Assembly: GCA_937928165.1 (NCBI GenBank)
Contig: CALFVT010000004.1
Span: 124,001 to 188,000, forward strand
Direction: 5' to 3'
DNA length: 64,000 nt
Source: an uncultured Caulobacterales bacterium
Lineage (GTDB): Bacteria > Pseudomonadota > Alphaproteobacteria > Caulobacterales > Maricaulaceae
Shown here piece by piece: positions 1 through 64,000 of this stretch. Made by a program: the position numbers and the translations under genes. The notes under the pieces were generated by a model that saw only the letters and a list, made by a program, of their open reading frames with translations, searched no databases and was not told the DNA's origin. Positions within the stretch are counted from its first letter, which is position 1, and each line of letters begins with the position of its first letter.

Positions 1-816
1 GCTCCTCAGGTCTGGGCTATGCGGCCGCGACGGGCAAAAATACTTGCGCGATATGTTGATTATCTACTCAGTATTCAGCCTATGGATAAGGCTTATTTTG
101 ATGCCGCGGGATTACCAAATGATTATGTTGGTAATCCGATGTTTGATGAAGACTATAGCGGCGGAGCGGGGGCAGAGCTGCGAGCGGCCTATAATATACC
201 GCCTAAAGCGCCGATTGTCGGCGTGTTTTTTGGAAGCCGCCTATCAGAGCTACAAAGCTTAGCCGTGCCTTTTGCGCAGGCTGTTGAGCGTGTACGGGCT
301 GTACGGCCTGATGTGCATTTTATATCCCCCATGGCCGCCAGTATTGATGAGGATATTTTAGCCGCTGCGGGCGCTAACCTAAGTCTACAAAATATTATCT
401 TATTGCCCGAAACGCAGAAACGCGATGTCTTTGCGGCGATTGATATAGCGCTTGCTTGTTCGGGAACCATCACAACTCAACTTGCGAGTCTGGGCGTGCC
501 AACGATTGTGGCCTATAAACTCTCGGCGCTGACTTATTTTGCCGCCAAGCGGTTATATAGTCCTGATTATATTTCACTTGTTAATATTGCGGCCAATGCG
601 GCTTTGATGCCCGAATTTATGCAAGAAAATGTCAACGGCGCAGATTTGTCCCAAGCGCTTTTGGTGCGGCTTGAAAATAAAGCGCTGCGCGAGGGTGAAA
701 GTGCCGCCCTATTAAGGCAAATTTCGCTTATGCGGCAGAGCGCAGATAGACCTAAAAATAGCGGCCTCGCTTCAGGCCAAGCCGCTCAAAAGCTTATTGA
801 ATATTTAAACGCTTAG
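1..816 (+). CDS. lpxB: Lipid-A-disaccharide synthase, C-terminal part (5' truncated by window edge)
   Basis: The reading frame is open from base 1 and starts inside the protein with the LpxB-like stretch [13 protein letters not shown]. It continues through YVD-LL and a [10 protein letters not shown] segment, as in the GT-B fold of family GT19. LpxB condenses UDP-2,3-diacylglucosamine with lipid X to give the lipid A disaccharide at the inner membrane. A donor-site-like stretch ([24 protein letters not shown]) lies near the middle of the visible part. About 271 residues are visible of the roughly 380-390 usual for the family. The stop codon overlaps the 3' end of the convergent citrate synthase gene by 4 bases. 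The upstream lpx genes presumably lie left of the window. Confidence 0.92.
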
Positions 817-2114
817 CGCTTATCCATCGGCACAAGACTACGGGCGGGAGCGCCTGTATAAAGCTGGCGCGGACGGCCAATACGCTGGCTTGGGTCTTCT
901 AGCATTTCATTCCACTGGGAAATCCAGCCAACAGTTCGTGCTAGGGCAAATAAAACCGTGAACATCGACGTCGGGAAGCCAAGAGCGCTGAGGACAATGC
1001 CGGAGTAGAAGTCGACATTTGGGTAAAGTTTCTTTGCGATGAAATATTCATCCTCGAGGGCAATACGTTCAAGCTCTTTGGCAACATCCAAAATAGGGTT
1101 GCTAATGCCGAGCTCATCAAGAAGCTCATGTGAAGCTTTTTGCATAACCCGAGACCGCGGATCGAAGTTCTTATAAACGCGGTGACCAAAGCCCATTAGA
1201 CGGAAAGGGTCTTGCTTGTCTTTAGCGCGGGCGATAAATTCAGGAATTCGGTCAACAGAACCAATTTCTTGGAGCATATTAAGGCAAGCCTCATTCGCGC
1301 CGCCGTGGCTTGGGCCCCATAAACAGGCAATACCCGCCGCAATACAGGCATAAGGATTAGCGCCTGATGAGCCTGCAAGACGAACCGTTGAGGTCGATGC
1401 ATTTTGTTCATGATCGGCGTGAAGAATGAAAATCTTATTCATTGTTTTGGCAATGACGGGATTCACTTCATAGGTTTCAGCTGGAACGCCGAAACACATT
1501 TTCAAAAAGTTTTCCGCATAATTTAATGAATTATCGGGATAAACATGAGGCTGGCCGATTGAATATTTATAAGCGCGGGCACAAATTGTTGGCATTTTTG
1601 CAATCAAGCGCATCATAGCAAGGTCGCGGGCCTCATTTTCGGCAATATCTGTTTCGTCATGATAAAAAGCCGAGAGGGCCCCCGTAGTTCCGCAAATCAT
1701 GGCCATGGGATGGGCATCACGGCGGAATCCGTGGAAGAAACGCTCGACTTGCTCATGGAGCATGGTGTGAGAGGTGATCTTCTCATCAAATTCTGCGAAT
1801 TGTTCCTTATTCGGAAGTTCACCGTTCATCATAAGATAGGCGACTTCCATGAAATCACAATTTTCGGCAAGGTCTTCGATGGAATAACCACGGTGCAAAA
1901 GCTGCCCTTTGCCGCCATCAATGAACGTAATTTGGGATTCTGTGCTACAGGTTGAGGTATAGCCGGGGTCAAATGTAAAATGTCCGCTAAGTTTATGTAG
2001 GGCTCTAACGTCAACGGCCGGTGCGCCCATGGAGCCCGAATATATCGGTAGATCATAGCTATCCTCACCGATTGTAAGCTTAGCTGATCCAGTATTTACA
2101 ATTTTATTTTCCAT
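813..2114 (-). CDS. gltA: Citrate synthase, type II
   Basis: This 433-residue protein has the usual length of the hexameric, NADH-regulated bacterial citrate synthases. It condenses acetyl-CoA and oxaloacetate to citrate in the TCA cycle. Visible family marks include [20 protein letters not shown] near the N-terminus, the catalytic histidine regions [14 protein letters not shown] and [10 protein letters not shown], and [14 protein letters not shown] followed by an RP-LYTG tail. The start is ATG at 2112-2114. It lies 25 bases downstream of the gltX stop on the same strand, so the two could be co-transcribed. The 3' end overlaps lpxB by 4 bases. Confidence 0.97.
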
Positions 2115-2139
2115 ATTAAGTGCTCTCTTGTCTGCTCTT

Positions 2140-3552
2140 TTATTTATTTTTTATAACATCATTCAAACGGCCAATGGCTTCGTCTTTACCCAATAGGGCG
2201 AAAACAAGCGCTAAATCCGGCGACGGCGTTCCTGCCGTAAGTGCTGCGCGGGCGGGTTGGCCTATTTTACCAAATCCAATCCCTTGCACGTCAACGAAAG
2301 CCTTAATTTCAGCCAAAATATGATGTTCTGTCCACAGGCTGTCTTCTATAGGTTTTAGGCGATTTGTCAAAGATTCAAGGAGGATTAAATTATCGGATTT
2401 TAGGGCTTTTTTAGCTTTTCCGGTTATGGATAAAGGCCGAAGTAACATAAGATAGGCGGCCTGTTCACTTATTTGTTTAAGGGTCGAGGCACGCTGTTTA
2501 AGTGACGGCATGGCCGCGATTAATCTGGTTTTGTGGGTTTCGGAAACGCTGCCATAGTCTTTAGCAATAAAAGGCAACGCAAGCTCTAATAGATCGTGAT
2601 CGGCCATATCCATCATATGAGCGCCATTAATATGATCCATTTTATCAAAATCAAGCCGTGCAGGTGATGAGTTTATTCCTTTTAAATCAAAGACCTCTAT
2701 GGCACTCTTACCTAAATAAATATCTTGATCGCCTTTTGACCAACCGAGTTTTAACAGGTAATTTCTAAGCCCGTCCGGAAGGTAGCCCATAGCTTGGTAA
2801 GCCTCAACGCCCAGGGCGCCGTGGCGTTTAGAGAGTTTTTTACCATCCGGCCCATGAATGAGCGGCACATGGGCAAAAACGGGGGGGGTCCATTCCAAAG
2901 CGTTATAGATTTGTGATTGCCGCCCAGCATTTATCAGATGATCATCACCCCTAATCACATGTGTGATACCCATATCGTGATCATCCACGACAACCGCGAG
3001 CATATAGGTTGGCGTGCCGTCTGCACGGAGTAGCACGAGATCATCAAACTCTTTATTATGCCATGTAATATTCCCTTGGACTTCGTCGTTAATAACGGTT
3101 TCTCCTTCGGGGACGCGAAAACGGATTGTGAAGGGCTTATCTTTAGGGGCATCCGCATCGGGGCTAGCTCGCCATGGGGAGCGAAAAGCATGACCTCTTT
3201 CCCGGGCGGTCGTGCGCAGAGTTTCAAGCTCTTGAGGATTACAATAGCATTTATAGGCATGGTTTGCGTCTAATAAAGCCTTAGCGACTTGAACATGCCG
3301 TTCCGCACGGCTGTGTTGATAGATGATCTCGCCGTCATGGTGAAGGCCCAGCCAGTCCATGCCGTCTAATATGGCCTGAGTGGCGTCATCCGTTGAGCGT
3401 TGGCGGTCGGTATCTTCGATGCGTAGGTGAAACTCTCCGCCCATTTTGCGTGAAAACAACCAATTAAACAGCGCTGTTCGGGCCCCGCCAATATGTAAAA
3501 ACCCTGTGGGAGAGGGTGCAAATCGCGTGATAATTTTTGTAGGAGTAGACAC
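2140..3552 (-). CDS. gltX: Glutamyl-tRNA synthetase
   Basis: A 470-residue class I aminoacyl-tRNA synthetase that charges tRNA-Glu (and, in many alphaproteobacteria, tRNA-Gln, which is then amidated). The HIGH-type signature is [20 protein letters not shown] near the N-terminus and the KMSKS-type loop is [10 protein letters not shown] near residue 240. The start is a GTG codon (3550-3552) followed by [14 protein letters not shown], which fits the family start exactly. It is divergent from comEC with only 32 bases between the start codons, so the two promoters must overlap each other or the genes. It is followed by gltA in the same direction. Confidence 0.96.
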
Positions 3553-3584
3553 TCTGAGAACCCTATGAAAGAATAGCGTTAATA

Positions 3585-5774
3585 ATGGCGCTCCTATCTC
3601 ATACCCAAAGGGAAAATGATAGCCCTAATACGCTCAAAGCCGCGCTGCGCGGCCTTGGTGGTTCTATGGGTGCATGGGGCTTACATTTCGGTTTTATAAG
3701 CTATATTACGTTATTCGATCTTTACATGATTACATTCGCCGCGGGTATAATGCTCTATTTTACCCTAAGCTTCGAAACTCCATTGGCTTATGCAGGGGTG
3801 TTATATATGGCCTGTCTGGCCGTGCTTTTCCTCCTTCGCAAGCAAACCCGCCGTTATAAACTGCGGCAGATGATAATGTTTTTGGCGGTTGGCGCTTTTG
3901 GCTTGCTATCCGCCGCTTTTCATACGCAAAGTCAGAGATCTGTTTTCCTGCCCGATTATGACCGTGCGTATGACGTGACGGGATGGGTCGAAGGCCAAGA
4001 CCAAGGGCGCACAGGGCCTCGATGGATGATACGTGTGACGGTCCTAGAGGGCTATGACACACCGCCCAAACGTATTAGAATACGCGGGAAAGGCGACGGT
4101 CTTCAAATTGGTGATTTTATTCAAACCCGCGCTGTTCTTAAGGGGCCATTATATCCGGCAACGCCCCATGGGTATAACGCAAGGCGTGCCGCCTATTTTC
4201 AAGGGTTAGCCGCTTCAGGTTTTGCTGTTAAATCACTAGAAAACATAGAAAATATTCATACCAGTACGCGCCAGAACTGGGCGCGGTCTTGGGCGCAAAT
4301 ACGGTATAAACTTGCGGCGCGTATAGAGTCGCAATCACCCAAAAATACGGCAGGCCTGCAAGCGGCACTCATAACGGGCCTGCGCCGCGGCATATCCGAA
4401 GACCATGTCACCGCATTACGCGCGTCAGGTTTGGCCCATATATTAGCTATTTCCGGTCTGCACATGGCAATATTTGCCGGAAGCTTTTATAGTCTTATGG
4501 CGTGGGGTTTTGCCTGCATTCCGGCCTTTGCCCGTAGCCGTGATGTTAGAAAATATGCAGCTTTTGCCGGCATTCTGGCAGCAAGCTTTTATTTACTCAT
4601 ATCCGGAGCTTCAGTTGCCACGCAGCGGGCTTATATTATGGCGGTTATTTTATTTTTGGCCGTGATGCTTGACCGCCAAGCTCTTTCGACACGTAGCGTC
4701 AGTATTGCAGCCTTTATCACCTTAATTTTACATCCGGAAAGCTTGTTATCTGTCGGATTTCAAATGTCTTTTGCCGCCGTCTTAGCCCTTGTCATTGTCT
4801 ATAGACATTGGTCGGATTGGAAATCGCGTCAAGGTTGGGTCTTTACCGGCTCGCTCATTTTACGGATTAGGAACGGCTTTGTCTCCCTTAGCGTGACAAG
4901 CTTTGTCGCCGGCGCGGCGACGGGGCTTTTTGCGGTTATGCAATTTCAAAGATGGGCAAAATATGGCTTGCTTGGTAATTTGGCGGCTATGCCAGTCTTT
5001 ACCTTACTTGTTATGCCTATGGCGCTTGCCACATTTTTGCTTTTACCTTTCGGGCAAGAATATTTATCTTTATGGGTGATGGGGAAGGGGTTAGAGCAAG
5101 TTCTCTGGGTTGCGGGTCATATTGAAACTCTGCCGAAAGCTATGTTTGCAGTTAAAAAACCGCCAGCGGGCTATGTCGGACTTTATGCCGCATGTTTTCT
5201 GATGGTTTGTATTGGGCGCAGGGGACTTATATCAACCGGACTATTATTCGGCGGAATATTGGCCGTACTATGGATAAAAAGTGCTGTGCCTGTCATGCGT
5301 GTTTCCACCAACGGTTATGTCACTTGGCAGTCAGATGAGGGCGCTTATTATACCCTAAATCGCCGGGCAGATCACTTTGGGCGTGGGCAGTTTCTGCAGC
5401 AAAATGGCCATCCGAATGCGGATGTAGAAAGCGCGGCTCGGCTTGAGTATTGCGACTCCCGCGGATGTTTGCTGAGAATTAAGGGAAAAAAGATTGCTAT
5501 TATAGAGACGCCAGATTTACTCCCCGAAGCCTGCGAGACTGCAGAACTTATTATTTTGCAAAAACGGCAAGCTGGCCCGCGCTCTAAATATTTATGCAGT
5601 GCCAAAATAATTGACCCCGAGACCCTGAAACAAAGCGGCGCGGTTGATATCTATGCAGAGCCGAACGGGTGGAGATTAGAAACAACGCGGATAACCGTGC
5701 GGAATAACAACGCTAAGCCGAATAAAGCGCAAAACCAATTATTGCCGCAGCTAAACCGCCACCCATGGGATTAA
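3585..5774 (+). CDS. comEC: ComEC/Rec2 family competence channel protein
   Basis: A 729-residue polytopic inner-membrane protein. Several hydrophobic helices and a DUF4131-like OB region occupy the N-terminal 200 residues. The Competence domain core follows, with ALITGLRRGISEDHVTALRASGLAHILAISGLHMA near residues 245-285 and further helices to about residue 560. In characterised systems ComEC conducts single-stranded DNA across the inner membrane during transformation. The C-terminal 160 residues resemble the metallo-beta-lactamase-like domain found in many ComEC proteins, but no HxHxDH zinc motif is visible, as is common in alphaproteobacterial versions. The gene converges with lexA, 5 bases apart. 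No other competence genes are in the window. Confidence 0.9.
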   Translation: MALLSHTQRENDSPNTLKAALRGLGGSMGAWGLHFGFISYITLFDLYMITFAAGIMLYFTLSFETPLAYAGVLYMACLAVLFLLRKQTRRYKLRQMIMFLAVGAFGLLSAAFHTQSQRSVFLPDYDRAYDVTGWVEGQDQGRTGPRWMIRVTVLEGYDTPPKRIRIRGKGDGLQIGDFIQTRAVLKGPLYPATPHGYNARRAAYFQGLAASGFAVKSLENIENIHTSTRQNWARSWAQIRYKLAARIESQSPKNTAGLQAALITGLRRGISEDHVTALRASGLAHILAISGLHMAIFAGSFYSLMAWGFACIPAFARSRDVRKYAAFAGILAASFYLLISGASVATQRAYIMAVILFLAVMLDRQALSTRSVSIAAFITLILHPESLLSVGFQMSFAAVLALVIVYRHWSDWKSRQGWVFTGSLILRIRNGFVSLSVTSFVAGAATGLFAVMQFQRWAKYGLLGNLAAMPVFTLLVMPMALATFLLLPFGQEYLSLWVMGKGLEQVLWVAGHIETLPKAMFAVKKPPAGYVGLYAACFLMVCIGRRGLISTGLLFGGILAVLWIKSAVPVMRVSTNGYVTWQSDEGAYYTLNRRADHFGRGQFLQQNGHPNADVESAARLEYCDSRGCLLRIKGKKIAIIETPDLLPEACETAELIILQKRQAGPRSKYLCSAKIIDPETLKQSGAVDIYAEPNGWRLETTRITVRNNNAKPNKAQNQLLPQLNRHPWD

Positions 5775-5779
5775 ATGCC

Positions 5780-6430
5780 TTAATTGTAATTGCGAATTAG
5801 CCCTGCCAGAATGCCTTGGACGGCCACACGGTTCGCATCGAGTACCCGCGTTTCAAAATTACGGTTTTCAGCGATCAGCTCAATTTGAGATCCTGTTTTG
5901 TAAAGACGCTTCAAAGTCGCTTCATCACCATCAACAAGAGCGACAACAATCTGGTTGTTGCGCGCTACATTAGATTTTCGGATAATCACGACATCACCAT
6001 CAAGTATGCCGGCCTCAATCATGGATTCCCCTTCGATTGTTAGCGCGTAATGCTCGCCCGTGCCGATCATGCCCTTTGGTACAGTGATATTACGGCCATC
6101 TTGCTGTATGGCCTCAATCGGAACACCGGCGGCAATTTTACCCACGAGGGGAACGGAGAGACTATCATTCGCGGGCTGGGTTTGCGGGGTGAGCCCATTA
6201 TATGCCGCTTCGATATCTGCCGGAAGCTTTAAAACTTCTAGGGCCCGAGCTTTATTGGGCAGACGGCGGATAAAGCCGCGTTCCTCGAGGGCGGTAATCA
6301 GGCGGTGAATGCCAGATTTGGAGGCCAGTCCTAAATGGTCTTTCATTTCGTCATAGGACGGTGGCACGCCAACCGCTTTGATTCGGTTAGCAATAAGAAG
6401 CAGAAGGTCTTTTTGCTTTTGGGTTAACAT
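5780..6430 (-). CDS. lexA: LexA repressor (SOS regulator)
   Basis: A 216-residue LexA. It has an N-terminal winged helix-turn-helix ([10 protein letters not shown] to about residue 70), a linker and a C-terminal S24 self-cleavage domain. The scissile Ala-Gly is A101-G102 (GKIAAGVP), the catalytic Ser is S136 (GESMIEAG) and the Lys is K174 (DEATLKRL). RecA-stimulated autocleavage would relieve repression of SOS genes. The open frame extends four codons further to an ATG at 6442. The start at 6428-6430 matches the family N-terminus (MLT-KQ) and has GGA eight bases upstream, so it is preferred. A canonical SOS box lies about 40 bases upstream, which implies autoregulation. Confidence 0.96.
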
Positions 6431-6470
6431 GAGCGATTCCATTCGTACAAAACATAAACATTCGTGATTT

Positions 6471-6485
6471 GTTCTATATAAGTTC
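6471..6485. promoter_or_regulatory. Alphaproteobacterial SOS box (LexA operator)
   Basis: GTTC-TATATAA-GTTC is a perfect match to the direct-repeat GTTC-N7-GTTC LexA site of alphaproteobacteria. It sits 41-55 bases upstream of the lexA start and is suitably placed to overlap its promoter. Confidence 0.9.
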
Positions 6486-6557
6486 TTATCTTTGTCAAGA
6501 GCTGTTCTTTTTTGTGTTCACATTACATATGATGAATACTTCCATTAAAATTTATTC

Positions 6558-6595
6558 TTGACAGTTTTGTAACATTTATTGTAATAAAACTGTCA
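6558..6595 (+). promoter_or_regulatory. Promoter with overlapping 10-bp inverted repeat upstream of TPR gene
   Basis: TTGACA at 6558-6563 is followed after 17-18 bases by GTAATA/TAATAA, a good sigma-70-type pair pointing towards the TPR gene. The same stretch carries the perfect inverted repeat TGACAGTTTT (6559-6568) / AAAACTGTCA (6586-6595). The arms cover the -35 and -10 elements, so a dimeric regulator binding there would block RNA polymerase. The regulator is unknown. Confidence 0.6.
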
Positions 6596-6678
6596 TGAGG
6601 TTAGGCAGCGGTGTGTAAGCCAACGGCGCACGTTTGCAGTCTTTAAATACGTTGGTGATGTTTCATAAGGAGCTCACC

Positions 6679-7287
6679 ATGAAAAAAACAATATATCTTG
6701 CGGCCACAGCCATGACGCTGAGCTGTCTTACAATTACCGCCCCAAGCCATGCGGGCGAGACACTTAATAACGCGATTACGACGTCAGGACTTCCTGTTTA
6801 TGACCGTGAGGCGGTTAAAAACCTGAATCATTGCTTCCAAGCGGATATGGAGCTTGCTAGCAGTAAAGCCATTCGGGCCTGTAGCAAAGCATACCGAAAC
6901 TCAGTCCCTCGTCATGATATTCGCTCTGATATTTTAACCCAGCGTGGTTTATTGCAACTATCTGCCGGACGTTTTAGTAAAGCGAGCCGTGATTTTGAAA
7001 AGTCAGCTAAGCTTAATAATGTCAATGAATTTGCCTATCTTGGCCAAGGCTATAGCGCGATTATGGAGAAAGACTATACCAAAGCTGAAACCCTGTTCAA
7101 AGATTGCATGTCTCACGGCAAGGCTGCACCTTTGGCGGCCTACGGCATGGGGATTGCTCAAGCGTTATCTGGCGACAAGGACGGCGCGATTGCAGCCTTT
7201 CAAAAAGCGGCGCAGTTACGTCCAGATTGGAACGCTCCAAAGTTAGAGTTATCAAAGTTAGAGTTATCAAGGCTTAACAAACACTAA
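6679..7287 (+). CDS. Exported tetratricopeptide-repeat protein
   Basis: The ATG at 6679 is chosen because it has AAGGAG at 6667-6672 and begins a clear Sec signal peptide (MKKTIYLAATAMTLSCL, then cleavage near SHAGE). The longer open frame from 6634 lacks these. The mature part of about 170 residues has TPR-like helical pairs: RGLLQLSAGRFSKASRDFEKSAKL, AYLGQGYSAIMEKDYTKAETLFKDC and AYGMGIAQALSGDKDGAIAAFQKAAQL. It is probably a periplasmic protein-protein adaptor; the specific role is unknown. The C-terminus contains a short duplication, LELSKLELSRL, encoded by a near-perfect tandem repeat. It is a monocistronic unit between a strong promoter with an inverted repeat and a rho-independent terminator. 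Confidence 0.85.
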   Translation: MKKTIYLAATAMTLSCLTITAPSHAGETLNNAITTSGLPVYDREAVKNLNHCFQADMELASSKAIRACSKAYRNSVPRHDIRSDILTQRGLLQLSAGRFSKASRDFEKSAKLNNVNEFAYLGQGYSAIMEKDYTKAETLFKDCMSHGKAAPLAAYGMGIAQALSGDKDGAIAAFQKAAQLRPDWNAPKLELSKLELSRLNKH

Positions 7288-7310
7288 GCTCACTTTACTT
7301 AATGAAATCA

Positions 7311-7339
7311 AAAGCCTTCCCTTTTAGGGAGGCTTTTTT
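7311..7339 (+). terminator. Rho-independent terminator of TPR gene
   Basis: AAAGCCTTCCC (7311-7321) pairs with GGGAGGCTTT (7327-7336) with one bulged T. The loop is TTTTA and a T run follows. It lies 24 bases after the TPR stop codon. Confidence 0.85.
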
Positions 7340-7421
7340 ATGTTTAATTATTACGTTTTTATGAAAATCAATGTTATAATTTCTTCGTCTGTTTTTTATT
7401 TAACCGACATATTCATGTAAA

Positions 7422-7494
7422 CTTATTGTCACAATAAGCTGCCACATGCCGCCTCGAATGCAGTCGAGGTTAGATTTGGATTCGTCCGAATGTC
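7422..7494 (+). promoter_or_regulatory. Palindrome and two hairpins in the leader of the beta-helix lipoprotein gene
   Basis: CTTATTGTCACAATAAG (7422-7438) is a perfect 8-1-8 palindrome and could be an operator. Downstream, CCTCGA (7452-7457) pairs with TCGAGG (7464-7469). A second hairpin at 7474-7491 has a 7-bp stem (one G-U pair) closed by a TTCG tetraloop at 7481-7484. The Shine-Dalgarno GGTGAGG follows at 7514-7520. The whole block could be a structured 5' leader, but no known riboswitch was recognised. Confidence 0.5.
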
Positions 7495-7526
7495 TGCACC
7501 AGAAGTTTTATTTGGTGAGGCTATTC

Positions 7527-10277
7527 ATGTCATATAATGTCAAAAGTTCATTACGGACTTTATTATTAATATCTGTAACAGGCGCATTTCTGACGGCTTG
7601 CGGCGGCGGAGGCGAGGTGGTAACGCCCGGCACAGTGGCGCCCATTATAATTAATCCGCCAAACGGCGGCGGTGCGGCGGCTCCGGCCGATATTGATCTT
7701 GTCCCAAATGATCAATGCCCAACCGGAACGGTCCTTGATACTTTATCCAATAATAACGGTACAATCGAAGCCTGCGTTATAACAGGCACAATTACAGAAA
7801 ACCTCACTTTAACCTCAGAAAATGGTTACGCCCTCAGCGGGCCTGTGTTTATTGGCGAAGACGGCGGACAAAGCGCGGTCTTAGAAATCGAAGCCGGAAC
7901 GCAAATTTTCGGCGGTTCTGGCGCGGATTTCCTCGTCGTTTCGCGCGGCTCACAAATTAATGCACGCGGCGCTGTTGATAATCCTATCATTATGACTGCC
8001 TTTGAAGACATTCAAGGCACGGCAGACGCTTCGTCTCGTGGTCTATGGGGCGGGCTTATCATTAACGGCGCGGCTCCGATCAATGACTGTATTGACGGAA
8101 CAGCGGCTGGTGGGTCTGCGCAATGTGAAAAATCAGGCGAGGGTTCTTCAGGGCTTTTTGGCGGAGATGATCCGAATGACAGCTCTGGTGTTTTACAGTT
8201 TATGCAAGTTCGTTTTGCAGGTAATCTCATTAACGACGAAGATGAGCTTAACGGCATAGCCTTCCAAGGGGTCGGTGCAGGCACTACTTGTGACCATATC
8301 CAAGTTCATAACAACGCCGATGACGGTGTCGAATTTTTTGGCGGCACGGTGCAATGTGACTTTGTCGCCCTGACGGGGATAGCCGATGATAGCCTTGATT
8401 GGACAGATGGCTGGACGGGCGGCTCGCAATTTGTCTTAGTCGTACAGGCGGACGATGCCGGAGATCGCGGCATAGAAGGCGATAACCGCTCGACAAATAA
8501 TGAGCTTACCCCACGTTCAAATCCGACGATTGCGAATTTCACTTTCCTCGGCAGCGCAGGCGGCGATACGGGCGTATTGTTGCGGGCCGGAACGGACGCC
8601 AATATTGTTAATGGTATCGTTACAGGCTTCCAAGATGCGGGACTAGATATTGATGACGGTTCTATTGCCCGCGCACAGGGCGGGACATTGACGTTCGAAT
8701 CATTATTCCTTGATAATAATGACAATATTGAAAGCGGTGATAGCGGCGAAACATTTGATGCGGATGCTTTCGTGACGGCATCTGCTAATATTGTTCAAGG
8801 CAACAATTCGCTTGTTGATGAATTCTTCCCCGGCGCCGCAGAGCAAGCGGTTCCTGCGGCCAATTTGGCCGGACAGCAAGGTTTTGAAAATGTTGATTAT
8901 ATAGGTGCCTTCAGCCCGCAAGAAACAGTCGATAACAACTGGACAACAGGATGGACGTTTGGGATTAACGAAGCGCCAACAGATTGCCCAATGGGGACCG
9001 TTAATTCCGGCGACATTGTTGGCGGTCAAGTAATTTGTACGGTTTCAGGAACCATTACATCAGACATCCGGTTAAATAATAATTTTGTTTATCAATTAAA
9101 CGGCCCAGTTTTTATTGGTGAAGACCAAGGCGGCGATCCTGCGGCCCCTATAGACGGGGCGCAATCTGCGGTCTTAACCATTGATGCGGGGACAACTGTT
9201 TTCGGTGCAACAGGGCAAGATTTTCTCGTCATCGCCAGAGGCTCACAGCTTCGCTCCAACGGAACAGTAACCGCGCCGGTTAATTTCACAAGCCGTGATG
9301 AAGTGTTTGGGACGGCGGATTTTGCAACCGACCGCGGCCTTTGGGGCGGGATTATCATTAATGGCCGCGCGCCGATTAATGACTGTATTGACGCAACGGT
9401 TCCGGGCGGTGATGCAAATTGCGAAAAGTCGGGTGAAGGTTCATCGGGCCTATTTGGCGGAAATGACCCAGCGGATAATTCAGGCAATCTGTTTTTCACC
9501 CGGGTATCTTTTGCAGGTAATCTGATTAACGACGAAGATGAGCTTAACGGCATTGCTTTCCAAGGCGTAGGTAACGGCACGCAAGTTGACTTTATACAGG
9601 TTCATAACAATGCCGATGATGGCGTAGAGTTCTTTGGCGGTACGGTTAATGTCAGCCATGTTCTTCTTACGGGTAACGGGGATGACAGTTTTGACTGGAC
9701 TGATGGTTGGACGGGCAATGCGCAATTTGTGATTATCGATCAATCTGATGACGCGGGTGATCGGGGTATTGAGGGCGATAACCGCTCAACAAATAATACG
9801 GTTCTCCCGCGCTCTAATCCCACAATCTCTAACTTCACATTTGTTGGCGGAGCAGGCGGTGATACAGGACTGTTAGTGCGGGCCGGATCTGCAGGGCGCT
9901 TCCTGAATGGTATTATCACAAATTTCCAAGATGCAGGCATTGATATTGATGATGCGGAATCGGCCAATCAGGTCGCCTCAGGGGATATAGAGTTTAGCTC
10001 CATGCTTGTGGTTGATAATGGTGAGAACCTAGAAACGGACAATGACGAAGGTGACGCTGCCACTGTAAATGCATTTACAAATGGGATGAATAACGTCAGC
10101 AGCGGAACAACCTCTGTCGGGGATATGCAATTCGTACCGGGAGCGGGGGATTCGACGCCTCAGGCGCTTGACCCATCAACGCGCGACCCCTTCTTTGAGC
10201 CCGCCGATTATGTCGGTGCCGTCGAAGACGCCAATGATGATTGGTTCCTCGGGTGGACCTTACTCGTCGATCAATAA
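7527..10277 (+). CDS. Surface lipoprotein with two duplicated beta-helix-like halves
   Basis: The ATG at 7527 is preferred over the longer frame from 7446 because it follows GGTGAGG and begins a lipoprotein signal (MSYNVKSSLRTLLLISVTGAFLTAC, lipobox LTAC). The mature protein of about 890 residues consists of two homologous halves of roughly 420 residues. They start at DQCPTGT (about base 7710) and TDCPMGT (about 8980). Each half has LEIEAGT- or LTIDAGT-type ladders, RGLWGG-IINGRAPINDC, KSGEGSSGLFGG, FAGNLINDEDELNGIAFQGVG, HNNADDGVEFFGGT and DWTDGWTG motifs, suggestive of a right-handed parallel beta-helix rich in Asp and Asn. The adjacent TonB-dependent receptor suggests a partnership in binding or import at the outer membrane. 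The substrate is unknown; metal or carbohydrate binding is speculative. Confidence 0.8.
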   Translation: MSYNVKSSLRTLLLISVTGAFLTACGGGGEVVTPGTVAPIIINPPNGGGAAAPADIDLVPNDQCPTGTVLDTLSNNNGTIEACVITGTITENLTLTSENGYALSGPVFIGEDGGQSAVLEIEAGTQIFGGSGADFLVVSRGSQINARGAVDNPIIMTAFEDIQGTADASSRGLWGGLIINGAAPINDCIDGTAAGGSAQCEKSGEGSSGLFGGDDPNDSSGVLQFMQVRFAGNLINDEDELNGIAFQGVGAGTTCDHIQVHNNADDGVEFFGGTVQCDFVALTGIADDSLDWTDGWTGGSQFVLVVQADDAGDRGIEGDNRSTNNELTPRSNPTIANFTFLGSAGGDTGVLLRAGTDANIVNGIVTGFQDAGLDIDDGSIARAQGGTLTFESLFLDNNDNIESGDSGETFDADAFVTASANIVQGNNSLVDEFFPGAAEQAVPAANLAGQQGFENVDYIGAFSPQETVDNNWTTGWTFGINEAPTDCPMGTVNSGDIVGGQVICTVSGTITSDIRLNNNFVYQLNGPVFIGEDQGGDPAAPIDGAQSAVLTIDAGTTVFGATGQDFLVIARGSQLRSNGTVTAPVNFTSRDEVFGTADFATDRGLWGGIIINGRAPINDCIDATVPGGDANCEKSGEGSSGLFGGNDPADNSGNLFFTRVSFAGNLINDEDELNGIAFQGVGNGTQVDFIQVHNNADDGVEFFGGTVNVSHVLLTGNGDDSFDWTDGWTGNAQFVIIDQSDDAGDRGIEGDNRSTNNTVLPRSNPTISNFTFVGGAGGDTGLLVRAGSAGRFLNGIITNFQDAGIDIDDAESANQVASGDIEFSSMLVVDNGENLETDNDEGDAATVNAFTNGMNNVSSGTTSVGDMQFVPGAGDSTPQALDPSTRDPFFEPADYVGAVEDANDDWFLGWTLLVDQ

Positions 10278-10285
10278 AACAACTA

Positions 10286-10377
10286 ATGGGGCTGAGGTTA
10301 GGGCGCCCCATTTTTAGGATCATTGGCGGGTTTGCCGCCAATGTAGGGCCGGTGATTACTAACCTCATCGCCGGCCC
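10286..10377 (+). ncRNA. Three-hairpin element with complementary outer loops (intergenic RNA structure)
   Basis: Three consecutive stems fill the gap between lipoprotein and receptor genes. Stem 1 is ATGGGGC (10286-10292) with GCCCCAT (10305-10311), followed by TTTT. Stem 2 is CATTGGCGG (10321-10329) with CCGCCAATG (10335-10343), loop GTTTG. Stem 3 is an 11-bp pairing of 10346-10356 with 10367-10377 containing one G-U. The loop of stem 1 contains GAGGTTAG (10294-10301) and the loop of stem 3 contains CTAACCTC (10359-10366), an exact 8-base complement, so a kissing-loop fold is possible. Stem 1 with its T run could act as an attenuating terminator. The function is inferred only. Confidence 0.55.
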
Positions 10378-10407
10378 GCTTTAAAACTTAAACCTTGGGG
10401 TTATACC

Positions 10408-12999
10408 ATGTCAGCATCACGCAATTCATATATTTCATATTTGCTTTTAACCGCGTCTTTCATCGTTTTTCCGGCTATGGCCCAAGACGAAACGAGCACA
10501 GAGCCGCAAGATGAAGTGGTTTCGACGGGGGTTTTTATTCCCAATGAAAAGCGCATCACCTCTGAGATTACGAGTGTTTTGGATGAAGATTTTTTCGAAA
10601 CATCCGGCGCAAGCGATATTGCGTCGGCCCTGACGCGGGTGACGGGCGTATCCCTCAGTCAAGGTAAATTTGTTGTCGTTCGCGGCCTAAATGAGCGTTA
10701 CTCATCGGCCACGCTAAATGGGTCTCCATTACCCTCACCAGAGCCGCTTCGCCGTGTTGCCCCGCTTGATTTATTCCCGACCTCCGTCCTCTCCGATGTT
10801 GTGGTCGCTAAGACAGCGTCTCCTGAAATTTCCGGCGAGTTTGGGGGCGGTGCAATATCGCTTAAAACCAAATCTCTACCCGATGAAAAATTCTTCGAAA
10901 TTTCCCTCTCTACGAGCCTTAACACGGTCTCTAATCTGACAAGCGGCCTGACATATGAAGGCTCAGGCACAGACTTCCTTGGCTTTGACAATGGATTGCG
11001 GGATTTACCGCCCCTTGATGAGAACGGCGTGCCGACAGAAAATTTTGAAAATGATCGCACGCTTTTAATCGAACAAGATAGCTCTTTGCCTCTTAACGGA
11101 AGCGCGCGGATTTCAGCAGGAAACCGCTATGACCTTGACAGCGGTGCGAGTATCGGCGTCTTGGCCACCATTGGCTATAGTAACCAATGGGAGAACCGTG
11201 AGGGGGAGGATAACACTGCCAATATTGGCGCAAATAATAGTCTTGTTATTCTTGATGACGGCTTTCGCCAAAGCACTGAAAATAAGATTGCTCTAAACGG
11301 CCTTTTAGGTGTTGGCGCAGAAATTAATGAAAACCACAACCTACAGCTTGTTGGCCTTGCCACACGGCAAACATCAGCCGAGGCGCGAATTATCTCTGGG
11401 GTTGACCGTGAAGACCGTATCTTCCGTCAGGATTTTACCGAGTTTTTCGAGCGTGAGGTTTACCTAGGGCAACTCCTTGGAGAACATTTTATTCCGTCAC
11501 TGAATGATGCAGAAATTAAATGGCGCGCGACCTATGCCGTTGCGGGCCGTGATGCACCGTTTGAACGCCGCGTGAATTTTGAAGACTTTGAAGACGGGCA
11601 GGGGTTCCGCTTTCAATTCAACCGTCCCGGTACTAATAATGAACTTCGTTTTTCCGAACTAGATGACACAACCATTGATCTAGGCATCGATACAGTTTTC
11701 CCAACAGATATAGGACCGATCCCCGTTGAATTTAAATTTGGCGGTTCTTATCTTGATAAAACCCGAGATAGCCAACAGGCGGATTTCCGCTATTTTGGCT
11801 CTATCCCACAAGAGCTGCAAAATAGCCGTATTGATGTGATCTTCTCTGATGAAGTTTTAAATGCAGGTCTTCTCGAAATTCGCCGCGGCGGCACCACCGG
11901 TTTCCCAGATATATCTGAGGCGGCGCTCAGCGTGTTTTCTGTCTATACAGGACTTGAGGCTGAGCTGAATGAAAACCTGCGTATTGCTTTGGGGCTACGT
12001 TATGAAGACAGTACCCAAGAGACAGCCATTGCACAGGCTCTTGTTGAAGGCAGCGCCTTTGAATTTGATGACCTTGCCGAAGACTTCTTCTTGCCATCAG
12101 CGACGTTAACATGGACATTTGCGGATGGGTTTCAGCTCCGCCTTGCCGCTTCGCGCACAATTAACCGCCCGCAGTTTCGTGAATTAACGCCAACGATTTT
12201 TGTCAATACGGACACAGATGACCGCTTTGTAGGCAACCCGTTCTTACAAAACTCACGTAGTACCAATTTAGATGCCCGTCTTGAATATTACTTTGGCAGT
12301 AGCGAATTTATTACTATTGGCGCGTTTTATAAGGATTTCACAGATCCAATCGAGGAATTTATCTTTAACGGACTTGGGGATTCAAATGCGACCAGCTTTA
12401 TCAATGCGCCCTCTGCGCAATTATTTGGTATTGAAGTTGAATTTGAAAAATCATGGAGCCTAAATGAATTAGGTCTTAGCGGCGGTATTTGGGAGAGCAA
12501 AGATTTAATTTTGCGCAGTAACTATACTTTTACGGATTCTAGCGTGAGTGCAAATGGCGATGTTGCAATTACCCCGCCGACCGTTAACCCATCACAGGCG
12601 ATTACTCCGCTGACTTTATCGGCGGCCGGAATCTACACGGATGGCCGCGCTCTACAAGGGCAATCAGATCACTTGGTGAATTTTCAAATCGGCCTCAATG
12701 ATTATGAAAATAATTGGGAAGCGACGTTTTTACTAAATTACTCATCAGAACGTATTCGCGCTGTTGAGGATTTATCTAACGGCTTGCCATCGATCTTAGA
12801 GCGTTTGCCCATATCTTTAGACTTTGTCGGAAATTATGATTTAGACTTTAAAGGCGGCACATATGAACTTGGTTTTAAAGTCCAAAACATCCTAGGGGAG
12901 GGCTATGAGGCCTCTCAATCTATTGGTGATACAGAAATCATCATCGATAGCTTTGACATCGGCACAACGTTCTCAATTAGTGCAAAACGTAGATTTTAA
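10408..12999 (+). CDS. TonB-dependent outer-membrane receptor
   Basis: An 863-residue protein with a signal peptide (MSASRNSYISYLLLTASFIVFPAMAQ), then a plug domain of about 150 residues including SDIASALTRVTGVSL, VVVRGLNERYSSATLNG and PEISGEFGGGAISLKTK. A long beta-barrel follows, ending in the aromatic strand TFSISAKRRF. TonB-energised receptors import siderophores, vitamins or oligosaccharides. The plug has the QGKFVVVRGLNERY type common in proteobacterial receptors of unknown substrate, and no carboxypeptidase-like N-terminal extension is seen. It follows the beta-helix lipoprotein across a 130-base structured gap, so the two are probably linked in expression and function. The Shine-Dalgarno sequence is weak (GGGG near 10397). 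Confidence 0.9.
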   Translation: MSASRNSYISYLLLTASFIVFPAMAQDETSTEPQDEVVSTGVFIPNEKRITSEITSVLDEDFFETSGASDIASALTRVTGVSLSQGKFVVVRGLNERYSSATLNGSPLPSPEPLRRVAPLDLFPTSVLSDVVVAKTASPEISGEFGGGAISLKTKSLPDEKFFEISLSTSLNTVSNLTSGLTYEGSGTDFLGFDNGLRDLPPLDENGVPTENFENDRTLLIEQDSSLPLNGSARISAGNRYDLDSGASIGVLATIGYSNQWENREGEDNTANIGANNSLVILDDGFRQSTENKIALNGLLGVGAEINENHNLQLVGLATRQTSAEARIISGVDREDRIFRQDFTEFFEREVYLGQLLGEHFIPSLNDAEIKWRATYAVAGRDAPFERRVNFEDFEDGQGFRFQFNRPGTNNELRFSELDDTTIDLGIDTVFPTDIGPIPVEFKFGGSYLDKTRDSQQADFRYFGSIPQELQNSRIDVIFSDEVLNAGLLEIRRGGTTGFPDISEAALSVFSVYTGLEAELNENLRIALGLRYEDSTQETAIAQALVEGSAFEFDDLAEDFFLPSATLTWTFADGFQLRLAASRTINRPQFRELTPTIFVNTDTDDRFVGNPFLQNSRSTNLDARLEYYFGSSEFITIGAFYKDFTDPIEEFIFNGLGDSNATSFINAPSAQLFGIEVEFEKSWSLNELGLSGGIWESKDLILRSNYTFTDSSVSANGDVAITPPTVNPSQAITPLTLSAAGIYTDGRALQGQSDHLVNFQIGLNDYENNWEATFLLNYSSERIRAVEDLSNGLPSILERLPISLDFVGNYDLDFKGGTYELGFKVQNILGEGYEASQSIGDTEIIIDSFDIGTTFSISAKRRF

Positions 13000-13027
13000 C
13001 GCAATAACAACGCAATAAGCCCATGAG

Positions 13028-13070
13028 CTTAATCAAGTGTGCAAAACAAAAGTTTTCGCGCTTGGTTAAG
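13028..13070 (+). terminator. Long imperfect hairpin downstream of the TonB receptor
   Basis: Bases 13028-13041 pair with 13057-13070 over 14 positions with three G-U pairs. The stem is extended inwards by AAAAC (13043-13047) with GTTTT (13052-13056) around an AAAA loop. No T tract follows, so it may be a 3' stabilising hairpin or a rho-dependent end rather than a simple terminator. Confidence 0.5.
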
Positions 13071-13276
13071 TCAGTGGCGTTCATAGTTTAAAAATGTCTG
13101 TGTAGTAAAACAACCTATAAAAATCAATGACATAGAACATAATACAATATATGATAATAATGCGAAAGTAATAATCGCATAATGTATATTATGAGAAATA
13201 ATAACGTATCAATATATATACTCGCATATTTTTTATTGTTATAATTCAATGTCTTGATTCATTATCTTAAACTATA
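13071..13276. other. AT-rich gene-free spacer between convergent surface-protein genes
   Basis: About 200 strongly AT-rich bases separate the TonB receptor and the convergent autotransporter gene. There is no open frame with a plausible ribosome site. A short inverted repeat, ATGCGA (13160-13165) / TCGCAT (13175-13180), is the only structure noticed. Confidence 0.6.
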
Positions 13277-13302
13277 AACCGAGGCTTGTATTAGTCTCGG
13301 TT
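13277..13302 (-). terminator. Terminator of the autotransporter gene
   Basis: AACCGAGGCT (13277-13286) pairs with AGTCTCGGTT (13293-13302), ten pairs including one G-U, with loop TGTATT. Read on the minus strand it lies about 30 bases after the autotransporter stop and is followed by a T-rich stretch. Confidence 0.65.
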
Positions 13303-13333
13303 CTAATCATTTTAAATTTATTTGTTCGCTTGT

Positions 13334-16300
13334 TTAGAAGCCGATACGAAGGCGTAGATATCCAGCAGAAGCTGTGTAGCCGGAGGCAAAGTCCCCTTCA
13401 TAACCAATTCCGAAGGACGCGCCGCTTGCACTAACAATATCGAGGTCTGCACCGATTTCAAAGCGCGATTCTAGGGCATCACCTGAGGTTAAAACAAATG
13501 GTACTGCGCCAGGTAATGTAATGCTTTGATCGCGTGAATCACCTGTGAAGTCATAAATATAATCTGCACGTAAACTTGGACGAATAGCCCACCCATTAGT
13601 TTCAACACGCGGCGCGAATCTTGCGCCGATAACGCCCTCAAAGAAATCCGTTGTATCGGCATTAACAATCAGTCCAAGACCGCCTGTTTCAGTAAAAGAT
13701 TCCTCTGAAATAGAGCCGTAACGGAACCCCGCATGCGGCGTAAAGTCAAAACTTCCGGAGCCAGCTTTATAGCCAATAAGGCCGCGAGCCGTAAAGCCTG
13801 AGACATCAAATTCACCGTTTACATCACCTAAAGCAGATGTTCGCTCTGTTTCTGCATCGCCAAAAATATAACCAATTTGGCCGGTGAAAAATGTTTTCCC
13901 GATGTCATATTGACTATAAGCTGCGATTTGGAACGTATCCAGCTCTGTTTCACGCTCTGTTGCCACGTCATTCTCAATCTCGATATTGGAGAAACTACCA
14001 GCGACGCCAAGGCGAAGCTCATTGCTCACCTGTGTGTCAAAACCAAGGGAGAAACTTGTTGCATCGGCGTCATAACCGGTCACACTTACGTTCTCATCAT
14101 CACGATCGGCTGTGCGGAATTGAGCTTGCGCCCAAGCACCGATTTGTGTGCCGGCCTGTAAACGGTCGGCAATGAAGTTATTTGCAAGGCTATTGGTTTC
14201 CCAAACTTCGCGCGAAACCCCTTCATTGAGTGTTGGCAGGAGATCACCAGCAACGGTATCAAAGCTGGTTCCAGTCGGTAGATTATTAAGCGCATTTGCA
14301 TTGGCTTGACTTAATTGACCAGCTGTAAATGCGGCTGTGATAGCGGAGCCAAAGACCGAGAAATTCGGATCATTTGTTTGTGCGCCAAGATCTACTGCAT
14401 CAGCAATGACAGATACAGCCCCGGCAAGATTGACACGGTAATCCACAAGGAAATCATTATCCGTAACATTTACCTGAACACCATTATCGGTGAAGGTTCC
14501 AGTCTCTGTTATAACAAAAACTTCTTGGCCGAGTGTAAGGTTGTTAATATCACCAGAGTCGATATTGACAACACTACTTGACCCAAGAACTGTGCTGCCA
14601 TCAACGGCAAGTAGGTCTTGTCCAAGACTCAAATTTAGTGTTCCGTTTAATGTAAAGTCACCTTGTAGATTGCGCGTGCCATTTACTGACGCAATGGTGC
14701 CGCTTGCAATCGTTGTTGTAACATTATTTAGGATATCCGCCCCTAGCGCAAAACTTGGGCCGCTGATGTTAAGTATATCCGTAAAGTTAGAGCCGATGAA
14801 ATCACTTTGGAAACCGCCGCCAATTTGGTTGAAATTCACCGCGCCTTGAGCCGTGGAAGCATCAAGCACAGAGGTACCTGTAAGTATTCCGCTGTTTTGG
14901 ATCGTACCTGTGAAATCAACATTATCAATTAAGATGGCTGCGCCCGTTTCAGAGGCAATCGTCCCTGAATTAGTGATAGCTGCATCGACATTTACATTTG
15001 CAGCACCGGCAAAAATACGAAGCCCAGCAGGAACTTGATCTGTTCCGCGGCCTTGGATTGTGCCAGCATTGTTAATTGTGAAGGAAACGGTTTCGCCGTC
15101 TACATTGCCTGATTGTAAAGATACACCTGATCCGCTATTTCCGGCTCCGGCGTCAATTACGCCTGCTGCGGCGTTGTTGAGCGTATATGAATTTGCCGTC
15201 GCGTCTGCATAAACTGTTCCATTCCGTTGGTTTCCAAGGCCTAAAATAGAACCTGTATTATTTATAGTTAGGCCAAGCCCATCAATGTTAAGGGCGCGGC
15301 TCCCGGATGAAATAATTCCGGAATTGTTCACAACGGCATTGGTGAAATCACCGCCGCCTGCATCCGTTGCATTGCCAAAATATAGACCGTTTTGGGTGCC
15401 TGTAATCGTGCCAAAATTGTCGATTGTACCCGATAGACTGATGCCATTTACGATCCGAAGGCCGGCAGTCGTGCCGATGGCGCTTTCGGAGGCGATTGTG
15501 CCAGAGTTTGTGATCGCGGCTGTGGCTAATCCTGAATTTCCAACATTGCCAATGCGGAAACCATCACCTGCGGCGCCCGTTGCAGCGCTGCCCTGCCCGC
15601 GTCCTTGGAGTGTGCCGGAATTATCGAATGTGAAGCTGGTTCCATTTGGGCCAACTTCAGCCGCAAAAGCAGAGCCTTCGTTACCTGCGCCCGCATCGAT
15701 TGTGCCGGAGTTATTGACAGTATAATCTGTGGCCGTTCCGTCAGAATAAAGCGTACCGTTCCGTTGATTGCCTGTGCCGAGGATGCTGCCAGCATTGTTT
15801 AATGTAAGGCCAATACCGTCGATATTAAAGGCACGGCTATCAGAGCTGATAACGCCTGTGGCCGTATTGGTGAACACGCCGTTCGAATGATCAGCCCCTT
15901 GGCCCATCACTGGATTACCAAAGTAAACACCATTACGAACGCCGGAAATCGTGCCGGAATTATCAATCGTTCCCGCAAAGCTTATGCCGTTGACAAAGCG
16001 AAGACCCGCTGTTGTGCCTTGATTGCTTTCGGAATTAATCGTACCAGAGTTTGTGATGTCGACGGTCGCTGTGCCGATGTTACCGGGATTGCCAACACGG
16101 AAACCATCTGCATTATCTACATCACCACGTCCTTGTATGACGCCTAAATTGACTAATTCAAATGTGTTTCCATCGAGGTCAATTTCAGCTGCAAAGCCTG
16201 ACCCTTCGATTACAGCGTCGATAGTGCCAAAGTTGTTGATGGTATAATCTGTAGCTGTTGCGTCCGCATATAATGTGCCGTTACGCTGTACGCCTGTGCC

Positions 16301-17230
16301 GAGAATATCCCCACCATTTGTTAATGTCAGCCCTGTGCCGTCGATATTAAAAGCGCGACTATTAGAGGAAATTGTTCCGGCATTAACAACTGTGCCACCT
16401 GTATGATCAGCATCACCGAAATATACGCCGTTCTGAGCACTAGAAATAACGCCGCCGCTCTCATTCGTTAATGTCCCTTGGAAACCAATTCGGTTCGCAA
16501 ATCGTAAACCCGCAACCGTGCCTTGAGTGCTTTCAGATGTGATTGTGCCTGAGTTTGTTATATCACCATTAAACACATAGGCAGGAAGAAAACCAGGGCC
16601 AAAAAAGCGAATGCCATCACCCGCAGTTCCGCCAGTGGCTAAGCCTTGCCCGCGTCCATTAATAATCCCTGTATTTGTTATAGATCCGCCAACCGGATTA
16701 CCCATATTGCCGATTTCAAGCGCTATACCTGCGCCGTCATTGCCAAGACCTGCATCAATTAATGCCCCATCATTATTGTTAATTACGAAACCTTGAGCCG
16801 TTAAATTTGCGTAAACTGTGCCATTTCGTTGATCGCCAGTTCCGCGAATAATACCATTATTTTCAAGTGTAAAATTATCGCCCTGAATATTTACAGCGCG
16901 TGAGTCGCCTTCAATAATCCCGCTTGCTGTGTTTGTTAGCATTGTGTCTGTTGTATCGGCATTAACTTGAACAGTTTGCGAGCCGCCCGTTGTGGTCAGC
17001 GTTCCGTTATTCGTCACTTCAACATTATTATTTGCGATTGTAATAACGGGTGCAGCAATGGCTATGTTTGTGCCGTCAAGCGTAATCATTTCACCGTCAG
17101 TCATTGATGTTATAGACTGAGCAATGACCTGCGGGGCGGCAAGCATAAGGGCTACAGCCGCAGTTGATGACGTTAATGTTATTTTTGCAAAACTAGATGG
17201 TTTTGCATGTTGTCTCTTTTTAATAGTCAT
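13334..17230 (-). CDS. Autotransporter with repetitive passenger (type V secretion)
   Basis: ATG at 17228-17230 is chosen because AGGAGAG lies just upstream and a long autotransporter-type signal peptide follows (MTIKKRQHAK to about VIAQS). The product is about 1298 residues. The passenger is Gly/Asn/Thr-rich with NSGTI and GTGNQRNGT motifs. It contains four tandem units of about 175 residues, each beginning SRA(V/F/L)NI, starting near bases 16903, 16362, 15844 and 15304. A linker with NNLPTGTSFDTVAGDLLP leads to a C-terminal autotransporter barrel of about 270 residues that ends in RLRIGF, with the terminal Phe needed for Bam insertion. The likely role is surface display for adhesion or matrix. 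No protease or lipase active site was seen. Confidence 0.9.
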   Translation of the reverse strand: MTIKKRQHAKPSSFAKITLTSSTAAVALMLAAPQVIAQSITSMTDGEMITLDGTNIAIAAPVITIANNNVEVTNNGTLTTTGGSQTVQVNADTTDTMLTNTASGIIEGDSRAVNIQGDNFTLENNGIIRGTGDQRNGTVYANLTAQGFVINNNDGALIDAGLGNDGAGIALEIGNMGNPVGGSITNTGIINGRGQGLATGGTAGDGIRFFGPGFLPAYVFNGDITNSGTITSESTQGTVAGLRFANRIGFQGTLTNESGGVISSAQNGVYFGDADHTGGTVVNAGTISSNSRAFNIDGTGLTLTNGGDILGTGVQRNGTLYADATATDYTINNFGTIDAVIEGSGFAAEIDLDGNTFELVNLGVIQGRGDVDNADGFRVGNPGNIGTATVDITNSGTINSESNQGTTAGLRFVNGISFAGTIDNSGTISGVRNGVYFGNPVMGQGADHSNGVFTNTATGVISSDSRAFNIDGIGLTLNNAGSILGTGNQRNGTLYSDGTATDYTVNNSGTIDAGAGNEGSAFAAEVGPNGTSFTFDNSGTLQGRGQGSAATGAAGDGFRIGNVGNSGLATAAITNSGTIASESAIGTTAGLRIVNGISLSGTIDNFGTITGTQNGLYFGNATDAGGGDFTNAVVNNSGIISSGSRALNIDGLGLTINNTGSILGLGNQRNGTVYADATANSYTLNNAAAGVIDAGAGNSGSGVSLQSGNVDGETVSFTINNAGTIQGRGTDQVPAGLRIFAGAANVNVDAAITNSGTIASETGAAILIDNVDFTGTIQNSGILTGTSVLDASTAQGAVNFNQIGGGFQSDFIGSNFTDILNISGPSFALGADILNNVTTTIASGTIASVNGTRNLQGDFTLNGTLNLSLGQDLLAVDGSTVLGSSSVVNIDSGDINNLTLGQEVFVITETGTFTDNGVQVNVTDNDFLVDYRVNLAGAVSVIADAVDLGAQTNDPNFSVFGSAITAAFTAGQLSQANANALNNLPTGTSFDTVAGDLLPTLNEGVSREVWETNSLANNFIADRLQAGTQIGAWAQAQFRTADRDDENVSVTGYDADATSFSLGFDTQVSNELRLGVAGSFSNIEIENDVATERETELDTFQIAAYSQYDIGKTFFTGQIGYIFGDAETERTSALGDVNGEFDVSGFTARGLIGYKAGSGSFDFTPHAGFRYGSISEESFTETGGLGLIVNADTTDFFEGVIGARFAPRVETNGWAIRPSLRADYIYDFTGDSRDQSITLPGAVPFVLTSGDALESRFEIGADLDIVSASGASFGIGYEGDFASGYTASAGYLRLRIGF

Positions 17231-17378
17231 TATTCTCTCTCCTAGAGTTGAGCAATATTCCGTAAAACACAGTTGTCGGCGACGCCTCAAAGCCTGTGTT
17301 ACTGCTCAGTCGTATTGAGATTCAAAAGAGTTCAAATTTTTTATGAGTTTATATGATTTAGGGTAATATAGCGCAGAT

Positions 17379-18200
17379 TTAACGAAGCGTGCACGTAAAC
17401 CCATCATAGGCGGCGCATTGCCCCGGCATGATTTCACGCGATAAAACGCCGTAATCCATATCCACATGTAGATTGGTTAAAACCATATTTGGAACTTGCG
17501 TATAAGCTTGCCACATAAGGCTTTTATCCGCATGAGCATGTGTCGGTGATGGATTATAACGCAGTGCATCACAGACCCAAATTTGCGCGCCCTTTATAAG
17601 GTCAAGCATGTCAGTTTCTATATCCCAGACATCGGGACTATAGACAATCTTATCGTTAAATTTAAAACCTAAAGACGGCGTCGGCCCATGAGATAGACCA
17701 AGCACACGAACATTAATCTTACCACCTGCGCCTTTAATAACGATGTTTTCTTTAGGTTTAATTTGATCTTGGATTTCGAATATTGGCGGATGGACACGGC
17801 CATCTGGCATTTCAAAACAGTAACCGAATCGGTTCAATAAAGCCGTCTTTGTTGGCGAATCCATATAGGCTTTTATCTGCGCTTTCATACGGTAAGCGAC
17901 GGCGCGCAGGTCATCTATACCGTGGCTTTGGTCCGCATGATCGTGGGTGTAAAGAAGCGCGTCAATATGCGTGACTTTGGCGCCTAAGAGCTGTACCCTT
18001 AGATCAGGTGATGTATCAATAAGGATGACAGTTTTAAACCTGTTGTCTGGCTCTTTATCACCCTCCCATTGCTCAATTAGCAAGGAACATCGCATACGTT
18101 TATTTTTGGGCTCATTTGGGTCACAAACACCCCAATCACCCCCTACGCGCGGTACTCCGCCAGAAGACCCGGACCCTAAAATAGTAGCGCGTAACGTCAT
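17379..18200 (-). CDS. PhnP-like metallo-beta-lactamase fold hydrolase
   Basis: A 273-residue MBL-fold protein. The zinc ligand motif is seen as YTHDHADQSHGIDD, with an N-terminal GSGSSGGVPR stretch and later LSHGPTPSLGFKF, as in PhnP/RNase Z-like phosphodiesterases and in the conserved MBL hydrolase that follows tatD in alphaproteobacteria. The exact substrate is unknown. The start overlaps the tatD stop by 4 bases (ATGA), indicating translational coupling. It is the last gene of the dacA-tmk-holB-tatD unit. Confidence 0.88.
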   Translation of the reverse strand: MTLRATILGSGSSGGVPRVGGDWGVCDPNEPKNKRMRCSLLIEQWEGDKEPDNRFKTVILIDTSPDLRVQLLGAKVTHIDALLYTHDHADQSHGIDDLRAVAYRMKAQIKAYMDSPTKTALLNRFGYCFEMPDGRVHPPIFEIQDQIKPKENIVIKGAGGKINVRVLGLSHGPTPSLGFKFNDKIVYSPDVWDIETDMLDLIKGAQIWVCDALRYNPSPTHAHADKSLMWQAYTQVPNMVLTNLHVDMDYGVLSREIMPGQCAAYDGFTCTLR

Positions 18201-18994
18201 GATATATCGTCCGTAATAGACGGGTCTGCCTTTTGAAATAAATTAAAAAAAGCCGCCGTTGTTGTCTTTGCTGTATCTTCAAGGCTCCAGCCTTTGATCT
18301 CTGCGAGCTTTGCGCCAACATGGGGCACATAAGCGGGCTCATTACGCCGCCCCCGATAAGGCACGGGCGAGAGATATGGGCAATCTGTTTCAATCATAAT
18401 TCGCTCATCGGGCAAGTATTTTGCAATATCGCGAATGTCTTGGGCGGATTTAAATGTTACAATCCCGGATAATGAAAAATAACTACCGAGCTTATCTAAC
18501 CGTTTTGCTAATCTATCGCCTGCGGTGAAACAATGGAGCAACATGGGAAAGGCCCCGTTTTTATACTCGGTCTCAAGCATATCCGCCATATCATCATCTG
18601 CATCGCGGCTATGGATAATTAATGGGAGTTGAGTTTGCCGCGCAGCATCTATGTGGGCTTTGAAATTATGAACCTGCGCCGCCTTATCGCTGTAATTATA
18701 ATGATAATCTAGCCCCGTCTCACCAATACCAATGACCTTGGGGTTACGGCTATGGGCTATAAGCTCATCTGGGGATATATCAGGATTATGCCGCGCTTCA
18801 TGGGGATGTGTCCCTACGCTGCACCACATATTCTCAAACCTCTTTGCAAGATTGTGAACCTGCGAGAATTCAGAGAGCCGGCAGCAGATGGTCAACATAT
18901 GGGTAACCTGCGCCCCTTTGGCCCGCGCCATAAGTTCGTCAAGGTCGTCTTTAAACGCATCCCCGTGAAGATTTACATGGCTATCAACCCACAT
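18197..18994 (-). CDS. tatD: TatD family metal-dependent deoxyribonuclease
   Basis: A 265-residue TIM-barrel hydrolase of the amidohydrolase superfamily. Metal-binding marks are DSHVNLH at the N-terminus, GIGETGLDYHY, PLIIHSRDADDD, LLHCFTAG and IETDCPYLSP. TatD enzymes have 3'-5' DNase activity and are implicated in DNA repair and turnover. Start and stop overlap the holB stop (TAATG) and the MBL gene start. In many relatives metG lies between holB and tatD; it is absent here. Confidence 0.93.
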   Translation of the reverse strand: MWVDSHVNLHGDAFKDDLDELMARAKGAQVTHMLTICCRLSEFSQVHNLAKRFENMWCSVGTHPHEARHNPDISPDELIAHSRNPKVIGIGETGLDYHYNYSDKAAQVHNFKAHIDAARQTQLPLIIHSRDADDDMADMLETEYKNGAFPMLLHCFTAGDRLAKRLDKLGSYFSLSGIVTFKSAQDIRDIAKYLPDERIMIETDCPYLSPVPYRGRRNEPAYVPHVGAKLAEIKGWSLEDTAKTTTAAFFNLFQKADPSITDDIS

Positions 18995-20052
18995 TAGGCG
19001 CTCCTAATTTCATTAAGCGCCGTCATTATCACGCTCATATGGTCCATGTTAAGGCCCTCTGATTGCCCTGCAAGCTGCTTTATACGGGCCGAAAGAACGG
19101 CCCAAACATCTGCAGGCTTGGACACTGGAAAGGGTTTAAAGGCCGAACGCCATTCACCACTAATAGTGAAATGTGCTTGCGCTTCCAAAAGATCGGCTAA
19201 GCATTGCCAAAACATAAGCCGCTCTTGGCGCATATCATTGCGGGCGAGGCTTTGACTAACTTTCACATCTACCCGGTCGGCGGGTTTCGTCAATGTAGAA
19301 ATATAACGCGACAACGGAACTAGAACATGATCAGCCGTTTCGCAAAGGGCAAAGGCTCGCCCCGGTCCGCCGCGCGATAATTTAACGGCCGCGTCCATTA
19401 TATCTTCATCAAGACCATCAAATTGTTTAAGCCATCCATATATTTGATCTTGTGCCACGGGGGTCAGACGCAGGCTTACGCAGCGAGAACGAATAGTCGG
19501 TAAAAGCCGGCCGGGGTTAGAGCAAATCAAGAAAAACATCGTCTTTTTAGGCGGCTCTTCCAAGCTTTTTAAGATAGCATTTTCAGCATTTCTATTCATC
19601 TCATCCATAGAATCAATGATGACAATGCGCCATCCAGATTCTGACGGTTTTTGCGATAAAAAATCTTTGAGCTTACGGGCTTCACTAACTGGAATTTCAC
19701 TGCGAAGTTTCTTGGTTTTATGGTCATAGGGACGACGCAAAACGAATATATTCCCATGCCCATGACTCGCGATACGTTGGGAGACCGGATCATTGGGACT
19801 GAAATCCAAACTTTCCTTAAGGAGTTGTGAGCAGCCTAAAAGATAACGGGCCATGCGGTAGGCCAGCGTGGCTTTACCGGCTCCTTTAACACCGGTAATA
19901 AGCCATGCATGATGCAGCCGCTTACCTTCAATAGACTTTATAAAGGTCTGCTCTGCAGCTTCATGGCCTAAAAGAGAGAATGTTTCGCGCGGATGCAGGC
20001 ATCCGTCAATGCGGTCGGCTTCAGCTAGGCGTTCAATCTCAACTGTTCGCAT
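18994..20052 (-). CDS. holB: DNA polymerase III subunit delta'
   Basis: A 352-residue clamp-loader subunit. The Walker A-like loop GVKGAGKATLAYRMARYLLG is near residue 55, followed by PVSEARKLKDFL, RIVIIDSMDEMNRNAENAILKSLEEP and the SRC-like sensor IRSRCVSLRL. Delta' is the rigid stator of the loader that places beta clamps on primed DNA. It lies 3 bases from tmk and overlaps tatD by a TAATG junction, so it is firmly within an operon. The C-terminal region is more divergent, as usual for the subunit. Confidence 0.92.
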   Translation of the reverse strand: MRTVEIERLAEADRIDGCLHPRETFSLLGHEAAEQTFIKSIEGKRLHHAWLITGVKGAGKATLAYRMARYLLGCSQLLKESLDFSPNDPVSQRIASHGHGNIFVLRRPYDHKTKKLRSEIPVSEARKLKDFLSQKPSESGWRIVIIDSMDEMNRNAENAILKSLEEPPKKTMFFLICSNPGRLLPTIRSRCVSLRLTPVAQDQIYGWLKQFDGLDEDIMDAAVKLSRGGPGRAFALCETADHVLVPLSRYISTLTKPADRVDVKVSQSLARNDMRQERLMFWQCLADLLEAQAHFTISGEWRSAFKPFPVSKPADVWAVLSARIKQLAGQSEGLNMDHMSVIMTALNEIRSA

Positions 20053-20055
20053 AAC

Positions 20056-20715
20056 CTAGTCGGCATGACCTAATTGTCCGGCCAAATCAGGATAAATTGA
20101 GCATATGGCATAAAGGATACGAGCATGGACAGCCTCGCGCGGAGCCGCAGCGTCTAGGGTAAAAAAACGGGCTTCATTTTTCAAGGCAATATCTAAAAAA
20201 GCATCTCTGATAGTTTTATGAAACTCTAAAGTTTCCCCGTCAAACCGAGATAAATCCTCACCGCGAGTCTCTACGCGCTTCATTGTTAAAATCGGGTCAA
20301 TATCGAAAAGTATTGTTAGGTCAGGCGCAAAGCTGCCCATAACGGCCTTGTCAACCGCAGCAACTTGCTTTTCACCTAATCCGCGTGCATAGCCTTGATA
20401 GGCCATGGAGCTATCAGAAAACCGGTCGCTAATTACCCATGCGCCGCGTTTCAATGCAGGGCGTATTAATTTTTCAACATGATCTATTCGGGCCGCATAC
20501 ATCAAAAGCAATTCCGTCATTCCAGACCAACGGTCTTTAGTACCTGACAAGACCAGATCACGGATAGCCTCTGCACCAAATGTACCCCCCGGTTCACGGG
20601 TTAAAACAGTTTCAATTCCGGCTTTATTCAGGGCCGCGACTAAAAGCTCCCCTTGGGTTGTTTTTCCCGCACCTTCACCGCCTTCAAGGGTAATGAATTT
20701 TCCATATTCAGACAT
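20056..20715 (-). CDS. tmk: Thymidylate kinase
   Basis: A 219-residue P-loop kinase converting dTMP to dTDP. The P-loop is EGGEGAGKTTQ at residues 10-20, the DR(Y/F) motif is TREPGGT, and SDRFSDSSMAYQGYARG covers the substrate region. The lid segment with RGEDLSRFDGETLEFH resembles the E. coli-type enzyme. It is one base pair of spacing (two bases) downstream of dacA and three bases upstream of holB, so nucleotide supply and replication genes are co-transcribed. Confidence 0.95.
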   Translation of the reverse strand: MSEYGKFITLEGGEGAGKTTQGELLVAALNKAGIETVLTREPGGTFGAEAIRDLVLSGTKDRWSGMTELLLMYAARIDHVEKLIRPALKRGAWVISDRFSDSSMAYQGYARGLGEKQVAAVDKAVMGSFAPDLTILFDIDPILTMKRVETRGEDLSRFDGETLEFHKTIRDAFLDIALKNEARFFTLDAAAPREAVHARILYAICSIYPDLAGQLGHAD

Positions 20716-20717
20716 AT

Positions 20718-21869
20718 TTACTGCCCTCTTATCTTACGAGTTAATACACTTAGGGCGCGGGAGAGGCCTTTTTTCGCGGCAACATCTTCTGCGGCAATAA
20801 TTGGTAGCACTTTTGGGGATTGTCCCGGAACGCTTATCATAATCTGCCCCAACTCCTGCCCTTGAGTGATTGGAGCGGCCACTTCTTTGGCGTGAGTTAC
20901 GCTCAGCTTAACATTTTTAGCATCAAGCCGTGTGACCCCGACTGAAATATCCTCTGGGATTAAGGCTTTGACTGTTTCGGCTTTGCCTAGATAAATATTA
21001 ATCTCGGCCGCAACGTCATTACGCTGCCTTAAATCTAATATTTCAAATTGTGAAAAAGCTGCTGACATAAGGGAGCGGGCCGTATCGCGGCGGTCTGATT
21101 TACTTTCAAGACCATTGATGACGATAATGCGCCGTTTGTCGCCGCGTAAAGCTGTTCCAACAAGGCCATAACCCGAAGCCTCTGTATGGCCTGTTTTTAG
21201 TCCGTCTGCGCCGTCTATGGCCCCAAGCAGAGGATTGCGATTAGATTGCGTAATACCGTTCCATGCAAATGAGCGCTCAGAATATATCGGATAAAACTCT
21301 GGGTAGCTTTGAATAGAATGGCGGGCTAAGCGGGCTAAATCATATGTACTTATTTTATGATCTGGGTGCGGCCATCCGGTCGCGTTTTCAAAATTCGCAC
21401 TCTCAAGACCTAGAGCTTTTGCCCGTTGAGTCATCATATTAGCAAAGGCCGCTTCAGTGCCAGCAATGCCTTGAGCTAAAACAATACAGGCGTCATTTCC
21501 GGATTGTATAATCACGCCGCGTAACAAATCCTCAACGGAGGCTTCTGAGTTAACGTTTAAGAACATAGTCGATGAACCGGACTTTGCGCCGCCGCGTCGC
21601 CACGCATCTTCTGATACTTGGAATGTGTCCGTTAAGGCAAGCTTGCCTGATTTAATTTGCTCAAAGACGATATCGGCGGTCATAATTTTCGTCATGGATG
21701 CAGGAGCTACGGCGCGGCGGGCGTTTTTTTCGTATAAAACGATACCACTGTCATAGTCTAATATAACTGCATGGGGGGCTTTAGTTTCAAATGAAGCGTC
21801 TTGTGCCCAAAGGGGCTGCGCATAAAAGACGATGTACACAACACAGATAAGCCGGAAGAAGTTTAACAC
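20718..21869 (-). CDS. dacA: D-alanyl-D-alanine carboxypeptidase (penicillin-binding protein, S11)
   Basis: A DD-carboxypeptidase that trims the peptidoglycan stem pentapeptide. The three active-site motifs are visible: SMTK (S58-K61 from this start), SGN (in VIIQSGNDACIVLAQ) and KTG (DGLKTGHTEASGYG). A C-terminal PBP5-like beta domain follows. The longest frame starts with TTG at 21908, but that codon lies in the loop of a terminator hairpin and has no ribosome site. The GTG at 21867-21869, with AAGG 11 bases upstream, gives a clean signal peptide (VLNFFRLICVVYIVFYAQP, cut near WAQ) and is preferred. It is the first gene of the dacA-tmk-holB-tatD-MBL unit. Confidence 0.9.
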   Translation of the reverse strand: MLNFFRLICVVYIVFYAQPLWAQDASFETKAPHAVILDYDSGIVLYEKNARRAVAPASMTKIMTADIVFEQIKSGKLALTDTFQVSEDAWRRGGAKSGSSTMFLNVNSEASVEDLLRGVIIQSGNDACIVLAQGIAGTEAAFANMMTQRAKALGLESANFENATGWPHPDHKISTYDLARLARHSIQSYPEFYPIYSERSFAWNGITQSNRNPLLGAIDGADGLKTGHTEASGYGLVGTALRGDKRRIIVINGLESKSDRRDTARSLMSAAFSQFEILDLRQRNDVAAEINIYLGKAETVKALIPEDISVGVTRLDAKNVKLSVTHAKEVAAPITQGQELGQIMISVPGQSPKVLPIIAAEDVAAKKGLSRALSVLTRKIRGQ

Positions 21870-21894
21870 AATAATATTGGCCTTATACGAATCA

Positions 21895-21920
21895 AAAAGC
21901 CCCAGCAATGCGGGGCTTTT
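21895..21920 (-). terminator. Terminator hairpin between rlpA and dacA
   Basis: AAAAGCCCC (21895-21903) and GGGGCTTTT (21912-21920) form a perfect 9-bp stem with an 8-base loop. Read on the minus strand, five Ts follow. It lies 54 bases after rlpA and ends only about 25 bases before the dacA start, so it could terminate rlpA transcripts or sit at the 5' end of the dacA message. Confidence 0.8.
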
Positions 21921-21973
21921 ATCTTACTCATAGCTATGGCCTTGGGTAAAGCCTTGCTGCGTTAATTTCATAT

Positions 21974-23206
21974 TTATCGTGTGGTCTTGACCTTATTCAC
22001 GGCCGGTATCCATTTAGGCTGCGGATCGGTTTCGCTCTGTGTTGCAAAATGTATTGGGCCTTTAATTGTTAGGGTCACATTTCCGCCTTGTTCCGGACGC
22101 GGCGGCGCGACGGGTGCTAACCGGTCGGGCGAAATGGGCGCAGGCATAAACGGGGTATGCGGGGCGACATATCGCGGCGCTTGTGGTTGCGGCGTCTCAT
22201 AAGACGGACGCGGCAACTCAGCCTGGCTAACCCGTTCTGGCTGCGGCTGTGGCTGCGTAAGTATAGGGGCTTGATCTTCACCTAAATACCGCAAGGGTTG
22301 ATAATCTATTTGCGGTTGCTGCTGAACTTGTGAAGGTAAAGTAGCTTGAGGTAAGGCAGCCTGAGGTAAGGCAGCCTGAGGTAAGGCAGCCTGAGGTAAA
22401 GCCGGCTGCGGCGTAATAATTTGCGGTCGTTCTGCGCTTAAGGGCTGCGGTGTTGGAGCTGGCGCTTCATATAAACGTTTTGTAGCGCTTGGGTCTGCTG
22501 GGCCTGCATAACGCACGCGAACTTTAGCAAGCCCGTTTTCTATCGTGCCGAGTGCTTGAGCCGACCCTTCACTAAGATCGATAATGCGCTCATCGACAAA
22601 TGGGCCTCGGTCATTCACGCGGACAATTAGCGTGCGTCCATTTTCAAGATTTGTAACATGAACAAGGCTGTTAAGGGGTAACGTCTTATGAGCTGCTGTT
22701 ATGTCTTGTTTGTCAAATATTTCACCGGAGGCCGTTGGTTTTCCGTTAAACTTAGGGCCATACCAAGATGCAAGTCCCGTTTCATCATAATTGGGCTCAT
22801 GTTTAGGCGTGTAGCTTTTGCCATTAATCGTGTAAGTATTTCTAACCTGTTGATGGGCATAAAGCTCTTTATCAACAGCGTTCGCATCAAATGGAATTAC
22901 CGGAACGCGCGGTGCGATTGGGGCAGTAGGTGCGGTGTAATGGGGCGCGGTTTGCGAAACATTATATTCAGGCGCTGTTCTTAAGGGGCTAATTACAGGG
23001 CCTATCCTTGGTGAGCCTATATTTATATTACGCCGAATTGAGGCATATTGTCCGGCCCCCTCGCCGTTTATCTTATAGGTAATCGGAGCCGCCTGTTCAT
23101 TAACAGTGACCTTATTTGTCGCGCAAGCTGTGCTGCCAAGCCCAATCGTTAATCCCACACAAAGCAATTTAATATGCCTTATCTTATTTGACTGTTTTAA
23201 CATCAT
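21974..23206 (-). CDS. rlpA: RlpA-like septal ring lytic transglycosylase, probable lipoprotein
   Basis: A 410-residue envelope protein. The N-terminus has a signal peptide ending in a Cys (GLGSTACATN), consistent with a lipoprotein although the lipobox is not ideal. The double-psi beta-barrel domain is at about residues 140-225 (GLASWYGPKFNGKPTASGE, AAHKTLPLNSLVHVTN and VRVNDRGPFVDERIIDLS, with the catalytic-type Asp). RlpA proteins cleave denuded glycan strands at the division septum. The C-terminal half is Pro/Gln-rich and low-complexity, with LPQAA repeats. No SPOR domain is visible, unlike many homologues. The start has AAGGAAAT upstream. The rlpA-dacA neighbourhood is typical of alphaproteobacteria. 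Confidence 0.87.
   Translation of the reverse strand: MMLKQSNKIRHIKLLCVGLTIGLGSTACATNKVTVNEQAAPITYKINGEGAGQYASIRRNINIGSPRIGPVISPLRTAPEYNVSQTAPHYTAPTAPIAPRVPVIPFDANAVDKELYAHQQVRNTYTINGKSYTPKHEPNYDETGLASWYGPKFNGKPTASGEIFDKQDITAAHKTLPLNSLVHVTNLENGRTLIVRVNDRGPFVDERIIDLSEGSAQALGTIENGLAKVRVRYAGPADPSATKRLYEAPAPTPQPLSAERPQIITPQPALPQAALPQAALPQAALPQATLPSQVQQQPQIDYQPLRYLGEDQAPILTQPQPQPERVSQAELPRPSYETPQPQAPRYVAPHTPFMPAPISPDRLAPVAPPRPEQGGNVTLTIKGPIHFATQSETDPQPKWIPAVNKVKTTR
22335..22400. repeat. rlpA: 15-bp tandem repeat inside rlpA
   Basis: Three perfect copies of GGTAAGGCAGCCTGA (22350-22394) are flanked by one degenerate copy on each side. They encode LPQAA pentapeptide repeats and could vary in copy number by slippage without a frameshift. 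Confidence 0.9.
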
Positions 23207-23436
23207 AACACCATTTCCTTATTCACAGTTTGGTAACTGCTTATTTTACGCCGCTGCCCCCAGCGTCCCTCCTTGTTACAGATGTAAGTTTAAATCCTCG
23301 TCAAAAGACAGGCTTAACACTGCGGAAATTTTTGTGTTTACCAAAAGGTTAACAATGCCTCATATTTTTTCGCATAAAAGGCTTGCGGCCCATGAAAAAT
23401 ATGCTAATTGCCTCCTCGCAAACCAATATTACCCAT

Positions 23437-23526
23437 GGGTGGGTGGCAGAGTGGTTGAATGCACCGGTCTTGAAAACCGGCATAGGTGGAAGCCTATCGG
23501 GGGTTCGAATCCCTCCCCGCCCGCCA
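23437..23526 (+). tRNA. tRNA-Ser (anticodon UGA)
   Basis: A 90-base tRNA with acceptor GGGTGGG paired to CCCGCCC (one G-U), discriminator G and an encoded CCA. The anticodon stem is CCGGT/ACCGG with loop CTTGAAA, giving anticodon TGA at 23471-23473. There is a long variable arm (ATAGGTGGAAGCCTAT) and a T loop TTCGAAT. The class II variable arm agrees with serine identity. Confidence 0.97.
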
Positions 23527-23772
23527 TTACATCACACAAAGCCTTTGTTTTCATCAAGTGAAATGTAATTGACTTGTTTTTTGCCCCGCGTTTTGCCCTA
23601 TATTTATTTATACCTCCTCGTCACATAACCCCCGTTAAAGTGGCAATAGATAGGTGGCTTAGGCTTTACGAGATTGTAATTTGATCAAATATTATTGGTA
23701 GAACTACGCGATTGTCTCCGTTATAGTTTTTTGACTCAATATTTTTAAGCAACCTTGTAAATAAAGCTATTT

Positions 23773-24636
23773 ATGCCCGTTTCTCCCAAAATATGCGTTG
23801 TTGGTTCTGTTAATCTTGATCTTATTATTAAGACAAAAACGCTCCCAAGAGCGGGGCAAACAATCGTAAACGGAACTCATAGCGCACTTCCAGGTGGTAA
23901 GGGCGCGAATATAGCTTTGGCGTTAAAACGTTTAGGTGCAGATGTTAACCTCATTGCTGCCATCGGAAGTGATAATTATGCAGCTCAAGCTCTTCGCATA
24001 TTAAAAAAAGCAGATGTGGATTTGTCTCAATTAATTATCATTGATAATCAACATACGGGTTTAGCGTTTATTGGGGTATCAGATAATGGTGAAAATCAAA
24101 TTGCCGTGGCCTCCGGCGCGAATATGTTTTTTACGGGCGATATGTTACCCCCGATAAACGCCGATGCTATTATAACACAATTTGAAATTCCAACTGAGAC
24201 AATATTAACGGCAATGAATAAGTTTGAGGGCTTTATCAGTGTTAATGCCTCCCCTGTCACCTCTGGAGTCGGGCCAGTAATGGAGCGTGCAGATTTAATA
24301 ATTTTAAATAAAGGTGAATATCAATACTACCAAACCGATTTAAAGTCCTATTCAGGGCTACTCGCGGTAACCAAGGGGAGTAATGGTGCCTGCCTTTTTA
24401 AAAACGGTGCTCAAATTGCAACAGCTTCACCACCAAAAGTTAATGTGGTTGATACAACTGGTGCTGGCGATAGTTTTGCCGCAGCTTTAACCCTCGCCCT
24501 TATCGAGAACCAACCTGCACAAACTGCACTTGAATTTGCTTGTACGGCCGGCGCATTAACGACCGTAAAATTGGGCACTCAAACGGCTGCGCCATTGCGG
24601 CGTGAGGTCAATAGCCTATTACTTGATACATTATGA
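23773..24636 (+). CDS. PfkB-family carbohydrate kinase (ribokinase-like)
   Basis: A 287-residue kinase. The N-terminal PfkB signature is GGKGANIALALKRLGA at about residue 42 and the C-terminal one is VVDTTGAGDSFAAALTLAL near residue 222, containing the catalytic Asp. DLIILNKGEYQYY matches the ribokinase nucleotide region. The most likely substrate is ribose or a related sugar or nucleoside, giving ribose 5-phosphate for PRPP and nucleotides. The gene converges with a phosphoribosyltransferase 4 bases away, and no sugar transporter is nearby. The local sequence is more AT-rich than the housekeeping neighbours. Confidence 0.85.
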   Translation: MPVSPKICVVGSVNLDLIIKTKTLPRAGQTIVNGTHSALPGGKGANIALALKRLGADVNLIAAIGSDNYAAQALRILKKADVDLSQLIIIDNQHTGLAFIGVSDNGENQIAVASGANMFFTGDMLPPINADAIITQFEIPTETILTAMNKFEGFISVNASPVTSGVGPVMERADLIILNKGEYQYYQTDLKSYSGLLAVTKGSNGACLFKNGAQIATASPPKVNVVDTTGAGDSFAAALTLALIENQPAQTALEFACTAGALTTVKLGTQTAAPLRREVNSLLLDTL

Positions 24637-24640
24637 AGCC

Positions 24641-25219
24641 TCAAATGACCCTTTTACCGGAGGTTTTAAAACTATTGAAAAACCGCTCTGGTAGCTTTTT
24701 ATGCGCTCTAAGTTCTGCTTGACTGCACCCCCTTATCTCATGGGGAAAGACTAACCATTTATCTGTTTCATATATGTAAAAATCCGGAGAACGCTCCGTC
24801 TTATTTAAGGTTGGTTTATAATAAATCGTCGCAACACGTATATCACTGGGTGTATTTAAACGGCAGCGCTCTTTTAGCTGATCTATAATAGCAGCAATAC
24901 TTCGTCCGCTATCAAAGGTATCGTCAATGATTAAAAGCTTATCATCATTATTAATTGTATCTATGAGATGTTGGAGCCCAAACACCTTGACCGTTTTATT
25001 CTGAACCGTGCCGCCTTCATAGGATGATGTTCGAATGGCAAAATGATCTGTCGGGCAATCAAAGGCTTCTAATACCTCTTGAACCGCAATTCCGATAGGC
25101 GTTCCGCCGCGCCAAACACCTACAATAAAGCTTGGACGATAGCCACTGTCATATATGCGCTGTGCTAATTCAAAAGAGTCTTCTAGCAATTTATCAGCGC
25201 CAATAAATATCTTTTCCAT
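24641..25219 (-). CDS. Phosphoribosyltransferase, hypoxanthine/xanthine type
   Basis: A 192-residue type I PRTase. The PRPP-binding loop is LLIIDDTFDSGRSIAAII at about residues 95-112, and GVWRGGTPIGIAVQEVL is the pyrophosphate-loop region. The Trp-rich tail (DKWLVFPHE) resembles Gpt/HGPRT-like purine salvage enzymes. It would convert a purine base and PRPP to the nucleotide in the cytoplasm. The exact base specificity cannot be read from sequence. It is convergent with the PfkB kinase. Confidence 0.8.
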   Translation of the reverse strand: MEKIFIGADKLLEDSFELAQRIYDSGYRPSFIVGVWRGGTPIGIAVQEVLEAFDCPTDHFAIRTSSYEGGTVQNKTVKVFGLQHLIDTINNDDKLLIIDDTFDSGRSIAAIIDQLKERCRLNTPSDIRVATIYYKPTLNKTERSPDFYIYETDKWLVFPHEIRGCSQAELRAHKKLPERFFNSFKTSGKRVI

Positions 25220-25308
25220 GATAGCTCACACAATAATAAAAAAAAGAGACTTAAATTTTCAAACGGAAGTAATCAATAGCTGTTATAAGTGACTATGTTT
25301 ATAATAAC

Positions 25309-26400
25309 CTAGTTTTCAGCGGCGTGGGTCATTTCATCAAAAGATAGCGTTAGCTCATCTGTTAATGGGATTGACTGGCAAGACAGGACAGTCCCTCGCT
25401 CAACCTCGTAATCTTCTAGTGCATAATTACTTTGCATTTCAACTTCGCCAGATTTAACCTTACACATACAAGTTGAACACACACCCGCTTGGCAAGAATA
25501 TGGCAGGTCTATATTCTCTGCGAGGGCTGCCTCTAAGACCGTCTCACCGCTATGGCGCGACATTTCGAGCCGCCGCGTCTGACCATCTTTAATGAGCGTA
25601 ACGACAACATCATTTTTAGATTTATCAATTACAGCTTTAGCCTTAGCTTTTTTGGGCGGCGTACTAGCAAAAAGTTCAAATTTAATATTGGATTTTTCCA
25701 TGCCATGGGCTTGTAAGCGTTCGGAGATCATAAGCATTACCTCTTTGGGCCCACATATAAAGGCCGTATCCGCATGTTTTGGTGACATCCAGCGGGTAAA
25801 GAGTTGATCGCATTTATCCGCATCAATACGCCCAGTTAAGAGATCAATATCTCCCGAGTCATGTTTCAATATGTGCAAGACCGAAAACCGGCTCATAAAC
25901 CGATCTTTTAAATCACTTAAATCTTCGCGAAACATAATCGAATTATAAGACCTGTTGACATAAGTTAGAATAATCTGTGATAGGGGTTCTTCTTCAAGGA
26001 TTGTTTTTGCCAAAGATAAAATCGGCGTAATCCCGCTCCCGATGGCAAAAAGCAGGTAATTTTTGTGCGTATCACGCACCAGCGGCGTATTAAAATTTCC
26101 CATAGGCGGCATGCTGTCTATTTTATCCCCTATATATAGCTCTTCATTGGCCCATGAGGAAAACCATCCGCCGTCAACTTTTTTAATGGCGACTTTAAGC
26201 TGATTATCGCTAAGGCTTGAGCAAATGGAATAAGACCGCCGTAAGCTTTCGCCTTTGAACATTTTTTTAAAAGTGAGATATTGCCCTTGTTTATATTTAA
26301 AGCGCGCCGCATCGCTGGCTTGCGGCTTTAAGGTGAGAACAACTGCATCACGGGTTTCTTGCTTAATATCTGTAATCTCTAAGGGGTAAAAGTCAGACAT
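25309..26400 (-). CDS. paaE: Phenylacetyl-CoA epoxidase reductase subunit
   Basis: A 363-residue reductase with an N-terminal FAD domain (GQYLTFK, RRSYSICSS), an NAD(P)H domain (LLFAIGSGITPILSLAKTIL, FICGPKEVM) and a C-terminal plant-type 2Fe-2S ferredoxin domain (LPYSCQAGVCSTCMCKVKSGEV with the fourth Cys in VLSCQS). It passes electrons from NADPH to the PaaAC di-iron oxygenase that epoxidises phenylacetyl-CoA. It is the last gene of paaABCDE. Confidence 0.95.
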   Translation of the reverse strand: MSDFYPLEITDIKQETRDAVVLTLKPQASDAARFKYKQGQYLTFKKMFKGESLRRSYSICSSLSDNQLKVAIKKVDGGWFSSWANEELYIGDKIDSMPPMGNFNTPLVRDTHKNYLLFAIGSGITPILSLAKTILEEEPLSQIILTYVNRSYNSIMFREDLSDLKDRFMSRFSVLHILKHDSGDIDLLTGRIDADKCDQLFTRWMSPKHADTAFICGPKEVMLMISERLQAHGMEKSNIKFELFASTPPKKAKAKAVIDKSKNDVVVTLIKDGQTRRLEMSRHSGETVLEAALAENIDLPYSCQAGVCSTCMCKVKSGEVEMQSNYALEDYEVERGTVLSCQSIPLTDELTLSFDEMTHAAEN

Positions 26401-26408
26401 AATGATCT

Positions 26409-26930
26409 CTAAAAAGCTTTAAAATAATCAAAGGGTTCCAGGCAATTCTTACAGCGGTAACTCGCTTTACATGGGGTGGAGCCAAATTGGCTAACTCGCT
26501 CCGTATTCCCAGAGCCGCATAAAGGGCAATCAATCTTGGCCGCATTAGAGCCCGTAAGGCCAATCATCCCTGCGCAGCTGTTGGCTGCATGTGCAGGCGG
26601 CACAATGCCGTAGTCTTTCAGTTTTTTTCGGCCAATGTCACTTATCCAATCCGTTGTCCACGGCGGAGACAAAACAGTGTTTATATTTATGTTTGAAATG
26701 CCTTTTTTGACCATTGCCATTTCAATATCAAGCGCAATAACACCCGTTGCTGGGCAGCCCGAATAGGTCGGCGTGATGTCAATGATAAGCTCATTCTTCA
26801 GCCAGCGAACCCCCCGAACAATGCCGAGATCAACAATAGACACAGCCGGAATTTCGGGATCAGCTACAGCTGCTAACCAAGACCAAATATCACTCAGGTT
26901 TGGCTTCGTCATTGTTATATCAATGCTCAT
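26409..26930 (-). CDS. paaD: Phenylacetate degradation protein PaaD (SufT/MIP18-like)
   Basis: The ATG at 26928-26930 (MSIDITMTKPNLSD) is chosen because the longer frame to 26987 would overlap paaC by 50 bases and has no PaaD-like content. The product is about 173 residues. It has a DUF59-type domain (AVADPEIPAVSIVDLGIVRGV, PTYSGCPATGVI) and a C-terminal Cys cluster (CPLCGSGNTERVSQFGST then CKASYRC-NC) that probably binds zinc or helps Fe-S insertion. PaaD is needed for maturation of the epoxidase reductase. It lies between paaC and paaE. Confidence 0.93.
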   Translation of the reverse strand: MSIDITMTKPNLSDIWSWLAAVADPEIPAVSIVDLGIVRGVRWLKNELIIDITPTYSGCPATGVIALDIEMAMVKKGISNININTVLSPPWTTDWISDIGRKKLKDYGIVPPAHAANSCAGMIGLTGSNAAKIDCPLCGSGNTERVSQFGSTPCKASYRCKNCLEPFDYFKAF

Positions 26931-26937
26931 TATACTC

Positions 26938-27696
26938 TTACCACTGCACCCCAGGAAAAGAGCGCTGTAGATATTGCATTTCGGCAAGCAGCGGTCCCAT
27001 ATTTTCAGAATGAATACCTATTTTGCCCCCGTTGTGCATGTAACTGCTTTCAGGGAGTGTTAAACCTGCCCGTTCAAAAACCATATGAATATGGCGGGTA
27101 AACTTTGTTTCGATATTCGCGAGGTCCGGCGCAATCCCCTGCTCTGTCATTGATAGCTCAAGCGCATCTGGCATGAATATTTCACTGGAAAACCGCCATA
27201 AATCATTTAGGGCGCGCTGCATATAATTATGGCTATCCTTTGTACCACCGCCAAGGCGTATAATGAGGTCACTCGAGCGCTCTAAATGATAGGCCACTTC
27301 TTTAACTGACTTTGTCGCTATTTCAGAAATGCGGGCATCATTGGAATGTGATAAACCTTGTAGATAAGGAAAATGCGCCGCATCAAATATAAATTGCCGC
27401 ATTAAGCTTTTGCCAAAATCGCCATTAGGTTGTTCAACAAGTAAAATATTAGAAAATTGCCGCTCATCACGCAGGAAAGCTAAATCATCCGCACTACGGC
27501 CCTGCGCATCAAGCTCAGAGGCATAAGTCAGCCATAATGTCGCTTGGCCAATTAAATCAAGCGCCGTATTTGCAAAAGCAATATCTTCTTCAAGCGCCGG
27601 CGCATGACCACACCAAGCGGAAACCTGCTGCCCTAAGATAAGGGCATTATCTGCAAGGCGGAGAACATAGCTCTGTAGCGCGTGTGTATCGGACAT
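26938..27696 (-). CDS. paaC: Phenylacetyl-CoA epoxidase structural subunit
   Basis: A 252-residue ferritin-like protein. It has LADNALILGQQVSAWCGHAPALEEDIAFANTALDLIGQA at the N-terminus and the conserved KEVAYHLERSSDLIIRLGGGT stretch. PaaC pairs with PaaA to form the catalytic core of the multicomponent oxygenase and lacks the active di-iron site itself. It is spaced two bases from paaB. Confidence 0.95.
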   Translation of the reverse strand: MSDTHALQSYVLRLADNALILGQQVSAWCGHAPALEEDIAFANTALDLIGQATLWLTYASELDAQGRSADDLAFLRDERQFSNILLVEQPNGDFGKSLMRQFIFDAAHFPYLQGLSHSNDARISEIATKSVKEVAYHLERSSDLIIRLGGGTKDSHNYMQRALNDLWRFSSEIFMPDALELSMTEQGIAPDLANIETKFTRHIHMVFERAGLTLPESSYMHNGGKIGIHSENMGPLLAEMQYLQRSFPGVQW

Positions 27697-27698
27697 AG

Positions 27699-27986
27699 TT
27701 ACATACTTCCAATTTCATCTGGAATTTTGAAAAATGTTGGATGACGATAAACTTTAGAATTTGCAGGTTCAAACATAAGCCCCTTATCTGACGGTGTGCT
27801 TGCGGTAATGGCCTGCGCGGGCACAACCCAAATGGAAAGCCCTTCATTACGGCGCGTGTAAACGTCCCGAGCATTTTTCATGGCCATTTCTGCATCCGGC
27901 GCATGTAGAGAGCCCACATGTCTATGGGCAAGCCCATGCGCGCCGCGTATGAAAACTTCCCAAAGCGGCCATTCCCGTTTGTTCAT
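27699..27986 (-). CDS. paaB: Phenylacetyl-CoA epoxidase small subunit
   Basis: A 95-residue protein of the expected length for PaaB, with WPLWEVFIRGAHGLAHRHVGSLHAPDAEMAMKNARDVYTRR and SIWVVPA motifs. PaaB bridges PaaAC heterodimers in the epoxidase complex. It lies between paaA (9-base gap) and paaC. Confidence 0.95.
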   Translation of the reverse strand: MNKREWPLWEVFIRGAHGLAHRHVGSLHAPDAEMAMKNARDVYTRRNEGLSIWVVPAQAITASTPSDKGLMFEPANSKVYRHPTFFKIPDEIGSM

Positions 27987-27995
27987 GATATAATC

Positions 27996-28988
27996 CTATT
28001 CTGCCGCGTCTTGGAGTGCATCTTGTTTCACCGCATAGGCCTCTAAACCTTCGCGGAACCATGCGCCGTCATCCCATGCTTTGTTGCGCGCCGCAAGGCG
28101 CTCTTTATTGCATGGGCCATTACCCGAAATAACTGCGAAAAACTCTGACCAATCTGGCTCACCGAAATCATAATTATCATTGCTCTCATTCCATTTTAAG
28201 TCAGGATCGGGAACCGTAAGCCCTAGATATTTCGCTTGCGGCACGGTTTGATCGACAAATTTCTGGCGCAATTCATCATTAGAGTCTTGCTTGATATTCC
28301 ACGCAAAGCTTTGCGCGCTGTGAACACTGTCTTTATCGGACGGGCCAAACATCATGAGCGCCGGCCACCACCAACGGTTCAGCGCATCTTGCGCCATATC
28401 TTTTTGCGCCTGCGTGCCTTCGCAAAGCCGCATCATAATATCAAAGCCTTGACGTTGATGAAAGCTTTCCTCTTTACAGATACGGATCATCGCCCGTGAA
28501 TAGGGCCCGTAAGAGCATTTTTGTAGCGGAACTTGATTCATAATTGCCGCCCCGTCCACAAGCCAGCCAATCGCACCAATATCCGCCCATGTCAGGGTTG
28601 GGTAATTGAAGATCGAAGAATATTTTGCTTTCCCACTGAGGAGCTGTTCTGTCATTTCATCGCGGGAGATGCCGAGTGTCTCCGCCGCGCAGTAAAGATA
28701 AAGCCCGTGGCCCGCTTCGTCTTGAACCTTAGCGATTAAGATTGCCTTGCGCTCCAAGCTCGGCGCGCGGGTAATCCAATTTCCTTCCGGGAGTTGCCCG
28801 ACAATTTCTGAATGGGCATGTTGCCCGATTTGGCGAATAAGTGTCTTGCGGTAGCCCTCAGGCATCCAATCTTTGGCTTCGATTTTAACGCCCGCATTAA
28901 TGCGTTCTTGAAAGGCTCGCTCTTGCGGGTCCATTTCGTCCAGTGACTTTACGCCCTTACCGGTTGATTTCACCTGTTGTGCGTACAT
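27996..28988 (-). CDS. paaA: Phenylacetyl-CoA epoxidase catalytic subunit
   Basis: A 330-residue di-iron monooxygenase subunit, full length for the family. Carboxylate/His iron-ligand segments include [20 protein letters not shown] and [15 protein letters not shown]. PaaA epoxidises the ring of phenylacetyl-CoA, committing it to the hybrid aerobic pathway. AAGGAG lies just ahead of the ATG. It is first in paaABCDE, and a palindromic operator matching TetR-type PaaR sites lies 40 bases upstream. Confidence 0.97.
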
Positions 28989-29027
28989 AAGCGGCTCCTT
29001 CAGTCTTGAGACTTAAATAGTATAAAC

Positions 29028-29041
29028 TGACCGATCGGTCA
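29028..29041. promoter_or_regulatory. PaaR-type operator upstream of paaA
   Basis: TGACCGATCGGTCA is a perfect 14-bp palindrome of the ACCG-NN-CGGT class bound by TetR-type PaaR repressors. It lies 40 bases before paaA. A related copy lies between paaI and paaG, and a TetR gene ends the paaGZK unit. Confidence 0.82.
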
Positions 29042-29097
29042 ATGAATAAGCCTAGGCCATAAGCTGCGGCATATTGCGCAGCATATAGTTGGTTTCA

Positions 29098-30300
29098 TTA
29101 AACCTTGGCATAAATCGACGCAATGCCCTGCCCGACACCAATACACATGGCCGTAAGGGCCATTTGGCCGCCTTTATGATGTAGCTCTTCAATCGCTGAC
29201 ATCACAATACGTGTGCCTGACATGCCCAAAGGGTGGCCCAGTGCAATCGCGCCGCCGTTCGGATTTACACGGGGCGCATCATCGGCGAGGCCTAACATTC
29301 GCAGGGTCGCCAAAGACTGTGATGAAAAAGCTTCGTTAATTTCAATCACGTCCATATCGCCAATTTTAAGCCCTACTTTCGCGAGCACTTTTTGCGAGGC
29401 AGGCGCAGGGCCAATGCCCATTATGCGCGGCGCCACACCGACCGCTGCGCCGGTCAAAAAACGCGCCCGTGGTGTCAAGCCGTGGCGCTTGACGCCCGCT
29501 TCAGAGGCGATAATCACCGCTGCCGCCCCGTCATTCACGCCGGAGGCATTACCAGCTGTAACCGTGCCGCCCGCCTGAACAATCGGGCGGAGCTTACCTA
29601 AAACCTCAAGCGGACTATTTCGGGGATGCTCATCCGTATCAAAGACTAAATCCTCTTGCTTTCGGCGCGGAATAGAGATGGGCGTGATTTCTTTCGCTAA
29701 CCGTCCGGACTTAATTGCCGCCTCGGCTTTATCTTGAGAGCGTTTTGCAAACATGTCTTGGTCTTCGCGGCTGATGTTATAATCCTCAGCCACATTTTCC
29801 GCCGTTTTCGGCATGCCTTCTGCGCCGTAGACCCGCTCAAGTTCCGGATTAGTAAAGCGCCAACCAATAGAGGTATCAAACATTTTCGCCCCGCGACCAA
29901 AGGCTGTGGGGGCTTTACTCATCACATAGGGTGCGCGGGTCATGCTTTCACTGCCGCCGGCGATAATCATATCCGCATCCCCCGCCATAACTGCGCGGCT
30001 TGCCATGATGATCGTATCCATGCCCGACCCGCAAAGACGGTTGACGGTTGTCCCCGGAACGGCTTCCCCAAGGCCCGCTAACAAAGCCGCCATACGGGCA
30101 AGATTTCGGTTATCTTCCCCCGCCTGATTGGCGCAGCCCATAATTACATCATCAACGGCGTCCCAATCAATCTTTGGATTACGGGCTTTAAGCGCTTTAA
30201 GAGGTATTGCCGCCAAATCATCGGCGCGAATATTCGATAAGCTTCCGCCAAAGCGCCCAATAGGCGTGCGAATTGCGTCGCAGATATAAGCTGTTGTCAT
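29098..30300 (-). CDS. paaJ: 3-oxoadipyl-CoA / acetyl-CoA acyltransferase (thiolase)
   Basis: A 400-residue thiolase with the nucleophilic Cys in NRLCGSGMDTIIMASRAV (about residue 90), the GHPLGMSGTRIV histidine motif and the C-terminal CIGVGQGIA cysteine. In the phenylacetate pathway it cleaves 2,3-didehydroadipyl-CoA and 3-oxoadipyl-CoA to acetyl-CoA and succinyl-CoA. The pcaF name is equally used for this family. It lies two bases after paaI in the same direction and about 110 bases ahead of paaA. Function is supported by context. Confidence 0.93.
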   Translation of the reverse strand: MTTAYICDAIRTPIGRFGGSLSNIRADDLAAIPLKALKARNPKIDWDAVDDVIMGCANQAGEDNRNLARMAALLAGLGEAVPGTTVNRLCGSGMDTIIMASRAVMAGDADMIIAGGSESMTRAPYVMSKAPTAFGRGAKMFDTSIGWRFTNPELERVYGAEGMPKTAENVAEDYNISREDQDMFAKRSQDKAEAAIKSGRLAKEITPISIPRRKQEDLVFDTDEHPRNSPLEVLGKLRPIVQAGGTVTAGNASGVNDGAAAVIIASEAGVKRHGLTPRARFLTGAAVGVAPRIMGIGPAPASQKVLAKVGLKIGDMDVIEINEAFSSQSLATLRMLGLADDAPRVNPNGGAIALGHPLGMSGTRIVMSAIEELHHKGGQMALTAMCIGVGQGIASIYAKV

Positions 30301-30302
30301 GA

Positions 30303-30737
30303 TTAATCCTCAATCTCGATAATATGGCCGCGTATGGTGCGAGATAAACCTTGAAAGCTAGCAATAACCCGTGCGTCTTCGCCTGTAACTTCGACGGTAT
30401 AAACACCGCTGCGCCCTTCTAAGGCCGCTTCGCGGGCAGTTGCCGTGATTATCTCTCCTGCGCGCGCGGGGCTAAGAAAAGCAATCGAAGCCTGCTGGGC
30501 AACGCTGCGGTTATTGCGCGAATTACAAGCATAAGCCAAAGCTGTGTCGGCGAGGGCAAATAACATGCCCCCGTGAATTGTGCCATGTCCATTTAGCATA
30601 TCGTTTTTTACGGTAAAACTGATCTGGGCCCAACCCACGCCGCCGTCTTCATATTCAATGCCCCACGCCGGGCCTGTGCCTTCTTCCGAGAGCATTTTGC
30701 GGGCAATTCTTTGCGCGAATTTATCGGCGTCTGTCAT
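30303..30737 (-). CDS. paaI: Hydroxyphenylacetyl-CoA thioesterase PaaI
   Basis: A 144-residue hotdog-fold thioesterase with NGHGTIHGGMLFALADTALAYACNSRN, the classical PaaI HGG-(M/L)-FALAD motif containing the catalytic Asp. PaaI hydrolyses dead-end hydroxyphenylacetyl-CoA esters and so frees CoA when the pathway stalls. It heads a two-gene unit with the thiolase. A PaaR-like operator lies about 63 bases upstream of its start, in the shared divergent region with paaG. Confidence 0.94.
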   Translation of the reverse strand: MTDADKFAQRIARKMLSEEGTGPAWGIEYEDGGVGWAQISFTVKNDMLNGHGTIHGGMLFALADTALAYACNSRNNRSVAQQASIAFLSPARAGEIITATAREAALEGRSGVYTVEVTGEDARVIASFQGLSRTIRGHIIEIED

Positions 30738-30799
30738 AAGGTTCTCTTACCAAGGGCTTTGAGTTTATAAGGGTTCGGTCAAAGAAGCGTTTCTTTAAT

Positions 30800-30813
30800 T
30801 GACCGTCCAGTCG
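30800..30813. promoter_or_regulatory. PaaR-type operator between paaI and paaG
   Basis: TGACCGTCCAGTCG shares the TGACCG-NN-C-GTC layout with the perfect palindrome upstream of paaA, with one substituted half-site position. It is located centrally in the divergent paaI/paaG promoter region, so a single repressor could control both units. Confidence 0.65.
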
Positions 30814-30884
30814 GTTTATTATATGCAAAACCTATAAATATCAATCTGCGAAACATTATTTTTATTCCGCAAGCGTGAGGCAAT

Positions 30885-31679
30885 ATGTCTATCGGAACCA
30901 CCATAGAATACGAAATTAAAAACGGCGTCGCGCGGATCACTCTTAACCGCCCTGACCGCCTTAATAGCTTTACAATCGCTATGCATGAAGAGCTTCAAGC
31001 CGTCATGAGCCATGTGGAAGAGAACCCTGTTGTCCGCGCCGTGCTTTTAACCGGCGCAGGGCGCGGGTTTTGCGCTGGGCAAGACCTAAATGACCGCGCT
31101 GTGGCCCCCGGCGGTGAAGCCGTAGATTTAGGCCATTCTTGCGAAACCTTTTGGAACCCGCTTATCCGCAGGCTGTCCATTTTGCCCAAGCCCGTAATTT
31201 GCGCGGTTAACGGCGTTGCGGCGGGCGCAGGCGCTAATCTCGCCCTCGCCTGTGATATTGTATTTGCCGCCCAAAGCGCGAAGTTCATTCAATCTTTTGC
31301 CAATATAGGCCTTATCCCCGATAGCGGCGGTACATGGATCTTGCCCCGCCTGATCGGCCAAGCTCGTGCATTGGCTATCACGTTAACAGGCGAACCTGTC
31401 CTTGCGCAAAAGGCCGAAGATTGGGGCATGATTTATAAAACCGTTGAAGATGCGGATTTAATTAGCAGCGCCGAAGCTCTCGCGGAGAAACTCGCAAAAG
31501 GCCCTGCCCTTGGCCTCGCAGAAACCAAAAGACGGATTCGCCAAAGCCTGCTCAATGATCTGGACACAGAACTTGACCTTGAACGCGATGCGATGCGCAA
31601 ACTTGGCTATAGTGCCGATTACGCGGAAGGCGTCGCCGCCTTTATCGAAAAGCGTAAACCTGTCTTTACCGGCCAATAA
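30885..31679 (+). CDS. paaG: 1,2-epoxyphenylacetyl-CoA isomerase (crotonase family)
   Basis: A 264-residue crotonase with oxyanion-hole segments LLTGAGRGFCAGQDLNDR and AVNGVAAGAGANLALACDIVFAA, plus FANIGLIPDSGGTWILPRL. PaaG isomerises the ring epoxide to the seven-membered oxepin-CoA; PaaG-like proteins also act later as enoyl-CoA isomerases. GTGAGG precedes the ATG. It starts the plus-strand unit paaG-paaZ-paaK-paaR. No separate paaF or paaH is seen in the window. Confidence 0.92.
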   Translation: MSIGTTIEYEIKNGVARITLNRPDRLNSFTIAMHEELQAVMSHVEENPVVRAVLLTGAGRGFCAGQDLNDRAVAPGGEAVDLGHSCETFWNPLIRRLSILPKPVICAVNGVAAGAGANLALACDIVFAAQSAKFIQSFANIGLIPDSGGTWILPRLIGQARALAITLTGEPVLAQKAEDWGMIYKTVEDADLISSAEALAEKLAKGPALGLAETKRRIRQSLLNDLDTELDLERDAMRKLGYSADYAEGVAAFIEKRKPVFTGQ

Positions 31680-31709
31680 AAACAAATCCCTCTGAATTAG
31701 GAAATAAAT

Positions 31710-33746
31710 ATGTCCGCCATGATATTAGAAAACTTTGCTACGCAAAAATGGGTCAAAGGCCAAGACGGCCTTGTTGATATTAAATCCGCTGTAACTGGCG
31801 AAACCATAGCTCAAACGAGCTCTAATGGGATTAATTTCAAAGCCATGGCCGATTATGCGCGCGATGTTGGCGGGCCAGCTCTTCGCAAAATGACCCTGCA
31901 TGAGCGAGCCTTTATGGTCAAAGATCTTGCCCTCGCCCTAACAGAGCGCAAAGAGGAGATGTACGCTCTCAATGCTCATACAGGCGCTACGCGGCGCGAT
32001 GGCTGGGTTGATATTGAGGGCGGCGCGATGACATTGTTCTCAACCTCCTCCCAAGCTCGCCGCCATTTCCCTGACGGCCATGTCATCCTTGACGGTGCGC
32101 CGGAGCAGATTTCCAAACATGGATCTTGGATGGGACAGCATGTCTATACCTCTATGAAAGGCTTTGCTCTGCATATTAATGCCTATAACTTTCCCGTTTG
32201 GGGCATGCTTGAAAAACTCGGCGGCGCTTTAATCGCGGGGGTTCCAGTTATTGTAAAACCCGCGACAGCAACCTCTTATCTTTGCGAGAAAGCTGTGCGC
32301 ATTATGATCGAAACAGGCGTGTTGCCAGACGGCGCGTTGCAGCTTATTGTCGGGCGCACCGGGGATTTGTTTGAGCATTTAACCTGCCAAGATGTCGTCT
32401 CCTTTACAGGTTCAGCCTCCACGGCGACGATGCTACGCACGCATCCTGTAGTTATTCAAAATTCTGTGCGTTTTGTCGCTGAACAAGACAGTCTTAACGC
32501 CTGCGTTCTTGGCCCTGACGCCAAACAAGACAGCCCCGAATTTGAGCTTTTCATCAAAGAAGTCGCAACGGAAATGACCGTCAAAGCCGGCCAAAAATGT
32601 ACCGCTATCCGCCGCGCTTTCGTGCCTAAGCATATGATGGACGCGGCGCAAGCGGCGCTTTCCGCGCGGCTCGCAAAAACAACCGTCGGCAACCCAGATA
32701 GTGACGGCGTACGCATGGGCGCGCTTGTAAGCCTATCCCAACGGGAGGATGTGCGCAGTAAAGTCACAGAATTATCCGAACACGCCAAGATTGTCTTTGG
32801 CGATATCAACGCCCTTGACCCGGTTGACGCGAGTAATGAGAGCGGCGCGTTTATGTCGCCGATTTTACTGCGCTGCGATACCCCGTGGAATGCGCCAAAA
32901 GTCCATGCGCTCGAAGCCTTTGGCCCTGTCTCGACCCTTATGCCTTATGATGACTTGGAGGATGCTGTACGGCTGTGTAACGAAGGGCTCGGCTCGCTTG
33001 TTATGTCGCTTTTTACCCATTCCCCCGATGTCGCCCGCGATATTGTTTTAGGTTCCGCCTCTTTCCACGGACGCATTGCCATGATCAACCGTGATAATGC
33101 TAAAGAGAGCACAGGCCACGGCTCTCCCCTACCGGTGCTTGTTCACGGCGGCCCTGGACGGGCCGGCGGCGGTGAAGAGCTTGGCGGGGTGCGCGGCATT
33201 AAACATTACATGCAGCGCACAGCCCTACAAGGCACGCCCGACCTGATTGCGGGCGCAACCCAAACATGGATGAAAGGTGCCGCCCAGGTCACTGACGGCG
33301 CTCACCCGTTCCGTTTTAACTTCGATGATATTTTTATGGGCAAGACCTTGCTTACCAAAGGCCGAACGATCTTGCTGGATGATATTGAGCATTTCGCCGA
33401 GTTTACAGGTGATAGTTTCTACGCTCATATGGATCAAGCCGCCGCCGAAGCCAATCCGTTCTTCCCGGGACGTGTGGCCCATGGCTACTTGCTGCTTTCC
33501 TTTGCGGCGGGACTTTTTGTTGATCCGGCTCCCGGCCCTGTTTTGGCTAATTACGGTCTTGATAATCTTCGCTTCCTCACCCCTGTCTCGCCCGGCGATA
33601 CAATCAAGGTGAAACTGACGGCCAAGACGAAAAAGAAACGTAATCCCGAATATGGCGAAGTACGCTGGGACGTGGAAGTCACTAATCAAGACGAAGAGCT
33701 TGTGGCGACCTATGAGCTGCTGACGATGAACGCGATTGAGCATTAA
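31710..33746 (+). CDS. paaZ: Bifunctional oxepin-CoA hydrolase / semialdehyde dehydrogenase
   Basis: A 678-residue fusion. The N-terminal aldehyde dehydrogenase domain (about residues 1-520) has SFTGSASTATMLRTHP, the FVAEQDSLNACVLGPD region and the catalytic Cys in KAGQKCTAIRRAFVP. The C-terminal MaoC/R-hydratase domain (about 530-678) has YAHMDQAAAEANPFFPGRVAHGYLLLS with the Asp/His pair. PaaZ opens the oxepin ring and oxidises the reactive aldehyde. The length and both domains are intact. AGGAAAT precedes the ATG, and the stop is immediately followed by the paaK ATG. Confidence 0.96.
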   Translation: MSAMILENFATQKWVKGQDGLVDIKSAVTGETIAQTSSNGINFKAMADYARDVGGPALRKMTLHERAFMVKDLALALTERKEEMYALNAHTGATRRDGWVDIEGGAMTLFSTSSQARRHFPDGHVILDGAPEQISKHGSWMGQHVYTSMKGFALHINAYNFPVWGMLEKLGGALIAGVPVIVKPATATSYLCEKAVRIMIETGVLPDGALQLIVGRTGDLFEHLTCQDVVSFTGSASTATMLRTHPVVIQNSVRFVAEQDSLNACVLGPDAKQDSPEFELFIKEVATEMTVKAGQKCTAIRRAFVPKHMMDAAQAALSARLAKTTVGNPDSDGVRMGALVSLSQREDVRSKVTELSEHAKIVFGDINALDPVDASNESGAFMSPILLRCDTPWNAPKVHALEAFGPVSTLMPYDDLEDAVRLCNEGLGSLVMSLFTHSPDVARDIVLGSASFHGRIAMINRDNAKESTGHGSPLPVLVHGGPGRAGGGEELGGVRGIKHYMQRTALQGTPDLIAGATQTWMKGAAQVTDGAHPFRFNFDDIFMGKTLLTKGRTILLDDIEHFAEFTGDSFYAHMDQAAAEANPFFPGRVAHGYLLLSFAAGLFVDPAPGPVLANYGLDNLRFLTPVSPGDTIKVKLTAKTKKKRNPEYGEVRWDVEVTNQDEELVATYELLTMNAIEH

Positions 33747-35045
33747 ATGCCCGCTGGTTACGCCGCCCTATTAGATGATGCTGAGCGCCTAAGCATAACT
33801 GAATTACGGGCGCTACAGCTTAGGCGGCTCAAGGCATCTCTGCGCCATGCTTATGACAATGTTGAAGGCTACCGGCAAAAATGTGAGAACCGCGGCGTCA
33901 GTCCTGATATGCTTGAGCGTCTTTCGGATTTATCTAAATTTCCCTTCACAGTGAAAGATGATCTAAGGCAATCTTACCCGTTTAAATCCTTTGCCGTCCC
34001 CATGGATAAAGTACTGCGCCTTCATGCCTCATCGGGTACCACAGGCCAGCCGACAGTTGTGGGCTATACTCAGGCTGATATTGATATGTGGGCTGACGTT
34101 GTGGCCCGCTCTATTCGCGCGGCAGGCGGGCGAGCCGGTATGAAAGTTCATATCGCCTATGGCTACGGCCTGTTTACAGGCGGGCTTGGGGCGCATTACG
34201 GGGCGGAAAAACTAGGCTGCACAGTTATTCCCATGTCCGGCGGGCAGACGGAGAAACAGGTACGGCTTATCCAAGACTTTAAACCCGAGATTATCATGGT
34301 CACGCCGAGCTATATGCTGTCCATCTTGGATGAGTTTCACCGCCAAGGCATTGATCCGCGCAGCTCCTCGCTCAAAATTGGTATCTTCGGTGCAGAACCG
34401 TGGTCAGACCATATGCGCCGCGAGATTGAGCGCGCCTTTGATATTGACGCCGTAGACATTTACGGCCTCTCCGAAGTTATCGGCCCCGGCGTCGCCAATG
34501 AATGTCTCGAAACAAAAGACGGGCCAACCATTTGGGAAGACCATTTCTATCCTGAAATTATTAACCCCGACACGGGCGAAGTCCTGCCCGATGGGGAAAT
34601 GGGCGAGCTGGTTTTCACCTCTCTCACCAAAGAAGCCATGCCGATTATTCGCTACCGCACGCGGGATTTAACCCGCCTCCTCCCCGGTACAGCCCGAAAT
34701 ATGCGGCGCATGGAAAAAGTCACGGGCCGTAGTGATGATATGATGATTATACGCGGGGTGAATATCTTTCCGACCCAAATCGAAGAAATTGTCTTAGGTG
34801 TTCCTAATCTATCTCCTCATTATCACTGCGAGATCACCCGCCCGGAACGTCTGGATGTTTTAACAGTCGTCACAGAGGAAAAAGCAGGATGTTCTGATGC
34901 TGAACGCGATGAGGCAGCGGCCATATTAGCGTCCCGTATTAAAACCCTAATCGGCGTGACGGCGCAAATTGATATACGCCGTGAAAATAGCCTTGCGCGC
35001 TCCCACGGAAAGGCACAGCGCATTTTCGACCATAGAAACGCATAG
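33747..35045 (+). CDS. paaK: Phenylacetate-CoA ligase
   Basis: A 432-residue adenylate-forming enzyme. The P-loop-like ATP motif is [18 protein letters not shown] at about residue 92, with [16 protein letters not shown] and a [36 protein letters not shown] C-terminal lid region. PaaK activates phenylacetate to phenylacetyl-CoA, the first step of the pathway. The ATG directly follows the paaZ stop with no gap. Confidence 0.96.
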   Translation: [432 protein letters not shown]

Positions 35046-35047
35046 AT

Positions 35048-35656
35048 ATGGCCCGCACCAAATCCGATAATTACGACAGCAAGCGCGAAGCGATTACCCG
35101 TGAGGCGGCAAAACTCTTTGCCTCCAAAGGTTTTGGCGGTGCGTCCATAGCGGATATTTCCAAAGCTTGCAGGGTTTCAAAATCACTGATTTATCATTAT
35201 TACGGGGCCAAGGAAGATATTCTCTACGGCGTAATGAATGATCATCTTGTCGATCTTACGCGGGCCATATCAGCTGCAAACATCATGAGTTCTGATCCCA
35301 AGACAGAGTTTTTAAACCTCACCCAAACACTGCTGGACTGTTATGCAGGGGCGGAAGATTCGCAAAAAGTTCTACTCTATGATCTTAATCACCTCACTCC
35401 CGCCCAAAGAGATGAAATTATCATAAAGCAGCGCTCGATTATCGAACGCTTTGAGCGGGTTTATGTCCGTATTTTCCCTACTCTAAAAGACAATCATGGT
35501 TTGCTGCGGACAAATATCATGTTGTTTTTTGGATCGGTTAATTGGATACACACATGGTATAATCCAAATGGGGCGATCAGCCGTGATGAATTAGTTCGTT
35601 TGACCGTAGAAAATGCTCTTGCGCCACGAATAGCTCATTCGGATATATGCGCTTAA
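35048..35656 (+). CDS. paaR: TetR-family regulator of the phenylacetate pathway (PaaR)
   Basis: A 202-residue TetR protein. The N-terminal HTH is ITREAAKLFASKGFGGASIADISKACRVSKSLIYHYYGAKEDILYGVM, followed by a helical ligand domain. In beta- and alphaproteobacteria TetR-type PaaR represses paa genes and is released by phenylacetyl-CoA. Here it ends the paaGZK unit (two-base gap), so it would be co-induced with its own pathway. Two palindromes of the matching class sit upstream of paaA and between paaI and paaG. The 3' end overlaps the convergent racemase gene by 4 bases. Confidence 0.88.
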   Translation: MARTKSDNYDSKREAITREAAKLFASKGFGGASIADISKACRVSKSLIYHYYGAKEDILYGVMNDHLVDLTRAISAANIMSSDPKTEFLNLTQTLLDCYAGAEDSQKVLLYDLNHLTPAQRDEIIIKQRSIIERFERVYVRIFPTLKDNHGLLRTNIMLFFGSVNWIHTWYNPNGAISRDELVRLTVENALAPRIAHSDICA

Positions 35657-36369
35657 CTTACATCTAATAGCTTTGCTCCTGAGAAAATAATGACGGCTTT
35701 TGCCGCAATGTCGACCGTGTCAAAAATGGGAAGCTTGGTTGTTATATCTTGACCTAGAATTGAAAATTCGGAGCATCCAATTAATATGGCATCGACGCCG
35801 TAGCCTTCAAGCTCAGCGCTTAGGTTTGATAAAGCCTGCGCCATATCGGCACTTGGGCCACTGGCTTTTATGCGCCGAATAAGTGACAGCACATGATCTG
35901 CATCTTTCGGAAAAATAGCCTTAATTCCGGTTTTATCAAAGGCAGACTGAAATATCTTATGAGTGTCCGTGGCCGGTGATGATAACAAACCGATCTTGGC
36001 CCCTCGCCCAAATTTACCGGCTAATAACTGCGCGGAGAGATCAAGCATATGCAGCAGAGGCGTGTTGACTGCCTGCGTTATATAATCGGCGTAATGATGG
36101 GCCGTATTACACGGCAGAACCAAAGCCCGCGCCCCTTGCGCCGTTAAGCCGCGTGCCATGTCCGCCAAAACTGGCCCAGGATTTACGCCGCTATCATCCA
36201 CGAGGGCGGCAAGGCGCGACGGAACTTGTGGGTACATATCTACATAAAACGGTACATGGTCAATATCATCGGCTGCCTGAGTTAGAGCAATCACACGGTG
36301 CATGAAATAGGCGGTTGCCTCTGGCCCCATGCCGCCTAAAATTCCAATGCGTTTGAGATTTTTTGCCAT
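35653..36369 (-). CDS. Aspartate/glutamate racemase family protein
   Basis: A 238-residue protein with the family start IGILGGMGPEATAYFMHRVI. The two active-site cysteine motifs are LVLPCNTAHHYADYI and ILIGCSEFSIL, as in PLP-independent Asp/Glu racemases. It would interconvert L- and D-amino acids, probably aspartate. It lies two bases after a D-cysteine desulfhydrase-like gene on the same strand, so both probably serve D-amino acid metabolism. Substrate preference cannot be settled from sequence. Confidence 0.88.
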   Translation of the reverse strand: MAKNLKRIGILGGMGPEATAYFMHRVIALTQAADDIDHVPFYVDMYPQVPSRLAALVDDSGVNPGPVLADMARGLTAQGARALVLPCNTAHHYADYITQAVNTPLLHMLDLSAQLLAGKFGRGAKIGLLSSPATDTHKIFQSAFDKTGIKAIFPKDADHVLSLIRRIKASGPSADMAQALSNLSAELEGYGVDAILIGCSEFSILGQDITTKLPIFDTVDIAAKAVIIFSGAKLLDVS

Positions 36370-36371
36370 AT

Positions 36372-37403
36372 CTATGCTGCTGGTTGGCCCCAGCGGTCGT
36401 CCATATCAAAGGCCCAGTCATAGCCAAACAACCCCGTAGAGCCGCCCGTATGAAGGAAGACAATTTTTTCCCCTTTTTTGAAAAACCCTGTCCGCACCAG
36501 ATCGATTAATCCGGCTGCGCCCTTGGCCGAATAAACGGGGTCAAGCAATATGCCTTCAAGCTCTGCAAACATTTTTATCGCTTCCTGCCCGCCATCTGAC
36601 GGCACGCCGTAGCCCTCCCCGACATAATCTGTATTCGCGGTAACATCACTGCGCGCGACCACGCCGGGACAGCCGAGTTTCTCAGCTGTCTTCTCTGCAA
36701 GAGCAAAGATTTTGGCTTCTTGCTTATCTTTGGGCGCATTTGTTCCAATCCCTAAAAGCGGGATTTGCGCATTCATCGCCTTTAGGCCTACCATGAGTCC
36801 CGCCTGCGTCCCCGCGCTGCCTGTTGCGTGGATAATATGATCAATTTTAAGGTGACGCTCATTAAACTGCGCGAGCATTTCAAAGGCCGCATTGACATAA
36901 CCAAGCGCCCCAGTAGGATTAGAACCGCCGCCCGGCACCGTATAGACCTTACGGCCCGTTTTATCTCGATAGCTCTGGGCGACCTTTTCAAGCTCTATAT
37001 TCATATTAAGCTTTTCGCCTTTGATCTTCTGCGTAGTCGCGCCGTGAAGATGATCGAGCAATACATTGCCGTTATGATTATAATTCAGATTATTTGACCC
37101 CGTGCGGTCTTCAAGCAGGATATGGCAATCCATCCCGACTTTGGCTGCAAAAGCTGCCGTTTGACGCGCATGGTTTGATTGAGTGGCCCCTTGGGTCATA
37201 ACCATATCTGCGCCTTCAAGGATAGCTTCGCCCATTAAAAACTCTAATTTGCGGGTTTTATTTCCGCCTGTTGATAATCCCGTGCAATCATCACGTTTAA
37301 TCCATATCTCCGCCCCACCAAGTTCTTTGCTCAAACGGTCAAGGCGTTCTAGGGGCGTGGGTAAATGCGCCAGAAAGTGACGGGGGTAACGTGATAAAAG
37401 CAT
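36372..37403 (-). CDS. dcyD: D-cysteine desulfhydrase / ACC deaminase-like PLP enzyme
   Basis: ATG at 37401-37403 is chosen because GGAG lies six bases upstream and the family N-terminus ([24 protein letters not shown]) starts here. The longer frame to 37442 adds 13 unsupported residues. The product is 343 residues of fold-type II PLP enzyme. The PLP lysine is in [17 protein letters not shown], with [35 protein letters not shown] and [15 protein letters not shown]. It most resembles DcyD, which breaks D-cysteine to pyruvate, ammonia and sulfide. ACC deaminase is the main alternative. The following gene is an amino acid racemase. Confidence 0.88.
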
Positions 37404-37464
37404 AAGGTACTCCGGAAACTTATTTATATGGGTATTATACACCCTCGCCTAAGCTGTTTTATAA

Positions 37465-37479
37465 ATTATTTCAAATAAT
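37465..37479. promoter_or_regulatory. 7-1-7 palindrome upstream of the D-cysteine desulfhydrase unit
   Basis: ATTATTTCAAATAAT is a perfect palindrome about 60 bases upstream of the dcyD start and only 38 bases after the upstream GST stop. Its position suits an operator for the two-gene unit; the AT-rich content makes chance occurrence possible. Confidence 0.4.
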
Positions 37480-37516
37480 GCGCAGAAAAGAATTTGTGAG
37501 CAATTTAATAATAGTT

Positions 37517-38278
37517 TTAGTCGGGATAAGCGGTGATAAATTCATCTGGCACAAGTATTGGATTTTTCGGTAAAAACTCCGCAACGCTTTGCCGCCATGT
37601 TTTAAGCTGCGGCACAGCATCAGACGGCATTTTATCGCTCAGCCCCGCCATATAGGGGAACACTAATTGTGGGTATAGCGATAAGTCCGCAAGGCTTGGC
37701 CGCGCCATACCACCGAGAAACGGCCCGCCGCCTAAATGCCCTAACATGTCCATACCAATACGCATTTGCATGTCTCTAAGGCTCTCGCTGCGGTCAAGGG
37801 GCTCAACCATTTTGATGATAAACGGCGCAAAGCCTAAAATATCCGGCCAGCGGTGCCGTATATGTTCCGCAAGCGGCGTATGGGCGCTCACAATGGCCGC
37901 CAAACGCCAACCACGAAACTTGGCTTGCAAGTCCTTTGGCCCGTCAACAGCGGCGCGGAAATATGACGGAAAGAAAATTTCATTCATCCATTGGTCAATT
38001 TTTAACACCGTCTCTCGCGCTTTTGGGTCTTTCGGTAATAAGGGCCGCTCTGGAAACACCTCATCAAGCCATAAGGCAATGGGCGTAGAATCCAGCTTCC
38101 ACTCATCACCTATAGTGAGCACCGGAACTTGGCGCTTTCCCGTAATCGCCAAAACATTCGCCGGGTCAACGGGGTTGACTGGAATATGCTCAAAGGGAAG
38201 CTGTTTATAATAAAGGCAAGCCGCCACTTTGCGGACAAAAGGGCTTGTCGAATAGCCATATAGTTTAATATCGGGCAT
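37517..38278 (-). CDS. Glutathione S-transferase family protein
   Basis: A 253-residue protein with an N-terminal thioredoxin-like domain (KLYGYSTSPFVRKVAACLYYKQLPFEHIPVNP, then KRQVPVLTIGDEWKLDSTPIALWLDEVFPERPLLP). A longer than usual all-helical C-terminal domain follows, with FLGGMARPSLADLSLYPQLVFPY. The STSPFVRK context suggests a Ser- or Cys-type enzyme. The reaction is unknown; detoxification or stress roles are usual. It is monocistronic on the minus strand. Confidence 0.85.
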   Translation of the reverse strand: MPDIKLYGYSTSPFVRKVAACLYYKQLPFEHIPVNPVDPANVLAITGKRQVPVLTIGDEWKLDSTPIALWLDEVFPERPLLPKDPKARETVLKIDQWMNEIFFPSYFRAAVDGPKDLQAKFRGWRLAAIVSAHTPLAEHIRHRWPDILGFAPFIIKMVEPLDRSESLRDMQMRIGMDMLGHLGGGPFLGGMARPSLADLSLYPQLVFPYMAGLSDKMPSDAVPQLKTWRQSVAEFLPKNPILVPDEFITAYPD

Positions 38279-38425
38279 GGGCCGCCTAGAATATTATTTG
38301 AGCGATGAAATAAGACCAAAGTTTGATTATCATCATTACAAGACCATCTTAATTACATCAAATCATCTTGGGTCAAGACTTTGTGTTTCCCCCAAGATTA
38401 AACTTAACTAACCCTTAAATGAAAT

Positions 38426-38448
38426 AGGCCTGCCCGATAGGCAGGCCT
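38426..38448 (-). terminator. Terminator hairpin after the MscS gene
   Basis: AGGCCTGCC (38426-38434) and GGCAGGCCT (38440-38448) form a perfect 9-bp stem with loop CGATA. It lies 22 bases after the mscS stop on the minus strand and is followed there by the T-rich ATTTCATTTA. Confidence 0.75.
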
Positions 38449-38470
38449 TATGTTGTTTTACCTTCGCAGC

Positions 38471-39286
38471 TTAGTCTTTTAAAATTCTCATAGACGGATA
38501 AGGCGTTGTAAGTCCCGCTTTTCCAAGCGCTTTCATGATCTGCTCAGGGACGGAATAGCGGACATCAAAATAATTTGCACCGTCCGTGAAGGGCCGCACC
38601 ACAAGCTCTGCCGCACGTTCTGTGAGGGTTTCAACTTCTACAAATGGGGCCGGATCAGCTTTGATGTGCGGATGATTGCTTAATACGTCCATAATGACTT
38701 TGCGAGCCTGATCAATATCATCATCATAAGCTACATTGAATTTCATTTCCACACCACGGATAGGGTGATGGCTGTGGTTGATAATCTTCTCGCCCCAAAT
38801 TTTACCATTGGGAATAATGATTTTTTGATTATCAAAGGTCTGCATATCAGTTGTAAAAAGCGTAATATCTTCGACGTTACCAAATGTGCCCGCAGCATCA
38901 ACAAAGTCGCCGACTTTATAAGGACGGAAAAGCATTAACATGACACCCGCCGCCATATTTGACATGGCCCCTTGTAAGGCAAGGCCAATGGCAACTGTTG
39001 ACGCAGCTAATATACCCGCAAGAGATGCGGTATTAATTCCGAACTTTCCAAGGACAGCAATTAAGACTAATGCCATAATAACCCAGCGCAAAATACTTCC
39101 AAGAAAGTTGAAAAGTGTTTCGTCTAAATGCGGGCTTTTCTTAGCAAGATTGACAACAAAGCTTTTAGCTTTTTTCGCAATAAAAGACCCAATAATAAAT
39201 ATAAGAAGCGCGAATATAACATTCGTCCCCAAGGCGATTAATCCGTCCACACGTTCCGGATTTAAAAATGCTTGAATTTGTTCCAT
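38471..39286 (-). CDS. mscS: Small-conductance mechanosensitive channel (MscS family)
   Basis: A 271-residue channel with three N-terminal membrane segments. The pore-lining helix is AGILAASTVAIGLALQGAMSNMAAGVMLMLFRPYKVGDFV, with the Gly/Ala pattern typical of TM3, and a cytoplasmic beta domain follows (DITLFTTDMQTFDNQKIIIPNGKIWGEKIINHS). It protects the cell against hypo-osmotic shock as a heptamer in the inner membrane. GGAG precedes the start. It is the minimal E. coli MscS-size form with no extra domains. Confidence 0.95.
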   Translation of the reverse strand: MEQIQAFLNPERVDGLIALGTNVIFALLIFIIGSFIAKKAKSFVVNLAKKSPHLDETLFNFLGSILRWVIMALVLIAVLGKFGINTASLAGILAASTVAIGLALQGAMSNMAAGVMLMLFRPYKVGDFVDAAGTFGNVEDITLFTTDMQTFDNQKIIIPNGKIWGEKIINHSHHPIRGVEMKFNVAYDDDIDQARKVIMDVLSNHPHIKADPAPFVEVETLTERAAELVVRPFTDGANYFDVRYSVPEQIMKALGKAGLTTPYPSMRILKD

Positions 39287-39299
39287 GATAGGCTCCCAA

Positions 39300-40193
39300 C
39301 CCAGTTAATAAAGAATGAACGCTACGTTCACAAAGATGAACGAGGTTTGAATACATATGCATGGGAAGATGCTTGGGTTACTCTTAAGCTCGCAGAAAAG
39401 CACAGAGCTCTGATTTATTCACATGTGACTCCCGCTAGAGTTTACTCCTATGAAGGCCGAGGCTGGAATGCTCGGAGTTATTTTATTCCGCTCCACTCAC
39501 TTCCGTGCAGTCCTGCGCAGGCGGGAATCTTATCCATTCCTCCACCCCCTTACCCGACCCCGCTTATCTCGGCGAAAGCCGGGGTCTCTAACTTAGGCGT
39601 ATGAGATTCCCGCAGCCGCAGGACAGCACGGGCATAAATACAGTTTAACGGGTTTAATTGCCCCAGCACAAAATGCCCCGCGCTTTTGGGCGCAAGCTGG
39701 ACCGTCTATGAGATGGCGTGCCTTGATGGCTTCCAAATATCTATTAATTTACAAGACACACGCCGCGCAGCACTTTGCCCGCAGCTTAAGCGCTCAGCGC
39801 TTAACATCTCATAGCGATTGGCTTTTTCAAAGGCCCCAGACAGTTATTCGGTCTAAACCATCACAGCGTGAACCTACCTCGCCAAATAAATAGCGAGGAA
39901 CAGGGCGTCCGGCGGGACATAGAGAGCGTCACCCCCTAGGCTATCCGCGCCAACCGTCCCCACTCAAACAAACTAACGCGCGATTGTCCGTCCGCGAATA
40001 AGGAACAAGTTTAAGATAAGGGGAAAACGCGGGGCGTGGATTTATCTGGGTGTTTTATTTTTCGGCCCTCACCACAGGTCATGATTGGATTTATCCCTCT
40101 CTCCCCACAGTTATAGTGTCATTCCAGCGCTGACAATCAGAACTCGCAAAGGTTAACCTAAATATTTATTTAAGTCTTTTTCAAGTCAGTAAA
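39300..40193. other. Gene-free interval of about 0.9 kb with several inverted repeats
   Basis: Between mscS and the groESL terminator no open frame shows a ribosome site, a recognisable domain or coding-like composition. Short translations here contain repeat-derived strings such as SPAQAG. The interval carries the REP-like element at 39503-39631, a perfect 9-1-9 palindrome TTAAGCGCTCAGCGCTTAA at 39786-39804, the distant arms CTATGAGATG (39706-39715) / CATCTCATAG (39805-39814), and CCTCGC/GCGAGG around 39872-39893. It may contain an unrecognised non-coding RNA or decayed sequence. No tmRNA, 6S or RNase P RNA signature was found by eye. Confidence 0.6.
39503..39631. repeat. Nested REP-like inverted repeat
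   Basis: The left arm (39503-39529: CCGTGC, GTCCTGCG, GCGGGAATCT) recurs as its reverse complement at 39605-39631 with few mismatches. Between the arms is an inner hairpin, GACCCCG (39556-39562) / CGGGGTC (39580-39586), around a core with GGCGAAAGCC. Both units resemble the extragenic palindromes scattered in many alphaproteobacterial genomes. Confidence 0.7.
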
Positions 40194-40223
40194 AAACCGC
40201 CCTGCGTTTCCACGGGGCGGTTT
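40194..40223 (-). terminator. Terminator hairpin downstream of groESL
   Basis: AAACCGCCC (40194-40202) pairs with GGGCGGTTT (40215-40223). On the minus strand a six-T run follows, and on the plus strand a T-rich stretch also follows, so it could work in both directions. It lies about 150 bases after the groL stop. Confidence 0.8.
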
Positions 40224-40340
40224 GTTTTTTGGTTTTAAATGGCTTTTTTCGTCATTTCCCCGAAACATTATCAGGGCAAGTCAACGTTTGGGAGTAGCCG
40301 CTGCGACAAGACTAAAGCCCTGCCTAAGCGGTAAATCGGC

Positions 40341-40363
40341 GATTTGATCCACTGGATCAAATC
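40341..40363. repeat. Perfect 11-1-11 palindrome just downstream of groL
   Basis: GATTTGATCCA (40341-40351), a central C, and TGGATCAAATC (40353-40363) form a perfect palindrome seven bases after the groL stop codon. No T tract follows on the minus strand. It may be a 3' mRNA-stabilising or processing hairpin, or a DNA-binding site. Confidence 0.75.
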
Positions 40364-40370
40364 TTGCGAC

Positions 40371-42020
<1,650 letters not shown>

Positions 42021-42059
42021 CTATAATTTTATCAGGATGTAAGTTGAGTAGGGATCGGG

Positions 42060-42347
42060 CTAACCGAGGACGCCCATAATATCGGATTCTTTCATGATTA
42101 GCAGGTCTTTGCCGTCAATCGTGACTTCTGTGCCGCCCCATTTACCGAATAGGACGCGGTCGCCTTTTTTCACGTCAAGCGGGTTAAGCTTGCCGTGCTC
42201 ATCGCGTGTGCCGGAACCGACAGCAACGACTTTACCCTCAGAGGGCTTTTCTTTGGCTGTGTCAGGAATGATAATCCCGCCGGCCGTTTTTGATTCTTCT
42301 TTGACACGCTCAACGAGGACGCGGTCATGTAGAGGACGAAACTTCAT
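42060..42347 (-). CDS. groS: 10-kDa co-chaperonin GroES
   Basis: The ATG at 42345-42347 ([15 protein letters not shown]) matches the family N-terminus and has an AGAGAAG ribosome site. The longer frame adds five residues (MKRRL) not seen in relatives. The product is 95 residues, with the mobile loop [22 protein letters not shown] and the roof loop region. GroES caps the GroEL chamber. It is the first gene of groESL. Confidence 0.98.
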
Positions 42348-42377
42348 AAGTCTTCTCTTCATTAGTGTTGATAGGTT

Positions 42378-42404
42378 TTAGCACTCCCACCCTGAGAGTG
42401 CCAA
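42378..42404. promoter_or_regulatory. CIRCE element (HrcA operator) of groESL
   Basis: TTAGCACTC (42378-42386), nine bases, and GAGTGCCAA (42396-42404) match the CIRCE consensus TTAGCACTC-N9-GAGTGCTAA with one mismatch. It lies about 31 bases upstream of groS and overlaps the expected transcription start. Confidence 0.95.
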
Positions 42405-42412
42405 TGTGGGTC

Positions 42413-42440
42413 AAATAGGGATGCCCCTGCCCCGCGTCAA
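42413..42440 (-). promoter_or_regulatory. Heat-shock-like promoter of groESL
   Basis: On the minus strand TTGACG (42435-42440) is followed, 17 bases after its TTGA, by CCTATTT (42413-42419). This resembles alphaproteobacterial sigma-32 promoters while also fitting sigma-70 at -35. The CIRCE element starts about nine bases downstream, as expected for combined HrcA and RpoH control. Confidence 0.65.
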
Positions 42441-42659
42441 CAGCTAGTCATGATTTTTTTTAGATTCCAATGAGAATGAGCTGCACCGCTGAATATAACG
42501 GCTGAAGAATGATATAACGACGGCCAAAAAAAAGCTGATTTTGTAGCGAAACCCCGTGATAAAGCCGCGTAAATTAAGCCCCCTGCATTTTTTTTCAAAA
42601 ATATAAAAAAAATAGGTGCAAAATGAAAATTGTCCGCCTATATGGCTGCCATAGAACGT

Positions 42660-42744
42660 GCGGGTGTGGCGGAATTGGTAGACGCGCCAGATTTAGGTTC
42701 TGGTATCGAGAGATGTGAAGGTTCAAGTCCTTTCACCCGCACCA
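42660..42744 (+). tRNA. tRNA-Leu (anticodon UAG)
   Basis: An 85-base class II tRNA with acceptor GCGGGTG paired to CACCCGC, discriminator A and an encoded CCA. The anticodon stem is CCAGA/TCTGG with loop TTTAGGT, giving TAG at 42694-42696. A long variable arm and a TTCAAGT T loop complete it. The discriminator A and D arm agree with leucine. Confidence 0.97.
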
Positions 42745-42820
42745 ATTTTGAAAAATCATAACACTTATTACAATCTACATACGGGTTAATTTTTCAAGTG
42801 TATTGTGATATATTCTTGAA

Positions 42821-43672
42821 ATGCAAAAATCACTCCTAACAATGAGTTTAGCCGAGCGAAAAATGATTCTGATTGCAGAATTATTTATCATGCCGGCCGA
42901 TGGTGATTATATAACTGCTCGTTGGGCTTATGAAAACGCATTGTTTCGTAACTTTTACTGGATGGCAGCACAAGCAGTTGAAAAGTATCTCAAAGCCATG
43001 CTGCTGAGTATTGGCGAGACTACAAAGCCTTATAAACATGATATAGGTTGTGCTTATGACGTTCTAAAGGAAAGAGACAATCGTAAGGTTTTACGTACAA
43101 GTATAAATTTACCCGACACCACAGCAATGGGACGTAAACATTTTGATAAAAAACCCATTCGTGAATTTATAGACTATATTAGCAGATTAGGGTCCCCCAA
43201 TAGCCGTTATGGTTTGAGTGACATAAATATTGGGGGCCCAGCCATTCATGCGCTTGATCAATTATGCTTCGATTGCCGTCACTACATTAATACTTATAAC
43301 AGTCATAATGTAAGCCTATCTAAATTATTTGATGTAACAGTACTTCCGCCTATGATACCGCACAAAAAAGAAGTCTGGATGTTAGGCACTAGCTTACAGT
43401 TAGAAAGATTGTTTCTTGAAAGATACCGTGTTGGTGAGACTATAGGTTTACGTAAAGCCTTTTCAAATATGAACTTTTCGTTTTTTAATGAAAGAGATGA
43501 AGGTGAAAGAACATTTGGGGGGATGTCTTTAAAAGGTGCACCGCTTGAAAATCATCTTGTAAGATTCCGATCAATAGACAAATCGTCATCTAATCAAGAA
43601 ATTATAAGTCAATTAAAACAATGGTGCTTAGAGAATATCTCCTTATCAAAGGATTTGAAGAAGAAATTATAG
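42821..43672 (+). CDS. HEPN-domain-like protein of unknown function (orphan)
   Basis: A 283-residue protein. Residues 40-90 (ENALFRNFYWMAAQAVEKYLKAMLL, then HDIGCAYDVL) resemble the HEPN fold pattern of a helix with AQAVEKYLKA-LL followed by a short loop and KHDI. No clear Rx4-6H catalytic motif is visible in that segment, so RNase activity is uncertain. The C-terminal half is unrecognised. Composition is AT-rich, unlike the flanking tRNA-Leu and smpB, which suggests transfer. No Shine-Dalgarno sequence is evident. An inverted repeat TTTCAAG (42792-42798) / CTTGAAA (42815-42821) overlaps the ATG. A downstream ATG at 42842 is an alternative start. No MNT partner or other toxin-antitoxin gene is adjacent. 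Confidence 0.55.
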   Translation: MQKSLLTMSLAERKMILIAELFIMPADGDYITARWAYENALFRNFYWMAAQAVEKYLKAMLLSIGETTKPYKHDIGCAYDVLKERDNRKVLRTSINLPDTTAMGRKHFDKKPIREFIDYISRLGSPNSRYGLSDINIGGPAIHALDQLCFDCRHYINTYNSHNVSLSKLFDVTVLPPMIPHKKEVWMLGTSLQLERLFLERYRVGETIGLRKAFSNMNFSFFNERDEGERTFGGMSLKGAPLENHLVRFRSIDKSSSNQEIISQLKQWCLENISLSKDLKKKL

Positions 43673-43695
43673 TTCTTATATACGGAATTATACGA

Positions 43696-44175
43696 TCACC
43701 CCCGCTCGCGCATGATGCGGGCTTTTTGTTTGTCCCAGTCGCGTTTTTTGGTGGTTTCGCGTTTGTCGACGGCTTTTTTGCCGGTGCCAACACCAATAAG
43801 GAGCTTAAGGCGGCCTTCATTGTTGAAATACATTTTAAGCGGAATGAGCGTGCGGCCCTTACGTTGGGTTTCTCCCATGAGCTTATTAATCTCGCGGCGT
43901 TTTAGCAGTAGTTTTCTATGGCGTTTGGGGTCATGATTAAACTGGCTGGCGGGCTCATAGATCGGGATGTTTGCATTAATCAGGAACATTTCATCGCCTT
44001 CAATCGAAGCATAGCTTTCGGCGATATTGGCTTGCCCAAGACGCAGGGCTTTGACCTCTGTGCCGACAAGCATCACTCCTGCTTCGAAGGTTTCCTCGAT
44101 AGCATAGTCAAAGCGGGCGCGGCGATTTTCCGCGACAAGCTTATTATTATCCGTGCCTGTTTTTTTCTTCGCCAT
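43696..44175 (-). CDS. smpB: SsrA-binding protein SmpB
   Basis: A 159-residue tmRNA partner with [57 protein letters not shown] and the positively charged C-terminal tail ending in [17 protein letters not shown]. SmpB brings tmRNA to stalled ribosomes for trans-translation. It is downstream of dapA on the same strand with a 10-base gap, an arrangement common in alphaproteobacteria. The ssrA gene itself was not found in the window. Confidence 0.97.
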
Positions 44176-44185
44176 ATTTTACGGT

Positions 44186-45061
44186 TTATACACTCACGCC
44201 GGCCCGCGTCATGGCGGCTTTGACGGCAGTTTTGGTCGCGTCGAAACATGGGGTGATCGGCAAGCGCACATCTGCGCTCATTTTCCCCATGAGTGACAAG
44301 GCATATTTCGCAGGCGCCGGACTGGGGTCAAGGAATAAATCCTTATGGAGGCGGTCAAGAACTGTATTAAGTGTCCGTGCTTTTAGGAAGTCCCCCGCTA
44401 TCATTGCATTGTGGAAATCCGCATAAAGCCGCGGGGCAATATTAGAGCCCACAGAAATTGCACCGCGTCCACCATGTACCCCATGGCCGAGTGTCGTCGC
44501 GTCATCGCCCGAAAGCTGAATGAACTCATCCCCGCAAAGATCATTAATCTCAACCACACGTGAGATATCCCCCGTGGCATCTTTGCAGGCCATCACAGTC
44601 GGCAGTTTTGCCAAACGTCCCATGGTTTGATTGGTAATATCAACAACGCTGCGGCCCGGAATATTATAGACCACAATCGGAATATCAACGGCGTCGGCTA
44701 TGGCTTTGAAATGCTGGTAAATGCCCTCTTGATTAGGCTTATTATAATAAGGCGTCACAACAAGGGCCGCATCCGCGCCGAGGTCTTTGGCATGGCGCGC
44801 ATAGGATATGGACACAATGGTTTCGTTCGATCCCGCCCCGGCTACTACGGGTACGCGCCCATTGGCCGCCTCTACGCAAAGCGAAATTACGCGGCGATGT
44901 TCTTCATCGGTGAGTGTGGCTGATTCGCCCGTTGTCCCGCAGGGCACTAATCCATGAGTTCCATTGGCGATTTGCCATTCAACAAAATCTTGAAAGGCTT
45001 TTTCATCAATAGTTCCGTCCTTAAACGGAGTCACAAGGGCGGTAAGAGAGCCTTTTAGCAT
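44186..45061 (-). CDS. dapA: 4-hydroxy-tetrahydrodipicolinate synthase
   Basis: A 291-residue TIM-barrel aldolase. The substrate-binding GTTGESATL motif is at about residue 44, TPYYNKPNQEG contains the active-site Tyr, VYNIPGRSVVDI follows, and the Schiff-base Lys is in VMACKDATGD at about residue 161. It condenses pyruvate with aspartate semialdehyde on the way to diaminopimelate and lysine. It probably forms a unit with smpB. Confidence 0.97.
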   Translation of the reverse strand: MLKGSLTALVTPFKDGTIDEKAFQDFVEWQIANGTHGLVPCGTTGESATLTDEEHRRVISLCVEAANGRVPVVAGAGSNETIVSISYARHAKDLGADAALVVTPYYNKPNQEGIYQHFKAIADAVDIPIVVYNIPGRSVVDITNQTMGRLAKLPTVMACKDATGDISRVVEINDLCGDEFIQLSGDDATTLGHGVHGGRGAISVGSNIAPRLYADFHNAMIAGDFLKARTLNTVLDRLHKDLFLDPSPAPAKYALSLMGKMSADVRLPITPCFDATKTAVKAAMTRAGVSV

Positions 45062-45254
45062 GATATTATCCTATGGGCCGCGAGGGTATGAGTAATCTCA
45101 CGGGAGTTTGATGTCTACAGGCTCGCCTCTTAGCGGTTGACCCTTGCCCTATGCAAGTGGGGCTTTATTCTAATTTTCATTAAACTGCTAAATTGTGGCA
45201 TTTTTTCGATTTGTTAACTATAAAGTCACCGAATAATAAGCATAAGATTTGCGT

Positions 45255-47315
45255 ATGACCTTTAAGACTGAAAAAATTACGCGCCGTAGTCTTATGGGCG
45301 CGGTGGCCACGCTATCCTTGGCATTGTCTCTTGCCGGGGGTAGTCATGCCGCAGAGATTCCCTATCCGCGCGTCAAACCGCCTGCGCCGGGCCTATCGCA
45401 AATCATTAACAAGACAGATGCGGTTATATTTAAAAAAGGCCTCAAAGCCGCAGAACGCCGCTATTGGCCTGATGTTGATAATGCCATAAAAAAACTGTCT
45501 GATCCCACTGCTCAAGATAGCCTGCGCTGGCTAAAGGCATGGCGAGATAATAACACAGATTTTGATGACCTTACTTATGTGACGCAAAACCTTGGTAACT
45601 GGCCGCGTATGACAACGATAAGGGGCAAGGCCGAGCGGAAATTATGGGATAAAAAATGGGCTGCAAGCCGCGTTATAGCATGGTTTCAAGGGACCGAGCC
45701 TGTCTCCGGTGAAGGGCGCATGGCGCTCGCCAAAGCTCATTTCGATCTCGGCCAAGAGGATGAAGGTCGCCGCTGGCTTAAATATGCGTGGCGAGAGGCG
45801 CGGCTGACCCGGGACTTCCAAAGGCAGGTCTATAAAAGCTATAAGTCTCACCTTACCCCCGAAGACCATGCGGCGCGGGCCGATTTTCTTATTTGGCTTG
45901 GGACAGCGCATTTTTCAAAAGTTGACGGCCTGCTTACTCTTATGCCGCGCGGTGAACGGGCATTGGCCGTCGCCCGAATGCGCGTTGCCCGTAATGCGTC
46001 CGGTATGGACGCGGCGATTAAGGCTGTTCCGGCTTCGCTTAAATCTCATCCGGGACTTATATTTGAACGAGCCCGCTGGCGCCGCCGTAAAAAAACCAAA
46101 GACTATGCCCTGCCCGTTTATTTTCAAACGGATGAGCCGCCTGCGACTGAAACCGGCAAAGATAGGTTTTGGACAGAACGTAAAATCATGGCCTATTGGG
46201 CGATTAAAGAAGGCCGCTTTGATGATGCCTACCGCCTGACCCTGAACCATGGTATGAAACGCGGTGTCGGTTTCGCGGATGCTGAGTTTTTAGCCGGATG
46301 GTTAGCTCTTGTGAAACTCAATGAGCCCGCCAAAGCCATACGCCATTTTGAAACGCTTCGCGGCGGGGTGAGCTATCCGGTTTCTCTCTCCCGCGCTAGC
46401 TATTGGCTAGGCCGCGCCCATAAAAGAGCTAATCTTCCTGATGACCGCATTCATTACGCCCAAGCGGCGCAACATATCCAAACCTTCTACGGGCAACTCG
46501 CTGCGGCGGAGCTCGGAAGCCAAGACTATATTTACCTACCGCCTGAAACGGACGGCTATGTATATAAAACCGCGTTTGAACAAGATAGCCGCGTGAAGGC
46601 GCTTCGGCTCTTAGGGGAAATGCGCAGTGAATATTTCTTTAATACGATGGCTTTTCATCTGGATGACGAAGTTGAGACTTCGGAACAACTGACGTTATTA
46701 TCACAATTATCCCGTGATTACGGCTATATGAAGCCGTCCATTCGTGCCGCTAAACAGGCCTCGCGTTTTAGCACCTTCCTGCCTGAATCGGGCTATCCGA
46801 AACCGGATGTGTTTTTAAGTCTTGAGCCAAAGTTTGATAAGGCATTTTCCATGGCCCTATCGCGGCAGGAAAGTGAATTTAATCCAGCTGCCGTCAGCTC
46901 GGCTAAAGCTTATGGGCTCATGCAAATGATCCACGGCACGGCCCGCGCAACGGCGCGAAAGCACCGCGTACCCTATAGCCGCAACCGCTTAACGAGTGAT
47001 CCTGAATATAGCGCGAAGCTCGGCTCGCTCCATGTGAATGATTTACTAAAACGCTATGACGGGTCTTATATCATGACGGCGGCGGCTTATAACGCTGGGC
47101 CGCACCGGGTCACACAATGGATAAAGGCCTATGGGGACCCGCGTAAAGGCGAGATTGATCCGGTTGACTGGATTGAGAGCTTGCCCTTTTCTGAAACGCG
47201 AAATTATATCCACCGGGTTTTAGAAAACCTCAATATTTACCGTGCGCGGCTCAATAACGGACAGGCAGAGAACCGCCTAAGTCGTGATATTCGCCTCGGC
47301 GCTTTCGTGCCTTAA
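45255..47315 (+). CDS. slt: Soluble lytic murein transglycosylase (Slt70-like)
   Basis: ATG at 45255 is preferred to the TTG six bases earlier. The N-terminus has a signal peptide with a twin-Arg-like ITRRSLMGAV start and a Sec-type core (LSLALSLAGGSHAAE). Residues 60-500 are an alpha-superhelical region as in Slt70, and residues 530-660 form the SLT catalytic domain: ALSRQESEFNPAAVSSAKAYGLMQMIHGTA with the catalytic Glu, and AAYNAGPHRVTQWI. It cleaves peptidoglycan glycan strands in the periplasm to 1,6-anhydro products. The product is about 686 residues, the normal length for alphaproteobacterial homologues. Its end overlaps the convergent dehydratase by 4 bases. Confidence 0.92.
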   Translation: MTFKTEKITRRSLMGAVATLSLALSLAGGSHAAEIPYPRVKPPAPGLSQIINKTDAVIFKKGLKAAERRYWPDVDNAIKKLSDPTAQDSLRWLKAWRDNNTDFDDLTYVTQNLGNWPRMTTIRGKAERKLWDKKWAASRVIAWFQGTEPVSGEGRMALAKAHFDLGQEDEGRRWLKYAWREARLTRDFQRQVYKSYKSHLTPEDHAARADFLIWLGTAHFSKVDGLLTLMPRGERALAVARMRVARNASGMDAAIKAVPASLKSHPGLIFERARWRRRKKTKDYALPVYFQTDEPPATETGKDRFWTERKIMAYWAIKEGRFDDAYRLTLNHGMKRGVGFADAEFLAGWLALVKLNEPAKAIRHFETLRGGVSYPVSLSRASYWLGRAHKRANLPDDRIHYAQAAQHIQTFYGQLAAAELGSQDYIYLPPETDGYVYKTAFEQDSRVKALRLLGEMRSEYFFNTMAFHLDDEVETSEQLTLLSQLSRDYGYMKPSIRAAKQASRFSTFLPESGYPKPDVFLSLEPKFDKAFSMALSRQESEFNPAAVSSAKAYGLMQMIHGTARATARKHRVPYSRNRLTSDPEYSAKLGSLHVNDLLKRYDGSYIMTAAAYNAGPHRVTQWIKAYGDPRKGEIDPVDWIESLPFSETRNYIHRVLENLNIYRARLNNGQAENRLSRDIRLGAFVP

Positions 47316-48307
47316 TATCCCGCTGCCAATAAGTCATCGGCCCGCTGTGCAATAACGGGGTCAACATTGCCGCCTGACAGGACAACGCATATTGTTTTAA
47401 GCGCGTTATCAGCAGCAAATGCGCCTTTCAATACAGCCGCCGCCGCCACTGCGCCGCCCGGCTCTAATTGAACGCCAAGCTCGCGCTTTATGATCGCCAT
47501 TGTCATTAGGCAATCTTGATCGGACACCCCAAAGACGCCCGAGAGCGAATATTGGTTAATCGCAAAGGTTAGCGCCCCCGGCTGCGGCGTCATAAGCGCA
47601 TCACATAATGTCGGCGGCGGGTTCTCAAGGGAGACACGCCGCCCCGATTTCAAAGACATTTGGTGGTCATTATAAAATTCCGGTTCTGCACCATATATTT
47701 TAGTTTGCGGAGATAACTCATTTAAAGCAAGACTAATGCCTGCGCATAATCCGCCCCCGCCAATACAGGTGATCAGGCCGTCAAAGCTTATCCCGCGAGC
47801 CTTAGCTTCTTGGGCAATTTCAAGCCCGGCTGTGCCCTGCCCTGCGATGATATAAGGATCGTCAAATGACGGCACAATAATGCGCCCATCTCGCGCCGCA
47901 ATATCGGCAGCAATTTGCTCGCGGCTTTCACTGAGGCGGTCATAAAGATGTATAGCGGCCCCGTCGGCCTTCACGCCCGCGGCTTTAATGGACGGAGCAT
48001 CTTTGGGCATAACAATGATCGCGTCAATGCCGAGTTCTTTGGCTGCCCGTGCAACCCCTTGGGCGTGGTTACCCGATGAAAAGGCCACAACGCCCTTGGC
48101 TCTTTGTGCGTCGCTCATGGCCGAGAGCCGGTTATACGCGCCGCGATATTTAAACGCCCCGATTTTTTGCAAGCACTCCGCTTTGAACCATAAAGATTTT
48201 CCGCTCATAAGATCGAGAACATCACTTCGCAATAACGGCGTGACTTTAGCATGGCCGCGAAGGCGCACCTCGGCGGCTTTCACGTCACTAAATTCAGATA
48301 TTTTCAT
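47312..48307 (-). CDS. Threonine/serine dehydratase-like PLP enzyme
   Basis: A 331-residue fold-type II PLP enzyme. The Schiff-base lysine is in QKIGAFKYRGAYNRLSAM at about residue 52, with VAFSSGNHAQGVARAAKELG and the glycine loop CIGGGGLCAGISLAL. It lacks the C-terminal ACT regulatory domain of biosynthetic IlvA, so it resembles catabolic threonine dehydratase, serine racemase or threo-3-hydroxyaspartate ammonia-lyase. Which of these applies is not resolved. Confidence 0.88.
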   Translation of the reverse strand: MKISEFSDVKAAEVRLRGHAKVTPLLRSDVLDLMSGKSLWFKAECLQKIGAFKYRGAYNRLSAMSDAQRAKGVVAFSSGNHAQGVARAAKELGIDAIIVMPKDAPSIKAAGVKADGAAIHLYDRLSESREQIAADIAARDGRIIVPSFDDPYIIAGQGTAGLEIAQEAKARGISFDGLITCIGGGGLCAGISLALNELSPQTKIYGAEPEFYNDHQMSLKSGRRVSLENPPPTLCDALMTPQPGALTFAINQYSLSGVFGVSDQDCLMTMAIIKRELGVQLEPGGAVAAAAVLKGAFAADNALKTICVVLSGGNVDPVIAQRADDLLAAGY

Positions 48308-48446
48308 ATAATCGACTCAATTTCACTTCACATTTACCTGCAACTAAGTGCATATGGAGCATCAGATAAAACAGGCTCTTGCATCGTGAATAAACTGTCA
48401 GTAAGCCAGAGCAAGGCATAAATTAAAACAATAGCGGGAGGGCTCC

Positions 48447-50066
48447 ATGCAGGGCTTAATGATGAAACAAGAGCTAATGATTAGCGACCTAATCGAACAT
48501 GCCGGCAAAGTTCATCGTCACCGCGAAATATTCTCTCGGGAATCTAATGGCAACGACTTCACCTATACGTGGAGCGAATGTGCCGCCCGCGTCAGAAAGC
48601 TCGCCAACACCCTCAAAGCATTAGGGATTAAAAAAGGCGACCGCATTGCGACAATCGCATGGAATAATTACCGTCATATTGAAATCTATTATGCTGTATC
48701 AAGTATTGGCGCTGTGGTTCACACGATTAACCCGCGCCTTGACCCGAAACAGATCGCGTGGATGATTGGTCATGCCGAAGACACATGGCTTATGTTCGAC
48801 ACCACATTTGGGCCAATTATTGACGGCATCTCCGCCTTCTGCCCCAGTATTAAAAAATGGGTCGCCCTGTGTGAAGAGGGCGATATGCCCGATTATAAAA
48901 CAGAGGTCGACTGCTATGAAACTTTAATTGCTCCGGCCAGTGACGTTATTGAGTGGGAGCGGTTTGATGAAAATACCGCTTGTACCCTTTGTTATACATC
49001 CGGCACAACGGGCAATCCCAAAGGGGTTTTATACTCGCACCGCTCCACGATACTTCATGCTATGGCCGGCTCGTTTAGTGATGTTATCGGCGGCGGATCT
49101 TGTGATGCAATCTTAGGGGTTGTGCCTATGTTCCACGTCAGTGCATGGGGCCTCGTTTACTCGGCGGCGATGGTCGGGGCGAAACTCGTTATGCCCGGCC
49201 CGAACCTTGACGGTGCGTCTTTAACCAAGATGATACAAGAGCAAGGCGTGACCCTTATGGCGGGCGTTCCGACGGTGTGGCTTGGGATTTTGAACCATCT
49301 TCGCGAAACGGGTGAGCAAATCCCGAATGTTAAAAAAGCCCTTGTCGGCGGCTCGGCCCTGCCCGAATCTTTACTGCGCGCCTATGAGCAAGAGCTTGGC
49401 ATTCCCATGCAGCAAGGTTGGGGCATGACAGAGACAAGCCCGCTCGGTACAACCTATGCGCCTTACCCGGGTACAGAAAATGATGATTATGATAGCCTCG
49501 TCAAGCATAAGCTCTATGCAGGGCGGCGCATTTTCGGCGTGGACATGCGCATTGTCGATGATGAAGGCAAGTTACTCCCGGAAGACGGCGAAGTATCGGG
49601 CCATTTGCATGTGAGGGGCCCGTGGATTGCCTCTGGATATTTCAAAGGCGACGGAGATGATGCCTTTACCGATGATGGATGGTTCCGCACAGGAGACGTC
49701 GCGGCGCTACATCCCGAAGGTTATATGGAAATCACCGATAGATCAAAAGACGTGATTAAATCTGGCGGTGAATGGATAAGCTCAATCGAGGTTGAAAATG
49801 CGGCGATGAACCACCCGGATGTGGCCATGGCAGCCTGTATCGGTGTGCATCATCAAAAGTGGCAAGAACGCCCATTGCTGATTATTCAGTCTATGCCCGG
49901 TAAAACGCCGAATATCGATGAAGTAAAAGCCGAAATTGCATCAAAATGCGCAAAATGGTGGGTGCCCAATCATTTCGAATTTGAAGACGCTCTTCCTCTG
50001 GGGGCCACAGGGAAAGTACTCAAACGGCTTTTAAAAGAGAAATATAAAGACTACGTCATTGATTAG
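48447..50066 (+). CDS. Fatty acyl-CoA ligase (AMP-forming, medium/long-chain type)
   Basis: A 539-residue adenylate-forming enzyme. The P-loop is [19 protein letters not shown] at about residue 180, [12 protein letters not shown] is the A5 motif, GWFRTGDVA the A7, and [20 protein letters not shown] the A8; the C-terminal Lys is in [11 protein letters not shown]. It resembles AlkK-like medium-chain and FadD-like ligases that feed beta-oxidation. GGGAGG lies shortly upstream of the ATG. There are no beta-oxidation genes next to it, although paa genes for acyl-CoA metabolism occur 13 kb away. Confidence 0.9.
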
Positions 50067-50081
50067 GGTGAAGATAAGGCT

Positions 50082-52127
50082 TTAAACCGTTGTAAAGTTT
50101 ACTCTTACTGTAACTTTCATGATCTCGCCCTTTGGGCTAATGGCTTTGATGTCATAAAATCCTGCCGCTGGTGGATGCCATATCCATTGTTTACCTTGGC
50201 GGGTTAGAGCCATGCTGTTGACATAGAGCTGCGCCGCCTTGTCTTGGTCTGATAAAATAATTTGCACGCCCTTCGTTCGACTACGAACGAAAACCGTGGC
50301 TCCGTCTTGCGGAAATTCAAATTTAGGGCCCGTTTCTTGCGGCTGCGTCTTGATCAGTTTGGTGAGGCCCTTGGCCGGGACTTTATCTTTCCGGTAACCC
50401 GTTCCTATGTTTTGCCCCGGTAGGCTTTCGAAAATGTCAAACATTAAAGGCGCTGCCATATTCCGCCCGGTTTGCCCAGGCATAGCTCCGCCGTCGGGGC
50501 GGCCAATCCAAACGACAACCGTCCATTCCGGCGTATAGCCCACGGCCCAAGCATCGCGAAAGCCGTAGGACGTTCCCGTTTTATAGGCCACCCCATGAGC
50601 GCGGGTTTTAAGCCAATGCGGCACGCGCCCGTTTGGACTGGGTGCGAAGCGCAAGATTTGCGTGATCTCATCAGACGCTTTAGATGATAAGACGGTCTTC
50701 TTTTCATCAACAAGCCCACCTTTTATTATCTTTAACGGCGTAGAGACGCCGCTATTAGCAAGGCTTTTATAAAGCAAAGCTAAATCACGCGGGCTTATGG
50801 CTCCGCCGCCCAATGCAATGGCCAATCCGGCTTTTTCATGGGCTGCTGTACTGCGCTGAAACTCAGCGCCTGCATTTTCTATGACCGCTTCAAACCGCGG
50901 CGCACCGAGCTGCTGCATAACGGCGACTGCGGGTATATTTAGGCTATGGCGCAAGGCTTCATGCACCCGAACATCACCATGGTAATGACGGTTAAAATTT
51001 TCCGGTTGATAGCCATCAAAGGCTAAAGGGCGGTCGGGCAAGACGGTCGCGCTGTCGATTAACCCCTCATCCATCGCAAGGCCGTAGATAAAAGGTTTAA
51101 GGGTTGACCCCGGCGAGCGCTTTATAGTCGTCAGGTCTATCCAGCCCCCATCATTATCAGGCCTAACCGCGCTGCGAATGGCTCTGATTTCATGGCTTGG
51201 ATTATTAATGACAAGGGCCGAACCATTTAAGTACTGCGGCCAGTCCTTTGAATAAGCTAGTGTTTTTTGGTCAAGGCGGGTTTGCATTTGGCGGTCAATA
51301 GAGGTTTGGATAGGGCGTGATTTTCCCGTTGTAAGGCTGAGTTTTGTGAGCGCTGCATCACGAGAACGCGGGAGTGATTTAAATAATATATTCAGCGGTT
51401 CTTGCTGCGCTTCTTGGGCTTGTTTTTCTGTTATAATCTTTTGGCGAACAAGCCGCGTTAAAACTTTGTTGCGTCCCGACATAAGTGCCGATTGATCATT
51501 TATGCGCGGGCGGCGGGAGGCCGGCGCTTGGGGCAAAGCAATCAAGGCGGCAATCTCTGACCATGTCAAATGGGCCGGGGTCTTGCCAAAATATATAGCG
51601 CTGGCGGCGCTAAGCCCCTGAATATTCCCCCCATAGGAAATATGGGTGAGATAATGCTCTAATATCTCTGTTTTTGACAAGATTAAATCATATTGCAACG
51701 CCCGAAAGCTTTCTATGATTTTTGACGACATGACGCGCTTTCGCGGCTCGATTTGCCGCACAAGTTGCATGGTCAATGTAGACGCGCCGGATTTTGCCTC
51801 TCCGCTACGAATAAGAGTCCGTATAGCGCGTAGAATAGAGAGCGGGTCAATACCGCTATGATGCCAAAACCGCTCATCTTCAACGGCGAGTAAGGCCTGA
51901 ATAAAGCGCGGATCAATGTCTTCGCGCGGCGTATGAAAGCGCCATAAGCCGTCATCAACCGTATAAACCGCAAGATGCGTCCCTTGCCGGTCTAAGATTT
52001 GCGGAGATATATGATGCAGCGCCTTAAGGGGCGGCGGAAATAATAGCCACAACCCTGCGCAAAAAGCGGCAAGCCCAAGCAAGCTACATTTAAACCAAGA
52101 CGGATATATGATGCGGCGATAGCTCAT
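50082..52127 (-). CDS. pbpC: Penicillin-binding protein 1C
   Basis: A 681-residue bifunctional murein synthase with one N-terminal membrane anchor. The GT51 transglycosylase domain has LLAVEDERFWHHSGIDPLSILRA (catalytic Glu) and SGASTLTMQLVRQIEPR. The transpeptidase domain has SPGSTLKPFIYGLAMDEGL (SxxK), HSLNIPAVAVM (SxN) and YKTGTSYGFRDAWAVGY (KTG). The C-terminal domain resembles BiPBP_C. PbpC next to a large alpha-2-macroglobulin is a conserved proteobacterial pairing. The start is four bases after the stop of that gene, so they share a transcript. Confidence 0.95.
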   Translation of the reverse strand: MSYRRIIYPSWFKCSLLGLAAFCAGLWLLFPPPLKALHHISPQILDRQGTHLAVYTVDDGLWRFHTPREDIDPRFIQALLAVEDERFWHHSGIDPLSILRAIRTLIRSGEAKSGASTLTMQLVRQIEPRKRVMSSKIIESFRALQYDLILSKTEILEHYLTHISYGGNIQGLSAASAIYFGKTPAHLTWSEIAALIALPQAPASRRPRINDQSALMSGRNKVLTRLVRQKIITEKQAQEAQQEPLNILFKSLPRSRDAALTKLSLTTGKSRPIQTSIDRQMQTRLDQKTLAYSKDWPQYLNGSALVINNPSHEIRAIRSAVRPDNDGGWIDLTTIKRSPGSTLKPFIYGLAMDEGLIDSATVLPDRPLAFDGYQPENFNRHYHGDVRVHEALRHSLNIPAVAVMQQLGAPRFEAVIENAGAEFQRSTAAHEKAGLAIALGGGAISPRDLALLYKSLANSGVSTPLKIIKGGLVDEKKTVLSSKASDEITQILRFAPSPNGRVPHWLKTRAHGVAYKTGTSYGFRDAWAVGYTPEWTVVVWIGRPDGGAMPGQTGRNMAAPLMFDIFESLPGQNIGTGYRKDKVPAKGLTKLIKTQPQETGPKFEFPQDGATVFVRSRTKGVQIILSDQDKAAQLYVNSMALTRQGKQWIWHPPAAGFYDIKAISPKGEIMKVTVRVNFTTV

Positions 52128-52131
52128 CGGA

Positions 52132-55100
52132 TTATAATGTGCCGCCGCTGGAAATTACGAGCGACTTAGTTTCGGAAATGGCTCGCTCCCCGGGGCGGTA
52201 CATATCCTCAACAACCGCGCCGGGGAAAGTAAAGCTGCCATTGCTAACGGCGCGCACAATATAGGCAGCGGTATAGCTATCCTTGCGTTGGGTATCACCA
52301 GAGGCAATAAATCGGTCATCTCTGGCTTCGCTCATGTCAAAAGCGCTGATCTCTCCCGCCCAAGAGAAAGCGCCGTCCGCAGCATTATCTTGCTTACCAT
52401 CCGCAGGCTCTAAGATTTGCTCAATTTCAAACCCAGCGGGAAGCATGTCCGCAAGCACAATGGTGCGGCTTCGGTTTTGTTTGGACGCAAAGTTAAGTTT
52501 AACCACATAACGCTCGCCTCGCCGTACGCCTTCTGTGGCCATCTCTTCACCTTTAAGGTCGTGCAAGGATTTTGTAAGCGTTAAGCCCTCATTGACAGGG
52601 GGCGGTACCGAGGCCGGCGCGCCGCTGGCTAAGGCTCTAATAACGATGCGGTCTTCGCCTTGGTTACTTATGGTCACACCATTTGCAATATCGCGGCCCA
52701 AGATATAGGCGCTGGCATGGGATAAAACACCGTCTGCTTTTTGCTCACTAAAGACCGCCCCCGACGCTCTATATTTTATACCCCTATCACCCCCTGATTG
52801 CGCCCGTAAGGCTAATATGATTTGCCCAAGTTCTTGTGTCCGCAGGCGGTTTGGCATTTCGATGTCATTCACCAAGCGGGCTTCGAGGTCATCGCGGCGG
52901 CTCTCATTTGATATCACACCAATGATAGCGGCTAAATCACGGAGCGGCGTTTGGTAATAATTATTTTCGTCGACATAGCCCAAGGTTTTGATAGCGAGCT
53001 CATAAGCCGCCTGCGCCCGCTCATCATCTCCCAAGAGCGTAAAAGTTTCTGACAGGAACCCAAAGCTTAGAGGTGATTTGATACGGGATTTAAAACTATC
53101 AAATATGTAGCGGGCTTGCCCTAAACGCCCCTGTCCATCACGGGCCATGACATATCCTGCATAGCTTGCGGCATCGACTTTACGCATTTGCAAATTCGAC
53201 TGCGCATTATAATGATTAACATTTGCGCGATAATCGAGTTTTTGGCTAGATTCTAATTGATTTAAAACTTTAAGAGCCAAGCGTGTGCGCTTTAACACAT
53301 CCGCGTCCACATCATATCCGGCGTCATCGGCCCGTAGAATAAAGTCCGACGCATAAACCCCAAGCCAGAGAGAGGCTAAACCATCCCCTTCCCGCCATAA
53401 GCCAAAACTCCCGTTTTCGCTTTGTCTTAATGCGAGTTTATTAATCGCATTTTGCATTTTTCGGTCATAATTACGCAGGCTTGGTTGAATGTCTGCCCCA
53501 AAATCACGCGCATATAATAAGGGCAAGGCAGCCGATACAGTTTGTTCCGTACAGCCATAAGGATAACGCCGCAGAGCCGCAATATAAGGTGATGGATCAA
53601 TTAACCGCCCATTAGTAACGGATAAAGTCACGTCAATACTTCCGGGAATAAGGCCTACGACAAACTCAGGTGGCAGGGTTAAGCTCTCACCTGGGGTAAT
53701 GACCCACTGTTCCGCCTGAGATATTGGCAAAAAAGGTGAGCGGGTTTGAAGCTCGGCGCTGCCGGATATATTATATCCCCCGGGGCCAGAAAACTCATAA
53801 TTTATATCGGCAACTCCTAAAGATTTTGCTTCAAGGCTAAGGGATTGATCGCTGCGTATATTGCGCGGCAAGTCAAAGCTTAGGTTTTGAGACTCTAAGG
53901 CTAAGCCGTCAGCACTGTTGACTTTAAAGCCGTAAGCTCCTTCTGCGCCGTTAAGATTATTCGCTGAAACGACCGCATCGATACGGTCCCCCGGCGCGAG
54001 AAATCGCGGCAAAGCAAGCTCTACGGGGACGGGATCGCGCAGGGTCAAAGCCATAGAGGCACTCCCAACGGCTGTTTCTGACCATGCGCTCGCCATAAGG
54101 CGAAGCTCTCCGTTATAATCTGGAATATCGAGCGGAATAACGGCACTGCCATTTTCCATTTTAACATAGCCTTTAAATAGCGCTATGGTTTTTTGCGGAA
54201 TAACTGTCAAGCCTTCACCGCCAATACCGTCACCGCCGGAGCGAGCAATAACCGCCGTGCCGAGGTTAGGGTTTAAGATACGGCCATAGTCATCATATAT
54301 AGAGGTCATTAGTGCCGTCTTTGCATGAAAAAATGTCTCTGCAGCCGGGCTTTTATATTTCGTGATTTGCAATATCCCTTCATCAACAGCGGCCAGATTG
54401 ACCCAAACAGGGCCTTTGGGTACCCGTCCATTTTGAAGCGCATTAATTACAACATTAAAGCGCTGCCTTGGCTTAATTTTAGCCTCATTTTTGAACGAAA
54501 GCTGCAGGGTTGTTGGTGCAGTATCGCGGCGAAGATAAGCTGTCCCCACTGCGCGGCGCGGTATAGGTAAAGTCTCAGCATCACGTGGGGTGTATAGGCT
54601 TATCAGGGCATAAATGCCTACGCCCCATGAGGCATCATAAGTCAGATCAATTTCTGACTGTCCTTCAGAGAGCTGAATGGGCCGTGATATAAACACCTCT
54701 CCATTGGTGAGGATAAGATCGGCCTCCCCGTCATAAGGCGATGTTACAGACAGGGTAAAGCGTGCGCCGGGTTTTATACCGTCATTCGGCGCGGTAAGTT
54801 GCAGAGCATCAGGTTTGTCGGATTTGTTTTTCTGCCCCCATCCGACAGCAAATTCATAGCTATTTATCTCGCGATCTTCATCTTTTAAAGCAAGGCGGTA
54901 ATCCCCTCGCGGTAAAGCCCTCTCCCAAATTGCAGGCCCGTTACCCTCCAGCGACAAGACACCGTTATCAAGAGGCTGCTCGCGTAAATCACGGCGATAG
55001 CGCCACCGTCCATTTTCTTTATACCATTGGTAATCCCAGTCTTGCTCCATGAGTGTCCATTCTAGCTCGCCACCAGTTTGCAAGCCGGCTTTATCAACGA

Positions 55101-57081
55101 GAACAATTTCAAACTGCGCGGGCTCTTGGCGAGGAATACGGTGCGTGTTATAGTTAGACTTTATGCCGGCATAATATTTTTGAGCGCGCGCGGGAATGAA
55201 CAAACTATCGCGCACATAACGCCCCGAAGGTTCCGCCGCGCCGCCTGTAATCTCTAACCGAAGCGGGAAATTGCTTTGCGTTATATCTGCAAGAGCCTCA
55301 AGCACAAGATCAATCGCGCCGGTTTCATCTGTGGCTCCGCCGTTTAAATAATGCAGGCTTCCCGTAAAATCAGGGTCATGCGGCGCAAAGCTATACCCCT
55401 TAAAGGCGGGAAAGGGGTTTGGGTCAATTTCAAGCCGCGCCTCTCCATCCGCGAGCAATCCTGCAGCAGGAGCGCCGTAAAGAAAATCAGATTGCAGGGC
55501 AATACGCAGTTCCTCACGGCCATTATAAATCTCTTTATCCGCACGAAGTCCTACCCGTAGTTTTTGCGGTACAAAATCCTGCACATCAAAATCTATCGTT
55601 ACAGCCTCGTCTTGACCATCAAGCAAGAGCGATGCCTGCCATGTTCCGCGCGGCGCTTCACTTGGAATATCATAGGCTGTGTAAAACGTACCTACTTTAT
55701 AATCACTTGGCTTTATGCGAGTTTTATAGGCCGCAATGTTATCCGGGCGCGTTATGCTGAGGGTCGACGGCCGCCCCTCTGCCGCATGAATATTGGCACT
55801 TCTTAGCATAAAGGTTAGGTGGGAGGTTTCGCCAGGACGGTAAATTCCTCTATCCGCAAAACCATAGCCATCAATAGGCGATAGTTTTTGCCGGCCTGTA
55901 ATGTTATAGTCACTAAGGTCCAAAGGCGAGCGATGTAAATCAATCATCGCAAAATCACCTTTCGGGCCATAAGCGAGTAACATACGCGGTTTGTCTGCGC
56001 CTGTGCCCGCAAGAAGTGGCGGTGGGAAACTGACCTTGCCGCTCTCATCCGAAACCGCTTTCCCTAAAATGGCATTATTATTCGCGATAAGGTGAATTTC
56101 AGTTCCAGCTTGGCGCTTAGCCGTCTTGAGGCTGCGCGCGAAAACCGTGAGGCCATGCCCCCCTTGATAATTTGTCAGGGCAAGGTCTGTGACAATAATC
56201 CAGCGCCAAGCCCGTGCCGGGCGCACATTCGTTTTGCCGTCGGTATGCCGAGCAATGCTCACAACATAAGCGCCGTCCTCTAAAGCACCTACCGCCGCCT
56301 CGATATTCAGCGTTGTTGTTACACGTTGGTTGGGGGCAGATTTGATATCGACATCACCCGTCCAAACTTCGGACCGAACACGGCTCGCGGCGTTTTGATA
56401 CTCCCAGCTATACTCGCCTTCTGCCGTTAATAGTCCTTCCGTAGGTTCACGGCGAGCCAGCATACGGTCATTGACCTTATAAATATCAACTTTCAATGTG
56501 TTTACATTGACGGTTTCAAAAGTGAGTCCCTGTGCATCTTTGCGCGGCAATATAATGCCGTTTCCCGCAAAACCAACATAGGGTGGCCGTGCGCCAAAGC
56601 TTACGGCTATACTTTCATCATTTGCCAGCGGCTCTACGTCTTTACCCGGCAATCCGGCTTTAAGACTAACTTCATAGTCTTGTCCAAAATCAAACCCTGA
56701 GAGGCAAAGAGCTCTTTTATCGGCTTTAACCGCGAGTGAAATATTGGGGCTGACTTTAATATAGTCAGCATATTGCGGCTGTTTGGCCGGGTCGAGATTA
56801 TGAGAGAAGCGCAGGCAAGCCGCCGGTTTTAAGGCCGCAGGGTCAATATAGTGATTTCTATATTTCAAAATGCTTGGCTTAGACTTTGGGGCTTGGGGTT
56901 TTATCGCCGCAATAGCCTTGAGGTTTTTATCTTTTGGCGGCGATATATTGTTAATAACAATCTCTGCATTCACCTCAGCAATTTGTTCTGGTTGATGGTT
57001 TATATTGATTTTATAACCAAATATCGCCGTGATAATAACAAAGATCCCTGCTAAAAATATCCCTAATCTCGCCTTTTTCAT
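52132..57081 (-). CDS. Bacterial alpha-2-macroglobulin (periplasmic protease trap)
   Basis: A 1649-residue protein with an N-terminal hydrophobic segment (MKKARLGIFLAGIFVIITAIFGYKI) but no lipobox Cys, unlike E. coli YfhM. Successive MG macroglobulin domains with a RGIYRPGE motif fill about residues 300-1100. The thioester motif YPYGCTEQT is intact at Cys1177-Glu-Gln1180 and is followed by alpha/alpha-toroid repeats (ALRQSENGSFGLWREGD). In known members the thioester covalently captures attacking proteases. It is the first gene of a two-gene unit with pbpC, as in many proteobacteria, suggesting protection of the envelope when peptidoglycan is being repaired. The local codon and GC usage match neighbours. 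Confidence 0.93.
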   Translation of the reverse strand: MKKARLGIFLAGIFVIITAIFGYKININHQPEQIAEVNAEIVINNISPPKDKNLKAIAAIKPQAPKSKPSILKYRNHYIDPAALKPAACLRFSHNLDPAKQPQYADYIKVSPNISLAVKADKRALCLSGFDFGQDYEVSLKAGLPGKDVEPLANDESIAVSFGARPPYVGFAGNGIILPRKDAQGLTFETVNVNTLKVDIYKVNDRMLARREPTEGLLTAEGEYSWEYQNAASRVRSEVWTGDVDIKSAPNQRVTTTLNIEAAVGALEDGAYVVSIARHTDGKTNVRPARAWRWIIVTDLALTNYQGGHGLTVFARSLKTAKRQAGTEIHLIANNNAILGKAVSDESGKVSFPPPLLAGTGADKPRMLLAYGPKGDFAMIDLHRSPLDLSDYNITGRQKLSPIDGYGFADRGIYRPGETSHLTFMLRSANIHAAEGRPSTLSITRPDNIAAYKTRIKPSDYKVGTFYTAYDIPSEAPRGTWQASLLLDGQDEAVTIDFDVQDFVPQKLRVGLRADKEIYNGREELRIALQSDFLYGAPAAGLLADGEARLEIDPNPFPAFKGYSFAPHDPDFTGSLHYLNGGATDETGAIDLVLEALADITQSNFPLRLEITGGAAEPSGRYVRDSLFIPARAQKYYAGIKSNYNTHRIPRQEPAQFEIVLVDKAGLQTGGELEWTLMEQDWDYQWYKENGRWRYRRDLREQPLDNGVLSLEGNGPAIWERALPRGDYRLALKDEDREINSYEFAVGWGQKNKSDKPDALQLTAPNDGIKPGARFTLSVTSPYDGEADLILTNGEVFISRPIQLSEGQSEIDLTYDASWGVGIYALISLYTPRDAETLPIPRRAVGTAYLRRDTAPTTLQLSFKNEAKIKPRQRFNVVINALQNGRVPKGPVWVNLAAVDEGILQITKYKSPAAETFFHAKTALMTSIYDDYGRILNPNLGTAVIARSGGDGIGGEGLTVIPQKTIALFKGYVKMENGSAVIPLDIPDYNGELRLMASAWSETAVGSASMALTLRDPVPVELALPRFLAPGDRIDAVVSANNLNGAEGAYGFKVNSADGLALESQNLSFDLPRNIRSDQSLSLEAKSLGVADINYEFSGPGGYNISGSAELQTRSPFLPISQAEQWVITPGESLTLPPEFVVGLIPGSIDVTLSVTNGRLIDPSPYIAALRRYPYGCTEQTVSAALPLLYARDFGADIQPSLRNYDRKMQNAINKLALRQSENGSFGLWREGDGLASLWLGVYASDFILRADDAGYDVDADVLKRTRLALKVLNQLESSQKLDYRANVNHYNAQSNLQMRKVDAASYAGYVMARDGQGRLGQARYIFDSFKSRIKSPLSFGFLSETFTLLGDDERAQAAYELAIKTLGYVDENNYYQTPLRDLAAIIGVISNESRRDDLEARLVNDIEMPNRLRTQELGQIILALRAQSGGDRGIKYRASGAVFSEQKADGVLSHASAYILGRDIANGVTISNQGEDRIVIRALASGAPASVPPPVNEGLTLTKSLHDLKGEEMATEGVRRGERYVVKLNFASKQNRSRTIVLADMLPAGFEIEQILEPADGKQDNAADGAFSWAGEISAFDMSEARDDRFIASGDTQRKDSYTAAYIVRAVSNGSFTFPGAVVEDMYRPGERAISETKSLVISSGGTL

Positions 57082-57250
57082 TATCCCGCTTTCTCGTTTT
57101 GATTCTCTGTTGATAGCTTAACATAATCCCCCATGGAGACGCAGAGATGACCAAATTTGGGTGTTTTTAAGACAAATTAGGCAAAATTTAGATTTTGTTA
57201 ACGCCGTCTCTAAACCGCCTTTCAATACACATCGCGTAAAAGCTTATTAA

Positions 57251-57264
57251 GCCGGAAATCCGGC
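57251..57264 (+). promoter_or_regulatory. Small hairpin in the leader of the exported subunit gene
   Basis: GCCGG (57251-57255) pairs with CCGGC (57260-57264) around an AAAT loop, ending 12 bases before the GGGA ribosome-site region. It could stabilise the message of a highly expressed exported subunit. The stem is short. Confidence 0.35.
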
Positions 57265-57287
57265 AAACTTGAAAATGGGAAAAAAAT

Positions 57288-58217
57288 ATGTCTTTACGTA
57301 AATTTGCTATTGCAGGCACTGCGTTGACCGCCATGATGGCGTCGACTGCTTATGCCTCTGTTATAGACCGTCCGTTCTTCCAAGTTCTGGGCGTAGTTGT
57401 TGTTTGGGGTGCTGATGGATTTGATGACGCATCTGGGACTCAATCTCCAATCGTTTCTGATTTTGTTGTCGGCCTTGGCGCTGCTGGCGGAACAGATTTA
57501 ATCGCGGGCGATGTGACCACTGTTCTTACAGGGTCTTTAACCCCAATCGGTGCAGACGGAAACGGTGTATCTATCGATTCTTTTGACCCTGTTACAGGTC
57601 AAGTCGGCGCAGGCGGTGACCTGACAGACGGCGGAACTGTTTCTGGTCTTCTGGATGTCGGCGATTCACTTTCAGCCTTCACAATCGACGAAAACACAGA
57701 TGTTGACGCTGTTGGTAATACAAGCCACGCTTCATCTTTCTTTGTCGCCTCTAACACTGATTTTGAAATCCGTGCTTCACGCACGGCGGCTAACGTCACA
57801 GGTGGGCTTACAGGTGTTGACGCAAGCGGAACAGCTGTTGCCCTTGATACAAGCAATATCACATGGGCCATGAGCATTACAACTAATGATGACGGCTCCG
57901 ATAATGGCTCACTTCGCTTTGGTCAAGACGCCGGCGGCGCACTTGTTGCCCAAGACCCAACGGGCGGCGCATCAGGCGTAGCCACATTAGCATCTCTTGA
58001 CGCCATGTCTGAAGACCCTACCGCGCCAACAACTGTTTTTGTTGGCGGACAGCGCACAGCGGCTGAGCGCGGTACGCTTGTGGAGCAATCTGTACGGTTT
58101 GACGTTGAGTATAACCTCGACACAGACCTTTCAACAGCTGGTGAGCAAGGTTTCGACCTGTCAACAGGCGTTGGTACAATCTCGTCTGACGTAACCTATA
58201 CGATTTTCGTACCATAG
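57288..58217 (+). CDS. Exported beta-rich protein, candidate major surface-fibre subunit
   Basis: A 309-residue protein with a clear Sec signal (MSLRKFAIAGTALTAMMASTAYAS). The mature protein is Gly/Asp/Thr/Val-rich, cysteine-free and predicted largely beta. The N-terminus has alternating hydrophobics (FFQVLGVVVVWGADGFD). The middle has LLDVGDSLSAFTIDENTDVD and SSFFVASNTDFEIRAS, shared with the protein at 59266. The C-terminal alternating strand DVTYTIFVP resembles a last pilin-like strand. A chaperone gene follows after a terminator, supporting a role as an assembled subunit. It was not recognised as a classical fimbrial family. A rho-independent terminator directly follows, so it can be expressed separately at high level. 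Confidence 0.6.
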   Translation: MSLRKFAIAGTALTAMMASTAYASVIDRPFFQVLGVVVVWGADGFDDASGTQSPIVSDFVVGLGAAGGTDLIAGDVTTVLTGSLTPIGADGNGVSIDSFDPVTGQVGAGGDLTDGGTVSGLLDVGDSLSAFTIDENTDVDAVGNTSHASSFFVASNTDFEIRASRTAANVTGGLTGVDASGTAVALDTSNITWAMSITTNDDGSDNGSLRFGQDAGGALVAQDPTGGASGVATLASLDAMSEDPTAPTTVFVGGQRTAAERGTLVEQSVRFDVEYNLDTDLSTAGEQGFDLSTGVGTISSDVTYTIFVP

Positions 58218-58243
58218 GTTAAACTCAGTTTGATTTTTAAAGG

Positions 58244-58274
58244 CCGCCAGAGCTTAGGCTTTGGCGGTTTTTTT
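58244..58274 (+). terminator. Rho-independent terminator after the exported subunit gene
   Basis: CCGCCAGAGC (58244-58253) pairs with GCTTTGGCGG (58258-58267) with one G-U and loop TTAG, followed by seven Ts. It lies 26 bases after the stop. Confidence 0.92.
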
Positions 58275-58415
58275 ATGGCGAAAGCCTGTCTCTAGCGAAC
58301 ATTAATAGATGTGAATGAAAATAGGCGAGAATTTAACTTGAAACGTCATTAACTTAAATGCAACGCTTCTTTGGTTACATGTGCGTGAAAATGTTCATTA
58401 ACGACAGAGGTGCTT

Positions 58416-59258
58416 GTGACTCCCTTTTCTAATCTTAAATCATCCGCCTTAAAACTTAGTCTTAGCGTTTTAATGGCATCAACGTTATTAAGCGCGCCGT
58501 CTCATGCTTTCGGCGTTGGGGTTCAGCCCGCGACCGTAGAGATGACCATTAAACCTGGCGAAAATAACCGCCAAACTATTACAATCGGGAATGTTCATAA
58601 GGAAAAAACAATCAGCATGACCATAAGCCTTGCGGATTGGACCTTAGATGATAACGGACAGCTTATCCTCTCACCGCCCGGTGAGACGCGCCGCTCTGCC
58701 GCTGATTGGGTCCGGTTTAGCCCGGCGGTTGTTACCTTAAAGCCAGAAACAAAACAGGAGGTGACGGTTGAAATTACCGCGCCGTTTAAAATTAAAGATA
58801 ATGGCGATCATCGCTTTGCCTTACTCGCGACAACCCGCCTGCCTGATGACCGCGGGGATGCGTCCGGTGTTTGGAATAAATATCAACTCGCATCACTTTT
58901 TTACCTAACGACCCTGCCCTCAAAAAGCCTGCCCGTTATTCAAACGCAAGTGGTGTCTAATGCCGAGCAAAATATCGTAAAAATGAAGATTGAAAATGAT
59001 GGTGATGCCCATGCCCGTATTAAAGGCAATGCCATTATCAAATCTCAATCTGGCGAAACAGTTGATAAAGTGCCGTTTAATACGGTAATTTTAAACGATC
59101 AAAACCGCACAGTCGATGTGAATTTGTCAAATTCGACAAAGATCGTCTCTGGGGAAACCTATAAAGTTGATTTTGATTTAAAAAACTCTTTTGCTCCGCA
59201 GAATAAGTTTAAAACAACGGATGTTCCGGCCAAAAGCGTGATCTTTACGGCCAAATAA
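58416..59258 (+). CDS. PapD-like periplasmic (fimbrial-type) chaperone
   Basis: The start is GTG at 58416, with AGAGG six bases upstream; an in-frame GTG at 58410 is less well placed. The signal peptide runs to SAPSHAF. The mature protein of about 250 residues has two Ig-like domains: VGVQPATVEMTIKPGENNRQTITIGNV, DWVRFSPAVVTLKPETKQEVTVEI and HRFALLATTRLPDD in the first, and a beta-sandwich with VVSNAEQNIVKMKIENDG in the second. This follows the layout of pilus chaperones that hold subunits by donor-strand complementation. The stop overlaps the ribosome site of the next subunit gene, implying translational coupling. Confidence 0.78.
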   Translation: MTPFSNLKSSALKLSLSVLMASTLLSAPSHAFGVGVQPATVEMTIKPGENNRQTITIGNVHKEKTISMTISLADWTLDDNGQLILSPPGETRRSAADWVRFSPAVVTLKPETKQEVTVEITAPFKIKDNGDHRFALLATTRLPDDRGDASGVWNKYQLASLFYLTTLPSKSLPVIQTQVVSNAEQNIVKMKIENDGDAHARIKGNAIIKSQSGETVDKVPFNTVILNDQNRTVDVNLSNSTKIVSGETYKVDFDLKNSFAPQNKFKTTDVPAKSVIFTAK

Positions 59259-59265
59259 GGACGGT

Positions 59266-60147
59266 TTGGCGCAAGATTACCCGATACCCCCCATCAATAA
59301 GCGCAGCCTTCGGGCTGGGCTTGCTCTATTTTTTGTAGGCCTCTCATTCGAAGCGGCGGCACAAACAAGCTTTTTAGATACGGATTTCTTTTGCCAAAAC
59401 TTTGGCTGCGTTGTGGTGCATGACGGGCAGAATTTTGATGTTTATGATAATTTTCGGTTTTCAACAAATTCCTGCTGCATTCCGTTTGGCGCGCAAATGA
59501 TATCATTTTTCACCCGCGCCGGTGAAACGAACCAAACAGGCACAACCCAAAGAGCCGTCAATTTTCGTCCTGACCCAAACCAAAGCTTCCGCCTTGGCAT
59601 TTTACAAGCAGCCAATGGCAATGCAGAAATTTCAACCTTTGATGACGGTGACGGATTCCTTGATGCGGGCGATAGCCTCACCCGCTTTACCCTCTCGACG
59701 GATACAGATATAAGCCTTGATAGCACCGCCCGCAGTTATTCCCACAGCATATTTATATCATCACGAAACACACGGTTTTCTGTGCGTGCCCAAGCCGAAA
59801 TTGATAATGTCACAGGTGATTTCGCTCAAACTCTTAGCCTAGACGATATTGCCGTTGATGTAGATGTTACACGGCGCGGCAATGATGACGGCTTTGATTT
59901 CGGAACAAGAAGTAATAGAGGCGGTTCAACGTTCAGCAGCACAGTCAACACCCTTGAAGACCTCACCAGCTCCCAAGTCGAAATCGCAGAGTTTCGCCGT
60001 TTTGCGGGCATTCGCACCCGTACCGGCAGTATTAATCAGCAGCTCATCCGCCTTGACCTTGAATATACCATGCCGGATTACGATCTCTCTATGGGCCTCG
60101 GCTCCCTCGACGCCACCGTGACGCTTGATTTTTTTAGAGAGCCTTAG
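59266..60147 (+). CDS. Exported paralogue of the 57288 subunit, candidate minor or tip subunit
   Basis: The start is TTG at 59266 with AAGGA at 59257-59261; no other Met or GTG gives the full signal peptide (SLRAGLALFFVGLSFEAAAQ). The mature protein of about 260 residues shares with the 57288 product the N-terminal FFCQNFGCVVVHDGQNFD pattern, the FLDAGDSLTRFTLSTDTDIS block, an SIFISSRNTRFSVRA block and the final alternating strand (LDATVTLDFF). It has four N-terminal cysteines (FFCQNFGC, NSCCIP) absent from the paralogue, suggesting disulfides and a distinct position in the fibre. It is coupled to the chaperone gene. Confidence 0.6.
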   Translation: MAQDYPIPPINKRSLRAGLALFFVGLSFEAAAQTSFLDTDFFCQNFGCVVVHDGQNFDVYDNFRFSTNSCCIPFGAQMISFFTRAGETNQTGTTQRAVNFRPDPNQSFRLGILQAANGNAEISTFDDGDGFLDAGDSLTRFTLSTDTDISLDSTARSYSHSIFISSRNTRFSVRAQAEIDNVTGDFAQTLSLDDIAVDVDVTRRGNDDGFDFGTRSNRGGSTFSSTVNTLEDLTSSQVEIAEFRRFAGIRTRTGSINQQLIRLDLEYTMPDYDLSMGLGSLDATVTLDFFREP

Positions 60148-60163
60148 CCAATTAAGATCTCAT

Positions 60164-61087
60164 TTAATCCGTCAAAGCCTGTTTAATGATAGATAAGAAC
60201 TTATCCCTTTGGTCGATCATGATAAAATGAAAACTGTCCTCAACCATATGGATTTTGTGCACGGGTACGGCCTCAAATTGGGCTTTATACAAAGCCTCTA
60301 AACTTAGTAGCGGCACCCCCATAGCTTCATCATAGGCTGCAAGCACTGTAACCGCTGCTTTCAGATTTGATAAATCCGCTCGTAAGTCCGCCGCGAGCAG
60401 CTCCCCCATCACAGCAGCAACCGTTGATTGGTCTGATGTTTTCCCCCACGCTTCGAGGGTTTGAATAAAGGCCCGCGTTTTAACAAGCCGTCCCAAGCCT
60501 GCGGCTTGTTGATTGTCAAACACTGCGCGCGGCATAGCAGCCATTTGAGCCGCCATTATGGGGGCTGTTTGCGCGGCTTGCTCTGGGGTGGAACCGGGCA
60601 TAAACATTTCGGCGAGAAACGGCAAACTATCGACAATAATAAGTTCATCGATATCCGTGTTATTCACAAGTGCTGCTTTAATCGCAACAAAACCGCCCAT
60701 TGAATGTCCTATGACAGCGGCGTCTCGGCCTGGATATTGATTCAGGTGCTCATTAATAGAAGCCGCCATTGCGTCCGTATAATGGCCATCAGGTTGAAAA
60801 GCCTCTACCCCCGCAAAACCTGAGACTTGAACAATACGAAGATCAAAGTTATTCAAGACTGTAACCGTATCATCCCAAACATCTGCACTTGAAGCCAATC
60901 CGGGGATTAAGATAACCGTTCGCCCATTTGGATTTCCGCGGCGGTTAACTGAGATGATACCATGAGAAGAGGGCTCCACAATAGTTTCATTTGCCATATT
61001 TTCAGGTAATGATGTTTGTGGTTTCACGGAATTTTGGCCGCAAGAAACCATCAACCCCGCAAGGGCTGTTATGATATATTGTTTCAT
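60164..61087 (-). CDS. Alpha/beta hydrolase, probable lipoprotein
   Basis: A 307-residue protein with a lipoprotein signal (MKQYIITALAGLMVSCGQ, Cys at about residue 17). The alpha/beta hydrolase core has VILIPGLASSADVWDDTV, the nucleophile elbow AAVIGHSMGGFVAIKAAL (Ser) and a likely His in MVEDSFHFIMIDQ, with an Asp between. It is probably an envelope-anchored esterase or lipase; the substrate is unknown. It follows an XRE regulator and membrane protein gene on the same strand (20-base gap), possibly one transcript. It converges with the subunit gene, 16 bases apart. Confidence 0.82.
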   Translation of the reverse strand: MKQYIITALAGLMVSCGQNSVKPQTSLPENMANETIVEPSSHGIISVNRRGNPNGRTVILIPGLASSADVWDDTVTVLNNFDLRIVQVSGFAGVEAFQPDGHYTDAMAASINEHLNQYPGRDAAVIGHSMGGFVAIKAALVNNTDIDELIIVDSLPFLAEMFMPGSTPEQAAQTAPIMAAQMAAMPRAVFDNQQAAGLGRLVKTRAFIQTLEAWGKTSDQSTVAAVMGELLAADLRADLSNLKAAVTVLAAYDEAMGVPLLSLEALYKAQFEAVPVHKIHMVEDSFHFIMIDQRDKFLSIIKQALTD

Positions 61088-61107
61088 CTATTTGTCCTTA
61101 GTGAATT

Positions 61108-61302
61108 TTATCCTTCGAGGAAGAAAATCTCCTCGACAGCTGTGCCAAATGTTCTGGCTATTTTTAAAGCGAGTTCCAAACTCGGATCATAACGCTCCCG
61201 CTCGATTGAGATAATCGATTGCCGTGAGACGCCTAGCCGTTCTGCGAGGTCTTGTTGTGACAGACCTTGTGCTTTACGGATGAGTTTTAGTGTATTCTTC
61301 AT
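61108..61302 (-). CDS. Small XRE-family transcriptional regulator
   Basis: ATG at 61300-61302 begins MKNTLKLIRKAQGLSQQDLAERLGVSRQSIISIERERYDPSLELALKIARTFGTAVEEIFFLEG, a complete 64-residue Cro/CI-type HTH of the YozG-like class. The open frame runs 44 codons further upstream but that part is out-of-family and overlaps the preceding gene. The start overlaps the stop of the membrane protein gene by 4 bases. Such regulators usually autoregulate the membrane-protein operon; four TTTACA/TGTAAA copies lie upstream of that operon. Confidence 0.88.
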   Translation of the reverse strand: MKNTLKLIRKAQGLSQQDLAERLGVSRQSIISIERERYDPSLELALKIARTFGTAVEEIFFLEG

Positions 61303-61706
61303 TTGTAGCGCCGAATAATAATCGGCAGGCATAGCCCCCAAGCAGCAATAAGTCCCGGCGCTATAAACATGATCTGTAACGGCGGTGCTCCTGCGTTTTC
61401 TGCAAAAGCCCACATCATGATAATTAACCCCCAAACCATCGCTCCAAGGGCAAAAGCCTCCGCATGAATATGTTGATAATATTCATCACACCGGCGGAAC
61501 TGGCGTATAATCGCCCAAAATGCCAGTGTTAAAGGTATAATGGGAAGCACCTCAATAAAACGATGCACGTCCTTGCCTTCAGCATCGACTTGCCGAGTCG
61601 CAACCACATATATAAGCGCGGCCATATAAGCCAGCATTGAGCCGCCTAATTCTAGGTAATATCTTCGCAAATCGCGGGTTGTTTTCTTAAACACAGCTGC
61701 CTCCAT
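61299..61706 (-). CDS. Small integral membrane protein paired with XRE regulator
   Basis: A 135-residue protein with about four hydrophobic segments: SMLAYMAALIYVVAT, VLPIIPLTLAFWAII, ALGAMVWGLIIMMWAF and IMFIAPGLIAAWGLCLPIII. A soluble loop has RRCDEYYQHIHAEAFA. The family was not named, but similar 4-TM proteins next to 65-residue HTH regulators are widespread in proteobacteria. It is the first gene of the pair and starts at ATG 61704-61706. Confidence 0.8.
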   Translation of the reverse strand: MEAAVFKKTTRDLRRYYLELGGSMLAYMAALIYVVATRQVDAEGKDVHRFIEVLPIIPLTLAFWAIIRQFRRCDEYYQHIHAEAFALGAMVWGLIIMMWAFAENAGAPPLQIMFIAPGLIAAWGLCLPIIIRRYK

Positions 61707-61720
61707 AATGTTAAGTAGGC

Positions 61721-61770
61721 TTTACATATCATATCAGAGCGAATTGTAAAGCGTATTTTACATTTTACAA
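61721..61770 (-). promoter_or_regulatory. Promoter region with four TTTACA/TGTAAA motifs
   Basis: TTTACA occurs at 61721-61726, 61757-61762 and 61764-61769, and TGTAAA at 61745-61750. The pairs form overlapping inverted repeats, such as TTGTAAA (61744-61750) / TTTACAA (61764-61770). On the minus strand one copy can serve as -35 with a TATGTA -10. This suggests operator sites for the co-transcribed XRE protein. Confidence 0.55.
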
Positions 61771-61859
61771 CTAAGTCAAAACCTTGAACCTCCTCATAAA
61801 TATGTAATTAGTGACCATTTATTTATAGAATGACGCCCTGACTTACCCCATAAAAAGCG

Positions 61860-61891
61860 AAAAAAAAAATGGGACAGCTGAAGCCGTCCCA
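61860..61891 (-). terminator. Rho-independent terminator of the outer-membrane barrel gene
   Basis: TGGGAC (61870-61875) pairs with GTCCCA (61886-61891), with an inner GC/GC after one mismatch. On the minus strand a run of about ten Ts follows. It is 20 bases after the barrel-gene stop. Confidence 0.88.
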
Positions 61892-61911
61892 GTTGATGAT
61901 GCCTGCTTGCC

Positions 61912-64000
61912 TTACGGCGTTGCAGACGTGGTAACTTGTGTAATAGGCGGCGGCTTGGGCGGCGCACTGCGGCCTAATCTTTCGGGCCCCTTCGCGTCTG
62001 TCTGTGCGTCAAAGGATATGTCTTGAGATTTCGGCTTAAGCGGCACTTGTATCTTTTTAAGGTCAAAGGCCTTATTGACATCAAGTGTAACGATTAGGCT
62101 CGTTCCGCCTTCATAGTTCCGCCCGCCTTTGTCTGATACTTTGATTTCATATTTGTCAGGGCGCAGATCATCAAAAGCAAATTGACCAAAAGATGTTGAC
62201 ACAGCGGAAGTATCAATCGCCTGCTCTTTATTGATCAAAGATAACCTAACCCCTTCAATACGTTTTTCGCCTTTGGTATATTCACCGTCTTCATTGCTAT
62301 CAATAAAGGTAAAGCCGCGGAGTTGCCCGCGCTGCACAATCGGAATATCCAATGTAGAAATATGGCCGTCTCTTATGGTTGCTTTAAACTCGTCTTCGTC
62401 GGTCAATCCAAACCCAAGCGGCAGGCTGCGGCTATCCACCGTTACCGTATGCAGGCCTTCTTTGATGTTTTGTATGGTGTAATAGCCTTGTCCGTCACTA
62501 CGCAGGGCGATCCCCAACCTTTGAATGCGCAGGATAACGCCGCCGGCACCAGGCTCGTCGGGCTGGCGAATGCCGTCAAAGTTTTTATCAAGGAAAGCTT
62601 GCCCTTTAAGAACCCCGCGCCCGTCTTGAGTCTTTGTGTATTTACGCGGGGCATTAAACCTATATCCACCTCGGAGTTCTAGTCCAACCCTTTGATTTCC
62701 TTGAAGATTATTTCTATATGCTAAACCAAGGCTAAGGCTTTTGCCAAAGTTGATTTGCCGCGCCGCCGAGACCGTTAGGAACTTATTCGTTTGCCCGCCG
62801 CTAAAATTATTAATCGACTGCAAGACACCAAAAGACGCATTGACTGAATTTTTTGCGCCGAATAAATGCCCGGTATCAAGATTAGCAACAAGCCCGCCTC
62901 TAACGCGGTTTGCACCGTTAAATTGACCTGCGCTGATAGATGGGGAGACTGTAACACGTCCGTCTTTAGGTAGAGCAAGATTAAAATTTCGGTCAACATT
63001 AAAATTGGCCGTCACTACGAATTGCTCTGTATCCGGCGTATTGCCGGATTGCTGCGCCCGTAAATATTGCCCCCTTATATCCACCCATTCAAAGGATTTA
63101 CTCGCTAAAAGGCTATATTGCCGCGTGGAGAGATTCTCACGGTCATCTTTAAAGCTAACGCGGTTATCCGTTACGCTCCCGCCGATATTCACCCCGGTAT
63201 TGGCAAGAGAAGTTCCTAGGGAGAGGCTTTTTGTTTCAACTACCGAACCTGTCTGCTGCCCTGATGTCAGGCCATTATCTGTTCGTGAATAACGCAGGGA
63301 TAAAGATGGATCGCCAATGATTTTATTATTAAAGCTTGGGGTGATATTAATTCCGGCACGCTGCGTGAAAATGTCTTGGCCTTCAATCTGATTATCTTCG
63401 ACGGGGTTTTCGACGACCTCGCTTATATCAATGCCGTCAAGCTCTGCATTCTCGCGAGTTTGCTCTCTGCGCTGTAATGTATTGCGCTGAAACTCTACCC
63501 CTTGATAATCTGTGCTAAGGTCAAGGGATATTGCCTTGTTAAATTCATAACGCCCAGACACAGAGGCTCGCGCATCAAAGCTGCGTTGACGCTGCGCGCC
63601 GTTAAATAGGCCGACATCCCCTCGTGCGCTCCATTGTAATTTTTTACTGCCATTGCGGCCAAGGGAGCCGCTGATTGCGCTTAGGATCGCCCGTTGATCA
63701 TCATTTAAGCTATCATGATGGAGTGATAAACCGGCCTCCCAGCCATCTTTGCTGGCAAAGCGAATGCCGCCGGCTAGCCCCGAAAAGCGTGACCGTGTTT
63801 GATTATTGCTAATCTGGCGGCGGCCATCTTCGGGCGTCCCAAGGGCCAAAGCCCAGCGGTTGCCTTTTGCTGTCTCCTTAACGGCAGAAACACCGCGGAT
63901 GCGGCGTATGTTAATTCCGTCAAATTCTCTCAGGTCACCGGAGTAATCCCCAACCGAACCGTAAATTCCGCTCGTATGACGGTAATCCAGTGACAGCCAA
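61912..64000 (-). CDS. Usher-like outer-membrane barrel with SdrD-B-like domains (5' part beyond window)
   Basis: The frame is open to the right edge (base 64000), so about 695 C-terminal codons are visible. The first 400 residues are alternating, aromatic-poor beta strands typical of a large outer-membrane barrel (AGLSLHHDSLN, LSLDLSTDYQG, LSLGLAYRNNLQGNQRVGLELRGGYRF). Two SdrD-B/CnaB-like Ig domains follow, each starting with a Ca-binding-like loop: GQAFLDKNFDGIRQPDEPGAGGV and GFTFIDSNEDGEYTKGEKRIEGV. A Pro-rich tail ends the protein. In chaperone-usher systems the usher is a large barrel with small Ig-type C-terminal domains. With a chaperone and two candidate subunits nearby, an usher role is plausible, though no classical usher motif was recognised. 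The start codon is outside the window. Confidence 0.6.
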   Translation of the reverse strand, partial: WLSLDYRHTSGIYGSVGDYSGDLREFDGINIRRIRGVSAVKETAKGNRWALALGTPEDGRRQISNNQTRSRFSGLAGGIRFASKDGWEAGLSLHHDSLNDDQRAILSAISGSLGRNGSKKLQWSARGDVGLFNGAQRQRSFDARASVSGRYEFNKAISLDLSTDYQGVEFQRNTLQRREQTRENAELDGIDISEVVENPVEDNQIEGQDIFTQRAGINITPSFNNKIIGDPSLSLRYSRTDNGLTSGQQTGSVVETKSLSLGTSLANTGVNIGGSVTDNRVSFKDDRENLSTRQYSLLASKSFEWVDIRGQYLRAQQSGNTPDTEQFVVTANFNVDRNFNLALPKDGRVTVSPSISAGQFNGANRVRGGLVANLDTGHLFGAKNSVNASFGVLQSINNFSGGQTNKFLTVSAARQINFGKSLSLGLAYRNNLQGNQRVGLELRGGYRFNAPRKYTKTQDGRGVLKGQAFLDKNFDGIRQPDEPGAGGVILRIQRLGIALRSDGQGYYTIQNIKEGLHTVTVDSRSLPLGFGLTDEDEFKATIRDGHISTLDIPIVQRGQLRGFTFIDSNEDGEYTKGEKRIEGVRLSLINKEQAIDTSAVSTSFGQFAFDDLRPDKYEIKVSDKGGRNYEGGTSLIVTLDVNKAFDLKKIQVPLKPKSQDISFDAQTDAKGPERLGRSAPPKPPPITQVTTSATP

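Follow-up and report, generated by a model that had tools for sequence, protein, structure and literature searches.

A two-hairpin element in an outer-membrane uptake cluster of Caulobacterales carries a loop that co-varies with the predicted start of a neighbouring mRNA

Introduction

Three strong hairpins lie between a putative lipoprotein gene and a TonB-dependent receptor gene in the window (the whole 64-kb stretch of DNA that was analysed, from an uncultured Caulobacterales bacterium), and the question raised by this locus is which partner, if any, their loops recognise. The initial annotation paired the loops of the two outer hairpins with each other as a kissing loop. Relatives of the window were compared for the stems, for the loops and for complementary sites in the same gene cluster. 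Where an RNA loop and its presumed mRNA target have undergone compensatory changes in nature, evolution gives direct evidence that the two RNAs touch, and methods of target prediction need such cases for testing. If the interpretation favoured below is true, recognition of mRNA starts by a terminator-like loop is one of the ways in which marine Caulobacterales control an outer-membrane uptake cluster.

Results

The gap between the two genes contains the following features:

10285-10292/10305-10312, + strand: hairpin 1 (H1), 12-nt loop holding a further GAGGTTAG, in this genome only
10321-10329/10335-10343, + strand: hairpin 2 (H2), arms CATTGGCGG and CCGCCAATG, variable stem with compensatory changes
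10346-10356/10367-10377, + strand: hairpin 3 (H3), 11-bp stem and 10-nt loop, terminator-like
10359-10366, + strand: putative seed CTAACCTC in the H3 loop (loop sequence CUAACCUC)

The three stems and the exact complementarity of the outer loops (GAGGTTAG at 10294-10301 in H1, CTAACCTC at 10359-10366 in H3) were confirmed as first annotated; in the window the complementarity spans 9 nt (TGAGGTTAG/CTAACCTCA) and a T run lies 3' of H1. The stretch 10270-10400 (131 nt) folded better than its shuffled versions on the + strand (z -3.24, 1/200 shuffles equally good) and on the - strand (z -4.18, 0/200). The minimum-energy structure predicted for the 131-nt + strand contained H2 and H3 and lacked H1; H1 was present when the 71-nt segment that starts at the lipoprotein stop codon and reaches to H3 was folded, and on the - strand. 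The T runs after H3 were clear in the genomes G036 (TTTTTTT), G088, G095 and G100, and short or broken in the window and several others. A consensus scan for terminators (12 sites in the region, shuffle mean 7.6) took loops of 3-8 nt only, and H3, with its 10-nt loop, was outside its reach. At the gathering score, Rfam returned two tRNAs only from the window and no family for the element, and relaxed Rfam searches with the gap and both upstream leaders gave weak matches only, under the gathering scores of the families.

The motif GAGGTTAG/CTAACCTC was counted five times in the 64-kb window (shuffle mean 0.98; 0/100 shuffles reached 5). Beyond the H1 and H3 loops, two of the three remaining copies were found in the 5' leaders of two upstream genes of the same cluster. 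The features of the cluster and the last copy of the motif are:

6558-6587, + strand: promoter-like TTGACA (6558-6563) and TAATAA (6582-6587), spacer 18 nt, read from the sequence
6594-6678, + strand: conserved TPR leader (model R1, see below), with a 3'-end hairpin that holds the ribosome-binding site
6597-6604, + strand: GAGGTTAG at the start of the TPR leader, conserved predicted partner of the H3 loop
6679-7287, + strand: TPR-repeat protein gene, signal-peptide-like start (by eye)
7310-7337, + strand: terminator-like hairpin between the TPR and lipoprotein genes (consensus scan)
7466-7473, + strand: GAGGTTAG in the leader of the lipoprotein gene, candidate second pairing site (motif count and genome comparison)
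7527-10277, + strand: putative lipoprotein gene (label by eye)
10408-12999, + strand: TonB-dependent receptor gene
54262-54269: last copy of GAGGTTAG/CTAACCTC (window motif count)

The product of the putative lipoprotein gene had no match in Pfam or NCBIfam. Because of the promoter-like boxes at 6558-6587, the octamer at 6597-6604 would lie near the expected transcription start.

Of 61 genomes, 42 had a match to the receptor, counting the genome of the window itself. The regions upstream of 30 receptor loci were inspected by eye as unfolded sequence, and most gaps held one unrelated GC-rich hairpin. The two closest relatives (G026 and G036, 71% receptor identity) had a two-hairpin element resembling H2+H3 with CTAACC in the second loop, and this was noticed ahead of any search using the loop sequence. 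The first copies were then gathered with a loop pattern including CTAACC, which matched 30 of the 137 family genomes with similar control counts; a real element was recognised at the pattern sites of 10 of these 30 genomes.

Both stems covary. Across the 10 genomes, 95.3% of the H2+H3 cells were paired and 7/17 pairs had changes on both sides; on four of the five measures 0/500 shuffles did as well, and on the fifth 12/500. For H2 (helix 1) in these genomes, 4/6 pairs were changed on both sides and 86.7% of cells were paired. The H3 stem, aligned from 12 genomes (11 distinct rows), had all cells paired and 7/11 pairs changed on both sides, while the core of its loop was an invariant CTAACC and the motif was placed exactly within the 10-nt loop in 12/12 genomes.

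Two models were used for wider searches: R1 was built from nine TPR leaders and R2 from ten hairpin pairs (H2+H3), with G007 and G100 outside both training sets. In the 137 family genomes, R2 gave 12 matches at E 1e-10 or better and five weak ones (5/17, E 0.006-0.044), and R1 gave 13 matches, i.e. the 12 of R2 and G067, which has the octamer in both leaders and whose contig ends before the site of the element. Among 348 genomes sampled from the whole order, the two models matched the same eight; these co-matches are biased because both models contain the motif, and linkage explains part of the co-occurrence because element and leader belong to one cluster. The weak R2 matches in G023, G029, G061 and G089 were rejected as copies of the element, being without CTAACC. 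A mobile repeat was also rejected: the window's genome has one full copy and each matched genome one R2 match.

The fifth weak R2 match, in G145, was left out of the counts of carriers, having a broken stem and no R1 match. Its lipoprotein/receptor gap (locus L176, about 9320-9385) holds a decayed copy in which the loop CTAACCTC is kept; no TPR gene stands directly before the lipoprotein gene, and the lipoprotein leader holds GGGGTTAA. In G024, the TPR-lipoprotein-receptor cluster is present and neither R1 nor R2 finds the RNA part. The gap there (L227, 7925-8070) has two strong hairpins of other sequence, with no CTAACC loop and no matching leader. As for a replacement pairing in G024, none of the 40 complements listed out of 74 lay just before the TPR or lipoprotein gene; the 8- and 9-mer complements of this gap, which overlap in the list, exceed a uniform-base estimate.

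The order TPR, lipoprotein, element, receptor was found on one strand in 9/12 genomes. In G091 and G007, the element is located 3' of the receptor gene and closes the same gene run. In G011, the only receptor remnant beside the element is a 51-aa tail (58.8% identity), downstream on the same strand, and both the element and the TPR octamer are intact. The TPR gene of G011 is separated from the element by a lipoprotein/receptor pair of another type, encoded on the opposite strand (L076, 1-9500).

The H3 loop could pair through eight of its bases with the octamer of the TPR leader in 12/12 element-carrying genomes. This octamer is situated at the predicted 5' end of the TPR-gene mRNA, 3.7-6.4 kb upstream of the element, and TTGAC preceded it at promoter distance in 10/12 genomes by pattern and in G088 by eye, not in G137. 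Loop and octamer varied together: nine genomes combine the loop CTAACCTC with the octamer GAGGTTAG (in G088 the octamer is GAGGTTGG, which gives a G-U pair), the two genomes of genus g11 combine CTAACCCC with GGGGTTAG, and G007 combines CTAACCTT with AAGGTTAG. In the alignment of this contact (12 genomes, 11 distinct rows), 88/88 cells paired and 2/8 pairs were doubly changed; the double changes correspond to about two evolutionary events, and the twelve genomes are therefore not independent tests. One of 500 shuffles reached the pairing percentage, the doubly changed cell count and the covariation score, 14/500 reached the doubly changed pair count, and 500/500 reached the number of pair types. 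When the contact was slid by three columns, the covariation score was 0.141 (0.150 unshifted), though 37.5% of cells then paired.

A matching octamer was also present in the lipoprotein leader of 8/12 genomes (G000, G036, G088, G093, G099, G100, G137 and G026) and absent in G095, G091 and G007 among the 12 carriers; in both g11 genomes the lipoprotein leader again holds GGGGTTAG. The predicted energies of the loop:leader duplexes were -8.2 to -12.3 kcal/mol. The predicted contact falls close to the 5' end of the TPR mRNA and well away from the ribosome site, which has its own hairpin. A ribosome-site switch in the TPR leader was not supported: forcing the octamer to be unpaired changed the predicted openness of the site by at most 0.02 (13 leaders, nested folds).

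A wide regulon was not supported by genome-wide counts. There was no excess of GAGGTTAG in G000 (39 sites, reversed control 44) or G036 (53 sites, control 83). The 39 sites of G000 comprised three in the window, one at C24:258 and 35 that were inspected; most of the 35 were inside long stop-to-stop frames, and five were located 10-17 nt before a start codon, positions usual for ordinary ribosome-binding sites. A scan of the 12 genomes for TTGAC...RRGGTTAG recovered the TPR promoter recurrently (10/12) with totals not above the control.

Discussion

The stems of H2 and H3 covary, and the H3 loop co-varies with the predicted TPR start. This joint evolutionary change of loop and leader octamer points to an apparently undescribed regulatory RNA, and we estimate a probability of roughly 65% that H2+H3 is a small base-pairing RNA element, with an H3 loop that binds the TPR mRNA, and often the lipoprotein mRNA as well, at its start.

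The kissing of H1 with H3, in which H1 would be a switchable terminator setting the lipoprotein:receptor ratio, drew on the 9-nt complementarity of the loops in the window and on the T run that follows H1. The proposal did not survive the comparison as a conserved function: a complement before H2 occurs only in the window, i.e. in 1/9 element-carrying lipoprotein/receptor gaps, and the minimum-energy structure of the 131-nt + strand has no H1. The annotation had named stems kept without loop complementarity as the outcome that would count against it, and many homologous gaps do keep a hairpin upstream of H2, with 8/9 lacking the loop complement (the position of H1 is taken by other hairpins or none). 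Nor can a general role in the lipoprotein:receptor ratio hold, because two genomes, G091 and G007, carry the element beyond the receptor gene. This model is very improbable, although in the window's genome a kissing contact may form; what stands of the annotation, and is well supported, is that the RNA is structured and its H3 loop competent to pair, while the H1 loop as its conserved partner falls. It is equally hard to credit a reading of H3 as just another terminator or mRNA-stabilising hairpin, with its loop conserved by descent and its match to the leader due to chance. Many gaps of relatives in the order do have a single GC-rich hairpin, unrelated by eye (30 loci), and T-rich sequence lies 3' of H3 in several genomes, but an ordinary terminator does not account for compensated stem changes around an unchanged loop core, or for loop variants that track the leader variants.

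A cis-acting contact is unlikely. Here there would be no free small RNA: the H3 loop would pair with the 5' start of its own mRNA (that of the lipoprotein gene, or one that reads through from the TPR gene into it), and the looping would alter stability or translation. Such a contact would suit the collinear TPR, lipoprotein, element and receptor in 9/12 genomes, the closing of the gene run by the element in G091 and G007, and the octamer in eight lipoprotein leaders. Against it, the partner found in 12/12 genomes is the TPR start, and in the window a terminator-like hairpin stands between this and the lipoprotein gene; moreover, the pairing is intact in G011 despite the opposite-strand genes between the TPR gene and the element. 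The octamer might instead act as DNA, GAGGTTAG being a protein-binding site in both leaders that is repeated in reverse in the gap, with the complementarity of the loop as a by-product. The octamer is indeed near the promoter, the operators of one evolving protein would also change together, and Pho-box-like repeats mark these promoters as regulated regions. However, an operator needs no stem, whereas the motif is placed exactly in the 10-nt loop in 12/12 genomes with the stem kept by compensation, and the only leader variant unmatched in the loop (GAGGTTGG of G088) still gives a G-U pair; we consider this explanation decidedly improbable.

A base-pairing RNA acting in trans is preferred because the partner found in 12/12 genomes is predicted on another transcript (beyond the terminator-like hairpin at 7310-7337), and because of the arrangement in G011. 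We infer that such an RNA is produced, acts in trans and is terminated at H3. The lipoprotein mRNA would usually supply the element from its 3' end. H3 would double as terminator or 3'-end hairpin, with CUAACCUC in its loop serving as seed. The TPR transcript would begin within a few nt of GAGGUUAG, and the loop would pair with the octamer at this start and, in most carriers, with that of the lipoprotein leader. Since the loop can pair with both leaders, a product of the cluster would feed back on the first two genes of the cluster. Covering of the 5' end could either protect the TPR mRNA or mark the target for decay or repression. The sequence TGAGGTTAGG of the TPR start recurs in an H1 loop in the window's genome alone, and it may be speculated that H1 is a built-in decoy gained by the window's lineage. 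Tentatively, and at somewhat less than even odds, the whole could be a dedicated lock-and-key circuit. A single hairpin loop, placed 3' in an uptake operon, would then read the opening nucleotides of two mRNAs of the cluster, each with a promoter of its own, and would evolve together with them. The circuit would persist where transport genes beside it have been lost (G011), and the window's lineage would have acquired a decoy hairpin that copies the target start.

No account of this element came up when the open-licence literature was searched for small RNAs of these genera or for such an arrangement. FasX of Streptococcus pyogenes is a small RNA whose pairing with the extreme 5' end of an mRNA stabilises that message. 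The predicted contact of the H3 loop is likewise at an mRNA 5' end; FasX comes from a different phylum.

OppZ and CarZ of Vibrio cholerae are autoregulatory small RNAs from operon 3' ends (PMC7398697). Like these products of a transport and a biosynthesis operon, H2+H3 has a 3' position in its operon and is predicted to pair with leaders of its own locus (for CarZ, the 5' UTR of the first gene; PMC7398697). A 3'-end position was found after the lipoprotein gene in 9/12 genomes and after the receptor gene in 2/12, and complementarity to an own-locus leader with compensatory change was found at 12/12 TPR starts, with two positions doubly changed. Unlike OppZ and CarZ, H2+H3 is predicted to pair through the loop of a terminator-like hairpin, near the mRNA start and not the translation start, and would have two target leaders with separate predicted promoters (PMC7398697). 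ChvR of Caulobacter crescentus, from the same order, is reported as specific to C. crescentus and as repressing the receptor mRNA chvT at two sites (PMC6237742). There too, stem-loop regions pair with a leader and a TonB-dependent receptor is involved; unlike ChvR, the H3 loop does not have its partner in the receptor leader (PMC6237742). CrfA and SisA-D of C. crescentus (alphaR8 family) have a single-stranded core UUUCCUCCCU of anti-Shine-Dalgarno character (PMC12559287). Shared with these RNAs are a pyrimidine-rich seed facing a G/A-rich partner and the sponging of one RNA by another, as H1 might do, whereas the seed of H3 is a hairpin loop, CUAACC(U/C)(U/C) (PMC12559287).

Less firmly than for the pairing, the context suggests that the uptake cluster perhaps answers to phosphate and that the RNA perhaps acts under phosphate starvation. 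Pho-box-like repeats were scored with a consensus and with P from mononucleotide shuffles: 12/13 TPR promoters and 6/9 lipoprotein promoters had repeats at P 0.01 or better, and those that did not reach this level were the TPR promoter of G137 and the lipoprotein promoters of G000, G137 and G026. The repeats are variable in position and strand and overlap the promoter boxes; in the window, direct repeats at 6545-6600 that resemble Pho boxes overlap the TPR promoter. Genes for a PhoU-domain protein and a response regulator are located just upstream in G137, and the lipoprotein/receptor pair of G145 adjoins PhoU-domain, phosphate-binding-like and histidine-kinase genes.

The TPR leader is strongly conserved past the octamer (6594-6681), with a hairpin presenting CCAACG, a later matching CGTTGG and the hairpin of the ribosome-binding site, and it may be a second structured regulatory leader. 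By eye, the window also encodes a LexA-type repressor-like protein (5780-6442, - strand) and a large autotransporter-like protein (13334-17290, - strand).
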